Below are positions 1 through 64,000 of a stretch of 64,000 nucleotides of DNA, piece after piece. Under the pieces are notes generated by a model, which saw only the letters and a list, made by a program, of their open reading frames with translations, was not told the origin of the DNA and ran no database searches. Where the stretch lies: contig KN832554.1 in NCBI GenBank assembly GCA_000827205.1, forward strand, positions 799,263 to 863,262, given 5' to 3'. Source of the stretch: Plicaturopsis crispa FD-325 SS-3 (taxonomy: Eukaryota > Basidiomycota > Agaricomycetes > Amylocorticiales > Amylocorticiaceae). Position 1 is the stretch's first letter; each line of letters starts with the position of its first letter. Position numbers and translations under genes: made by a program.

Positions 1-273
1 CCACATCGCTTTTCCTGTACGTCTGCCGGACCATAGGGTATGCCTGCGGGCGTCCTTGTCCCGAACCGCGACCAGCAGACTTGGCAGAAATAATAAATAA
101 AAAGGGAGGAAAGAGCTGTGGCGGGAATTTATTTAATTTCAAAAGTAAAAGCCACGCGATCACGTGGGCGGTTGACATCGTGAACGCGACCCAAAATGAA
201 AACGAACTTAACGACCACCACCAACCACGCCTTGCCTCTTACCACCACTCACATCCTTCAAAACCTATCCATC

Positions 274-815
274 ATGTCCGCAACCTCTTCCCCCGCCGAC
301 TCCCCCGTCTCCGCCGCCGTTCAGCCCTTGCACAACCCCTCGCAGGCTGCGCACATCGTCGTTCCCCAAGCACCCCTGGGCAACGCCACCCTCAACGGCA
401 CGGCGAACAGCCAGCAGGCACCGGGCATGGGCGTCAAGGCGCTCCTTGCAAAGAAGATGGCGAAGAATATGTAAGCCAAGTGCCGTGTTTGCATTGTGGT
501 AGTGGAGTGGCTGCTGACTGCTTTGTGTGGCACGCAGCAACCCGACGTTCATCTCGCCCACCGACAACCTCATGACACCGTGCACGCAGAAGATCAGTGC
601 TGCCAAGAAAAAGCATTTCACCAAGTACGTCCTGCCTCACCTCATTCTGTCGCCACTCGCAGCTAACATGTACCCGCAGGGGTGCGAAACCCATGGGCTC
701 CCTCTTCGGCCAGCCCGAGAACTCAGACGAACACGACGAGGACAGCGACGCAGAGCCGCAAGCGCGCGCACAGGCAGCCGCCGCCAAGATGGACACCGAG
801 GAGAATCCCTTCTAA
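274..815 (+). CDS. SPO12: Spo12-family mitotic-exit regulator
   Basis: Three exons (274-470, 538-624, 680-815) give a 139-residue protein. The centre carries the Spo12 family signature, readable as FISPTDNLMTPCTQK followed by a lysine-rich AAKKKHF, and split just after its end by intron 2. In budding yeast Spo12 is a small nuclear/nucleolar protein of the FEAR network that promotes Cdc14 release and mitotic exit, and the serines and threonines in this signature are phosphorylation sites there. The N-terminus is rich in Ala, Pro and Ser and the C-terminus is acidic; both look disordered. The start at 274 was chosen because it begins MSATSS; an in-frame ATG at 196 would add 26 Thr-rich residues. 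The family call rests on the signature alone, which is distinctive. Confidence 0.85.
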
Positions 816-1091
816 ATCTGTCCTTCCTTTCTTGCTCGTCGTCCTTCCTGTCTCGCCCGCTATCGATCTACTTATGCACCTTCACGTTGTTTCGTTTCGT
901 TCTGTTTTGCCTAGCATAGCCATCTATCAGCCACTACACACCTGGCTCTGTTCTTGTATCGTTCCCGTCACCGTAGCCTCATATGCAATCGTCGTATCCG
1001 CTCTGCACAAGTTCAACTGCTCGAACCTTCAGACCATGACAGTACGGCCAACATCCGCGAAGGCAATGCCATGTACAAAACCATGATACAT

Positions 1092-2052
1092 TCATTTCCT
1101 ACCCGGCCCGTACACCTCTAAACATCGCTCTTCAAACGCCTTCACCATAAGCTTCGACACCTGCCCGAAGAACGCCGCAGAGATGGTCGCATGCACCGGG
1201 TTTGCGAACGCGTAGACGAGGTCTAAGGTAACGAGTGTCGGGCCGTCGTCGCCAGCGGGTGTGCCCACCTGCGCGCTAGCGTCCGTGCCCACCCGCGCGG
1301 GCGACCGGCTCTCATGCACGAGCGGCCGGCTCTCGTCCTCGCGCCCGGGTTCCCGCAGACCCCCGGCAGACGCGTGCGGGGACTGCGGCGAGGCGCGCTG
1401 GAAACGCCACGTCGTAGTAAGCGTCCGGAAGAGCGGCGTGCTCGACGACGCTACCGCCTTCCAATCACACCACCCATACGAAAATCAGCACACACGCCTT
1501 ACAAGTTGATATCGTGGAAGCGCACCTCAACGGATTCATACGGCACGCACGTCACCCGGCTCACATACCGCTCTTTGAACGCCATGAACCCCACCGTCAT
1601 CTCCGCTTCCATACTCACCCCCTTCCCCTTCCCATGCACTGGTGAGGGAGGCGTCGGGGAAGGCGGGGAAAGAGGGGAGGGCGGCGTGATGATCCGCGTG
1701 TCGACGCAAAACGGCACAAAACGCGGGTAGGAGGCTACGTCTGCGACGATGTCGTAGAGGGCGCTGCGCTTATACCTGTCATGAAAAAAGATAAATTCGA
1801 GATAGACGGGTGGACATCGGAGGAGATACGAACGTACGGCAGGATCTTGCGCTCGTGGTATGTCTGCGGCTCGGGGCTTTGGAAGGGCGAGAGCGTGGAG
1901 AGGTCGGGGAGGGTGAATAGGGTTCTGGTGGTGTTGTGGTAGCGCGTTCGTGTGCGGACTCGGAGGCGCGTAGCGGTCGTTGTGCGGAGGCGCGTGGCGG
2001 TCGAGGTGCGCGGGATCGATAGGGCGCGGGATTGAGAGAGGAGGTGCTGCAT
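1092..2052 (-). CDS. COQ10: Coenzyme Q-binding protein COQ10 (START-like), mitochondrial
   Basis: Three exons (2052-1838, 1775-1526, 1457-1092) give 276 residues. The Arg/Ser/Thr-rich N-terminus without acidic residues looks like a mitochondrial presequence. Family landmarks follow in order: HERKILPYKRSALYDIVADV, SYPRFVPFC, MTVGFMAFKERYVSRVTC, LFRTLTTTWRFQ and a C-terminal NPVHATISAAFFGQ helix. COQ10 binds ubiquinone at the inner membrane and is needed for its synthesis and function in respiration. The donor at 1525 (GAG then gtgcgc) was chosen over a stronger-looking gtaagg at 1502 because only it keeps the frame into the WRF exon. A Pro/Ser-rich insert near residues 85-100 and an Arg/Glu/Ser-rich insert after WRF are longer than usual. 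It converges with the Spo12-like gene. Confidence 0.9.
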
Positions 2053-2354
2053 TTTGTTGGGCTGCAGCGCGTATGAGTCCCGGGCGTGCAAGAGCGTTGC
2101 CGTTGGATGGATGTAACTACTTTTATGGAGAGGTACTCAGTACTGTCTCGCAGTGACGCAAATTATTCCGGCTTCCGAAGCGGTCGCACGACGAGCTCCG
2201 AGCGGCGAGGAAAACATAGACGATTTATTCGCGGGTATCCAGGCGGTGCTGAATATGACGGTGCATATTCGGGATGATGAGGGATGATAGTGTATAATAT
2301 TCCACGCATTAAATGTACATATAGGACTAGATTAGCCCGGGAGACAGAGGTGTC

Positions 2355-3227
2355 TCAATGCGATATACTGGTAGGTCGGTATGTCGCCCCCGAAGACCGC
2401 CCGAAAGTAATGCATCGTCGCGGTATGCATGACAGCGAGTCGCGCGCACGACGAGTGTGGCGTAATATGCGGGTCATAATCACTGCAGCCGACTCTGTCA
2501 AAAAGGCGGCCTTGGAGCAAGGGCATACACATACCAAGTCTTTTGGATTTTTCGGGCCCCGACGCCACTCCAAAGCGAGCTCCTCAGCCTCCCGCCCTAG
2601 TCGCCCCCGCCCGGGGACATTCAGCTCACGAATGAGCCTCGCCTCCCGCAGTTTGTCGCGCACAGTGATCTCCGGCGGCTCGGCCGCCATCCGCCACCGC
2701 CACACCTTGGGCAATGCGTCCAGCACTCTAACGTGCGGGATGGATATCGGGTCCGAGCGCCACTTGGGCATGAGTACGCGCAGACGGTCCATCCGCACGC
2801 CCGTCTCCGGATCGACTTTCCCGCGCGACAAGTACAGGTGCTCGATCTCGTGCCGGTCGTGCATCTCCGCGAGCACTATCTTCAGATACCTGGTTTGTGC
2901 AGGTGCAGTGTTATAAGGTGCGAGTACCCATACCCATAGACGCGCGGGGAGAACTCACCGCACGGACCGGATGGGGTGGTCCTCGTAGCGCGGCTTGGTT
3001 ACCAGGCCGTTCGCCTGCGTGACGCCCTTCTCGACGCGGATGGCGAGCGGCGTGGCGGTCTTCTCGTGCGGGTGCTGCGAGATGGCGGCGTCGAATATCT
3101 CTTGTGTGCTGAGGCCGATCTCTTTGTGCGGGGCCAGGATGGTCCGGACGAGGGTCCGCGCTTGCACCGTCGCGAAATTCACGTATGTCTTCACGGGCAT
3201 AACCAGATTTTTTCTTCGTGTCGCCAT
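2355..3227 (-). CDS. Conserved-looking hypothetical protein, function unknown
   Basis: Exon 1 is 3227-2959 and exon 2 starts at 2889; the junction (CG joined to G, then YLKIVLAEM) is clean with gtgagt and cag sites. The protein starts MATRRKNLVMPVKTYVNF, is basic, and contains a charged helical stretch around YLKIVLAEMHDRHEIEHLYL. I do not recognise a family. The basic start and the size are compatible with a mitochondrial protein, which is only a guess. The 3' end is uncertain: exon 2 stays open to a stop at 2355 (267 residues), but a good donor (gtatgt) follows KNPKDL near 2540, so the real protein may splice there to a short last exon. Composition and junction support a real gene; the tail after KDL looks non-coding. 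Confidence 0.6.
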
Positions 3228-4206
3228 TGCAAAAGGGCCTTCCGCCGTGTCGTGAATGCTCCCCGGCGTCCGCGACGGTTAGAATGTTAACCTGAGGTTT
3301 AAAGAAGTGTGCGTTCGAAGGAACGAAAGCAAAAGCGCTGCAGCTATGCGGCGGCGGTCCTCGGGGTCCCCTCTCCATTTAGATCTTGTTCGCCGTTCCG
3401 AAGGACCGCGTTCCCCGAAACTGCAACTCGTCCGGAGCTTTGGACTTATATTTGACCACCGGAACCGACGCCACAGGCCCAACGCATCCTTGCGCAGTGC
3501 TATACAGCTATGTATACAGGTGCTATAGCCCTACGCTCGACGAGGCCTCGATGCAGATTCGCCTTCGTTGTGTCTACGCGACGGCGACAAAAATACGCGT
3601 TCCATACATACCCCGGAACTTCGAAGAGTTGGCATTCCATTCTGGGAAGTCCATGCTGGACTAGGACCTGCTGGACTATGTAGGGGTTGGCCGGTGCACA
3701 TACCTCTATGGTGCGCAACTTGAAGCTTGAAGTTTCACGGCATGAATACCCCTGGCAGACGAGCCCGAAGGCCTGATGCTGTTTTGTCACTTTTGTGAAC
3801 GCGCTGTGGCAATGCGGAGGTGGAGCACGCTCTGTACAGCCTCATGATTTTGAAGCCAAGAAACCTGTCGCGGCGATTGTTGTGTAGTTGACGCTGGAGA
3901 ACGTGAATCGACTGTGATTTTGTGTAAAAGATTCCTGAGAGCCTGTACAGAATGTGTAAGCGCCAGTGAGCGCTGTACTGCGGTGTGGAGGCCGAGCGGG
4001 AACGGAAGAAACAAGGAAGGTCGTGGCACCGGGGTGGCCGGGGGTGCTCTGCCTAGAAGCAGTGCTCATCGTTTCCAGGTTGCCGTCCCACAAAACCAAG
4101 GCAATTTCAGCCTTTCGTTCTTCCACCACCGTCCTCACGACAAGCTCAGCTGCAGAGCTCGTCGTGTCCTCTCTCCTCTACACTTTCCACCTCGTAGGCT
4201 AGGTCA
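3228..4206. promoter_or_regulatory. Divergent intergenic region upstream of the hypothetical gene and chitin synthase
   Basis: This 979-bp stretch separates two divergently transcribed genes. The open frames in it are short and none matches a family or can be joined to the neighbours with sensible splice sites. It most likely holds both promoters and the 5' leader of the chitin synthase gene. I see no clear TATA box or repeat. Confidence 0.45.
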
Positions 4207-7200
4207 ATGGCTGATAACCGCCGCCCATCGCCGTCCCACGCTGACAGCGAGACACCTTACGGTGATCCGTTCGCTGACCGTCCACGCCAAACTACTTTTG
4301 CGGAGCCTCAGCCGCGTCCTTACGACAGCACCACGTCGCTGGCACGCCCATTCGAGAGCACCACTTCGCTTCCCGGCGAATTCGGAGGACAAGGAGGGAA
4401 TTACTCTGACGATGAGTACGCGGAGAAACTTCCATTGACTGGAGAGAATAACTTCCAGGGCGGTTTCTATCCTCCTGGGTAAGTCCTTTCATCGCTCACA
4501 ACGAGGTGGACGCATGCCACGTCGTTGTTCACATATTGTAACACACACTGACTGCGGGGTACGCGTAGACCTGTCGACCCTGGCGCGTATGGCGACCCTT
4601 ACGCCCGCCCGCAGTCTGCTGTCTCATCTGTGTCTAATGGTGTCGACACGGCATGGAGACGTCGGCAGACTATCAAGCGTGGTGTGACCAGAAAGGTCAA
4701 GCTCACTAATGGTAATTTCATCACGGAGTACCCCGTGCCTACCCCCATCCACAGCGCCATCGAGGCGAAATGGTCGTCTACCAACACTACCGAATTCTCG
4801 TCAGTACACTTGCATGTCGTGCCTTATAACACAACTAACGACTCTACAGGCACATGAGGTACAGCGCAGCGACGTGCGACCCAGACGAGTTTACCGAGCA
4901 AAACGGCTGGTCATTGCGGACGAAGATGTACAACCGCGAGACCGAGCTGCTTATTGCCGTCACTTCGTATAACGAGGACAAGACCCTTTACGCGCGTACC
5001 CTCCACGGCGTCATGCTGAATATCCGCGATATTTGCAAGACGAAGCAGTCCAAGTACTGGCGGCGGAGCGCAGAGGAAGGTATTCCTCCCTGGCAAAAGA
5101 TCACGGTCGCCCTGATTGTCGACGGTCTGGAGGCCATGGACAAGAGCGTTCTCGATCTCTTGGCCACTGTTGGTGTCTACCAAGACGGTGTCATGAAGAA
5201 GCAGATCGACGGCAATGACACAGTCGCCCACATCTTCGAGGTTTGCCAGTCATATTCATCCGGCGTGCAGCTCACTAACATATATTATACAGTACACTAC
5301 GCAACTGTCGGTTGACACTACGCCGCAGCTCGTCCTGCCCCAAGGAGACGATCCCAACAACCTCGTCCCCGTTCAAATCATCTTTGTTCTGAAAGCCAAG
5401 AATCAGAAGAAGATCAACTCTCACCGTTGGCTGTTCAACGCCATCGGAAAGATGTTAAAACCGGAGATCTGTGTTCTCATTGACGCTGGAACAAAGCCGG
5501 GCCACAAGTCGATCTACTACCTTTGGGAGGCTTTCTACAACGACCAGCACCTCGGAGGATGCTGTGGTGAAATTCACGCCATGATCAAGGGCGGTAAGAA
5601 GCTTCTGAACCCGCTGGTTGCGGCCCAGAACTTCGAATACAAAATGTCCAATATTTTGGGTGAGCTCTCCATTCTCTTGGTATCCTCTTCGCGTACTCAA
5701 CTATCTTCGCAGACAAACCGCTCGAGAGTAGTTTCGGGTACGTATCTGTGTTGCCCGGTGCCTTCTCTGCGTACCGCTATCGTGCCATTCTCGGACGACC
5801 TCTGGATCAGTACTTCCACGGTGACCATTCGCTCGCGGATCGTCTTGGTCCCAAGGGTATCTACGGAATGAACATCTTCACCAAGAACATGTTCTTGGCC
5901 GAAGATCGTATCTTGTGTTTCGAACTTGTCGCGAAGGTTGGCGACAGATGGACTCTCACGTATGTCAAGCCTAGTAAGGCTGAGACAGATGTGCCGGAGA
6001 CTGCCGTCGAGATGATCGGTCAGCGTCGTCGTTGGCTGAACGGATCCTTCGCCGCATCGGTGGTACGTGGGATTCAATCTACGGCGTATTGATGTTTCGA
6101 TGCTGAAGGGCGGCTCCACACAGTATGCGCTGGTCAACTTCTTCCAGTTCTATCGCTCTGGTCACGGTATCATCCGCATGTTCTTCTTCCATGTGCAGGC
6201 GCTTGTGAGTAGTTGCACCGTCTTCGGGTCCGTTCGTGTCGCTGAGATATTGCGGGATAGTACAACATCTTCTCCTTGATTTTCTCGTGGTTTTCCCTGG
6301 CCAACATCTGGCTCACGTTCAGCATTATCATCGACCTGCTTCCATCCCAGGGTATCATCATCTTTGGCACGGCGGGCATTGTGAGTATATCTCTTTCTTC
6401 AATCCCGGGCAACACACTCATCCATTTTGACAGACTCATTGGGTCAATCTTGCGTTCAAATGGATATACCTCGCCTTCTTGGGTTTACAAGTGAGTTGCC
6501 ACTCTAGATATCGCGTCGTCAGATTACTGAACATTTTTAGTTCGTGCTTGCGCTTGGTAACCGACCGAAAGGTGAACGAGCCGCGTACAGCGCCACGCTA
6601 TGGTGGGTCGCTCTCGAACTCACTGTATGGATAATGCTAATGAGTGCTTAGGGTTTATGCTATCCTGGCCGTCTATCTACTTGTGTGCTCGTTCTGGCTC
6701 ACGGGCAAGGCCTTCGCCGTAAGTCTTGGTCAGGTAAATCCCAATGCTCTTTGCTGATGGTAGGTCTACAGAAAATTCCTTCGGAGCTTAGGGGCAAGAC
6801 CATCGCTGGTATGCTCAAGACACTGCTGACGCCTCCAGTGGGTGCCCTCGTTGCGGCCATGGTATCGACGTTCGGTACGTTTGTTTATGCACAACAGTGT
6901 AATACCACAATGGGGCTGACGCTTTGTAGGTATCTACCTGTTCGCATCCGTGCTTTACCGTGATCCCTGGCACATGTTCTCCAGTTTCCCGCAGTACCTC
7001 TGCCTCGCCATGAGCTTCACGAACGTCCTCAACGTCTACGCCTTCTGCAATCTCCACGATGTCTCCTGGGGTACTAAGGGTAGTGACAAGGAGGAGGCGT
7101 TACCGTCCGTGTCTTCGAAAAAGAAGGGCGACAGCGCACCCGTCGTGGAGGACACTGCGCGCGTGCAGGAGGATGTCGATGCTGCGTTCAAGGAGACCGT

Positions 7201-7570
7201 GACGCGTGCGGTGACGAAGGTCGTCGTGAAGGAGGTCCCGGAAAAGCCTACGATGGACGACCAGAACAAGACGTTCCGTACGCGGCTCGTCGCGTTCTGG
7301 ATGATTAGCAACGCAGGTCTCGCCGTCGCCATCGAGAACATCAACGGTCTCGAGACCGACACCGACGCCAGTGAAGCCGCCCTACACAAGAAGCAGAACG
7401 CCTACTTTGCATTCATCCTGTACTCCACCCTCGGGCTTTCTTCCATACGGTTCTTTGGAGTGAGTGCTATCGGCTTCGCGTACATCTCTCATACTGACCA
7501 TCCCTTCTCTTTTCAGTGCCTGTTCTATTTCTTCAAGCGGAATCTCTTCCGCTGCTGCCGCAGGAACTAG
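4207..7570 (+). CDS. Chitin synthase, division 1, class III-like
   Basis: Thirteen exons (4207-4478, 4569-4799, 4850-5240, 5293-5659, 5713-6062, 6124-6204, 6261-6380, 6434-6490, 6541-6602, 6652-6718, 6772-6874, 6930-7459, 7517-7570) give 894 residues. The enzyme polymerises UDP-GlcNAc into chitin at the plasma membrane. In order I see a disordered Ser/Thr-rich N-terminus, the division 1 N-terminal block ([13 protein letters not shown]), the GT2 core with [10 protein letters not shown], the EDRILCFEL motif, the QRRRWLNGS product-binding motif, then a cluster of membrane segments. The stretch [17 protein letters not shown] favours class III over classes I/II. A charged loop (about residues 700-760) lies between the last two membrane blocks, and the protein ends in a Cys/Arg-rich tail. 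All junctions keep frame; no damage seen. Confidence 0.95.
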
Positions 7571-7957
7571 AGACTTGCAGCTCCGGACTTTCTCATCCAT
7601 TCATACCTCCATATCCTCACTATATTGCTCCGGATCTCTTGGTTTCACGAAATTGGACTATCTATTACCCTTTGCTGAATGCTGGCTTTAACTCTTTATG
7701 ACCACGGTTCTCTTCTCTCCCCATTCATTTGCACGAACTTGGTTGATCAGGATGTAAGTAGACACGGCATGCTGTTGGATACACACCCTCCTTTTCTCGT
7801 AGGGCAAATCAGAATACAAAATATCGAATAATTTGCGTCGCTCGAGAATATCGTACATGCAGTGTCCGTAGTATCGTGTACATCCTTCTGTGTGAACCTA
7901 TGTAGCATATGTAGGTGGTCAGATCGAGAGCTATGGGTTCAACGTTCAGCGCCCTCG
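7571..7957. other. Convergent 3' region, no gene seen
   Basis: This 387-bp stretch lies between the stops of the chitin synthase gene and the RING gene on the other strand. It should hold both 3' UTRs. No coding exon or repeat is recognisable. Confidence 0.5.
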
Positions 7958-8870
7958 TCAAGAGTACATTCCAGAGTATTCCGACCGATCCTCCTGTTCA
8001 GCCTCGAGCTCGCTCTGGGATTGCGTCTCGCGTTCTTCCAGGGCCCTATTGGCTGTATCAGTCGCATGGGTTATGGCATCTTCGATGGTCTGTAGCAGAT
8101 CGAGCACATCGGTCAAGGCAGTCGCATGCCCCTGCGCTTCATCTATTTCTTCCTCGATCGTGCGCGGCTCTGGCGGTGAGGCGATCCCAGGGGAAGACGC
8201 GGCTGCAGGAGGGCTCGACGGAGGATCAATGAGCGGCCGGCGGCACATTGGACAGGAGGCATGCTGATGTGTTGTCAGCGCGAGGAAAAGTAGATATGTC
8301 GAATAGAACTCACTGCGCCTCGTATCCACTTGGATATACTAGCACACAAATTTTGTCAGTATTGAGACTCTGCGCACGCGGTATGGAGGGTTGGCGGTGA
8401 AGGTGTCACTCACTCTCGTCGACAAAATATATGCCCGCATGTGTTGTGCAGCCGCGTCACGCCGAGATCCTCCACCGCGTGGGCGGGGGACTCCATGGCG
8501 AGCGCCATCTCCTCTTCCGCAAGAACGGCAAGGAGGGTATTGAAGCAAATTGGGCATACAGCATCTATAGCGAATTAGCCGGCAATTATTCCATACATGA
8601 CGTGCCCTTACCACGATGCCCAAGGCGGATGATGTCGTCTTCGCTGAGGGTCGGTAGGTCTTTCATGACCCGCGTAATGTCACTGCGAGGTTCTGAGGAT
8701 CAAGTCATAGTGCATGAAGATGTAATCGTCGCGTACGATGGTGAGAGCTCGTTCGTAGCAGGTGTGTTTAGCAGTTCTGCAGCAAGGCTCCTGAGCGTAT
8801 CCCGAATTTCTTCGGGGAGCATCGATTCCAAGCCTCGCAGTCGGTCCGCATAGCTCTGCATGTCTGCCAT
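7958..8870 (-). CDS. RING-finger protein, probable E3 ubiquitin ligase
   Basis: Exons joined on the minus strand read: an N-terminal helix (MADMQSYADRLRGLESM), a middle exon around 8673-8610 (DITRVMKDLPTLSEDD), then a RING split by two introns: AVCPICFNTL, about 30 residues later NTCGHIFCRRDISKWIRGA, and finally HASCPMCRRPL. The Cys/His spacing fits a classical RING, which recruits E2 enzymes. The C-terminus is Pro/Ser-rich, then acidic and helical. The intron phase joins (CGT G to AT GCT; CGA GA to T ATA) are clean. The substrate cannot be inferred. The start at 8870 is a choice: the same frame stays open to an ATG at 8927, which would add a hydrophobic leader. Confidence 0.75.
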
Positions 8871-10150
8871 GACTGTCTTGACGTTGAACGCCCGTATAGT
8901 TGAGATGAGAAATACAGAGAAAGACAAGAACGCGACGCGCGTCTACTGATCACGACAACCTAGATCGCCAGGCTCCAGATATGGCCGCCTTTAGCCTTGC
9001 CAGCGGAAGTAAATCTCGAATGAAAACATGGCGCTTGATGGCAACTTACCTCCCGCGGCTTCATTAATACAACAAAGTCACCGTTGAGCTCAGGTTGAGA
9101 GTTCGCACAAATCGGTTCTGATACCAGACAATTTAAGAGGGTGGCATTGCATTCTGACAGTAGCACAGACTACTCGACACTGGGTGGGAAGTGTATCGAA
9201 TAGCACGCCGGACTCCATCCTACACGATGAGCCGTTCTTCGCCCGCTCGTTATGACGCTTTTTGAAAGGATGAGGAAGGGCGTCGCGGATGGGAGGCGCC
9301 ACCTGTAGATATACATGCGAACGTCAGTAGATTTCTCTCTCGAGCACAAGAAAAAGCACATACCTGAGATGTCGATCAGCATCCTAACAAGAAGCGCGAA
9401 CTCGAGTGCCCGAAGGTCGGATGAACGCTAGGAGGTAGAGAGCCTTGAAAAATGAGCATATTGTCTCTGAAAAGCATCTGGGTGAGACTCACCCTAACGA
9501 GTGCACTGCATGCAACGCGGGAGGTGCCCTGCCTGGTGGGTCCTGCTGGAAAGTGACCTCGGTGGACTGGCAGGTTTTTATACGCCGGCGTCAAAAATGA
9601 AGATGCCATCATATATCACACCTGGCCGTGTTTATAAACGCCGCAATCGATGGAGGATCCTACCAAATGGAGGGAAGATCCGAAGACCTAGCGTCCCGCC
9701 ATGTCCCGCGTACCCCGGGCCTGGGACACGGTCAAAATGGTTCAACATGGCGCCCTTGGCGGAACAGCTGCCAGAAAATTATGTGTTGTTGGCAAACGTA
9801 GAAATCCAGGATCGTATTTCGGAATTGCAGACGAGTAAAGACATGGATGTCGTGGAGAATGGTGGAAAGTAAATTGTGATTTGTGGCGTGGCAGGACGGA
9901 GCGGTTCAAACTTCAGGGCAGGTCAGGGAGTGTCATAGACTGTCAGTAAGTCGCGCTGAGCCGGCTTATAATCTTACCAACAACCAGCTCGAACCTGCAC
10001 TCGTTGATAGTCCTTGTCCTCAACTTACGGGAGGAGGGAAGAGAAGAAAGTGGCAAGGAAGCGGGAAGAAGTGTGGTGAATATTTCTGTGTACTTGCTCT
10101 GTCAACCCCCATGTTAATATCCGTCTGCAGAAGAAGTTACAATTTCTGTA
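8871..10150. other. Intergenic stretch without a supported gene
   Basis: About 1.3 kb between the RING gene (minus) and the zinc-knuckle gene (plus). Open frames of 60-125 codons occur on both strands, the longest at 9501-9872 on plus, but none shows a domain, and I could not chain them with splice sites into a convincing protein. It should contain the two promoters. Confidence 0.4.
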
Positions 10151-11011
10151 ATGGCGTACCAATTCTCTCGCAAGGGCTGTTTCAAATGTGGAAATCGTGC
10201 GTGAAATGATCATCTTTCGCGACACTAGGATAAGACTAAGCAACGTGTTGGTCGCTTAGTTGGCCATATCGCTGAGAACTGCACCTCAGCGGAACGCCTA
10301 TGCTATAACTGTCGACAGCCCGGACACGAGTCTAATGCTTGCCCTTCGCCTCGCACTGTTTCCGCGAAGCAGTGGTAAGCAGATCGTAACCTTAAAAACA
10401 TGTACTATTGAGTTTGACCAATTGTCCGGTTCAGTTACTCGTGCGGAGGAGTAGGTCACATTCAGGCAGAATGTCCTACTCTAAGGGTCCAGCAAGGCGG
10501 TAGCCAAAAGTGCTACGTGAGGTTCTCCATAATATCCCCTCAGCAGCATTTCTGAACCCTGAATTTCGCAGAACTGCGGTCGTTTCGGGCATATCGCGCG
10601 TGCGTGCCCGAGCGGGCCTGGGGCTGCAGGAGGTGCCTTCGCATCTCGTGCTCCACCCCCCGGGCGTGCTTTGAATACCTCGACTCTGCCTCCTGTCAAG
10701 TGTTATCGCTGCGGTGGACCCAACCATATGGCCAGGTACGGTGCTTATTCTTAGCGGCAATACTGCTGTTCGCTAGGACAACCAACTGAACGACCTTCTG
10801 GTGTTATCAGAGACTGCCTGGCACCTCCAGGATCTGCTGTGGGAGAGACAGTACCGACTGGGCCCAGCGCCGGACTGAAGGCCAAGACGTGCTACAAATG
10901 CCAGCAGGAAGGCCATGTAAGTAGCTGCCGCTTGCCATTCACGAATGAAGTCTGTCTGACGCTTTCACGTAGATTGCGAGAGATTGCCCTGAGAATGAAT
11001 TTGTAGCTTAA
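10151..11011 (+). CDS. CCHC zinc-knuckle nucleic-acid-binding protein (CNBP/Byr3/Gis2 type)
   Basis: Six short exons (10151-10196, 10260-10374, 10435-10516, 10572-10735, 10811-10916, 10973-11011) give 183 residues made almost only of six CX2CX4HX4C knuckles: CFKCGNLGHIAENC, CYNCRQPGHESNAC, CYSCGGVGHIQAEC, CYNCGRFGHIARAC, CYRCGGPNHMARDC and CYKCQQEGHIARDC. A Gly/Ala/Pro linker separates knuckles 4 and 5. CNBP-type proteins bind single-stranded nucleic acid and act in translation and mRNA regulation. All five introns fall inside knuckles, so no single open frame shows the protein. Retroelement Gag was considered, but there is no capsid, protease or reverse transcriptase around it and the gene is spliced. 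Intact. Confidence 0.9.
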
Positions 11012-12716
11012 TTATGCGACTACATATTCGCCGCCGTACCACCCGTGTAGCCCCAAGAAAAAAAACTGAACGAATTCGATTGCTCGCTTTTTTGACATCC
11101 AGCTGGCAGAGGATGAGGTTCGTTGGACCTCTGGCATCCAGGGCTCTTGCATTATCAAACAATTCGCTTTGCATTCGCGCTCCGTCGTATCGCTCACACG
11201 TGGTTAAAATTGGAATGCGAGGTGAGTGGTGCAACTCGCACGGGCCTTCCATTGCTGACTGCTGTGCAATGCTCAACTGATTGGCGCGGCAAACCTTCTT
11301 TCTAGCCCAAGGTTGTTTCAGCGTCTAAATGAAACACCCTTTCGCAACAACTGTTGCAGCGATTTAGACGACGCACTTCCAAATTAGCGACGCCGGTCAT
11401 TAAAGGATCAATCCAACGATTTCGTTCATTCGATAGGCTTGGCTACCGGCCGTGAGCTGGGGTATTGCGAGCGCGTATGCACATCTCACTCGTTCGGATC
11501 ATACGAGCATGCTAATTATGAACCGTCGCACTCATGCCGCGAGTCCCAAAAGTAGATGTCATGAAGTTCCAATCCTAGTTCATTGCATCGCAAGCGAACA
11601 CTTGTTTCAGTGTTTGGTTTGCTCATTGATCAATATCTTCCGCGTCGTTGCGGTAGGAAGCACGACTTCGGTGCTTCCTTCACCGTTGTCGTCGTTTGCT
11701 CTCATCCGTGTCTCATCGTTGCGTTCGGCTACGCCGCCTCATCATCAAGTGAGCCAACATATCACGTTTAACCCCACAACGACAGGTGCGATCGTTGTCG
11801 AAGCAATGGTACAAGACTGACATTCCTTGGAAGGTGGTAGACCCTGACCCCTCGACGTACTCCGCCGCTGGGAGAGCTGGCCTGCGAAGTCCCTGCCGGT
11901 CATTCGGTTTATCGAGGCAGAAATGATGTTTCTCAAGATCGCAACTTTGCTATGAAAACCAGTGTCATGTCGTATATCTGCACGGCTGTTCTCGCTGAAG
12001 AATCCCTTCATGTCGTCAATAGCTCGCAAGCGCTACACAGTTGCTGGATGGATGCCTCTACATGCAACAAATGATTGTGCAAAGATCAAACGCGTACACG
12101 GCGGCTACGGCACGGTTAGCTCTGGGCCTCCTCTGCTATTCGCGTATATCGCTAACCAACCTCCGAAGTATGATCCATGCACCAGGGAAATTTTGACCCG
12201 TCAGTAGTGCTCCGGTGCAATGCTATGATGTTCCACCAATCATAGTCACCTCAGTTGCGCGAATCCTCACAAGTAGCGCACAAGTAACAGGATGCTGTGG
12301 GGACATGCTCCGTGAGTAGCTTGAACGCTCTGTGGCCCGTGCATATTATACCCAGAATAGGTGCGTTTGAAGACGCCGCATGTGGCTGTGCCGCGGCCCA
12401 GTTCTTCAAACTCTACTTCTTGCCATTAACATATCAGTTTCAGCACTAGGTATCCTTCACCTAATCCAGCGGTACGTGACTGGATTCACTATCCGCATCT
12501 TTTTTGACCGCTTCTCTCTACAGCATTATCAAGTCTTGCCCATTTTCTGCTGGTGGTTGCAATGGATGAATGAGGCCTTGTCCATTTCGCCTCAGTAGCA
12601 CCGTATGAGCCGTTTCGTAGACGCTGAAGCTGTTGATCTGCCCGTCGACTCATAGGCTCATAAGAGCTGCACTAGCGGTTGTAGCTCCAGCTATAGTACG
12701 CCCGTTTAAATTTTGC
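11012..12716. other. Unexplained 1.7-kb stretch, possibly decayed coding DNA
   Basis: No intact gene was found. On the plus strand between about 11,780 and 12,560, protein-like stretches move between frames and are broken by stops, for example WYKTDIPWKVVDPDPSTYS near 11,810 and GAFEDAACGCAAAQFFKLYF near 12,365. This could be a decayed host gene or old transposon, an intron-rich gene I cannot solve, or chance. No terminal repeats or target duplications were seen. Confidence 0.3.
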
Positions 12717-13518
12717 ATGCCACCACGAGTACCGACCCATAATAATCCATATTCACATCTACAGGGAGGCTGGGATGACGGGAATCATCGACAGGGGCCT
12801 CCATGCTCGCTCCCCGTGGTGCAAGGCTTGGCGCACACCCCGCCGCAATCTGTGTACGGCGCCCTCCCTGTGGCACCGATGCCCGGTGTGCCCATCACCC
12901 CCATATCCCCGGCAAACACGCGGATATTTCGATTCGTTCCGGCAACGCCTGTCGCCACAAATCCACCGTTGATTAATCTAACCATTGTCGGCGCATGGGA
13001 TCCAGCTCGTACTGTCTATCGAGTGGTCACTGCATCGCGGGGTGCACCGACATTCGTGAAAGACCTCGAGGACAAGCTTGTAGCGGTCATTGAGTCGCAT
13101 TCGAACCACACCGTCATTGATATCCGCGGAGGAGGTGGAAGAAGAAGGATGGACCAGTGGTTGACACCGAACAGGTAAATACTTACGCCACATTCTCCGA
13201 ATCTTTATGCTGACAATTTTAAATAGGGACGGTGTCTCCATGGAATGGAACAGGAGAGTGTACTCTTGGACTGCCTTTGAAGGATCCATGATTGTGAGTT
13301 GAATACCTCGCCAGTAGCGTTGTGGCATTCTCAAAGAAGTCCGAGGACAGGTCCGCAATTGCTCGCAATCCCCTCAACCATTGGCTATGGTTCGCCCGTG
13401 GGGCTCGTCATTCGAGCTGGAGGTAGAACTCGATGCTCTGCAAGCAGGCCTTTTGGAGCCATTTCTGCTTTCCACGATCCTGATACAGTGGGACCAGAAC
13501 TATCCTCGTCGACAGTAA
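12717..13518 (+). CDS. Hypothetical protein, three exons, family not recognised
   Basis: Exons 12717-13174, 13227-13293 and 13351-13518 join in frame to 230 residues. The first half is Pro-rich and looks disordered (for example PVAPMPGVPITPISPA). The second half looks folded: PLINLTIVGAWDPARTVYRVV, then VKDLEDKLVAVIESHS, MEWNRRVYSWTAFEGSMIV and SSFELEVELDALQAGLLEPF before the stop. The middle exon has no start of its own, and the last is only in frame after splicing at 13293/13351, which supports the model. Fungal genomes have many small orphan proteins of this kind; no function can be given. The start could lie further upstream (in-frame ATG at 12633). Confidence 0.5.
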
Positions 13519-14248
13519 TCTTACCATCATTTCAGCGTATGATTCTATTATCTATTCCTGTGAGTACCGCTTCTACAGGACGCGACGGCATCGCTAACCG
13601 TATCGACTGCAGAAAATATCTTACCATCATATCTATTGGCTCTGGTGCACAGAATGACCGGACTGTCCCGGTGACAGTTTCTCTGAGTGTAATTCGTTTC
13701 TGGCTTCATTTAGCGGTGTACTATCCTTGTATTCTGTGTTCCCTAGACCACTAAATACAACTACATTATGACCCATTACCATCCGTGCACTCACGTCTTT
13801 CTACCCGTTTTTGTATGCAAGATACTCCGGCGCATATCGGTTTGTAGCGCTAAGCCAACGGTAAGTAAACAAATACCGGCGTAACGTAAACGAACTCGAG
13901 ACACACCGGCTCGATGAATAGACACCGGCTTGCAAGTCGCATTCGCCATTTAGTAGCACCATTGCGCAAACGGAATTATACTTCAAAAACTGTATCAGTG
14001 TCTACATCTCATCTAATCTCTTTTCTACGATGTTGTAGGTTCTTGTAGACGTGCAACATAAAGCAGATTTTTTATTTGCAGTCGCCGTCGCAAACGATGG
14101 TCCCAAGAGCAGGACTCTATGTTTGGTCGCTTATCTATGCAGCTTATCATCCGCATGGCGGCTGACTGTGCCGTTCACACAAGTCGTTCGCGGGACGAAA
14201 GTCTTTCTCTCCTTGCCCTTTCCCCACAGCTCACCACTAGCCGCAGTA
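13519..14248. other. Intergenic region upstream of the aminotransferase
   Basis: About 730 bp with only short open frames on either strand and no domain. It should contain the 3' UTR of the hypothetical gene and the promoter of the aminotransferase gene. Nothing else is recognisable. Confidence 0.45.
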
Positions 14249-16478
14249 ATGCACTCGGAAAAGCAGTCAAAGGCCATCGACCTCTCACACCATCTTTCTG
14301 ACTGGTCGCGCTCGCGGACGGTTAGCCCGCTCAAAGGTGCCTGCTTCGTATCCTTGGCTGGACCTTCAGATATTGACTTCACTTCTGCAGGCCTTCAGAA
14401 ATACTGGGGAAAGCCTGGGCTGATCAGCCTCGCGGGTGGTCTTCCAAGCCCTGCGTACTTTCCGTTTGCTGCCATTTCCGCGGATGCATTGGCCATAGAC
14501 TCTTTTGCTGCGAAGAACACCACAGAAAACTCATCGCCCCTATCCTGGCTATGGAATCTCTTTGGAGCGTCTGGCAAGGAGAAGTCAATCAGGGTGTCGA
14601 TTCCAAAGTACTCGGATGATCCCAATGACATCAACCTCGAGACCGCTCTGCAGTATTCCCGAGCAATAGGCTTACCGCAGCTGTTGGACTTCGTCAAGGC
14701 ATTCTCTGCCAAAGTCTTTCAGCCTGCGTACTCGGATTTCGCTGTCCTATCTCACACTGGGAACACAGACGCGTAATGCCCCTCGCAGACTCAATGTGTT
14801 CATTGTGCTTATCTTCTTGTAACTACAGATGGAATAGATGCGTAGCTACTCTCTGCAACCCTGGAGAGGGCGTCTTGACTGCCGCCTGGACGTACCCCAG
14901 TGCCGTGGCCACGATGGCACCTTACAAAGTCCTTCCCGTCCCCGTCGACATGGATGGGGAGGGGATGCGAAGTGATTCTCTCCGTGAGATCCTATCCGGA
15001 TGGGATGCCGAGGCTCGCGGGATGCCCCGGTATGCTAGTAATACATGCGTTTCTCCGCAGCTCTGACGCACAACTAAATTAGGCCTCATGTGATGTACAC
15101 CATTCCTGTGGGACAGAACCCCTGCGGATCGGTGAGTGTTTTCAGAATCAGAATCGTCCCTCGGGGCAGAGCATGGGCTCATGACATTACCATGACAGAC
15201 CATGGGTGGCGAGCGGAAGAAGGAGATATACGCTATCTGTGTCGAGTATGGTAAGTGTGGATCGTTCTACTATGGACGATCCCGTCATTCCATCCAATCT
15301 AGATGTTATCATTGTGGAGGACGACCCGTACTACTTCTTGCAAGAAGGCGAGTATAAGCCGAAGTCCGAACGCTCCCAGCAGACCTCTGTGTCATCCCAA
15401 GGTGGGGAGGACGCCTACATCTCAAGCCTAGCCCCTAGCTATCTCAAGTACGAGTATATCGCTCACCCTTTCAGCTGCAACCGCTTACCGGTTTCTTCTG
15501 CCATAGATATGATTACGAGGGTCGCGTCATTCGCCTCGACACGTTCTCGAAGGTTAGTGCATCCCTCTCCACCCAAGCCATACTCATTGGGGCATACATT
15601 ACAGACCATCGCGCCCGGCTGTCGGCTCGGATGGTTCACTTGTAGCCCCATGTTTGCCGAAAGGCTCGAAAGGCAGGGTGAAACTTCTACGCAGTCCCCC
15701 TCTGGCATCGCCCAAGCTGTTGTAGCCAAGGTGATCACTAGCTGGAAGTACGAGGGATATATTCGATGGCTACAGGGTAAGGTCGTTCTGCATCATCCTA
15801 AACAGACGAACTCATATCAGAGTTTAGGCCTTGGTACTCAATATACCCTTAGGTGCGTTTCGAGAATACTGGAGGCACTACCAAATCCGAAAGGTCACCT
15901 CTAACAAAACCATTGGTAGACGTGACCATTTTATCGACTGCCTAGCGGACGAATTCCACTTGCAGCGTGCTCCCGGTGGCGGACAAGGCGTCTGGGGCGG
16001 TAGCGATATTTATATTGCATCGCAGAAGCCGAGTCGCTGGAACAACCTCAGCGAAAAGTACGCTTCCGCTTCTCGCAAGCCGATGTTCAGTTTCGTTCCC
16101 CCGACGTCTGGCATGTTCCTCTGGGTACGTGCATCACATCGCTGCAATAACAGCAGTTTTCAATGTTCTCCTAGATCAAATTGCATCTGGAGAATCACCA
16201 CGCCATCTCCTCGGAGCCAGAGGAGACTCTGGAGATCAAGCTATTTAGCCAACTTGCGGAGGCCGGCGTGCTGTTTGCACCCGGCTTCATGTTCTCGGCC
16301 GAGCAGCTGACGGATTCCACTCAAGGCCACTTCAGAATCAGCTTCAGTAACTGTGAGGTACGCCGTCATAAACTCCTTTCTCCTGCGCATCCTTGACAAA
16401 CCTCTTCCTCAGACGAGCGAGATGAAGAAGGCTGCGTCCATTTTTGCGCAGGTGATGACTGAGTTTTTCAAGGAGTAG
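14249..16478 (+). CDS. ARO8: Aromatic amino acid aminotransferase (Aro8 type, PLP-dependent, fold I)
   Basis: Eleven exons (14249-14772, 14829-15029, 15083-15131, 15199-15250, 15303-15447, 15507-15552, 15605-15776, 15828-15852, 15920-16124, 16175-16357, 16413-16478) give 555 residues. The enzyme moves the amino group between aromatic amino acids or 2-aminoadipate and 2-oxo acids. Landmarks: WGKPGLISLAGGLPSP, LQYSRAIGLPQL, HTGNTDAWN, AAWTYPSA, YTIPVGQNP, VIIVEDDPYYFLQ and the PLP-lysine segment RLDTFSKTIAPGCRLGW, in which the lysine ends one exon. GTRYDYEG-like sequence and the C-terminal SGMFLW block are also present. It is longer than yeast Aro8 (500 residues), mainly from an extra loop near residues 95-130. 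The exon at 15828-15852 is only 25 bp. No damage seen. Confidence 0.9.
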
Positions 16479-17495
16479 ATCTCGTGGACAAGACGCGCCA
16501 CATGTATATGCAACATGCTTTAGACCGGAATTTTACGTTTTGCCACACCGGCGGGTTGCGTGCTTGCGAAAGTTGAAAGTAAGATTCAATGTTCATGCTC
16601 CAAGATCCCTACCGCGGATTCGACGACACGCATCCGTCAATTGTGGAGGGGCTGTGGTGAGCCATCAGCTTCACCGTTTGTCACATCCGCTTGCTGATTT
16701 TCATTAACCTTGGCGCCTCATGTTCTGCTCGACCTCACTCAGTCACAACTTCCTGGATCGATCTCCCACATTTAATTGACGTTCTTGCACCTTGTAAGGC
16801 ACCTCTGAAGATGAGAATGCAGCCTCGTTCCCTGTCCTACGATTCAGTCGCTAATTTTGTTCCACTGGCGGTAGTTATCGAAAGCCTTTCGCAGCACTGT
16901 GGAGTCTCGAGGCCCGGAAACTTCCTCAGGCTCCTTGCGCGCTTGAACTTGCAGCGCATCCTTGTGAGCATTCTTGGTTTTTACTACGAAGACTGGTTGT
17001 GAAATACAGCTTACACCGGTCCAAGTCATCGGTCTTCGAAACCAAGCGACAAACACATTTTCAGAGCCATTGAGAATCTATAAGCGACCTTTCAATCATG
17101 TCAAGAAGACTTGCGCCTCGTTGCGATATTCCTTTCATATTCTTTCATTGTCGTGTGCGCAACGAGGCCTGAGGTGACAATACCCAAAACCAACCGAAGC
17201 CCTTTACCCCAAGTAAGTCAAGACTGTCACATGCGGCGACATTCGCGATACGTGCCCAGATGCCTGAAGGTTGATATCGCATCTTTCACTGCAGGAGGCA
17301 TGGGCCGTGGTCAATCGCTCCGATACTCGTGCCCACAGCCCTGACACAGGCGACGTACAAAAAGCCCCTGCGTAACGCAGGACATTGCCCGGAACATTTT
17401 CTCCCCCACCCCCGTTTCATAATGACGCCCGTAGGTGATATTTCTACGGTGAAGCATCTCAGAGCTGACACAGACATCAATCCCATCAGGTAAGA
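16479..17495. other. Intergenic region with a short upstream ORF before the 14-3-3 gene
   Basis: About 1 kb without a supported gene. A 23-codon open frame begins at an ATG at 17421 and ends with TAA at 17490-17492, only three bases before the 14-3-3 start at 17496. If the leader includes it, it would act as an upstream ORF. The rest shows no domain or repeat. Confidence 0.4.
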
Positions 17496-18321
17496 ATGAA
17501 GTCAAGAGCCGAATTCCTCTTCATCGCCAAGCTGGCAGAGGAGGCCGAACGCTACGACGGTCAGTGCCTGCATACCAAACGGACTTTCATGCGTGACTGA
17601 CCGATACTCTCCCGGCAGACGTTCTCCTCCAGATCAAGGGACTAATCTACTCTTTCGATGCACGCCTCACCGCCGAGGAGCGGAATCTCCTTTCTGTCGC
17701 GTATAAGAACAAGACGAATACCTTGCGAAATAGCTGGCGTATCGTCGACACATTGGAAAAGCTGGAGGCCTCCCGCGCTCACCCCCGGCTTGCAGCGCTC
17801 GTCCAGGGCCAACGCAAACACATCGAGCGCGAGCTGGCTGATGCCTGCAAAGACGCCGTGAGACTCCTGGATGACCGGCTCGTTCCACGAGCCAAAGCAG
17901 GGGAAGAGAAAGTGTTCTACTGGAAAATGTCAGTCGCGTTAGCTTTCCCCCGTCTCAGCTGCTCACACCGCTCATCAGGAAAGGGGATTATTACCGCTAC
18001 CTCGTCGAATTTGCGGAGGTACACGAACGACGGCGTTTCGCCGACCTTTCGCTGGAGTCGTATAAATTTGCGTACCAGCATAGCCTCACTGCCCTTCCCC
18101 CAGCTCATCCGACTCGGCTTGGGCTCGCTCTCAATTTCTCGGTTTACTATCACGACGTCCATGGAAGTCCCGATCGTGCATGTCATTTAGCGAAGCATGC
18201 TTTTGACGAAGCCATTGCCTCCATGGATTCCTCCGGGAAGGCCGGCGAACAAAGTATGGACTCGCTCATGATTCTTCAACTTTTGAAGGACGATTTGGTT
18301 CTTTGGGCGGGGGAGATATGA
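17496..18321 (+). CDS. Divergent 14-3-3 phosphopeptide-binding protein
   Basis: Exons 17496-17559, 17619-17928 and 17979-18321 give 238 residues. 14-3-3 proteins are dimeric clamps for phosphoserine/threonine peptides. Family blocks are visible: FIAKLAEEAERYD, LLSVAYKN, a changed version of the GARRASWR block (TNTLRNSWRIV), FYWKMKGDYYRYLVEFAE, LALNFSVYYHDV and a final DSLMILQLLKDDLVLW. The phosphate-binding residues appear kept: Lys of AYKN, Arg of LRNSWR and the Arg-Tyr of YYRYL. The protein stops six residues after the last helix with AGEI and lacks the long acidic tail of the usual fungal isoforms. Several core positions differ from the near-invariant family consensus, so this is probably a minor paralogue, with a canonical gene expected elsewhere. 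Confidence 0.88.
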
Positions 18322-18467
18322 CCGTTCGATCAGCGGCGGACTTGTCCAGAAAATGGGCATTGATACCTCGCATTACATTATTATTTAGGTCTTCGCATGT
18401 ACTCCTCTATCCCAGAATGGTGTATCTTACAACCAAGGATCGATTTTATAGTCGAGGCCGGTCACTT

Positions 18468-19826
18468 TCATCGTGGGGCTATCGCGTCCTGGGCGAAAGT
18501 GGCAGCGACCAACATCGGAAACACGAGGGTGGCATCAGCGTACACCTATCAAACAACGGGTTCGTTATTTGGGACACGACACGGCAATTTTAAGCTAACC
18601 TTGACAGCGTGCGCATCCGCGCGAATTTTCCCCCACGAAACAGCCTCATCGGGTCGTGCGCCCGCATCCGAACCATCATATTCTTGCCCCGTATTCTGTA
18701 AACCTTTAGCGGCGCTCGTAGTGAAATGTCAACGAAGAACTTACAATAAACACAGAGAAGTCGGCGCCGTTTCGCTAATGTAAAGTCAGCGTGGTGGACT
18801 GTGAAGCAGACATGATAGAAGCAATACAATCATCATAGAGTTGCAAATCTGATGTTTGCATACGCCTCCGCCGAGTATGATCATTCCCGCCTTTTTAGAC
18901 GTTCGGGCCTTGTCATTTAATGCGCGAATGTCTCTAACAATGTCGATTGTGAACCCCGGATTGCGGAAGGAGTGGAAGTATAGCATATCGCCGATTGAGC
19001 CATCAGTCAAAGCGGGGCAGAATACGGGTATGTCATTCTGATTGTATAAATTCAGGCGATTGCATACAGTGCTAGCAAGGGCTCACGCACTTTGTAAGCC
19101 CAATAGTAGACAGACTCTTCGTTATTTATCTCTTTTCCCAGCCGCCGGATAAACGAGCTCGGTGTCCATACGATGCCAGTCTCCTTCTGCTCGGCGAGCA
19201 TCGCGTCCAGGATGGGAGTAAGCCAATCCTCGAATTTACAGTAGTTATCATTTGGGACAATCAGGTTGCCGATGCGATTGATTCCGCTTTCTCGCAAGGT
19301 AGCACCATCCAAGTTGAAGTCTGCAAGATAGGTCTTGCCGATACATTTGATGAAATCCTCCTCGATGCCTCCCGCCGTTGTGACAAGACAAGAGACATGC
19401 TTGTGCTTCACCAGATGAAGGATGATTTCGCGCAGTCCCGATGAGATGAGGTTCGACGTGTAGCCTAGGAAGACTGTACACCGTGTCTGTGCACGCACTT
19501 CCGGTGATAGATATTCCTCGGATTCGTCCTCTGCGATCGGCTCGTCTGAGAGGCGCCATTTGCGCTGTCGCAGATATTATTTCCCAAATATTTCAGAGCC
19601 AGGGTAAATTGTCGCTGACCATGCGATTGACCACATCGATAGCCTTCCCGAGACTATTCGCCTGGAATCCGATGCGCTCATAGCTAGCCAAAAACTGCTG
19701 CAAAGACAGTGGGTCTTCGAAAGAGGGTCCTTGTACGGCGACCGCGTTGGGATCTACGGGATCGGAGCGTTTCAGAATGGCTTCAGCGCCAGCCGGAAGA
19801 GAGGAGGAGGACTCGGGCGCGGCCAT
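18468..19826 (-). CDS. DYS1: Deoxyhypusine synthase
   Basis: Six exons (19826-19620, 19564-19091, 19037-18828, 18774-18745, 18695-18600, 18545-18468) give 364 residues, close to the usual 370. The enzyme transfers an aminobutyl group from spermidine to a lysine of eIF5A using NAD. Landmarks: [69 protein letters not shown], the [18 protein letters not shown] block and the catalytic lysine in SWGKIR. Exon 4 is only 30 bp. The donor of intron 1 (ATG then gtcagc) is needed to reach RKWRLSDEP. It shares a 241-bp divergent promoter with the SEC7 gene. Confidence 0.95.
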
Positions 19827-20067
19827 TGGTACCAGATAGTTCAGACAAGAAACGAGTTGTAAAGGAAAGATGGACTTGGTCCCGCTGTGGCTGTAGAAAA
19901 ATATTGATCGGACTCGGAACGTCGAACGTGGTCAATTCGAAAGCCACAGTTCGCGGCGTCGCGTACACTACATATTTCTGAGGACTGCAGCTCATTACAC
20001 CAAAGCACAGACAGTCCTCTGTATTCCTCCTTTCCATAACAACAGCTGGGATAAGCTGGTGCTGGAC
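19827..20067. promoter_or_regulatory. Divergent promoter between DHS and SEC7 genes
   Basis: Only 241 bp separate the two start codons, so both core promoters and leaders must lie here or overlap. No TATA-like element stands out. Confidence 0.5.
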
Positions 20068-23000
20068 ATGGCCGACTCAGACAACAAGCCAGACTCTGTT
20101 GCATCGACACCGATACCCACATCACCGCCCGCAGTCGTTACTGTCGACGACCAGGAGCATGACGAGGCGCTGAAGGAAACACGGAGCCCTCCGAACGGGG
20201 CACATGAGACTCCAGACAGTGAAGATTCGTCTTCCCGTGCGTGTTCTTTCTCTCCGTCGTCAAGTAAATGAAATAAGACTGCCCACAGTCCCAGCAGGCT
20301 CGCGGCAAAGCTCAGATACCGGTAGCGCACACAACGAAAGTGTCGAGATGCAGCGCGAAGAAGCGCAGTCTGTGCAGTCGGATACTCTCGAAAACGGTGC
20401 CGAATCTATGGAGGACGTTGCGCTTGACGAGGAGTCGTCACCACCGGTTCCTCCTACCCCTTCCGCGAAGCCTACATTTACAGAGAATTTGAGGAGATCC
20501 GAAACTGTGGGCACCCCTCGAAACAACTCTCATGAGCTTCCTCCAACACCGGTGGAGAAATCTATCGACCTTCCGAACGGGCATCATGATCCTCGACCCC
20601 GTACACCAAGCTCACAACCAGCTACGCCTCAAACGCTAGAGCACAAGCGGTCACTCACCATATCAAAAGGCCACACTGTGTCGGTTGTACTCATTTCCTC
20701 TGCGCTAGAAACCATATCCGCATCCAAGGAGGCAAAACGCTCCGCACCGTTGCGCGACAGCGTGCAACGCGCATTGGAGATGGTGCGCTCTGGACAGGGA
20801 GGCGACCGACCACGAGAAATATTCGAGCCCCTCCGCTTGGCATGCGAGACACGAAGCGAGAAACTTATGATAGCAAGTCTCGATTGCATCTCTAAACTAA
20901 TATCGTACTCGTTTTTTGCGGAGGAGACCCAACCGTCACACTCCTTCCCATCGCCGCCTCCATCCCCCGGTCCTCGTAATTCAACCTCCCGGACATCAGG
21001 CGCGTCGCAAGCCAATGCACCGCCACCCGCACTTGTCGACCTTGTCGCCCACACTATCACGGCCTGCCATACGGAAACAACACCAGAAACGGTCTCTCTC
21101 CAGATTGTGAAAGCGCTACTTTCGCTTGTTCTATCGCCGACTATCTTGGTCCATCATTCGTCTCTACTCAAAGCTGTTCGCACCGTCTACAATGTGTTCC
21201 TTTTAAGCGCCGACCCCGTGAACCAAATGGTAGCCCAAGGCGGACTGACACAGATGGTGCATCACGTTTTCACGCGTTGCAAAATTAGCGACGATTCAAA
21301 GACAGGCGGTGAAACAACACCCAGCCAATCCCTTTTCCCAGCGTCGACACCGAACACCTTGCATTTCCCTCCGGTCACACCGCCAACCGCGTTTGATGTC
21401 TCGGAGACTCACGAGCCATTGCCTCATACTCCCCCCAAATCATCTGCCTCTTTGTCATCCCATCCGTCCGGAGAAACGGATACCGAGCCGAATTCCTCGA
21501 ATGGACCACAGCCAGGTGAAGCTGCTGAGGCTCAGAGGATAACCTTGTATGTCTACCGGTGATCTCACTTGATACTGCCTGATCTCACGAATCGCAGGGA
21601 AACCTTTGAGACGACGAATCCTCACGATTCTCTCCCTGAGGCTGGACATTCCGTGGACCATCCCCTCAATATGAACGACTTGTTCGTCAAGGACGCGTTT
21701 TTAGTATTCCGCGCATTGTGCAAATTGACCATGAAGCCGCTAAACACCGAGAGGTAAGGCGCACACCAAAACAATTTCCAGTTGTAAACTCACATGTTGC
21801 TTGGCAGCGAGCGTGACTTGAAATCGCATGCGATGCGGTCTAAACTACTGTCTCTCCATCTGGTCTTGACAGTATTGAACTCGCATATGCCGCTATTCGT
21901 GGATCCTTCCGCTATCATCTATTCCAGCTCTAACAACGAGGCTACGACATTCATCCATGCTGTCAACCAGTACCTGTGTCTCAGTCTCAGCCGCAACGCT
22001 GTTAGTCCCGTCCCCCAGGTGTTTGAAATCAGCGTAGAGATATTCTGGCGTGTGATATCCGGCATGCGAACGAAGCTGAAGGTTCGACAATGAGCTCTTC
22101 CTATCATTATCCGTCGACTAACATGGAGCCATGTAGAAAGAGATCGAGGTCCTCCTTCACGAAATATTCATTCCCATACTGGAGATGCGGACGTCGACCC
22201 TCAAGCAGAAGGCTGTCATCCTAGGGATGCTGCAACGCTTATGTCAGGAACCCCAGGCGCTCATTGAAATATACCTCAATTACGATTGCGACAGTGATGC
22301 GGTCGACAACATCTACGAGCAGTGGGTTCTCTTTGCAGTTCTTGTATTATGGCACAACTCACCATGCACACTAGCCTCATCAATATCATCTCGAAGATAG
22401 GAACGATACCATTCACTGCTGCACAGCAGAGAGCCAACGAGCCACAGAGCCCATCAATGACCCCCACGACATCGAAGAATCACAATGGCGCTGTACCTCC
22501 GGCACTTAGCACCTCTGCGTTAGCGGTGTCAGGTTCCATGGACACCTCTACGATGGGTCTGTCTGAACACCAGCTGAAGCGGCAAGGTCTCGAGTGTCTA
22601 GTCGCCGTCCTACGCTCGCTAGTCACTTGGGGCACTGGTGCGACCAAAACGGCCGATGATGGTTCCTTGGATCCCTCACGACCCAGCGAGGATACCAAGG
22701 TAGACGCGGTAGTTTCTGACCAGTCACTTGAGAAGCTCTCGGCAGCTGGCCACAGCGCAGAGGTGCTGAGGCAGCCGACCCCCGATATCGTAGATGATCC
22801 TACGAGATTTGAAAGCGCGAAACAGAAGAAAACCACACTTCTCGAGGGTATCAAGAAATTCAATTTCAAGCCGAAACGGGTTCGTGGTGGCAAAATGATT
22901 CTTTTGATTTTGTTATACTGACGTGCGAGCCAGGGTATCGAGTTCTTGATTGAGACCGGGTTCATACGGAGCAGCTCGCCCGAGGATATCGCCTCATTCT

Positions 23001-26000
23001 TGCACTCGACGGATGGGTTGAGCAAAGCCATGATTGGTGAATATCTCGGTGAAGGGTACGCAGCTCTACGTGCTTCTGATATCTCTTTAAGAATTGCTAA
23101 TACGTTCTGATTATTAGCGACGACCGGAACGTGGCGATCATGCATGCTTTCGTCGACCAGATAGACTTCAAGAATTTGCCTTTCGTCGAGGCTTTACGGA
23201 CGTTCCTACAATCATTCCGTCTACCTGGAGAATCCCAGAAGATTGATAGATACATGCTGAAATTCGCCGAACGATATATTGCCTGCAACACACAGACGCC
23301 TTTTGCTAATGCTGGTAGGTGTTGAAGTATAACTCGTCTCACCATGGAGTTGAATAATGCTCTTGCAGACACCGCCTATGTCCTTTCTTACTCTACAGTA
23401 ATGCTCAATACCGACGCCCACAGCCCTCAAGTCAAGGTCCGCATGACCAAAAACGATTTCATCAAGAACAATCGGGGCATAAATGACGGTGCAGACCTTC
23501 CCGAGGAATTCTTGCTGTCAATATTCGATTCGATTACCTCCAATGAAATCCGGATGAAGGACGAGATCGATGCTGCGGTCCCCGTTGTGACTCCCGGACC
23601 GGGTTTGGCCAATGCTCTGGCAAACGTCGGCCGCGATCTACAGAAGGAAGCCTACGTTATGCAGTCCAACGGAATGGCGAACAGAACAGAGGTGAGCCCC
23701 AGTTTACTCGTTGGAACGTACGGTCCTTGACTTCAAGTCTGCAGGCACTTTTCAAAACCATGATGCGCTCGCAGCGGAAGGGTTCGAAGTCAGGCGATCA
23801 ATTTTTCAGCGCCTCTCACTTCATTCACGTCAAACCGATGTTCGAGGTGGCATGGATTCCTTTCCTCGCCGGGTTATCTGGTCCTCTGCAAGACACGGAC
23901 GACCTAGAAATCGTCGAACTCTGCCTGGATGGTTTCCGAAACGCCATACGAATCGTTTGCTTCTTCGATCTCGAACTCGAACGTAACGCGTTTGTCACGA
24001 CACTAGCGAAGTTCACTTTCCTGAACAACCTGGGCGAGATGAAGACGAAGAACATGGAGGCCATCAAAACCCTTCTGGATGTGGCCGTTACCGAGGGGAA
24101 CAATCTCAAGGCTTCTTGGCATGAAGTTCTGACATGCGTCAGCCAACTTGAGCACATGCAGCTCATTAGCAGTGGTGTCGGCGTTCCCGAGAAAAAAGGG
24201 TACGTTAGGTCCTGACAGAGGTGCAAAGCGACGCAGCTGAACACGTCTTCATAGCCGGCAGCGCAAGCTTCCCACAGAGGAATTGGCGAATGAGAGTCGA
24301 TCTACCCACATCACGGTGTCCGCTGACATGGTGTTCTCTTTGAGCCACTATTTATCTGGGGTACCGTTTTTGCTTGCAATATGTTTACCACAAATTTACT
24401 AAATTTTGCCCGACAGACTGCTATCGTGGACTTCGTTCAAGCTCTGAGCGACGTTTCGTGGGAGGAAATACAATCTTCCGGGCTCTCTCAACACCCTCGG
24501 CTCTTCAGTTTACAAAAACTGGTCGAGATCTCGTACTACAACATGAACCGAATTCGTTTGGAGTGGTCGAATATGTGGGATATTTTGGGTGAACATTTCA
24601 ACCAGGTATGCTCACACCGCATTCGACTGGCGAAAGTGCCACCTAACCGAGCAACAGGTCTGTTGTCACAACAACCCGCATGTTGGTTTCTTTGCGCTAG
24701 ACTCCCTCCGCCAACTTGCTATGCGTTTCCTTGAAAAGGAGGAGTTACCGCATTTCAAATTCCAGAAAGACTTTTTGAAACCCTTCGAATACACCATGAT
24801 TCACAACCAGAATCCTGACGTGCGCGACATGGTATGATCGTTTCCGTTGTCATATGTGTTCGAACATTGACCTTTGATTTCAGGTATTGCAATGTCTCCA
24901 ACAAATGATTCAAGCTCGAGTGCAGAACATGCGCTCGGGCTGGCGGACAATGCTGGGTGTCTTCTCTGCTGCCTCCAAAGTTCTGACAGGTCTGTTTTCC
25001 TTGCCACGCCTTACTCTTGTGTCGGTCAACTCATTATCCACATAGAACGCGTCGCAAGTTCAGCATTCGAGATTGTCACTCGAGTCAACACCGATCATTT
25101 TGCGGCCATAGTCCGCTATGGTGCATTTGCTGACTTGACGGTGTGCATCACCGAGTTTTGTAAAGTCAGCAAGTACCAAAAGATCAGCCTTCTCGCTATA
25201 GCAATGCTGCGTGGCGTCATACCGGTGATGCTCAGCTGTCCCGAATGCTCGCTGTCTTCAGACGCAACGCCACCAGCGTCTCCGACGGAGGACAACATGA
25301 TCAAGTACTGGTTCCCTGTACTCTTTGGCTTCTACGATATCATCATGAACGGCGAAGATCTGGAAGTCCGTCGTCTGTTAGTCGTTCAATCTTGGTCAAC
25401 TACCATGTCCCTGATCTCTTTTGTTTTACAGTGCACTTGATTCTCTGTTCTCTACGCTCAAGACGTACGGAGCTACTTACCCCGTCGAATTCTGGGATAC
25501 CGTTTGCCAGGAGCTGCTTTTCCCGATTTTTGCTGTCTTGAAGTCAAGTCAAGATCTCTCGCGTTTCAGCACACAGGAGGACATGAGTGTCTGGCTTTCT
25601 ACGACCATGATCCAAGCACTCCGGGACCTTATCGACCTGTACACCTTCTTCTTCGACATCTTGGAGCGTTTCCTGGACGGGCTCCTAGATCTTCTATGCG
25701 TTTGCATATGTCAAGGTATGTCGCGCTGCCATTTTCGAGTCAAGATTCCCAACCCATTTCTCGACAGAAAATGACACACTGGCCCGCATCGGCACATCAT
25801 GTCTCCAACAACTCTTGGAGAACAATGTCGCCAAACTTAGCGATGCCCGGTGGGAGCGAGTAGCAACGACCTTCGTGAAACTCTTCAGGACCACTACGCC
25901 GCATCAGCTTTTCGACGACGGTCTACGCTTAGAACTTGATGGAAACTCCACGCCAGATCTCTCTGAGCAAGCAGGTCAGCACTCGAGACTGAATTTTTAC

Positions 26001-26889
26001 AACGCGTCTAACATCGTGCTTCGATTTTAGACGGCAATGGTCAGGCCATATTACCAGCACCACTGTCCCCAAGTGGTGAAAAGCCTGATCAGACGTCGCT
26101 CGGCGACCGTCGTCGTATTTTCAAGCAAATCATCGTCAAATGTGTTCTGCAGCTTTTGCTGATAGAAACAACGAATGACCTGCTGCGCAACAATGAAGTC
26201 TACTCGACGATACCTCCGGAACAGCTATTGCGTTTGATGGGTGTTCTCGATCACAGTTATCAATTTGCACGTCTGTTCAACGAAGACAAGGAGCTTCGTA
26301 CTGGCCTCTGGAAAGTCGGTGAGTACTTTTTTTCGCACTCAACCCTACCTACTCTAATCCATCTCTTCGCGAAAAGGGTTCATGAAACACCTGCCCAATC
26401 TGTTGAAACAAGAATCAAGCAGTGCTTCTACATTGGTCCATGTGCTCCTACAGATGTATTATGATCCTCGACCCGACCATCAGGCAGCGAGGCCACAGAT
26501 CGCTGAACGACTTTTACCGTGAGTTCTATAGGAATTTGCTTCATGCTTTTTTTCACCATTACCATCTTAGATTGGGACTTGGTGTCTTACAAGATTACAA
26601 TAAGCTGCGCGCTGACACGCAGTCCAAAAACATCGCAGCTTGGACTCCGGTAGTCGCTGAGATTTTAGACGGTTTCTGTCGGTTTGATGATAAAGCAGTG
26701 CGTGAATGCATTCTTCAATTCAACATTTCTTGCTAAACCGCTCTTCTGCAGTTCGTGAGGTATCTACCCGCAGTATACCCACTCGCGACGGACTTGCTTT
26801 CAAGGGATCTTGCACCGGAGATCAGGTTAGGTTTGAAAATGTATTTTGTGCGCGTAGGGTATTCGCAGGGCATTATGGAGTCCTCCTAG
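20068..26889 (+). CDS. SEC7: Sec7/BIG-family ARF guanine-nucleotide exchange factor
   Basis: A long, many-exon gene. It activates ARF GTPases at the trans-Golgi and drives vesicle budding. Order of regions: a disordered Ser/Pro/Glu-rich N-terminus (20068-20640), the DCB dimerisation domain (from about 20,670), an acidic Ser-rich linker (about 21,300-21,540), the HUS domain with the box [16 protein letters not shown] near 22,270, the catalytic Sec7 domain (about 22,830-23,570) and HDS repeats to the end. In the Sec7 domain the glutamic finger sits in [13 protein letters not shown], followed by [16 protein letters not shown]. The last exon is read through to TAG at 26887-26889 ([19 protein letters not shown]); a possible donor inside it was rejected because this tail resembles the family end. 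The start is the ATG of MADSDN. Junctions I followed keep frame. Confidence 0.92.
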
Positions 26890-27024
26890 CATTCATGTTC
26901 ACGTTTGTATTGTTTATTTCATCTCACACGCTAATTCCATAGTTAGGCAATTGATAATTCTGAATCGGAACTCCAGCAAGATGTGCGTGATATACATGTA
27001 CGGGTAGAGATATGGCTATAGACG

Positions 27025-30000
27025 TCAGTGATACCCGCCGTACCCTCCTTGGAACCCATTGCCTCCCTGGTATCCCCAGCCTGTGGGTTGAGCGGTGAGA
27101 GCTGGGCGTACGTGGAAGGTTAGTTGGGTTCAAGACGTCAAGTTTGTGGCACTTACGATTTGGCCGAAGAGCGTCGTACTTGTCTTGATTGGTAGCAATT
27201 CATGTTAGCGGAGTAAGAGGATGTTGTAGAGATGTAGACTCACTTGCGGGTTGGGGGTTTAGATTATCGTCTCCTCCAAATGTCCCTGACTTCATTTGAG
27301 CGAAGATATTATCGGGGGATGTATTATTGTTGTTCTGTACAGCCGATGGGAGTGGCGGAACAGGTGGCGGAGACGACATGCCATTGCCATAGGGCATTTG
27401 GCCGAATCCAGGATTGAAGCCTGTCGGATCTGAAAAGGGCGTTAATGGAGAGTTGTACTGATGAGGTAGGGGATGCGTACTGGGTTGTATGCCGCCGAAG
27501 CCGCCCTGGTTCTGGAACATGCTTCCCTGTCCGAAACCGCCATTTAGCATGCCAGTAGGTTGCGACATGAGGGGCCCGGATTGAGGGAACCCAGTGTTCT
27601 GGGGCATCATCGGTGACGGCCCTGGGAAGCCTGTGGGTTGAGAAGAAAGGAACGACGGTGGATTCGCGAAAGGAGAGACTGAGCTGCTGGGGCGTGTAGG
27701 TACGAAGTTGTTGAAGCCAGTAGTAGTGGGTATCAACGGCTGCAGCAAACTCTGGTTTGCAGGAACAGGCGCGAATGGACCGCGAGGACCATTGACGGGT
27801 GGCTGGTTCTGAGCCAGCTGACCGATGGGAGAAGGCGAATTGCCCATTCCCATGCCAGCTTGATATTGGGAAGGCGGCGCGGACATCGGCGGCGCAGATA
27901 CAGTGGCGGCGGGTGGCGACATGGCGGGGCTTCTTGTGCGCAGTTCGCTAAGCCTGCTCAGTTGGTCGAATATATCAGACTCCGTCGTCTTCGCCAATGA
28001 GCTGCCTGTTCTCTGTGGCTGCTGGGGTGGCGGTGCAGGAGCCGCCGCGGGTGTGGGCGGTGCAGGGGGCGCAGGTGTGGGTGTTGCAGGAGCAGGTGGT
28101 GCGGTGGGTGCGGTGGCAGGCGGCGAAGCAACAGTAGGTTTGGTGGAACTTGGCCTGTTTGTCCATGCATCGTCATCGAAACCACTTGGCACCGCGGAAC
28201 TCGTCCTAGAAGGAGGTTGCACTGGTGCAAGGGCTTCTGGACTGCCCACCTTTGGCGAGTCCGTGCGTTTGATTTGCGCGGGATCAATAGACGAAAGGTC
28301 AACATTTGACGGAGGGAGACTCTTGCTAGGCTGCGGTCGTCCGCGCCGCGGCTTGAGCGTGCCGTCGGGGGCGGCAAATAGTCCGACTTGTCTAGGCGGA
28401 CTGGCAGTGGACGCAGCCCTTGATTCGCCTTGAAGCTGTCTCGCGTACTCTTCGTCTCGCCGGAGCTGCTCCTGGACTGCTGCATCTTTGGGGGGCTGAG
28501 GCTTTCGCTGCGAGATAAGCTTGGTGACGCGGATGATGTCGCCTTCGCGAAGACCGAGCGAGCGCATTGTTGCATCCGTGATATCAGGTAGGATAGCCTC
28601 GTCAATCTTGTCTCGCTCGAAGGACGACGCATATCGTGTGCAGTCATCGACGTCGCACCCTGCAGAAAGGAAGAATTCAAACCAGTCGATGGTCGGCCGC
28701 TTCTTTTGCGGCGGCGGCGCGGTCTTGCTCCGAGCAGGGAGCGACTTTCGTCGATCGGCCAAGCTTTCGTCGTCGGAGCTGCCATTCGGTGTCGGCGTAG
28801 GTCGCTTGCTCGTGGCTTTTTCGACGTAGCGCATGTCTTCAGCGGACATCTTTTCAGACGGGACCTCGATGATGACTCCGTTGACTTTATGTAGTCTCAG
28901 TTTACCGTTGCTAAATCCGAGGAAAGCCGCTTCGACACGGAATTGACCCGTTCGATCATGCCACACGCGTGTTCGGTCTGGAGGAGGACCACCTGCAACG
29001 GTTGTGGTCAGTTTTGCTGCACGTTGGAGATGTAGCATGCGACACTGACGCTTACTATCAGCAGAAGCACGGCTGGACGTAGATGCCTCTCCGCTTGGTC
29101 TGGCAGACCTGTTGTAGAAGATAAGTAGGTCATAGAGATCCTGAAATGAGGAAACTTTCATACCGACTACGTTCTGCCTCTGCCTCTCCACGTCGCTTAC
29201 GGGCTTCAGCGTCAGCCTGCTCTTTCTCCTTCTGTTTTCGCTTGCGTTCTGATTCAGCGGCGGCAGCAGCAGCCTTTGCACGACGATCGGCTTCCAACTT
29301 CTTCTGCTCCTTTTCCTTCCGCTGCTTAGCGGCCTGCTCAGCCTGCTCTTTCGCCTGACGCTCGGCTTGGGCCTGTGCCTCAGCCTCTCGCTCAGCCTCC
29401 CCATCGTCTTCAGGCTCATCGGCTGTGGCGGACACAGCGGCAGAGTTCTCGGACCATTTTCCGGCTGCTGGCTATATGTCATATAGGCTCAGTGAATTGT
29501 CTAACGCAGAAATCATTGTGCATTACCTCAAGATATGAAGCTGGCACGACACCCTCCAGCCCATCCACGTTCCGGCATTTCCACCACTCATCACCATCAC
29601 GCTCAAGGACCACGAGGAGTTCGTTCTCCTTTACAGAAAGCTCGTCTTCGCCGTCGGCTGCGAAGTCATAAAGCGCGATAGCGGATTCACCACCACCATC
29701 GTGAGCCACGGATTCTTCTTCGGGGTCTGGTTCTGGCTCCTGCTCTGGCTCGGGTTCATCCTCGTCAGACGACGCCTCTCGCGGTGGTATGATAGCGGGC
29801 GAGGCCGGCGAGAAATGAACGGACGCGTTCTTCTTGAGCGACTTTGTAGAGGACGTCGGGGTGGGTTCGGGTTCGTCCTCTTCTTGAGCCGAGGTGGCTA
29901 TCTCCTTCGAAGAGTTGAGCTTGGAGATGATGGCATCTGCGTTGTCCTTCGAGCCAACATTGAAATGGAGGTTGATGGGTGCTGAGCCGCCAATATCGAT

Positions 30001-30979
30001 ATAGACGTGCTTATATTTCTCGACGTTAATGCTCTCGATGTCGGCGGTCTGCCATTTCTGGACGGGCGTCTTCGTGTGCGCCGGTGTAAGCTCGAGGGCA
30101 CGGAACGCGTAGCAGTGTAGTGCCCACCTTATCAGATTCACTCGCAAAGAACACGGCGCCGTTCCCGACGCCCAGCGTGCCCTTCTTCTTCTTCCCCTTC
30201 TTGTCTACCTCGGAGATCGCCCATGTCTTGACGTTGTCCGGCTTCTTGGCGTCCGCTTTGACTTTGGCAGACGCTACGCGGTCGGCAGGGTCTACATATG
30301 TGCTCACCGGTCGGACCGGCTGCGAAACGAATGAGTCGGATGGAAATGAGCGGGAGGATGCATATGCGTACCGAAGGCGGTATCACAATTGCAGGCGGAG
30401 ATACGGCTGCTGGAGGCTGGTCCGCTCCAGTGGACTGGTCAAGGTTAACAGGTGTGCGAGGCCGATGCCATTACCGACGTACCTCCTCAACATAGTTCCC
30501 CGGAACAAACCCGGCCTTTCCCCCTTCTGATTGACTTTGGACCAGCAGCCAGTCGTCCTCCTTGTCAAAAACATGTAGAATCTCGTCCTCCTTGACGGAC
30601 AGTTCTCCCGGCGCATTCGCCTCGTAGTCATATAGCGCTTTCACGACGGAGGTATGGTCGGCCTACGGTGGGCGATCAACACCAGGAACCGCAATGGCAA
30701 GACATGGGACAGACCGGCTCAACGTATGCAGCAGGCACCAGCCCAATTGGACTGTCGTCTTCTTGGGATTCGCCCTTTACCTTTACTTTCCACCAGCTGG
30801 TGCATGGACAGGTTAACTTCCGCAGGAGAGCAGTGGGCATGTACGACTAACTCATCGTCGACCCGCTCCAGCAGAAAGAGCAGCTGGTTCTCCTTGATGG
30901 CTATCTCATCCTCTGATTGCGGCTCGTAATCGTACGAGGCTTTCAATACGGCGAGATATTCGTCTGAGCCAGTAGCCAT
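27025..30979 (-). CDS. SLA1: SLA1-like endocytic actin adaptor
   Basis: Starts MATGSDEYLAVLKASYDYEP. Domains in order: SH3-1 (about 30,964-30,690), SH3-2 (about 30,660-30,480; ALYDYEANAPGELSVKEDE), a PH-like or linker region (about 30,310-29,900), SH3-3 (about 29,690-29,530; AIALYDFAADGEDELS), a highly charged Lys/Glu/Ala coiled coil (29,430-29,170), the SHD1 cargo-binding domain (RVWHDRTGQFRVEAAFLGF, near 28,950), the SAM-like SHD2 (IDWFEFFLSAGCDVDDC, near 28,680), a Pro-rich stretch, then a Gln/Gly-rich C-terminus with PTGF, NTGF and QPTG repeats that in yeast are Prk1/Ark1 phosphosites and bind Pan1/End3. It couples cargo and clathrin coats to Arp2/3-driven actin. A last short exon (LTAQPTGWGYQGG) ends at 27025. 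Confidence 0.93.
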
Positions 30980-32006
30980 CCGTTAGACAAGAAATCGACG
31001 CGTAGCACGGGCAGAGCAACACAGCAGGAGGTGGTAAAGTTCAGGAGCAGTTATGTGACGGCGTTCGGTGGCGCGCGCCATCTGTCACTTCTTCAATTAC
31101 ATCTTGTCTGCATCTTCAACGATCTTGGACTCTGCTTGGACTTCGTCGAGGCATTGCGAGGACGTCGATAGAAGAAGTGTATGCATATTCAGACAGGTAC
31201 AGAAACGGTATCTACAGTATATATCCCTTGCGGTCCCGTCACACCAAAGTTTGGCACTATTCGCGCGAACGTCGTGCACCGAGGCACATGAATGAGGTTC
31301 AGCAAGGGCCAGGTTGCTCAAACTGACATAGATATCCTCTGTGTTGTCCGTGCTTGCGGTTCTCGATATCGACGCAGGTCTGGATAGGTGTCTTGGATGC
31401 ATAGATTGATATATCGTATATCGTTGGAGCGCCGAGACCCGGCGATGAACATGTCGGGGCGTCATTGAAAATCCCAGAACGCCCCTCCTTGGGGTGTTGA
31501 CCGTGTCGATGTCGCCATGCACGGTCACCGATCAGCGAGGTCCTGGACTCTACTTAGTGCAGATACGAATAAGGGCGACAGACCTCTGCGAGTTCTTTCT
31601 AGGCGTGATTACTGGTAGACTCTGTCACTCTGCAACCTAGTCGTGGGCAAAAAATCGACGTGCAGGCCTCTCCGAGTCGTATTATCTACCATTTCTGCTC
31701 AATGGGGGGCGTTCAAAGTTCAGCTGCATATGCAAGTAGTTTGGTTGTATTGCGTACCTAGAATTCCCTGGCTTAGGTCGTGCGTCACTCGCATGATCCC
31801 CAAGCATATCTATCGTGACTAAAATGCCAAACGATGCTCGTTAGTGGACATGGCGGATGTCTGCGATTTTTTGTGGGGGTTGTGCATGGACGTTCGGGAT
31901 CTAGATCTGAAAAGAGATGCGCCACAGCTGTATAATTTTATCTCCTGCCTCCGTCTACTATCTGTAATTGCTATCGATTGCTTGACTGCCAAAGCATTGT
32001 ATCACT
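30980..32006. promoter_or_regulatory. Divergent intergenic region between SLA1 and eRF3 genes
   Basis: This 1-kb region carries both promoters. A 143-codon open frame at 31097-31528 (minus) shows no domain, is not flanked by convincing splice sites and is most likely chance. No repeat recognised. Confidence 0.45.
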
Positions 32007-34093
32007 ATGAGCAGACTTAACGCAGGCGCATTCGAGTTCGTTCCCGGAAAAGGTTTCGGTCTGCCCCCACAGGCCCCGCCGTCTGAGCCTTTGCCCCCGC
32101 CAGTAGAGCGTCCACCGCAGACGGAAGCTCCTCCACCTGCACCGACCATTTCCTTGAACATCGGCGGGTCTAAGCCTACTCCTGCGCCCACACCAGCCCC
32201 AGTTACGACACCTGCACCCGCCGATGAACCTGCTCCAGCGAAGCCGGCGTCCGTTGCTGCAGCTAAAGCTTCGTCGAAATCCTCCTCTCCTGCGCCTCCA
32301 TCCAAAACGTTCTCGACAGAGAAGTCAAAGACAAACATTTCTGCGGTCGCGCAGGAGGTTCACGCTGCCGCTGATGAAGCCGTTCTCGAAGATCTCTACG
32401 GAGATGGTGCGTTTTGTTATCCTACTATGCAGGACGCAGCTAATGATCTACGACCGTTGCAATAGTCAAAGAGCATCTGAACATCGTCTTCGTCGGTCAT
32501 GTCGATGCCGGGAAAAGTACGATGGGTGGAAACCTTCTGTACCTTTGCGGCATGGTAGATAAGCGAACGATGGAAAAATACGAGCGGGAGGCGAAGGAAG
32601 CAGGCCGGGAGAGCTGGTATCTGAGTTGGGCCCTTGATTCCACACCGCAGGAGCGACTGAAGGGGAAGACCGTCGAAGTCGGTCGCGCGTACTTCGAGAC
32701 GCCGTTCAGACGGTACACGATCCTTGATGCCCCAGGACACAAGACGTTCGTGCCCTCCATGATCACCGGCGCTGCTCAGGCAGATGTCGCGCTTCTTGTC
32801 ATTTCCGCCCGCAAGGGAGAATTCGAGACAGGCTTCGAGAAAGGTGGACAGACGCGCGAGCACATCATGCTGGTGAAGACGGCTGGCGTCTCCAAAGTGA
32901 TCATTGTCATCAACAAGATGGACGATCCGACCGTAGAGTGGTCGAAGGCCCGATATGAGGAAATCAAGGACAAGATTACGCCGTTCGTCAGGGCGGCAGG
33001 GTACAACCCGAAGTCGGACGTAACGTTCATTCCCGTTTCCGCTTATGCTGGTTCCAACCTGAAGGAGAAAGTGCCCAAAAGCGTTTGTTCTTGGTGGGAG
33101 TACGTCTACTTCACTTTCTCCATGCTGCGTCTTCTCTCTCTGACAAGTTGGTTTTTAGCGGTCCCTCACTTCTTGAGCACATGGACCACATGCCGATGGT
33201 TACACGGAAAATCAGCGCGCCATTCATGATGCCCATCTCCGAGAAATACAAAGACATGGGTACCATTGTCGTCGGAAAGGTCGAGTCTGGCCTCATGCGC
33301 AGGGGCGACAGCCTGCTTCTGATGCCCAACAGAGACGCTGTCGAGGTGGCTGCGATATACAACGAAATGGAAGACGAAGTCCAGCAAGCACTGTGTGGCG
33401 ACAATGTCCGCATCCGTTTGCGCGGGGTGGAGGATGAGGACATCAGTCCGGGTTTCGTGCTGACAAGCCCGTCGAAGCCTGTGCACGCCGTCCGTCAATT
33501 CGAGGCACAACTAGCGATTTTGGAGCACAAAAACATCATCTGTGCAGGGTACACAGCAGTAATGCACATCCACACGTTAGCGGAAGAGGTGACGTTACCG
33601 GTATGTGTCGTAGTGCATTAATGGTTGTGCACACACTGACGGTGTTCAACCCTAGGCTCTGCTTCACTACTACGACAAAGCGACGGGTCGGAAGTCGAGA
33701 AAGCCACCCCAGTTTGCAAAGAGAGGTCACTTTACCTGCGTCGTCTCCTCCTTGCTCGTGATCTCACCACGGTGAACAGGTCAAAAAATTGTGGCGCTCA
33801 TCGAAGCTTCAGCACCAGTCTGCGTCGAACGCTTCCGCGACTACCCACAACTCGGACGTTTCACCCTCCGAGACGAAGGTATGTTCATACCCCGTCACGA
33901 CGTCTCTATTTTCGCTGACTTGTTTATTCCAGGCCGTACGATAGCTATCGGGAGGGTACGTATAGGCGAGCTCATATCGATATAATCTACTAATTGGTCC
34001 TCCAATTTTCAGGTAACTCGACTCATCGAGGGCCCGCTCGAGGAGGTCGTGGATTCGTTCGGAAACATGACAGTCGCAGCACCACCAGCTTAA
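32007..34093 (+). CDS. SUP35: Eukaryotic release factor 3 (eRF3/Sup35 GTPase)
   Basis: Seven exons (32007-32406, 32466-33099, 33159-33600, 33656-33725, 33780-33878, 33933-33955, 34013-34093) give 582 residues. eRF3 is the GTPase that works with eRF1 in translation termination. The EF-Tu-like core shows G1 GHVDAGKST, G3 DAPGHKTF and G4 NKMD, then the two beta-barrel domains ending in a VTRLIEGPLEEVV strand. The N-terminus (about 130 residues) is Pro/Ala-rich. It begins with LNAGAFEFVPGKGF, which resembles a PAM2 motif for binding poly(A)-binding protein; no Gln/Asn-rich prion repeat is present. Exon 6 is only 23 bp. All junctions keep frame. Confidence 0.95.
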
Positions 34094-34303
34094 AGCGCTC
34101 CTTTATATCCTCATCATCATCCCTACAATGTACCTGTGATCAAATGAAGACCTCTCGTGTATCGATATACAGTGTTGATCCATACACCATAAGTACAAGC
34201 TACCATTGTCCAACATGCTAATGGCAAAAAACTCGAACAAGACCGTTTCGCAATGTACATTGCTATTTCTGGTGAGTGAGTCTCAGGCCCACAATAAGAG
34301 ACG

Positions 34304-34309
34304 AAAAAA
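34304..34309 (-). terminator. RNA polymerase III terminator of tRNA-Tyr
   Basis: A run of six T on the transcribed strand begins 9 nt after the tRNA end, the usual Pol III stop. Confidence 0.8.
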
Positions 34310-34317
34310 TAAACCGT

Positions 34318-34403
34318 TCTCAGCAGCCGGGATCGAACCAGCGACATCGGGATAACGAGTTAACCATTACAGTCCCGCGCTCTTCCAACTGAGCTATGCT
34401 GAG
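34318..34403 (-). tRNA. tRNA-Tyr (anticodon GTA) with a 13-nt intron
   Basis: The 86-nt gene folds as a full cloverleaf. The acceptor strands CTCAGCA and TGCTGAG pair perfectly, the D stem is GCTC/GAGC, and the anticodon stem CGGGA/TCCCG closes a loop with GTA at positions 34-36. The T arm is GCTGG-TTCGATC-CCGGC with one G-U pair, and the discriminator is A. A 13-nt intron (TGGTTAACTCGTT) lies after position 37, the usual place in eukaryotic tRNA-Tyr. A-box-like TAGCTCAGTTGG and B-box-like GGTTCGATCCC are present. Confidence 0.95.
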
Positions 34404-34622
34404 ATATCATAACATTCGACGGAGGGTATTATATTGGTCTGTGATTTTGCGTTCATTTCCGATGGATTTCACTCTCCGTGACGCCTCAAGGAAGCCTCAT
34501 GTTAGTGTTGCCGCCGAGGCGAGTTCAGATCGAGGTCAACTCGACCTCGCCTCGAAAATGACACAACTCGTGCAAACTCGCCTCGCCGAGTTGCACCTCG
34601 AGGTAACTCGCGAGGTGGCTGA

Positions 34623-35422
34623 TGGACTTCCATATCCAGTAATTTACTTTCCCACCACTCACCTCGAGCTCAGGATCTGCCGTGCTAGTCTTGTCCAAGT
34701 AGGTCCAAGTCCCTAGTTTCGACATCCCCCACCGCCTGTCTACCCGAACTCAATGCTACACGACGCGTACTATGCGACAACGTACCTGGGTCCACTGCTG
34801 GTGTACTGAGAGCGCTAGGGGTGAGGAATGTGACGAACGAGGTTACAGGTATGTGCGCCGTTGGGTTCCCCGACTAGTACACTCATGTCATTATGCTACG
34901 GTTTTCGGAGCCACCGACATGCGCACTCCGAGCTAGTAGTGCATCAAGGCCACCCCCGCACTCGCATGCGCCATGCTCCCCCACAAAAAACTCCGCAGTC
35001 GCGGTACGCGTCCATTCTTTGCGCGTCGAGCAGGAGGGCAAGCTTACGGAGTACAGTGCTGTTCTTTGTGCCTCCCTTGAGCAGGTACACCGTCCCGTTT
35101 GCGCCTTTCTGCCGTGTTTTCTCAGTAGGCGCGTGCGTGCGTGACCGCGGTGAGAGACACGAAGGGGTATCAGGGTTTGCAGCGGCGCGGGCGGCGGCGT
35201 GCATAGATACTATTGTATTATAGCAATCTGATTTTTAATACATGATTGTCACTGCCGTATCCCTTGACTTGAGAGCGATCGCTATAAACTATGCACTGAA
35301 ATTGTTAGGCCATGCAACACGATACTTGCAATTCCTGTGCTTTTGGCTAACGGAAATCGACGAACGTGATTGGCTGGGCAGTCGGACCGATGAACGTGGC
35401 ACCTCGCGAGGTGAACTCGACC
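34623..35422. repeat. 800-bp direct repeat, copy 1 (before the assembly gap)
   Basis: Matches 35443-36242 at a constant offset of 820 bases with only three differences that I could see (near 35276, 35288 and 35332). It ends exactly at the N run. Confidence 0.9.
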
Positions 35423-35442
35423 NNNNNNNNNNNNNNNNNNNN
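35423..35442. other. Assembly gap (20 N)
   Basis: A run of 20 undetermined bases. It sits exactly between the two 800-bp copies, so the true sequence here is unknown and may be shorter than shown. Confidence 0.99.
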
Positions 35443-36242
35443 TGGACTTCCATATCCAGTAATTTACTTTCCCACCACTCACCTCGAGCTCAGGATCTGC
35501 CGTGCTAGTCTTGTCCAAGTAGGTCCAAGTCCCTAGTTTCGACATCCCCCACCGCCTGTCTACCCGAACTCAATGCTACACGACGCGTACTATGCGACAA
35601 CGTACCTGGGTCCACTGCTGGTGTACTGAGAGCGCTAGGGGTGAGGAATGTGACGAACGAGGTTACAGGTATGTGCGCCGTTGGGTTCCCCGACTAGTAC
35701 ACTCATGTCATTATGCTACGGTTTTCGGAGCCACCGACATGCGCACTCCGAGCTAGTAGTGCATCAAGGCCACCCCCGCACTCGCATGCGCCATGCTCCC
35801 CCACAAAAAACTCCGCAGTCGCGGTACGCGTCCATTCTTTGCGCGTCGAGCAGGAGGGCAAGCTTACGGAGTACAGTGCTGTTCTTTGTGCCTCCCTTGA
35901 GCAGGTACACCGTCCCGTTTGCGCCTTTCTGCCGTGTTTTCTCAGTAGGCGCGTGCGTGCGTGACCGCGGTGAGAGACACGAAGGGGTATCAGGGTTTGC
36001 AGCGGCGCGGGCGGCGGCGTGCATAGATACTATTGTATTATAGCAATCTGATTTTTAATACATGATTGTCACTGCCGTATCCCTTGACTTGAGAGTGATC
36101 GCTATAAGCTATGCACTGAAATTGTTAGGCCATGCAACACGATACTTGCAAGTCCTGTGCTTTTGGCTAACGGAAATCGACGAACGTGATTGGCTGGGCA
36201 GTCGGACCGATGAACGTGGCACCTCGCGAGGTGAACTCGACC
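35443..36242. repeat. 800-bp direct repeat, copy 2 (after the assembly gap)
   Basis: Near-identical to 34623-35422 and starting at the first base after the gap. No coding content recognised; the open frames in it are duplicated chance frames. Confidence 0.9.
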
Positions 36243-36274
36243 TCGCCTCGCTCCAACTCGGAAAAAGCGAGTTA

Positions 36275-36670
36275 CAGTCATCCACCGGCCCGTGATACAC
36301 TCAAAACTCTTTTCGACGATTGCACACCGGAAAAGTCATTTCTCTGAAAATTTTTGTTGTTGATACCATCCAATACCTCTCTAGAGGGCCTGTGTGAGAG
36401 GATCAAGGAAAAGAAACAGAATTGAATGAGGTATCGTTCAAATACAGGTGTATCAGTGACCAGTTGGGCATCATCTGCACAGCCACCAACAAACTGTACC
36501 AGCTCTCGACAATTTTCTGTGCACTCAAAATTCACAGAAAAATGCTAGAATATTGACTAGAGGGTAGTCTCATATCACGCAAGTATTTTCAAGAGCAAAG
36601 AGCAAAGAAAAGTAGTCGAAATTGAGGTGTATCACTCGGCGGTGGTGTCTCAGTGACCGGTTGATGACTG
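36275..36670. mobile_element. Tc1/mariner-like MITE
   Basis: This 396-bp unit starts CAGTCATCCACCGGCC and its right end is the inverse of CAGTCATCAACCGGTC (14 of 16 match). It is bordered on both sides by TA (36273-36274, 36671-36672). CAGT ends with a TA target site are typical of Tc1/mariner and Stowaway-type elements. It is AT-richer than the surroundings, has no coding capacity and sits inside the CTCG-rich part of the outer hAT-like element, so it is younger. Confidence 0.7.
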
Positions 36671-36708
36671 TACGTCGAGTTGGCCAACTCGCCTCGCCTC
36701 ACCTCGAC

Positions 36709-37055
36709 AGGACCCCCGAATATTAGGGTAAATGCCGTTATGAAAATCGCAAAAGCTGATTTTTTTTGCCCGGATGATTTGCAAGGGACGGATCCCATTT
36801 TGCCCGGATGGCAACTGGCCTTATTGCCTTTTCGGGCGCTTTACCCACCCGAAAGGTCACGTGCATACGCGCAAAATTTTGGTGGCGGCGCCTGCGGCGC
36901 CGCCCCTTCCCCCTGCAAAAGTTTTGCCCGGACGCGACATGGCCTCCCTCGCAGAGGGCAAGATTTTTGCCCGGATGGCATATGGCCTTCGGGCGAAAAG
37001 TGCAAATTTTGCCCGGATGATTCAAACGGCATTTAGCCTAATATTCGGGGGTCCT
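36709..37055. mobile_element. Short MITE with 8-bp target duplication (hAT-like)
   Basis: This 347-bp unit has inverted ends starting AGGACCCCCGAATATTAG, matching for about 29 bases with one mismatch. The perfect 8-bp duplication ACCTCGAC flanks it (36701-36708, 37056-37063). It is non-coding. Inside, the word TTTGCCCGGA(T/C)G occurs five times in direct orientation (near 36775, 36801, 36922, 36968, 37008), and a GGCGGCGCC-type palindrome lies near 36890. It is inserted in the right end of the outer element. Confidence 0.85.
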
Positions 37056-37367
37056 ACCTCGACTCGCGGCAACACTACCTCATGTGCAAGCCTCAAGTTC
37101 AAGTTTACTAAGAACGCCGCAGCCCAGCCGCAGCACTTCTATAGTGCTTTGACAGGGCGTGGAAACGGCGAGCGCTGAATTGTATGAGCAGTTCCCTTTC
37201 GCAGTGCTTTACGCCTTCGATAGGAAGCGATGTGCCGCCGTTGTTCGCCCGTATTCTCGGCCCCAATCCTCAGCAACCATCCTATATAGTGAGTACAAAT
37301 TTCGAGGTTTCAAAACGCCCCCATCTTCAGAGTCCTAACTTCTCCCTAATATCTTTCAAGACCCAGG

Positions 37368-39431
37368 ATGGGCGCGTACCCATCATCAGAACAACTGGCG
37401 AGAGCACAAATGGCGTTAGCACATTCGCCTGAACAGCAAGAACGATGGAGAGATTTGGTCAGGTCTGACCCAGCCTACGTTGTCGCTGTCTTGTCTGCCT
37501 TTCCGCCTGACATGGGGAGCTTGGATGGTCCCGTTCAGGTGAGGCATATCCCTCCAGCTATTGTAACATTGTAGTATTCTAACATGGCTTCTATCGAATC
37601 AGGATATTCTCGCTGCCTACGCCGCTGTCTTCAAAGCGACAGACGAGTGCAGACCCGATGTATGGCCCGCCCTAGTTGACGCTGGTCTCGTTGACACTCT
37701 TTGCATCAACATAACACGAGGTCATGCGAGCCGGGCAGGGGTGTGGATACAAGTAGGGACATGCTTCTCGTCGTCACAGTTCTCGCACTTATTTCCCTTT
37801 GTTCAGCACTGGCTGGCACGGTTTGAGCCACTGCGTGTTCTCGGTACTATGGTGATGAGATTCTCAAGCCCGACGAATGCCACGGACATGAAAGCAATGG
37901 TTATATTGCGAAAACGTTGGATCAAGATGGTCGATTCGGTATGTGGTTTCAATAGCTGGTCCATGATAGGTATGGCTTATCCCGCAAAATAGCTATGGGA
38001 AGATGACTACTACGTTCGTGTCAGAGACCAGGAACAACTTGCGTTTGCCCGCGCAATGTTTGCGGAAGTGTTCTTCCTTATAATCATAGAGCAGCCGGAG
38101 TTTACAAGGTACGTTATAATGAACATAGCTAGGCACCTACATCTGAAATTCTGGGGTAGCGAAATCGAAACAACATCGATCAAGACTATCCGACTGCTTG
38201 CACGGTACTGGTCTGCCTCTGAGCTCTTCTCAATAGACGGCCACTCGACCAGTCATGCTCTTTCGGAGTTCATGCAGCCAGCAACCGGCGCCTTGTCTGC
38301 ATATCGGACATCTCACCCCCCACATCCATCGCTGTTCAATATCATATTAGAAGGCGCGGGCAACTCTCCTGCCCAATTTCTGACTATAATGGCGGCCCAT
38401 GTTGCCCGCATGCCAGAGCGAACCGATACCGTGTTTGATGTCTCCATCATTCACGCACTCTCACAGTTTGCATGTGATCCGCGATCACAGCAGGATCCGC
38501 TCTCCTCTGCATTCATGCTTCAGTATTGCGAACACTCGGCTCTCTGGTCAGCCCTCCTTGTGGTCTTGTTCGAATCCGCAGGACACGACCGACTATACGT
38601 TCCGACAGATAAAACGGGGTTTGCGCACAAAGGGTTCACCCTTACGGTGCAGAACATCGTCACGATGATGGCTGATGCTCTCCATTATCTCGTACGCAAC
38701 AAACTCATTCAAGAATGCAGGACGACGGTTCAGATCTGGATCTCGTGCGGTTTGTTCGCGGCTCTTGATGCTGCAATCCCTCCCTTTTTGCATTCAGTTG
38801 ATGTGGCAGGTCCGTACATGTTTCGAGAGCTGTATCTTATCACGGTAACTGACCATGATCCAGTTTCAATTAACTCCCTATTCGCGAACATCGATGCCGC
38901 TATGAAACAAGACCCATGGCTTCTCCAAATCCTGCGGTCGCAACTACCTCGACCTATACTTGCGGATGCCCTCGTTAGGAGTACCTCATATGCGCGAACT
39001 CCGCATTTGGCCGAGGGACGATTTGAATCCTTGCTCAAGGCCCCTTCGCTACTCGAGGATATTGAGAAGAAAGGCTTACTACAATGCTTACGTCCGGCAT
39101 GCAACAAAATGCCCACAAAACAATGTCCAGAATGTGGATTGTGCTACTGCACCCTGCGCTGTGAAAAACAGTATGTATCATCATTTTGCTGTCGTATTGT
39201 GGTCAAGCGCTGAGCATCACTCGTGCACTTTTTAGGCACCGGAAAAAACACAAACTGATCTGTGTTGCTGCTCGCTCGGGCACCACGAAACTGATACCAC
39301 TTGACATTGTTTTTGTGCAAGTGCGACGTTGCAGTCGTTGGGAAAGAATATGTTACTATGCCCTCTCCAACAAGTTATCCATCTCACTCGTTTTGGGGAT
39401 TCTAATGTTTTGCTACATCTATTTTGCATAA
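37368..39431 (+). CDS. MYND-type zinc-finger protein
   Basis: Starts MGAYPSSEQLARAQ (37368), with introns after 37538 and further short introns up to about 37,992. A long exon 38056-39170 then encodes a largely helical region, and a final exon completes the finger. The MYND finger reads CLRPACNKMPTKQCPECGLCYCTLRCEKQ, then after an intron HRKKHKLIC, giving the CXXC...CXXC...C...HXXXC pattern. This arrangement (helical N-terminus, C-terminal MYND) is common in Agaricomycete gene families of unknown role; MYND domains bind Pro-rich peptides. The last residues after the finger, read to the stop at 39431, turn hydrophobic and may reflect a wrong final exon. An upstream frame starting at 37184 does not join in phase. 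Confidence 0.75.
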
Positions 39432-39642
39432 TGCGACGCCTTCAAGTACGAGGATTTGAATCCTCCCTAATTGATACCTTCAATAAAACATGCATACAAT
39501 ACCATCGTGCACGTCGCTACTAGTCACCAAGTCGCAGATGCATATCTCGCGCCTGCACGCGTGAGACCAATCTCTGCCGTAGCTGCATCTTAACCTGATT
39601 ATATGGCCTACACATTGGCATCCTAGAGCTTCTACAGTGCAG

Positions 39643-40538
39643 CTATGACGACCCAGCGCGCGCCGGTTCTTCCTCTCCACCACCGGTCAGCACTATGATA
39701 GTAAGATCGTAAATAAATATAACGGTAAGACGGAGAAAGGAAAGAACGCACAGAATGCACCCAAAACAAGTACTATGTATATCCAATATTTCTGTACAAA
39801 CGACTTCTCGGGCACAGGCTGCACCGGGGCGCCTTCTGGGCTGAGGGGCGGGGGAGTTCTCAGCTCGGGCCTGTGGTAGAATTAGGATAAAAATGATCAA
39901 TGATATGACGCGGAGAACACGGACAAGGGTGGTAAGTGCGGCGTGCGGAGAAGCACGGTCGACGCGTTTGCAGCGCCAGAGAATATAGGATGAGTGGATA
40001 TATCGAATGCAGTTCCTGAGGACTTTGACTTGCGTTTAGGGCGTGGGCAAGCACCGTCGTGCGGGACGTTGGCTAAAAAGTAATCGAGTGCGAAGGGCTC
40101 GCCATTCGCTGCAAGGTGGAGGACAACAGTCTCGGCCGTGCTCAGTGGTAGGTGACACTGGAGAGGAAAAATTATGATGAACAATCTTTGAGAAGCTGCG
40201 AGTGTTTAGAACATACGCACGGCTTTGGCAGACGAGATGTCCCAGTGGGCCTCGTGTTTGTCTCCTGGACGCTCGATTGCGACCTGGTACAGCACATCTG
40301 CAACCGTAGGACTGTGTAAGTCAAGTTCGGGAAGAGACACGCCCCCTGCGTCAGTCTGCTGCTCTAGAAGTGGGCTGGGCGCGACGCGTATGACACCGCG
40401 CGGAGCAAAGGGCGCTGGCTGAGGTGCGGCGGGGTCCAGGTATCTGTGATACAAGTTGAATTTCGTCGGCAAATCCGCATCTGCTAGTACGAAGATGGGC
40501 GCCGCAAGGAAAGACAGGAGAACGGAGACTGGTAGCAT
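39643..40538 (-). CDS. EMC10: ER membrane protein complex subunit 10 (EMC10)
   Basis: Exons 40538-40221, 40157-39925, 39870-39752 and 39692-39643 give 239 residues. A signal peptide (MLPVSVLLSFLAAPIFVLA) leads a luminal domain, followed by GAPVQPVPEKSFVQKYWIYI running into one C-terminal membrane helix (YIVLVLGAFLLTG) and a short acidic cytosolic tail EEEPARAGSS. This fits fungal EMC10, part of the insertase that places membrane proteins in the ER. The last two exons only make sense spliced: the helix and tail come from separate frames. The start at 40538 gives the best signal peptide; an in-frame ATG at 40580 would add 14 residues. Confidence 0.85.
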
Positions 40539-40719
40539 CGTGGTCAGCACAAACAGCGCCTTGGTGTACAGACTTGACACGGAACAAGATGATCGAACCC
40601 AATTGGGTTTCCGCTGGGCGGTGATTGGCGGAGCTGGGAAGCCGAGGAGGCCGTCACCGACTCGGTCTCAAGAATAAATGAAAGATAATTGGTTACAGTA
40701 GATAGAGATACAGAAGTGT

Positions 40720-41580
40720 TCATGAGCGAGACACAAGATGATCGGAAAGGTCTCCATTGGTTTTGTCCTTAATAACGGCGTACTGTCTCTCGGGCTTTCG
40801 TTTTCCGCAGGCAACGCTGTCTGTCACCCATTCCGGACGGACAACATGAGGTCGACTCCTCGATTTTGTGTTGAGGATCTTGTGCGTCTTCGATCCGTTG
40901 AGCTGCTGCGACGTGACGATATGTGTTGCGCGTGCTGCAGTATGCCTATAGAAACGCTACAATGAGTCTTCGCAAAATAAATCTAGGACAAGAGGACCAC
41001 CTACATGATTTGACCACCGGCTAGAGTCACGATCCGCTTCATTTCGATGTCGGTGGTATCACTCAAATAGCCGTTGATATACAATTTGACATCACGCAAG
41101 GGTCCATCGGTTTGCATGCTTGGTGAGGCTTTCTGTTGTTCTAATTTCTGACTGCGATCTTCGAGATAAATACGCCGAGCGTGACTGCCATCGCCGCGCT
41201 GGTGCCCAGTAGCGACGGATTGGACATGATCTGTGAAGCAGATTAGTATATAATATTCGTGTATGAGGTTTGACTTGCCTGTGCGGCTGTAGATATCAGA
41301 ATGGGTAATAGGGTTGGACTCATCAGACAGTGTACTGAGAAGGTGCTTCGTTAGAGCAGCGGATGACGAGGCACTAAACGAGGGGATATTAATTGCCGGT
41401 CACTGGTATATATTTGCCATAGCGAGAAACTCACGGTGCAGATCTCTCCTCGTCGGTTGTGTGCTTGGTGCTGACTGCAGTCACGGTGGCGTAAGGGTTG
41501 AACTTGCGCATATCGCGTTTTGCTGCACGCTCTTCCTTGGTGGCCCGCCCCGGTTTCGTTACTGTAACCCATTTATCCAT
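40720..41580 (-). CDS. Small BRCT-domain protein
   Basis: Four exons (41580-41435, 41334-41279, 41230-41005, 40945-40720) give 217 residues. The N-terminal half starts MDKWVTVTKPGRATKEERAA and is basic and polar. The C-terminal half is one BRCT domain: LRDVKLYINGYLSDTTDIEMKR, VTLAGGQIM, then after an intron ARATHIVTSQQLNGSKTHK, ending with the diagnostic Trp in VVRPEWVTDSVACGKRKPE. BRCT domains bind phosphopeptides or DNA ends in DNA repair. It resembles the BRCT of Rev1, but no Y-family polymerase follows. Intron 2 uses a GC donor (gcaagt). The gene is invisible as single open frames. Its start lies 197 bp from the left end of the CACTA element. Confidence 0.75.
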
Positions 41581-41777
41581 GAGCAATAGTGCATATGTAC
41601 AATCGTGAAGCGTAATTTTGTGAAGATATCTCGTGGTGGCGGTCGCAGGTCAAGCTGTCAAGTTGGTGCCACCGACGCGTTGAGCACTTGAACATGAACG
41701 CGTACGTAAGCAAGATCGTAAGACCTTGTCCTGGCAGAAATAGCCCCTGATTGAACAAAAACTCTACTGCTGACTTA
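41581..41777. promoter_or_regulatory. Left part of a divergent promoter (BRCT gene side), split by the CACTA element
   Basis: 197 bp between the BRCT start and the transposon. Together with 50030-50045 on the far side it makes about 213 bp, the whole original spacer between the BRCT and FPGS start codons. Confidence 0.6.
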
Positions 41778-41816
41778 CACTGCTATACCGGAAAACCCTG
41801 GAATCCAGCTGGAAGG
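41778..41816 (+). repeat. Left terminal inverted repeat of the CACTA element
   Basis: Begins CACTGCTATACCGG and includes CTGGAATCCAGCTGGAA, itself palindromic. It matches the right end with about three to four differences. Confidence 0.9.
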
Positions 41817-42035
41817 TGTGATTGATGGCAGCAGATACTTAGATCGCTGGTTTCCAGTAAAAGTCGTCGACGGAATCCAGCAAAATGGGAGACGGATGGA
41901 CGAGACAGTTTGAACAGCTGAATCCCAGCATCGCCTTCAGATCTCAGGATCTGGCATTAGATAAGCCGCGCCGCGGGAGGTCTTAGAGAAATAATATTGA
42001 AGTCGAGTGCGCTCGAGCTCGCTGACTCCGAAGTC

Positions 42036-45000
42036 ATGGCAGACCTCCTCCCTCCACCGACAATACCAGTAACCGAGACAGAGGAAACCTTTCTAGTTAA
42101 CCCTCAATGTGTGTTGATACTGTAACAAGCCCTTGATAATTTATTTAAGCCTAATAATCGCCCTGCCAGTTTTCTTCACGCGAATCAGCGAACACAACGG
42201 CGCACGCAGCTGGCGATGTATGCTCTGTCCTGGGGCAAAATATGAATCTCGGTATTATGCAGCGAGACACGAAGATGGTGTATCCCATGCCCTTCGAGTG
42301 CGCGAACAAGACCAACCGGACCCCCTATCCAGTCCCCTACACACGCGTGAAAACAGGAGTCATACCCCCGAACCACCTTCCCCTCTCGAAACCTACCGCT
42401 TTGATACACAGGCATCCTCTCCGACAGGAGAAACCGAGGAGTTTGATCTTCTGTCCCATGAAATAATGTCGGTTCATGGGCCTGCGCTCCCGGATGACAA
42501 TGAAGACCAGATCTACGATGACTGGGCCGGCGAGGTCAGCAGGAACAGGCCCGAATATGCTGGATTCGATGAGCAAAACGAGCTGGAGGTCAACGAGATG
42601 GAAGGTTTTACCTTCGACGAGCAGCCGCAGTATCATTACGACTCGGATGAACAGACCGAGCACGATAATGCGCAGGATAACATCTTGTTGCAAGACGAGC
42701 ACGAGGATCTGACAGAAGAACAGCGACGTGAGTTGTTGGAAATTCTGTCCAACGCAAGCGATTCTCACCGTAAGAAAGGACTTGCGCCTGGCGACGAGAT
42801 AGAGGTCCAGGACCCTGAGGCTTGGTGGCCGTGGATCAACCGAGAGGTCCGTGCTGCGATATTTCAATTAGTAGATTTCAATACTGACACTTCGTAGGAG
42901 TGCTTACTAGATGTAATGTCTGCATTCCCTCGGTCCGTCTTCTCTGAAAAGGAGCTGCGCGCTACGCAGTGGTACACCTCCAAGCATGGCGTCACGGGCT
43001 TACCGAGTGTGCGACAAGTAAAGAACCATCGACCGCATATACTGAATGTGGCTGGGGTGACTACGTCCATTAGAACTGGGAAGTTGGGAAACCTATATGC
43101 GTGGAACAGCTTTCCCGAGATGTTCCGTCATGTCAGTGGTCGCAAAATCCTCATGCCCTGCATACTGAAGCTCTTACTGGCAGGCATTTGCGAATCCTTT
43201 GGTCAGGCGCAATTTATGGACGTATTCTGAAGATACAGGTGCTCGCATCGAGGAGGCGCGCCAGGCGGAACGTTGGAGGACCGAAGTTGACGGGAACTTA
43301 GCAGGTCCGATGGCGCGAGGTGACGACGGCCGTGATTACTTTGTCGAAGAGCCATGTATGGCAAACATCGATCAATGGGGCACACCAGGACCTGTAATGC
43401 CAATGCGATGGTTCATACGTGATGGCGCGTACTGGACACAAGCTCACCATCTTCGCATATCCGATGATCGCACTAGTTTCCTCATCGACGCGAGACCGGA
43501 AGGTTGTGTTGAGCTCCCCCTGACGGCGTTTTTCTTGACCGTGGTTGATCTCGCCATTCCCGAATGCCAGGCCCTTTATGGAATACCTAATCCAAATGCT
43601 ATCGCTGGTGAGGCCATGACTTCAAGTTGAAATGAACTGTCAACTTACCAGAATTACTTTCAACAGGAATCTTGCGCAATAACAACAGCGACGACTCCGA
43701 AACCAGATCGGACACAGACAGACCGTCTGAACCAACTATCGAGCCGTGGAATCTTCCCGCCGTAAACCCCTGGCGCACCATAGCCAACGGGCGACGTGTT
43801 CTGTCATTACCGCTATGGCTCTATTGTGACGACACGTCCGGTAATACCTCAAAAAAATGGAATAAGCACAACTCCATCCTCTTCACGTTGGCCGGCTTAC
43901 CTCGGAAATACACTCAGATGATCTACAACATCAATTTCATCGCAACCTCCAACCTGGCACCACCGCTCGAGATGATGGAAGCTATTGCCGATGTTCTTGA
44001 GTGAGCTCGAACTCAACTTTCACAGCTATATGGAACTTACACGTCACCGCAATGTCCAGGGAGGCGCGGCAAGACGGGATTGAAGTTTGGGATTGCCGTT
44101 ATGGCGACATGGTGCTGCTCATTCCATGGGTGCTCGCATTTCAAGGCGATAATCCGATGGCAAGTGAATTCGCATCGCACGTCGGAATGACTGGAAAGTG
44201 TTTCTGTCGGGTGTGTCATGTACGCGGCGCAGACGAGAAAAACCGTGCACCTGGAGTTGCTGGAGATATCGAGCGCCTAAAAGATTTCATAACAGTGAGT
44301 GTTTGCCATATTCACGTAGAAACTAATACGAACGGTCATTAAAGGAAGCAAAACTCCGCAGCAAAGGCGAAACAGTGGCTGATCTCGATGCGCAATTGAA
44401 ACGGGTGCTTGATGGAGCGCCAAGTGCCGTCGACGGAATGGCCACCGACACAGGATCAAAAGATAAATACTTTGGGCATTTCGTCTCGCAATTTCAAGCA
44501 GCTGCCAACAAATACAAGGATCAGCACAAAAATATCGCGCCAGCTGGGGGGATGTCGAAAGCAGAGGAAGTTCGTAATGTGCTGCGCAAGGTTCGGGATA
44601 CAATGCCTGCAAATATTTACAATCCGGTCTTAAGGATTGCTGGTGCGCATCAGCATTAGTTCGAGTCTACATGCCCGATATCCGACTCACGCTACTTACA
44701 GATTTCGATCCTAACCAAGATTCCCCGGTCGAGATATTGCATGTTGTCTTGCTCGGTATAGTAAAATACTGGTGGAGAGATGCTGTCTCGCGTCAAACAT
44801 CAGAAGGGAAGGAAGAATTGAAGGCTCGCCTGTCAAGTGTCGACATCGCAGGTCTCAACATATCGCAGCTACGCGGCCATACACTGGTGCAATACGCTGG
44901 ATCCCTCGTTGGCCGTGACTTCCGCGTCATCCTGCAGGTCGCCCCGGCCGTACTGCACGGTCTGATACCGCAATCGCATTACGAGGGATGGCTGGCATTG

Positions 45001-46552
45001 TGCCGCCTCGCGCCACTGGTTTTCCAGCCCGTTATCGAAGATCTGGATATATACAAGGTACGTGTATCAATAAGAGTATTAAGCGTCTACAAAATCTCAC
45101 CGAACGCCGAACGTAGACAAAACTTGAAGCTGCAATCACCGACTTTCTGGCAGCAACTGCACTTTGGACAACGCAATGGTTCAACAAGCCTAAATTTCAC
45201 CTCCTCGTTCATCTCTTCTGGCATATTCGACGATTTGGGCCAGCGATGATCTATGCTACGGAAAGCTTCGAGTCATATAACCTGGTCATTCGTCTGCGTA
45301 GTGTCCATTCACCAAAACACGCACCAAGCATTGACATTGCGCACTCGTTCAGCCATCTACATGCTGTTCAGCACCTTGTCAGCGGGGGGTGGGTACTGAA
45401 TGACGAGAATGGATTACCGTTGCCTCGTCCTCGGCAAGCAGGGCAGCAAGTTTTACAACTCATTCAAGACGACGAATTTGTCCAGATGATGTCAATGGAA
45501 GGGCTACGAGAAGACACGCGAGTTGGTGAGTGTTTGAGTCCTGCTGTGGCAGAGAACTGTCTCACCGATAATTACTATCCAGGCCATTATGTGCCGCTCC
45601 AAAGTGACGCACTCGTCGATTGGAAAAACACGGCAGCCGGAAATTCGGGCGTCCCTTGCTTGTTGGCTTCCGATACCGTCGCGCTTTGCTGCAGGAGTAT
45701 TGTGCTTGTCAACGGAGACCGCGCAGCTGTCGGAAAATTCGTTATTTACCAAGCGGGTGGCGAGCCTAGCGCAATCTCGGTGGGGCGCGTCGATGAAATC
45801 CTAGTGGATCCAACGAAACGCAGCATCGTCGGTGTCTTGGTAGCACCGTACGAAGTTGGTACAACACCGATCTTGCCATATCGATTCCCGGCCTGCCGTG
45901 TTGCTCAAGACAGCGTTCCGAAGCTCCTGGCATTCAAGGTGAGAATTAGATATATCTGGGCCTCAAGATACGAGATGCTCATGAGTGTATCAAATAGGAT
46001 GTGCTTGCTGCGGTCAACACAATACATAATTGTGCAGCAAATAATTGCCATGTTGCACAGACTCGCATCGTCGTACAAGAACGTCAGAGGACAGAACGTA
46101 CCGAGAACCAAGTCGAGCACTCGAAAAATCCTGATGATCTACTTTTGAATCTGGCTCAGTTACGGAGCGCGGCGTATCTCGAGGTATTCCGATTGGACAC
46201 GACATATCCTGGGCTGCTCAGAGATGAGCTTATCGAGGAGGCCGTCAGACACAGGCATGCCTTGGAAAGGCAGGCTCAGCTAGCGAAGGAAAACAAGGAA
46301 AAAGAGAAATTGGAGAAGGCCGCACGAAAGGCGGCAAAGAAAGATAAAGGGAAAAGACGCGCGGAAGAATCGAGTGGCACGGGCACTGGGCCATCGAAAC
46401 GCTCTCGAGGATACCTTGCTACCACAGAGCACCCCCCGAGTCCAACTGTGCGCACTGGCAGCATCTTCGTTGCAGACCCACCTCCAAACCCCAGCGTCGC
46501 CTCAACTTCGCACCAAATCGCGGACATGATGGACACATCTCCCATTGAATAG
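42036..46552 (+). CDS. CACTA transposase (tnp2-like)
   Basis: A start at 42036 (MADLLPPPTIPV) leads through about eleven exons to a stop at 46552. Regions: an N-terminal zinc finger (CMLCPGAKYESRYYAARHEDGVSH), an acidic linker, YTSKHGVTGLPS, then the catalytic part: LSLPLWLYCDDTSGNTSKKWNKHNS, FIATSNLAPPLEMM, IPWVLAFQGDNPMASEFASH, CFCRVCHVRG, SPVEILHVVLLGIVKYWWRD and FGPAMIYATESFESYN. The acidic pairs fit the DDE catalytic set of CACTA transposases, though I cannot prove which ones act. A C-terminal part (DVLAAVNTIHNCAANNC) leads to a Lys/Glu/Ala-rich basic tail with KKDKGKRR, probably a nuclear signal. The junctions I worked through all keep frame, so it looks functional. Confidence 0.85.
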
Positions 46553-46784
46553 GACGACGTACCGAGACTTCCATCGACACCGACTTTGACGACCCACAGT
46601 GCTTGACTTGAGACTGGGGGCGGCGCAAAGAATACAAGGCTTTCAGTCGCTCGAAGGGCTCGTGGTGCAAGAGGAAAGCAAAAGGTCGTTCTTCGGTTCA
46701 ACGCATGTATTTACGTACAGTCGCACGCATGTCTTCCATACCCATGTCAATCCGATTATGAGCGGTCTTCCCTCTCTTTTCCCT

Positions 46785-47953
46785 CTACGATGTTCCCTTT
46801 GCATTCTCTTTATCGTCGCTTATGGTGTAGCACTCCTGCCATGGCTGTACATTGTCGTCTTCGAAGGCTAGCTGGTTGTAGCCCATACCGAGCTCTGATG
46901 AGGCGTCGAGGTCGATACCGCTGGAGCGTTCGGACCCGTTTCCAGGTGAATATGCCGATGTCAATTGGGGCTCCTCGACGAGTTTAATTGGATGTTCCAA
47001 GTCGTCCCTCCAAGCGGCGATCTGTTCCTTGAGCTCTCCAACCTGGTGCGACACCCATGTCCATCTCTCAGCCAGTGGGGTACGCACATCATCCAACACC
47101 TTTTCCTCTACGGCACGAATTCGTGCATCAAGCTGATTTTGAAATGACTTGCTAGACTGCTCCAGTTTGTCTATACGGCTGGCCAATATAGTGTACTTCT
47201 CGAGGAAATCGGAGCACAGCCCAACGTTTTGTAGCGGTTCTTGAGCATGGACATGGTCTTCATGTTTCAGTCGAGGTTTCATGGATCGAGTAAGGTCTCG
47301 CGGAGACGGCGGGTGGCTATCGATGACTCCCATCTTGCGTTCTCGTTTCATCGGACGCAACGTAGAATTGGTATCCGATAATTCGGCAACACGCTCGCGC
47401 TTTACGGGACGCGCTGGAATGGTCTCCGACAACGAACTCGTTTGACCAGACTTCGAGTTCGCTGATTGCAGAATGGGCCTGCGGCGTTCGCGCGTTTCGA
47501 CGCTGTGTCTGCAGACACAACCCATGCAGTGAACTCCGGCTAAATCACGTAGCAGGTACATATTAGCTTACTGTCCATTACTTGTTGCTTTTGCTTACCG
47601 CACGTCGATTCCTCGATGCCAGCTCCATCACTTTTGGACAGTGTGACCTCCTCGTCTTGCTCTTCCACTGCAGATCCGTAAATTAGGTCAGTTATCTTTT
47701 TTGGACGGCATGAGCACCATACTTACACCCGGTTTGTGTACTTTGCGTGTAGAGATCTTCGACGCCACATCCGTACAAGCCTGCAATTGCGACGTCGTCC
47801 GAAACTTGGCTATTCAGGTAACCGTTGGAATCATTGACCAAGCTGTAATCTTGCTGTGAGTCCCCTATTATCTATATTTTCGTGTACTCACAGGTCTGTC
47901 CTGGTCTCGCCATTAGCTCTTGTCGAACGAGTCCTGTCCCGGCGAGACGTCAT
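46785..47953 (-). CDS. CACTA accessory protein 1, coiled coil
   Basis: Starts MTSRRDRTRSTRANGE at 47953, continues through short exons near 47,860-47,740 and 47,670-47,600, and ends in a long exon to 46785. The long exon encodes a basic Ser/Arg/Lys-rich region (with PVKRERV and PMKRERK, nuclear-signal-like), a helical coiled coil (ILASRIDKLEQSSKSFQNQLD, then RIRAVEEKVLDD) and an acidic Gln/Asn/Asp-rich end. I recognise no family. By position it could be the partner that binds subterminal repeats (the role of plant TnpA), but this is inference from the element's design. It is transcribed against the transposase, towards its 3' end. Confidence 0.65.
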
Positions 47954-48052
47954 GGTCAAAGGTACAACAGCTTCCGACTTGCGAGCCGAAAAAGAGAGGT
48001 GAAATTTGACGTGGCTCGTTTTCCCAACCGTCGTGCTCACTGAGTTCCCCAG
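47954..48052. promoter_or_regulatory. Short divergent promoter inside the CACTA element
   Basis: Only 99 bp separate the start codons of the two accessory genes, so they probably share one bidirectional promoter. No motif recognised. Confidence 0.5.
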
Positions 48053-49709
48053 ATGTCTTTCCTGCGTGGCCGTACCACCACCCCAGGCCCTGTTCGAAGT
48101 AGGTCTACACTGCCAGGACATTCCTCCACACCCTATGCTGTGCCCTCGCGCCCGCAGAGCCGGCACGAATACCCACAGTCACAAGAAAACTACGCGGAGA
48201 ATGGTTCGGGGCCAAACTCGCCCCTCACGGGGTCCCCCGTGTTTAACCGCGATAATCAGCTCTACCGCACCTACAGCCTGCCGTCAGCCCAGTCGAGCTC
48301 GTCCTCTTTACACAGTGGGCCGCAAGTATCGCCTCCCGTCGCTTTTACGGGCCATTCGGCACCTCAAAATATCGACTACCTCATCAACCAATATCCATCG
48401 AGCATTGACCGCCGTGCAGTATATCACTTTGTAGACGTATGTATCTGGTGTGTCGCGAGAAGTAATAGGCATCTGGCTAACTCATTGTTCCTTACAGGCA
48501 ACGTCGGACGAGAAGCTGATTATTTTGTATATGGAGACTTTGAACCAAAGAGACGAGACAGCCAAGATTGCGAAGCAGGTAAATGCTGTTCAGGGCAAGT
48601 TGGATCGCCTAGAACAGTTTGCGGCTCCAGCGTGGAAGCTCACGAAAGTGCAAGAGGTAGGTCTGCATCGCCTCAAGTTGAACATGTACTAGTAGCTAAC
48701 TCCGTTGTAGGACCTTATCAAGTCACTTATCCGGCATTATCTCATCAAGGGAATCACGACGTACAAAACCACTACGAAACTTGTCCAGGTATGATGTTTC
48801 TCGGGGTATGCACAGCACGATGTATTGACCATATCTCGTTTCAAGAATTACATCAAGGACAACGCAAATACCTTGCGTCTCGGGCTGTACAAGACAGACC
48901 CAACGGTGAGAAAGACCATAAACGATTACGTGCAAACTCAGCAGAACAACCTCAAAAGCGCTTTCCGAAAGACGGTCAGTCTCGAATGCGCCTGTGTTGA
49001 CATGCTCTGACTAACGCGACCTTAGCTCTCTGGCTCCGTCGAAGACGGAAAGGAGATCCCCTTGAAAATTTTTGCCCGCCGTATGGTTGATTACTACTGG
49101 CTCCCGAAGGTCCCAGCCAACGTACCCGATAGCACTATGGCTTCATTAGCCATGCTGGTAGGGCAATCAATTCTTTTCACGATATGAAACTGACAAGTAT
49201 ATGCGGGTAGCGTGACATTGCCAGACCGTTTGTCGAGGCTAAAGCTAGAGCTGAGGCAGCCAAAAGGGCGAACACGGCGGCCGGTACTTCCTCATCCTCG
49301 AATGCCGGCACTGTCACCATCGACGGTAACAGGTTCTGGGATTTTGTCGAGAAGACGCTCGCCAACAACCACAAGAAGTTCGGAACCAACCACGACTCTG
49401 AGGAGTGGAAAGCGTAGGTCTTCTGGCTTTGCAATATATTGTCCAATTCGTGTGTGCTGACAGTGCCTATTGTGTAGATGGGAGGCCGACATGATTGCTC
49501 AAGATATGGCTCGTTTCAGTCAACGATCTGCCGAGCAATCCGCCCTAACGCGCGAAGAGATCGACACAGCGATGGGGTTCAGAGAAGCCGAGGATACAGA
49601 CAACGAAATCGAAGAGCCTGACCATGCGGCTGAGACTGCAGAAACCGCTGACGGCGAGATCGATGTGCGTCTTATGGACCTCGCTCAAACGATTCCCTTG
49701 TATGTGTAG
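48053..49709 (+). CDS. CACTA accessory protein 2, unknown domain
   Basis: About seven exons, start MSFLRGRTTTPGPV and stop at 49709. The first exon encodes a disordered Ser/Pro/Tyr-rich region. Next comes a helical ETLNQRDETAKIAKQVNAVQ segment, then a folded part: DLIKSLIRHYLIKGITTYK, NTLRLGLYKTDPTVRKTIND, IPLKIFARRMVDYYWLP, an Ala/Lys-rich helix, FWDFVEKTLANNHKKFG, and an acidic tail ending IPLYV. Joins such as AAA GC to A TGG keep frame. I know no family for it. The mix of disordered head, helical core and acidic tail would suit a DNA-binding or regulatory protein. Being inside the transposon ends, it probably serves mobility, but a captured host gene cannot be excluded. Confidence 0.65.
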
Positions 49710-49990
49710 TCGTGTCGATGTTAACCTATCATAATCTATGTCATGCATTGCACTGCCGTATACATTCAGTTCTCCGCGCGAGTTCTTTTGCTACGGATAC
49801 CACCACACATAAATATTTAGAACCGCTGGCGCCGTGTGCTGGCGCTGTGCTGTGCCCAAAATGGTCGAAATCTTTGTCACTGAGTTACATCAAGCCGCGC
49901 TCTGGAATCCAGCCGTTCCAACAGCGTCGTACAGCTGGTCCCCAAAAAGCTGGTTTCCACTGATCTATCCACCTAAAACTCGCTCTTTGC

Positions 49991-50029
49991 CTTTCCAGCT
50001 GGATTCCAGCGTTTCTCGGTATAGCAGTG
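49991..50029 (-). repeat. Right terminal inverted repeat of the CACTA element
   Basis: Inverse of the left end; ends CGGTATAGCAGTG, then TA. The element ends 16 bp before the first FPGS ATG. Confidence 0.9.
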
Positions 50030-50045
50030 TAGTCCACTTGAAGTA

Positions 50046-52116
50046 TTGATGCGCTTTCCTTCCCTATCTTCTGCTTTCCCTCACCTTGTAAATTATCGGT
50101 TTAATATATTCCGCTCAAGAGCCATGTCGACACGATCTTACAAGGACGCTGTCGAGCATCTGAACTCGCTTCAGTCCAATGCCGCGACTCTGGAGGCCTT
50201 GCGAGCATCAGGCGGGCGCTCGAGCGATCTCGCGCACCCGGAAATGATAGAATACCTCGGAAGGATAGGATATACCGTACGTGTGCGATACTTTTCTCAA
50301 TCGTTGGTGTACTTCATGTACCGTGTGCAGCCTGAAGATCTAAATAAACTCAATGTTCTGCATGTAACTGGCACGAAAGGCAAAGGCTCGACCAGCGCTT
50401 TCGTAGATAGCATACTGCGCCATGTGAAGCCGCAATGGACAACTGGTACGAAGTCTTGCTTACGCATACTCAAACCTAATACCCACGACTTCCGGGATGT
50501 CAGGTCTCTATACCTCACCGCACTTAGTAGCTGTGCGAGAACGGATACGAATAAACGGGGCGCCCATATCCGAGGAAGTCTTCACTCGGTTCTTCTTCGA
50601 GGTCTGGGACAGACTGGAGCATAACAACGTGAGTAGTATAGCCGCAAAGGCGCTCATATGAACTTGACACCAGAAAACACCGCAGAAAATACTTGCGGAG
50701 AAACCAAGACCAGGATATTTCCGTTACATGACTCTCCTCGCATTTCACACTTTCCTGTCCCTCAAGGTGAGGTCGTAGATGGTCATAGAAAATTGGCGCC
50801 GCTAAATCTGCTCAGGTTAACGCTACAGTTTTGGAAGTGGGTGTTGGGGGCAGGTACGACAGTACCAACATCGTGCCAAAGCCAATCGTCACAGGTATAA
50901 CCGCGCTCGGCCTTGACCACACAATGGTCCTCGGAAAGACTTTGAAGGAGATTGCGTGGCAGAAGGGAGGCATCTATAAGGCGAGTGAGCGCAATTGAGA
51001 TGTGCAACACAAACTGAGCGAATACGTAGGCCGGCGTCCCGGCGTTGACAGTCAATCAGCCCGAGGAAGGCATGGAGGTCCTCAAAAAGCAAGCCGAGGA
51101 CAGCAAGGTGCGGCGAACAAATCAGCTTGAAAAATGTTTATTTAAATGTCCTAGGCATCCGAGTTCCTTGTCGTCCCATGGACTCCCGAAATTTCTGCAA
51201 TCAAGCTAGGTAAATCTCTGATAGGTGGTGTGCTCGTATATATACTTACCGGTCCAAATAGGCTTGGCCGGTGTGCATCAAGTTCAAAACGCGCACCTTG
51301 CGGTGTTTCTCGTAAACAAATTTCTCCAAATTCGAGAACCCGATGGACACTGGCCAATTCTCAGTGAAGATGTAGTCGCAGGCCTTGAAAACACGAAATG
51401 GCCAGGCCGGTGCCAGACCGTGCGCGACCCGAAGCACCCCGACACTACTTGGTTTATAGATGGCGCCCATACGGTAGAAAGCCTCGAATGCTGCGTTCAA
51501 TGGTTTGTTAGTCCAGGCATTGGTTTGCCTGTGGATCCATCTTCGTCAGTGCTCTCTATTATCAAGCACACGGCGATTATGACCTTCCTGCTGATTTGAA
51601 TCCACAGAAAACGGGCCTTACGCGTTCTGATCTTCAACTGCACAAACGGCAGATCAGGCAATTCCTTCCTGGGCACTGTACAGGACAAGGTCGCCACACA
51701 GTTGAAGTTGCACGAGCGCGATGAGGACCCTGTCTCGTTCTTCGACCACGTCGTTTTCTGCTCAAACGTCACCTATGCAGATGGCGCCTTCAAGGGCGGT
51801 GTGTCTCGTGTTGGACTATCAGTGGTTGTTATTGTGACTAAACCATTCTACGACAGACATTGCGAACATGGGCATTCCCGACGCAGACCGCCTGCACCTG
51901 AAGACGCAGCACGAGCTTGCGACCGCGTGGGCATCGCTCCTACCATCTTTCCCGCCTGAGAACATACACGTCTTGCCGAGCATTGAGCACGCCGTCAACG
52001 TTGTACGCAGTTCCTCAAGCGGCGACAGAGAGAACATCGAAGTACTGGTTGCGGGAAGTCTGCATCTAGTTGGCGGAGTAATTGAGGTAGCAGGACTGTC
52101 AGCAGTCGCGCTCTGA
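50046..52116 (+). CDS. MET7: Folylpolyglutamate synthase
   Basis: FPGS adds glutamates to folates, trapping them in cytosol and mitochondria for one-carbon metabolism and methionine synthesis. Landmarks over about ten exons: YKDAVEHLNSLQSNA, the folate-loop entrance GRSSDLAHPEMIEYLGRIGY, the P-loop LHVTGTKGKGSTSAFVDS, VDVAVLEVGVGGRYDSTNIV, GLDHTMVLGKTLKEIAWQKGGI, the WFIDGAHTVESLE motif and a final HLVGGVIEVAGLSAV. Two starts are visible: ATG 50046 gives a 26-residue Arg/Phe/Ser-rich leader that looks mitochondrial, and ATG 50124 (MSTRSYKD) gives the cytosolic form, as in other eukaryotes. The CACTA element lies immediately upstream, so the leader or promoter is likely altered. Confidence 0.92.
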
Positions 52117-52234
52117 GAACACCGACAGGGATGGACGTTATAGATGTATTTATCCGTGCCTTCAACAGGCCTATATAGACTGACAGAATAATAATACCAC
52201 ATATGTACGTTCGAACTGCGATGTGCCGGGGGTA

Positions 52235-54637
52235 TCACGGGTGTCGTTTCCGTGTTCGGCTTCCTCCAGGATCGACACTGTGGCAGTTTATACCCTAAAG
52301 AGAACAAATGGTAAGAAGATAGCACGGCACGGTGTGGGTCCGGCACCTGCGCACCTCCTTGTCAAGAAATGCCCTCAGCTTCAGTTTGAGGCCTCTGGAA
52401 GGAAGGCCCTGGTCCACTGCAATCTTGGCGAAGACCTCGTAATGAATGGGCTGTAATGCAACGAGTCAACAGACAGCGTTGCTTGTATGCTCTTTAGACA
52501 CGTACCTCGTAGCGCAGGATACGAGAATATAACGCTTCGTCATTCATAATGCAGTCTCTCATCAATGCGTTAAAGTCCGGATCAACTTGTAAGTTGCCGT
52601 CGTCATCAACTTGGGGATCCTCAGGAGGCGCCTTCGCCTTTCCTGTGCCCTTTGCAGACTTTTTCTTGGTGGGAAGAGCCGAAGGAAGAGCATCCGATTC
52701 ACTAGAGCTCCGCCGTGCACGAGGGTGTTTCTTGGGCAAGACTACGACAGGTGTAGAGAATAGAGGTGGTGGATAATCGCGTGTGTCTTTCGACGATAAA
52801 TTAGAGGAGTGATCATTAACGTCGTGGCTGGGGGATATATACGGGTGAAGATTGTCGTCGGGTTCAAAATGAAGGTATGCGTCGCCGTTGTCGCCATCGT
52901 CAAACTGGTCATGTACAGCGTAATCTAGATCCTCAGTGTCCAATAGCTTGGAGGCGGGCGCGTTGGCAGACGGGGGAGGCGCCGGGGGAGAACGAAGGGG
53001 ATCGTGGTCGCTTTCGCTGAATACCCCAAACGCAGCGGAAGGAGCAGGAATCAACTAGAGACCATTAGATACGGCTACGTAAACTGACAAATTTCACGCA
53101 CCTCGCTTTCTGGAGAGCCTTGCCGTGGAGCTCCTAGAAAATCACGGCCGCCACTCATCGTGAATTTCGATGGTCCAAAGTTTTGCGTCAACGGTGGGTC
53201 CAAAACGCCATGCCCATGAGTGAGCATCGCCGTGCGAGCTGTGACAGCAAATTTGGAGGGCGCAAAAGCCTGAGTCGAAGGTGGCATGCTGTCTTGAACA
53301 TCGGCCTCTTCTCCCGCGACCATAATTTCTCCTCGAGATGTGGCTGCGCCAAAATGGGACCGCGGGGCCGCGGCCTTTCTTCCGAGTGCACTTTCTCCAA
53401 ACGCCTGCGTCATGGGCATGGGACCTTTGCTAGGGTGCAAGTCGTTTGAGTCGTCGTAAGGACGGGAAGCTGCAGAACCGGCGGGATTCCCGAGGACTGC
53501 TTTTGCTCTGTTGAGAATCTCGTCGCGAGTCTCGGAAAGACTCTGGACAGTCTGCTGAATTTCTGGACGTTTCCCTTTTTTCTTTGCGACAGCCTCATTG
53601 ACGATGTCTTCCAAGAAGGTTTGGGGGGAAACCACGACCGGATCGTCGCCCGGGGAAGGCGCCTTTTCCTTGCCCTTTCGTTTGGTAGCAGGTTTGTCGA
53701 CGACTGCTGTCGAAATCTCTCGACGGATGAGCAAGCGGACCGTTTCATCCGTAAGACGATTTTTCGTAGCGCATGCTTGAATGTGCGCCATTTTTTGGAG
53801 AGCGCTCTTCCGTGTCGTCCATCGAATATCGCAGCCGACACATTTTGCCACCTTTCCGAGTTCGGCCTCAGAGAAATCGTCGGCGAAACGGTGGCTAGTT
53901 GCACGACGTGGCTTCTTCTTGGGCGCAGTGTCTGAGAGACTGTCTGCAGTCAGAATAGACGGCGTGCGAGATGGCCCAGCTTTTGGAACGACAACAGCAT
54001 CGGCGTATGCAAAATGACCGAGCTTTAAGCGTGGGCCATCCTCGACGCCCTCGGAGTCGCTTGATACGGATATGGTAGACTGCCGCTCGCTCATGTCTTT
54101 CTGCAGCAAAGACCTGCTTGAATAAGGTGCGGTGGCGACTACAACGTCGTGTTCACCATCCACTATGGATGTAATGTCAGCAACTTCATGTTAAACTAGT
54201 CTAAGCCAACCCACGTTCAAACTCTATTGAAGCATTTGACAGGGCTTTGGACAGCGGCTTTGCTGAGGCACTGTTGTGGTCTGAATCGTCATCTGTCACA
54301 GATTTAGTTGTGGCACTGGGGCCGCGATGTAGTCGGGCGCACCAGATATGTTTATGATCTGTTCTCCGGCAGAACCATTGGTCTTCGAAACCTTCTCGAA
54401 GGTTTGTACTTTCTCGCATTCGCGTTTCTTCCTCTGCTTCCTCTCTTCGCGTTGTAGTCTCCTCCACTGTTCGCGTTCTGGCTCTGAATCCTCCACGAGC
54501 TCAGTTTCATCTGGCGGATGTATGGCCATGGCCGTGTTCGTGTTCGTGAAGGTGGCTCGCTGCGCAAACGCGTGTATTCGGGGCGGACGACGACGAAAGC
54601 GAGCGAAGGGAACCGAACGGAGAGGGGTCAAGTTCAT
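52235..54637 (-). CDS. SLX4: SLX4-like structure-specific endonuclease scaffold
   Basis: Slx4 activates the Slx1 nuclease and scaffolds repair of branched DNA. The long middle exon (54163 down to about 53,100) encodes a Ser/Pro/Lys-rich protein with one conserved block, LGKVAKCVGCDIRWTTRKSALQKMAHIQACA, matching the fungal SLX4 domain that resembles a SAP/zinc region. The C-terminal block is DEALYSRILRYE joined to PIHYEVFAKIAVDQGLPSRG and LKLKLRAFLDKE, the Slx1-binding CCD. The last exon (after a donor in GAG gtgcgc) reads GINCHSVDPGGSRTRKRHP and stops at 52235; without that splice the protein would end at 52295. Start: ATG 54637 or, in frame, 54529 (MAIHPPDETELVED). Most of the rest is disordered. 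Confidence 0.75.
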
Positions 54638-54860
54638 GACGAAAATAAAAGAAATAATAAATTAGCAATATGAGCGCGTTATTTGCCCATGTTTGGCTTC
54701 ACTTTGTCGGCGTCGCGTCTCGAAATTACAAGTTCCCGTTTGGCAAGACCGTTCTGCATAAAACCTCGAATCCACAGAGTCCTGTCGCCCGATTTCTCCT
54801 TGAGCGCTTCCGTATTTCTGCGTTTCTTTCTCAGTGGAATCGTACTAATCGCATCCGACG
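54638..54860. promoter_or_regulatory. Divergent promoter between SLX4 and importin genes
   Basis: 223 bp (331 bp if SLX4 starts at 54529) separate the two start codons; both promoters must be here. No motif stands out. Confidence 0.45.
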
Positions 54861-57800
54861 ATGCACAAAGCTGCAGTACCGCTCGAGACAGTGTCGCCGA
54901 ATGAGCTCTACGATGTCGTCTGTGGCACCGCGTCCCAGGACTACACGGTCATGCAAAAGTCGTCCGAACGTCTCAAGCAGATGTGCGATATGCTCGGCAC
55001 TTACGATGGACTGCATGCCATCGCGGCGGAAAGGACAGTGCCTCTAGCTGTTCGCACCCAAAGCATCATCCAATTCAAAAACGTGGCTCTAAGTCACTGG
55101 CGTGTTCGGAAGTACGCGAATCTCGACGCCACGATGTAGCTTAATCCCTGATTGAGTGGCACAATATAGGTACCTCACAGACGAGCAAAAAGCTACAATA
55201 CGTGCCCGATGCATGACGTTCTTGGAGGAAGAGGATGACACGGCAAGTCAAATTCTGTGCGCCTTCGCCTCGCCAGTTAACGATATCCACGATTTTCAGA
55301 TTGCTAGATATAACGAGCTGATAGTAGCTAAACTAGCGCGACAAGACTATCCTCGACAATGGTATTCCTGTGCTTTCCATTTCGCACACTTGTCCCACTG
55401 ACCAAGGAATCTTGCAGGCCGACCCTCGTCTCGGACCTCATGGCGACCATAGATACCAACCTACGCTTGAGATATTCGGGTCAAGACGTGGATCCTCGTG
55501 TGACGTTACGACTACGGCGTAGTCTCAAAGTTCTCGATGCCATTATCAAGGAGTGCGCGAGCGTCAAGATGCTGACTGGCGTGAAGGTCATGTGGCAGGT
55601 AAGCTTGATTGTGAAAACCTGGCCATCCCGCGAGCTCACAGTACGTTGTAGCTGGTCGATGACCTGCATGCAATACTGTATGGCTACTACAGCCAGATGG
55701 CTCCAGCATTTGTGCCGAAAGTCACGATCTCTACGATTGGTCTACCGCAGACTTTCGAAGATGTCTTGCTCGCACACATTGTGTTCAAATGTCTTACGAA
55801 AGTGGCGGTTTGGTTCTGGCCTCGATGGGAAACAAGGGAACGTCCAGATTGCGAGAAACTTAGGCTATGGGTATGCAATTTCGCCTAGACGGCATGCACC
55901 CAGGCACTTACCAGTCCCAAAGTTCACTGAGCTATTCCAGAGCTCGTCTACACAGGCACAAACCCTAACAGAGCTCAGAATCAACACCGTTGCCGCCCTG
56001 CGCGAGTCATCTGCACCGATCGACCCTGTTGCTGCCCGTACAATAGATCAACTCACTCGACACATCAGGCTGTTCGGCAAATTCTTCCGTCGCATACAGC
56101 AGCTGAATGTCGCGCGATTTGTATCGCTGCCGACCGCTGATCAACTGGTGATGTATAATTGGAACAAAGTCGTTCAGGCCACGAATGGCCCGCCACCACT
56201 CATAGCAGGTACGTTCATACTAGGATCTCGAGATGCGGAGAGCTCATGTCGAGGACTTGGTCAGACAGCAACGATGCCGTGTTTCCTGTCCGTTTTCTGG
56301 TGCAAGCCATGGTTTTGTTCAAAGAGAGCCTGGCACAATGGTCGCCGTTCCGCAAAAATGGCCCGCCAAACGAAAATAGTAAGTGTTCAGGACATAGCAA
56401 GATTCAGGTTCTGGCAATTTAATTTTTTCTATCCTAGCTCTACCACGAGATTTCGTGGAGGGCGCCGTAAAGCTTCTAGTCACTCGCTTCATCCCCTTGA
56501 ATCCGGCCGACTTAGAGAAGTGGATGGCGGATCCTGAAGAGTGGGTCAATATCGAGGACAAGGATAACGAGCTGTGGGAATACGAGCTCCGGGTACGCGT
56601 TTCTCCTGAGAGAGCCTAACTCAACTAAACATATACATTCTAAGCCATGCGGCGAACGCGTGCTCGTGACTTTAGCGACACAATACCAAGAGTACGTGGT
56701 TCCATTGCTTGTGACAACATTCAACCAGATAATCGGTGAGTAGTCTCTCGCTTCGACGTTTGCTATATTTTGACCCAGCACAAGCACAACCTACTGTCGA
56801 TCTTCCGAGTATCATTCAAAAGGAAGCACTATACTGTGCGATTGGGCGTTGTGCGCCGCGTCTCAAGGAAGCCATAAAATTCGACGAATGGCTCGCTAAA
56901 GATCTAATGGCAGAAGCCAGTGGAACTAATCCAAAGTACGTTGTTTATTGTCGTCCCACACCACTTCGTTAAAATATCTTATTATATAGTTACCCTATCA
57001 TCAAGCGTCGTATCGCGTGGCTGATTGGAAAGTGGGTTTCAGACCTAGGCTCCTCGGCTGACAATCCATTGGTCTGGAAAGTGTTACTTCATCTGCTCCA
57101 AGATCGCTCGCAGGGGACAGATGCAGTCGTGCGCCTGACAGCTGCTGCAGCTTTAGGGGAATGCGTGAACGTGAGTACCTGCTCCTCAACTTTACAACCT
57201 CTTCTTACGCCGTTGTGCGATCACCAGTCCCTCGGCTTCAATGCGGATGTCTTTGCCCCGTTCCTGCAGCCTGCAGTTACTGAACTGGTGCGGATTTTGG
57301 CAGAGACTGACACATCCGATAGCAAACGGCGGATCACCCAAAGCCTGAACAAGACCATCGAAAGGGTGGGCTTACAAGTAAGCACGCGAAATCCATATTA
57401 TCTCCATCGTTTAAGCAGTATCACGTAGATCGTGCCGTTTATGCCCACTGTCACACAACCTATACCGCAACTATGTGAGTCTCTCGCATGCACATACAGC
57501 TCTAGCTCTAAACAGTCCTACAGGGACTGGAGCTAGCGAAGAGGGAGATTGGTCTCTCAAGTCGGCTATCCTTGATACTACGATGCATCTTGTACAGTCT
57601 GCTAGGGAGCACTCGGCGTCATTGTGCGGCATCGTCGTGACACTTGTCAGCGATTCGCTCACACCTGCAGTGAGTATTTCATTCCGTTCAAACAAAAGTC
57701 TTACTGACGCGTGTTGTAAGTCGACATCACACCTCGACGAGGAGGCACTGGTTCTTTGGCTTGCCGCCTTGCGCAGCACCTCCACTATCCAGGGCGTGGA

Positions 57801-58896
57801 TGGCCAGCCAGGACTCATCACACTGGTCCCAAAGATCATCGAACTACTGTCGACAAACGCAGATCTCCTTGGAAAGATCACGAGCATAGTCGTTTCCTAC
57901 TTTATCCTCGATGCGCCCGGGATCCTGCAAGGCTTTGCGGTGGATCTATTACGAGCCTTCACCACGGCCCTGTCTGGCCCCCTTACGTCGATCAACGTGC
58001 GCGACCTGCTTATTGCGCTCAACTTGCTGTTCCAGCTCGCTCCGTCGTCGCTATGGGGTGAACCGCTTTACATCTCTGGCCTGTTTACGCATATACTGAA
58101 GACTGTCCTGGAGGACGAGGAGGTCAGTTGCTACGACATGCAAATGTATGGGGCGCTGATTTCTAGCTGTCTTAGATGGCAACAACCCTGATAGTCGAGC
58201 ACATACAGCTTTTGGCACGCATAGCAATGTCCGATGGCCGCATGTTCCTCCAACTAATGTCTGCCACCGCGACGGCCCAAAATACTTCAGAAACCAACCT
58301 CTGGGAGGGTCTCCTGGACCAGTGGTGGCGCAGAGTAAGCTTGCCCTATATCTTGCTGATAACTTGTCGGATGCCTAACGTTTATGCGTGCGACAGTTCG
58401 ACAACATATCAGAACCGCGCAATAGGAAGCTGATAGCAATGGGTATCGCCGCACTGGTGGCAACTGGCCGACAAGAGGTGCTACAGCGTCTCCCTACGGA
58501 GATCTTCAATCTATGGACCGATGTCTTTGCCGAAGTCAAGGAGAAAAGGGAACTAGCGGCTGAAGCAGACGGCTCGAGCTCGCCGCTCACCCGCTTCTGG
58601 GACGAAGATGAACCACCCGCGTCGTATTACGCTGGAACCGAGGACACGCCCGAATACGACCGCCGGAAATATGTATGCATCCTTAGCGTCCTCTACTGTT
58701 TACGTGGCTAACCCGCATCACATTGTAGGCATACGACAATGATGCAATACGCACGACGCAGCTGAGCACGTATGTTGCCGCTAGCCTGCGTGAGGCAGAG
58801 GCATCCTGTGGCTCGACAGCATTCCGTGCCCTTTATCTCGACAAGGCGGACCCCACCGTGTTCAAGCAAATTCAGGACGAGATCATGCGCTCATGA
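54861..58896 (+). CDS. Importin-beta family karyopherin, importin-11/Kap120 type
   Basis: A many-exon gene starting MHKAAVPLETVSPNELYDVV. The importin-beta N-terminal (Ran-binding) domain is clear: QKSSERLKQMCDMLGTYDG, VRTQSIIQFKNVALSHWR, YLTDEQKATIRARC and LARQDYPRQWPTLV. HEAT-repeat helices follow to the end, including NYPIIKRRIAWLIGKWVSD near 57,000, which resembles importin-11 rather than other karyopherins, and a final ADPTVFKQIQDEIMRS. Kap120/importin-11 carries ribosomal assembly factors and loaded E2 enzymes into the nucleus. Exon 5/6 joins near 55,880-55,920 and 56,215-56,270 were inferred only approximately. No damage seen. Confidence 0.8.
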
Positions 58897-59224
58897 GCTA
58901 GCAGCGCTCATACTACTAATTTTCCTTCGGGGCCACCGACTGATATTGTGCACGCTATCGTGCTCTGGATATCTCTTGTTGGATTCGCATACGCACGGTT
59001 TATCTAAGATCCCGGATCGACAATACCATCTAATCATCGCTCTCGCTAGCTAGACAACACCTCACAAACACCACACGTATATACATCATTCCAAATGTAC
59101 ATCGTCTCGCGCATGTCAGTCATCATCCTGACTCTGGGTGCAACTTTGAGATATCCACTGCATCTTAGTGCATCAGTACCGGTCAAAGCTTGCATGTATT
59201 ACGGGAAAACTACACCTGACTTTC
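58897..59224. other. Convergent 3' region, no gene seen
   Basis: This 328-bp stretch between the importin stop and the first F-box gene's stop should hold both 3' UTRs. Nothing else recognised. Confidence 0.5.
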
Positions 59225-60732
59225 CTAGTCTTCATCTGAGATGTCGTCGTAGTCGACTACAGCCATAGGCCCATCCTCATCGCTATCCTCCGCATCACTA
59301 TCCCCTCCGTCATCCGTATTCTCGTCATCAGCAGCAAGACTCTCTTGCGCGGAAGCCGTATCCCGGACGTCGGTCATCACAGTGCCCGGGATCACGACCC
59401 CCAGCACATCCGCCATAACCTCTTCGAACTCGTCCATCTCTGAGTAGGAATTGCCGATACAGCGCCTTAGCCATCGCTCACTCAAAACAGTGTCACTGAG
59501 CCTGGGCAGCCACACAGTTCCGCGGATGCGCACCCACATTACACTGCCTGGAAGCCAGGCGCGGATGTACGTTAGCTGAGTTTCGAGTCTACATATTATT
59601 TGTGTACGCACTGGGAAGAGTGCAGTGGAGGAGCGTAGGACAGGCTCGACCCCATGCTACCACTGTATAGAAGTCCGCGTCTAGATGGCGTATCCCTATT
59701 TTACGATGCTCCATTAACATGGCCATAAAGGAGAGCTGCTTGAGTCTTGAGAAACGAGGGAGAATGGTAGATATTGCGTTTGGGAACTGAGTAAGAATTA
59801 TTCACCGTAAACATCGATCCTAAAATGTCACTGAAGACTCACCTCTTCGGCATCTATCGCCACGTAAAACGAGTTGCTCGTTTGCAGCCCCAGGGAAGTG
59901 ATTGTGGGCAGGTTTTGCGAGATTGACGTCAGTATATCGACAGTCAAGCGCCTGCAGATGATGTGAAACGATTCTAGTTTTGTACAGGGCTGCAGCAGAC
60001 GCAAAGTAGTGTCAGAATCGTCCTCTGTGGGCGACCAGAATATTGCCAGGTCGCGAAGAGGAGGGGCGTCGGGAGGCATGATGACGGGGATGAGGTAGGA
60101 AGGGCCAGAGAATGAGTCGAGGCACGGTAAGCGTAACGATGAAGGCTCTAATGGATCGAGAAAATGTGGCGTGGACAAGTGAAGGCTTCTGAGTTGTGGG
60201 TGCCGGGCAAAGAAGGAGGCAAAATGGGAGTCGAAGGGCTGGGTGGTGTGGAAGTGAACGAGCCTTGGAAAGTCGCATGTGGTGACACCGCAAAGCTTGT
60301 TCTTGTCGCTGAACAATAAACTGAGTTCCTCGACATGCTTGATTCGACTGAGTGCTCGTCGAATGAGGCGATGAAACGCGGGTAGGAACCAGAACACGTT
60401 GCTGTACAGTGTAAGAAGACTTTCGTCAGCTTCAAGGCGACGAGAGTAGACCGTGTTACTGACAATTCCCCCATGTCGTCGAAACTTGAAAAGAGCGTCA
60501 GCGCACGGACGGCATTCGCTGCCGCAGGGTTTGCGATGATTGCCCGGCACCCTTTCACGATCCTTGCAGGAGTTTCTAGGCGCACAAAGCGATAAATGCG
60601 ACGCGTTGCAATGGCCTGCAGAGTTCTGCAAACCCTGCAACAAGCGAGTGTATCCTCTTTGGATGCATGCGACACAATCTCATCAATGAGCTCGAGAGGG
60701 AGGCCACCAAGTTTACTTGACGAAATAGACAT
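59225..60732 (-). CDS. F-box protein 1 of a tandem array
   Basis: Starts MSISSSKLGGLPLELIDEIV. The F-box (about residues 9-50: LPLELIDEIVSHASKEDTLACCRVCRTL) should bind Skp1 in an SCF ubiquitin ligase. The rest is leucine-rich-repeat-like, for example FFARHPQLRSLHLSTPHFL and LRLLQPCTKLESFHIICRRL, as in large Agaricomycete F-box families. Later exons read FPNAISTILPRFSRLKQLSF, then, after a phase-1 intron (A joined to GC), VMWVRIRGTVWLPR, and end in an acidic tail (DDENTDDGGDSDAEDSDEDG) to the stop at 59225. The substrate is unknown. It shares its intron position and overall design with the next gene. Confidence 0.8.
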
Positions 60733-61118
60733 GGTGGTATGGAGACGAAGAGTCCGCGAATATGCCGACGCGCGCTGAACGCGTTCACGTGGGTGTAATA
60801 TGTACTCGTTCGCTCGCCCACTGTAACACGTCTGCAATTATTTATTTATCTGAGCAAAAAATCGACCTATAACACAGTAGCAAAGAAACAGGGAACAAGC
60901 ATGGACCGATAGCAAATTGAACGTGGAACTCCTCGTCGTGGGCCAGAATGCAGATACCATCTAGTACCTGTACTTGCCTCCAGCATCAAAGTCATGTCGT
61001 CCTCGTCGGTAGGGTCCTCGTCCTCTTCGCCCGTGCCCTTCGCCTGAGGACATTGGATGTCCAGTTCATTGGAGATAAGAGTATCTGAGGTGTACGGCGA
61101 AGGAGTTCTGAGCCACAC
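60733..61118. other. Spacer between F-box genes 1 and 2
   Basis: 386 bp on the same-strand path from F-box gene 2 to gene 1. An acidic stretch (GTGEEDEDPTDEDD) continues in frame past the stop of gene 2, suggesting its tail was once longer. It should include the promoter of gene 1. Confidence 0.4.
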
Positions 61119-62726
61119 CTAAGACTCGCCGCCGCCATCCAAAGCACCATTGTCGTCCTCGTCCTTGTCCCCGTCCTCGTCCTGATTATCGTCCTCCTCG
61201 TCCGAATCTTCCTCCTCGTCATCGTCCGTATATTCCTCTTCGGACTCCTCCGAGTCTTCCTCATCGGTGTCGTCGACCTGATAGTGATCCGGGTTTTCTT
61301 GCATATCGTTCTGAAGGTCGAGAATGGTACGCGCAAGATGAGCGACCATGCTTTTCGTTGCAGTGGCCACCGTGCCGCCGTTGAGTACAAGTGTCGGATC
61401 TCTTAGTTCCTTGGGGAAATCTACGAATGCTGGATGTTTTAAAAGAACTTTTTCAAGAAGCCATCGTTTGCCAGTGGCTGCAATGATCGCCAGCTCGGAT
61501 GATGGTATCCATATTTTATTGTGGATACGTGTCCACTTTACACAGCCTGCAGCGGACCAACCGTCAGCTTGCCCTGGCTCTGGTCAATGTGTAGAGGTAT
61601 AAATGCGCACTGGGAAATGAGCAGACCTCGAGCGTCGAGCAGCGTCCAGTCCAATCGAGGACGGTTTTGTACTCTGTATCCAGGACGGATTGGGGTATTG
61701 TTGGAGAATATAACGACGTCACTCCCGGGAGTGTGAGAGATATGAGGCTGGTGAAGCGCGGCATAACCTCACCGACGCATCGTACAAACTATTTGGAGAT
61801 CAATACAATGCCATATTAAGTGAATGAAGCAGACTCACATCATGGGTAGCGAAATCAACATGTGGAGGGTGGACGAAACAGATGAAATTGAGATCAGGGA
61901 GATGCTTTGCGATTGCATAGATTGTCTCGCCATCCCAGAATGAAGATACGACGCGCAGTGACTGCAGGTGAGTGGTACAATGCTCGATGAAGCTCAGGAG
62001 AGAGTCAAAGTCTCTATCGTCGGTTCCCCGTAATATGGTTAGTTCACAGATAGATGTCTCGGTGCGAATGAGTCGAATTAAAGGAAAAGTGCCCGCGAGC
62101 CATTTCAGCCGTGGGAGGTTCAAGGACGCAGGAGGGGCGGCAGATATATCGGACAGGGTGCCTTGCACTAGACTCAATACATGCAGCTCTTCAAGACTAG
62201 GATGCCGCTGAAGAAAAGGGACGAGGGTGGAATGGTCGATTTGGCCCGTTCTAAAACAGAGAAGGTGTGGGAAATGTGAGATGGAGAGGATAGTATCGAG
62301 GCCGAGGGTATCCACTGTACGCAGGAGACAACGAGTTACTTGCTTGAGGCGTCCAAGTGCGTTCCGGACCAGGCGAAAAAACGCAGGGAAGAGAGTGGGG
62401 CTATGCAAACGGAAGGCCTTATTAAGAGTAAATGAAAGTCAACATTGTTTTGCTCACTTTGGGGTCATACACTCCCAATCCTCAAGATATATAGAGATGA
62501 AATGGACCGAACGAGCTGCAACGCCGTTTGTGACGAGTGTCCTGCAGCACCGAACGGTTGTGTTGGGCGTCGACAGGTCAATGTCACGGTATAGCACACG
62601 AGTGGCCAGCTCTCCGACTACTCTGGAAACTGTGCACAGAGTGAGAAGATCGTTGCGCGGTGCATATTCAGCAATCTCGCTGATGAGTTCAATAGGCAAG
62701 TCGAGGAGGCCAATTGCAATGGACAT
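61119..62726 (-). CDS. F-box protein 2 of a tandem array
   Basis: Starts MSIAIGLLDLPIELISEIAE; F-box about residues 8-48 (DLPIELISEIAEYAPRNDLLTLCTVSRV). Then come LRR-like exons (LHSPTLFPAFFRLVRNALGR, FLQRHPSLEELHVLSLV, LNLPRLKWLAGTFPLIRL, IEHCTTHLQSLRVVSS, KHLPDLNFICFV). After the same A-to-GC phase-1 intron as gene 1 comes CVKWTRIHNKIWIPSS, then WLLEKVLLKHPAFVDFP. The end is a very acidic tail of about 60 residues (DDTDEEDSEESEEEYTDDDE and onward). No damage seen. The substrate is unknown. Confidence 0.8.
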
Positions 62727-62905
62727 GGTGGTTAAAGGTCAAAGAGAAAGGAATCAGTAAATCCGAGTCGAATCCCAGTCGAGATAATTCTGACGCGACC
62801 TCGTGATTCCCGGCAAATATGCATAGTACTAGTATTAAATTTGCGACCGACTCTGCGACGGCCACGACACGATATGTTTCCAGTCCCCATGATTACTGTG
62901 AGTGC

Positions 62906-64000
62906 TTACTTGTGGCATGATGAGCTATACATGTGGCGAAGGGATTCGTCGTCGACAGGGCCAGACTGCACATCACACTCGCCGCCTCCACCGCCCAAGC
63001 TTGAGGCACCATCGCTAGCATGATCGTCCTCGTCCTCCAGATCCTCGTCAGTATAGTCCGTATAGTCTTCGTCGCCTTCGTCTTCCTCGCTCGTTGTCGT
63101 CAAAACCGCCGCTCTCCCTTTCGAGCCTCCTCCTTACGGTCTAGAGCTTCACGCGCAAGGACTAGCAACGATTTCTTTCCTTTAGTGCTCAACGTGGTAC
63201 CGAACTTTACACGCGACGGGTCGCCTAGTATCGTCTCGGCTGTGTTGAGGAACGCCGGGTGTCTGCGAGATACTTTGTCTTGAAACCAGCCAGTGCAAGG
63301 ACCGTGTGTTGACATTGGCATCCATAATCTGTTGAAGAGGAGTGACCACCTGACACCATCTGCAATAAACAGAAGCCCTCAGTCTAGCTCAGTTTGGTCG
63401 ATATCTCGAGCATGATGTTACACACTGGGAAAAAAAATTGCGGCGAGCGTAGCACATTTGTCTCCCCACTCGACGACTGTTTCGAACTGTTGGTCTAGGA
63501 CGGGATACGGTACTTCTGAAGTATGCACGCGATCGACACACGGAAGCATCAACCATTCCAGTTTCGTGAACCGTGGCAGAACCTGGCCAACACATTGTAC
63601 GAACTACTCTGGGGTGAGTACGATGTTACATGCACACATGAGCACAGAAGGCTTACATCAGGGATGGGATGATCAACTTGGAATATCGCATTTACGAACC
63701 AGAGGCTTTCGAGATCGGGGAGATGCTCGGATATCGCAATTAACATTCTGCTATCCCAGCAGGGGGAAGCAATGATTACTGACCGCAGGCTGGCCCTACA
63801 CCGTATCGAACGCAGATGAGAATCGTGGTCTGTTTCGATGGCTGCCCATATTATGGTCAGTTTACGAATAGATGAGGAAGGGCTAACGAGTCGGATTAGT
63901 GAAAATTGCCCGCGAGCAATTTCAGCCGCGGAAGGTTCAAGTAAGCAGATGCATCCGGTGTGTGTACTACTGGAGTCAACACGCGTAGCGTTTCAAGACC
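62906..64000 (-). pseudogene. F-box/LRR paralogue 3, 5' end outside window, probably decayed
   Basis: From the window edge the minus strand reads LETLRVLTPVVHTPDASAYLNLPRLKLLAGNF, closely parallel to gene 2. Then the frame shifts by one base near 63,895: the parallel sequence LIRLVSPSSSIRKLTII continues in another frame. ISEHLPDLESLWFVNAIF follows, then GVRWSLLFNRLWMPMSTHG and KVSRRHPAFLNTAETILGD, again parallel to gene 2. Near 63,105 the frame changes once more before an acidic tail (TSEEDEGDEDYTDYTDEDLE). The two shifts suggest a pseudogene; a sequencing error or an unusual splice is possible for each. The F-box itself would lie beyond 64,000. Confidence 0.6.

Follow-up and report, generated by a model that had tools for sequence, protein, structure and literature searches.

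The descriptions found of fungal elements comparable to the one considered here, ESTA and CNEST, date from 2025-2026. CNEST of Cryptococcus neoformans has CACGG ends, is about 7.2 kb long, makes TA duplications and is assigned to the CMC supergroup (PMC12810828). For the gene next to the present element two other bodies of work are relevant. Leaky scanning yields dual-localised fungal proteins, mainly aminoacyl-tRNA synthetases, with support from ribosome profiling (PMC7049704), and in yeast the loss of MET7, the FPGS gene, damages nuclear and mitochondrial DNA (PMC7145683).

The window, the whole 64,000-nucleotide stretch of Plicaturopsis crispa FD-325 SS-3 DNA that was analysed, contains a complete 8.25-kb element with readable genes. 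On balance we favour a reading, held with modest confidence, in which a TA-targeting element of the CMC clade inserted before FPGS, the gene being natively dual-targeted through AUG1 and AUG2 and now transcribed from its remaining 94 bp.

Termini and related copies

The element and its terminal features are as follows.

41778..50029, + strand: whole transposon, 8252 bp, CACTG...CAGTG ends
41778..41814, + strand: left terminal inverted repeat (arm with TA, 41776-41814)
49993..50029, - strand: right terminal inverted repeat (arm with TA, 49993-50031)
41776..41777, no strand: left-hand TA of the putative target duplication
50030..50031, no strand: right-hand TA of the putative target duplication
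41798..41857, no strand: left subterminal CTGG-W-CCAG palindromes, at 41798 and 41847
49902..50010, no strand: right subterminal CTGG-W-CCA(G) sites, at 49902, 49950 and 49999

The inverted ends that the earlier note had placed at 41778 and 50029 are upheld, the arms, flanking TA counted in, measuring 39 nt and being 92% complementary; 39 is the longest inverted match between the two edges at up to three mismatches, the maximum over 40 shuffles being 17. When the first 523 bp of the element (part of the query 41581-42300) were compared with the genome, the sole match was the element's own right end. Copies and relatives were sought in the window's own genome of 33.2 Mb, in which the 12-mer CACTGCTATACC has six exact sites; these form three inverted pairs, corresponding to the 8252-bp element and two 708-bp non-autonomous copies. 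Elsewhere in the genome lies a sister element of 8142 bp with CACGG ends. The subterminal palindromes are clustered in the 8252-bp element and in the 708-bp copies, and are not clustered in the sister element (5 matches, one close to an end).

The flanks at the four readable insertions are TTA/TAG in the window and ATA/TAG, CTA/TAC and CTA/TAG at the others, so that TA is common to both flanks in 4/4 and a shared trinucleotide is found in 0/4; eight loci were examined, the TA count rests on these four, and the search for ends at L064-L067 gave no convincing ones. Sites of CACGGCTATACC on C1 (L035-L037) lack a TA flank and were set aside, and a Pfam search of the neighbour of the C16 copy returned nothing informative. 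Together the ends, the TA flanks and the related copies point to an insertion event and agree with the proposal that a mobile element divides BRCT from FPGS.

Genes carried by the element

Three genes can be read inside the element.

42036..46552, + strand: transposase gene of roughly ten exons (1331 aa in one of two models), no internal stop
46785..47953, - strand: accessory gene 2, 333 aa, spliced exons to the stop at 46785
48053..49709, + strand: accessory gene 3, seven exons encoding 438 aa

Two versions of the transposase gene model differ in the first exons and at the junctions after exons 4 and 6, and automatic splicing, doubtful in parts for accessory genes 2 and 3 as well as for FPGS and BRCT, gave way to reading by hand. 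The transposase has paralogous matches at five other places in the genome; neither the spliced protein nor a separate piece of it matched Pfam, and its core retrieved from the PDB only cytochrome b562, at E 0.16 or worse. Accessory gene 2 has no copy elsewhere in the genome and, on a reading of the protein, appears to contain a coiled-coil-like region; its best Pfam hit, Gp-FAR-1 (4.9e-6), falls under the family cut-off and was taken, with the others, as coiled-coil-like noise. The single relative of accessory gene 3 is weak (46 aa, 48% identity, E 1.2e-4) and sits inside the sister element, which disfavours a host origin for this gene.

Affiliation of the transposon

In its ends, its TA and its anatomy the element resembles CNEST and ESTA, and under the favoured reading it would belong to the CACTA-Mirage-Chapaev clade as a DNA transposon that targets TA; duplication of TA is a trait it shares with CNEST-like and ESTA-like elements. 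The CMC/CMCT signature is a D, D, E triad in which C(2)C and H(3-4)H separate the second D from the E. Candidates for these motifs in the transposase translation, assigned by eye, are CRVC and HLLVH, which stand between GDNP and ATESFE. The label CACTA, given to the element earlier, holds only in a wide sense, the CACTA/EnSpm hallmark of terminal CAC..GTG with inverted repeats being present as CACTG..CAGTG, but the 3-bp target duplication of that group is absent from all four readable insertions. True membership of the CACTA/EnSpm superfamily, as that label implied, is unlikely. The CACTG ends would fit, as CNIRT6 of Cryptococcus, which its authors assigned to CACTA, starts in the same way (PMC12810828), and motifs of the C(2)C and H(3)H type can be read by eye; moreover, TA alone does not exclude the superfamily, because the CACTA-related SmTRC1 shows two-base duplications in 7/14 copies (PMC1636069). 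However, 3 bp is the duplication reported for fungal EnSpm (PMC12730594) and is also that of CNIRT6, and Transposase_21 (PF02992) gave no hit in the spliced transposase at E up to 10, while none of its 11 genome hits lies at the element. Plavaka membership was rejected: PF18759 gave no match in the transposase, with 0/84 genome matches at the element, and the CACTG..CAGTG ends are neither TGT..ACA nor CATCA..TGATG.

The divided BRCT-FPGS region

The two genes flanking the insertion, and the features at the FPGS start, are listed here.

40720..41580, - strand: short BRCT-domain gene, divergent neighbour, middle exons approximate
50049..52116, + strand: FPGS (folylpolyglutamate synthase) gene, exon borders approximate
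50049..50123, + strand: FPGS leader, from AUG1 (-3T) to AUG2 at 50124 (-3G), presequence-like as protein and CT-rich as DNA
49861..50049, + strand: putative 62-codon upstream ORF in a good context (A at -3), ending in TGA at 50047-50049

FPGS is a folate-retention and one-carbon gene. Its identity (TIGR01499, 273.4 bits; PDB 1fgs, E 1.2e-25) and the start at 41580 and domain of BRCT (PF00533, E 8.1e-9) are as previously proposed, as is the in-frame position of the ATG at 50124; against Pfam, the first FPGS model brought Mur ligase models below cut-off (E 1.2e-4). Some of the earlier distances required correction. The first FPGS ATG is at 50049-50051, not 50046; of the reported spacing of 197 + 16 bp the 197 on the BRCT side stands, whereas the FPGS side is 19 bp (50030-50048), including 2 of the duplicated TA; and the gap of 213 bp becomes 197 + 19 - 2 (TA) = 214 bp. 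BRCT, having kept 197 of about 214 bp, is likely to be little affected. Because only 19 bp of old upstream DNA stayed with FPGS, its transcripts would have to begin in the element, in the 19 bp or in the leader, which is where they had been expected. The insertion is well placed, though of an otherwise ordinary kind.

Transcription and compartments of FPGS

Under the favoured reading the element would have entered a TA in the roughly 214-bp divergent region, 17-19 bp before AUG1, the core promoter would lie in the retained 94 bp (the 19 bp plus the CT-rich leader), and the ATG-free end of the element may or may not assist it. Against this, the flanks searched showed neither a TATA nor a CCAAT box. 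AUG1, with T at -3, would natively give mitochondrial FPGS, and AUG2, with G at -3, the cytosolic form through leaky scanning; the two starts look like the native dual-targeting arrangement described in PMC7049704. The 25-residue leader has four arginines and no acidic residue, a composition equalled by 4.0% of shuffles under a criterion chosen post hoc, and its pyrimidine content is matched by 268 of 25,570 overlapping 75-nt windows. The one 75-bp stretch is thereby open to two rival readings, as a presequence or as a CT-rich core promoter. FPGS is without a close second copy in the genome, one other FPGS-like stretch lying on C11 (35% identity, E 8e-19); since MET7 loss is harmful in yeast (PMC7145683), some working FPGS promoter probably remains. 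The earlier argument on the mitochondrial/cytosolic balance calls for revision: that balance need not have shifted, because the 17-19 bases before AUG1 are unchanged, but it would shift if most transcription now began ahead of the 49861 ORF or within the CT-rich leader. A core promoter for the short form may reside in the leader, and 49864-50048 could serve the long one.

A possible, though less probable, alternative is that the right end of the element is the main FPGS promoter, with starts in 49864-50048 and an mRNA on which AUG1 comes first. Only 19 bp of the old upstream sequence was left to FPGS, the plus strand is ATG-free from 49864 to 50048 (that is, between the ATGs at 49861 and 50049), and the right end carries a CATAAA box at 49808. 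However, that box is upstream of the 49861 ATG, so that a nearby start could still take in the ORF, whose predicted stop overlaps AUG1 as TGATG and which transcripts begun upstream of 49861 would carry. The same segment doubles as the end of the gene 3 transcription unit, and a single short ATG-free stretch is not strong evidence.

Somewhat more doubtful is the proposal that the insertion weakened FPGS and left residual transcription from within the leader, giving mainly the cytosolic AUG2 form. The CT tracts at 50054-50082 lie 42-70 bp ahead of AUG2, and at three other sites in the window similar paired tracts stand at a comparable spacing, 47-68 bp ahead of ATG frames. Yet of the 13 paired tracts in the window only four, among them that of FPGS, have an ATG frame of at least 90 codons in the next 200 nt, and nine do not; such tracts do not mark gene starts alone, which counts against the favoured core promoter too. 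The loss of mitochondrial FPGS would also be expected to be costly. Quite improbable is a broader proposal, that the last ~170 bp of the element serve FPGS as a portable promoter and 5' leader free of ATGs, with the choice of start (element end, upstream of the 49861 ORF or CT-rich leader) setting mitochondrial against cytosolic FPGS; if true, the distribution of a folate enzyme between compartments has come under the control of a mobile element. Expression mainly by read-through from accessory gene 3, which shares the strand of FPGS and whose end at 49709 is 340 bp ahead of AUG1, is very improbable, as ATGs at 49702, 49718, 49738, 49743 and 49861 would precede AUG1 in such an mRNA.

The locus is a natural test in which about 92% (197/214 bp) of a short divergent region has been displaced 8 kb from FPGS. 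If FPGS is unchanged, the core promoter would lie within the first 94 bp; if it is changed, the element would have altered folate supply or compartments. The transposon itself is complete and readable, and exemplifies CMC-type elements that target TA and have CACTG/CACGG ends; it carries two accessory genes and is accompanied by two small non-autonomous followers.

Comparison with known systems

FPGS resembles the genes of PMC7049704 in its AUG contexts, a weak AUG1 with U at -3 and a better in-frame AUG2, and may resemble them in the stretch between the two, which is presequence-like as judged by composition; ribosome profiling was used there, and the word 'Folylpolyglutamate' has 0 occurrences in the available text of that report. 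Within the same genome the transposase is distantly similar to one Plavaka protein (blastp E 5e-5; hhalign E 3.2e-7, probability 93%), but the element differs in lacking PF18759 and in its ends from Plavaka as published (PMC12730594). ESTA, likened here by description, is EnSpm-like with TA target-site duplications and a CMC/Transib motif set; it is known from rust-group fungi and carries TET/JBP genes (PMC12730594), for which Pfam gave no hit in any of the three genes of the present element. CNEST, whose mobility has been demonstrated, differs in this from the present element, described here from its sequence, and also in its size, about 7.2 kb against 8.25 kb plus two extra genes. The two are alike in their TA duplication, in CAC-G-type ends (CACGG in CNEST and the sister element, CACTG here), in terminal repeats of 33 bp in CNEST and 37 here, and in being single large multi-kb elements whose CMC-type transposase escapes classical database models (PMC12810828).

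Insertion between the BRCT and FPGS genes

Judged from the sequence, the transposon and its placement appear solid, and the loci concerned all lie in the genome of the window (G000).

Features of the insertion and its relatives
Start 41580, minus strand: short BRCT protein gene (PF00533, E 8.1e-9)
41778-50029: element, 8252 bp
42036 to 46552: transposase gene, about ten exons, GT..AG introns, no internal stop
46785-47953, minus strand: accessory gene 2
48053-49709, plus strand: accessory gene 3, head to head with accessory gene 2
First ATG (AUG1) 50049, in-frame AUG2 50124, plus strand: FPGS (TIGR01499, 273.4 bits; PDB 1fgs match)
G000:C9:916566-917273: 708-bp copy L033, same 12-bp ends as the element, TA flanks
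G000:C16:469214-469921: 708-bp copy L034, same 12-bp ends, TA flanks
L063:1443-9584 (G000:C1): sister element, 8142 bp, CACGG-type CACGGCTATCCC ends, TA flanks

The BRCT neighbor and the inverted ends proposed in the earlier note are both borne out, the ends forming 39-nt edges (41776-41814 and 49993-50031) that are 92% complementary including the flanking TA, against a longest comparable inverted match of 17 in 40 shuffles. The identity of FPGS likewise held but its start, placed at 50046, did not; the 197 bp assigned to the BRCT side of the old gap stand, while the 16 bp and 213 bp give way to 19 bp and a pre-insertion distance of 214 bp (197 + 19 - 2). FPGS has one other match in the genome, a stretch of contig 11 at 35% identity. 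A minus-strand ORF just downstream of the BRCT gene (40206-40667) may encode an ER membrane complex subunit 10-like protein.

Copies and target site

Across the genome (33.2 Mb, 49 contigs) the 12-mer CACTGCTATACC has six exact occurrences, which form three inverted pairs: those of the window element and of the two 708-bp copies on contigs 9 and 16. One-mismatch matches (139, versus 189 for the reversed control) are background, and 720 bp from the left side matched only the element itself, including its own right end. Since the 708-bp copies share mainly their ends with the big element, they look like its non-autonomous followers, and their near identity (697/708), shared 12-bp ends and TA flanks read as a sign of fairly recent movement of the family. 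The contig 16 copy sits roughly 0.3 kb upstream of a putative GPI13/PIG-O-like gene, the first 48 residues of which had no Pfam match. On contig 1, TCGCTGCACGGCTATACCGT occurs three times in identical orientation, near 1232059, 1241585 and 1251166 (L035-L037), spaced about 9.5 kb apart with closely similar downstream sequence, perhaps a large tandem repeat.

Four of the eight loci examined have readable insertions: the window element (TTA|..|TAG), the 708-bp copies (ATA|..|TAG and CTA|..|TAC) and the sister element (CTA|..|TAG). TA is common to both flanks in all four and a trinucleotide in none; no ends were readable at the paralogous loci L064-L067 (n=4).

Element-encoded genes

The two transposase gene models disagree in their first exons and at the junctions that follow exons 4 and 6, which leaves the protein sequence provisional. 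It has paralogous matches at five other genome places, with pieces 47-75% identical in the two best, and is 53-75% identical, by piece, to the sister-element transposase. A Pfam search of the predicted protein gave no match, and none of the 84 genome matches to PF18759, the Plavaka transposase domain (many being exon pieces that belong to a single gene, 2 below cut-off), falls at the window element. Together with the richness of the genes in introns, these 84 matches suggest that the genome is from a mushroom-type basidiomycete. A thin family profile (Neff 1.75) matched one same-genome Plavaka transposase (hhalign E 3.2e-7, probability 93%; blastp E 5e-5, 24%), which suggests distant kinship only. 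The residue order D, D, CRVC, HLLVH, E, assigned by eye, agrees with the C(2)C and H(3-4)H pattern given in PMC12730594.

The ATGs of accessory genes 2 and 3 are separated by 99 bp (47954-48052), and this head-to-head arrangement points to a putative short divergent promoter of the element's own. Accessory gene 3 has one weak relative (46 aa, 48% identity), inside the sister element. Overlapping matches to the palindromes CTGG-W(2-4)-CCA or TGG-W(2-4)-CCAG were counted; 9 of the 14 in the window (five distinct sites) lie within the two ends of the element and each 708-bp copy has seven (four sites), while the sister element lacks such clustering.

FPGS leader and expression

Two readings of the stretch between AUG1 and AUG2, presequence and core promoter, compete. 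The 25-residue leader has four arginines and no acidic residues; 4.0% of shuffled leader DNAs are free of stops and of D/E and encode three or more R/K, a standard set after the fact. Position -3 is T at AUG1 and G at AUG2, and PMC7049704 reports such a layout of start codons and leader in fungal proteins that reach two compartments through leaky scanning. Scanning need not be affected, because the bases just before AUG1 stay unchanged after insertion. Pyrimidines are also unusually frequent in the leader DNA, at a level reached by 268 of 25,570 overlapping 75-nt windows, which would suit a core promoter for a short FPGS form. Yet the window has 13 paired CT tracts, and only 4 of them, that of FPGS among them, are followed by an ATG frame at least 90 codons long.

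Upstream ATGs lie at 49702, 49718, 49738, 49743 and 49861, with none thereafter before 50049; the 49861 frame (62 codons) overlaps AUG1 with its TGA stop at 50047-50049. These positions lead to predicted start zones that decide the type of FPGS mRNA: transcription from 49864 to 50048 would yield an AUG1-first mRNA, earlier starts one with upstream ORFs, and starts beyond 50048 the short form only. Loss of MET7, which encodes FPGS in yeast, leaves both nuclear and mitochondrial DNA compromised (PMC7145683), and this argues that an adequate FPGS promoter is still present. An effect of the element on FPGS expression, in either direction, is conjecture.

Comparison with known transposons

CNEST of Cryptococcus neoformans has CACGG ends, 33-bp inverted repeats and TA duplications, and a CMC-type transposase that forms its own clade (PMC12810828); TA duplications are the defining feature of ESTA (PMC12730594). 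TA alone cannot rule out the wide CACTA superfamily, because 7 of the 14 copies of SmTRC1, assigned to CACTA, show 2-bp repeats (PMC1636069). A candidate member of either kind, the window element has the anatomy described for both CNEST and ESTA. Overall, the insertion is well placed, and the transposon that made it belongs to a kind described only recently.
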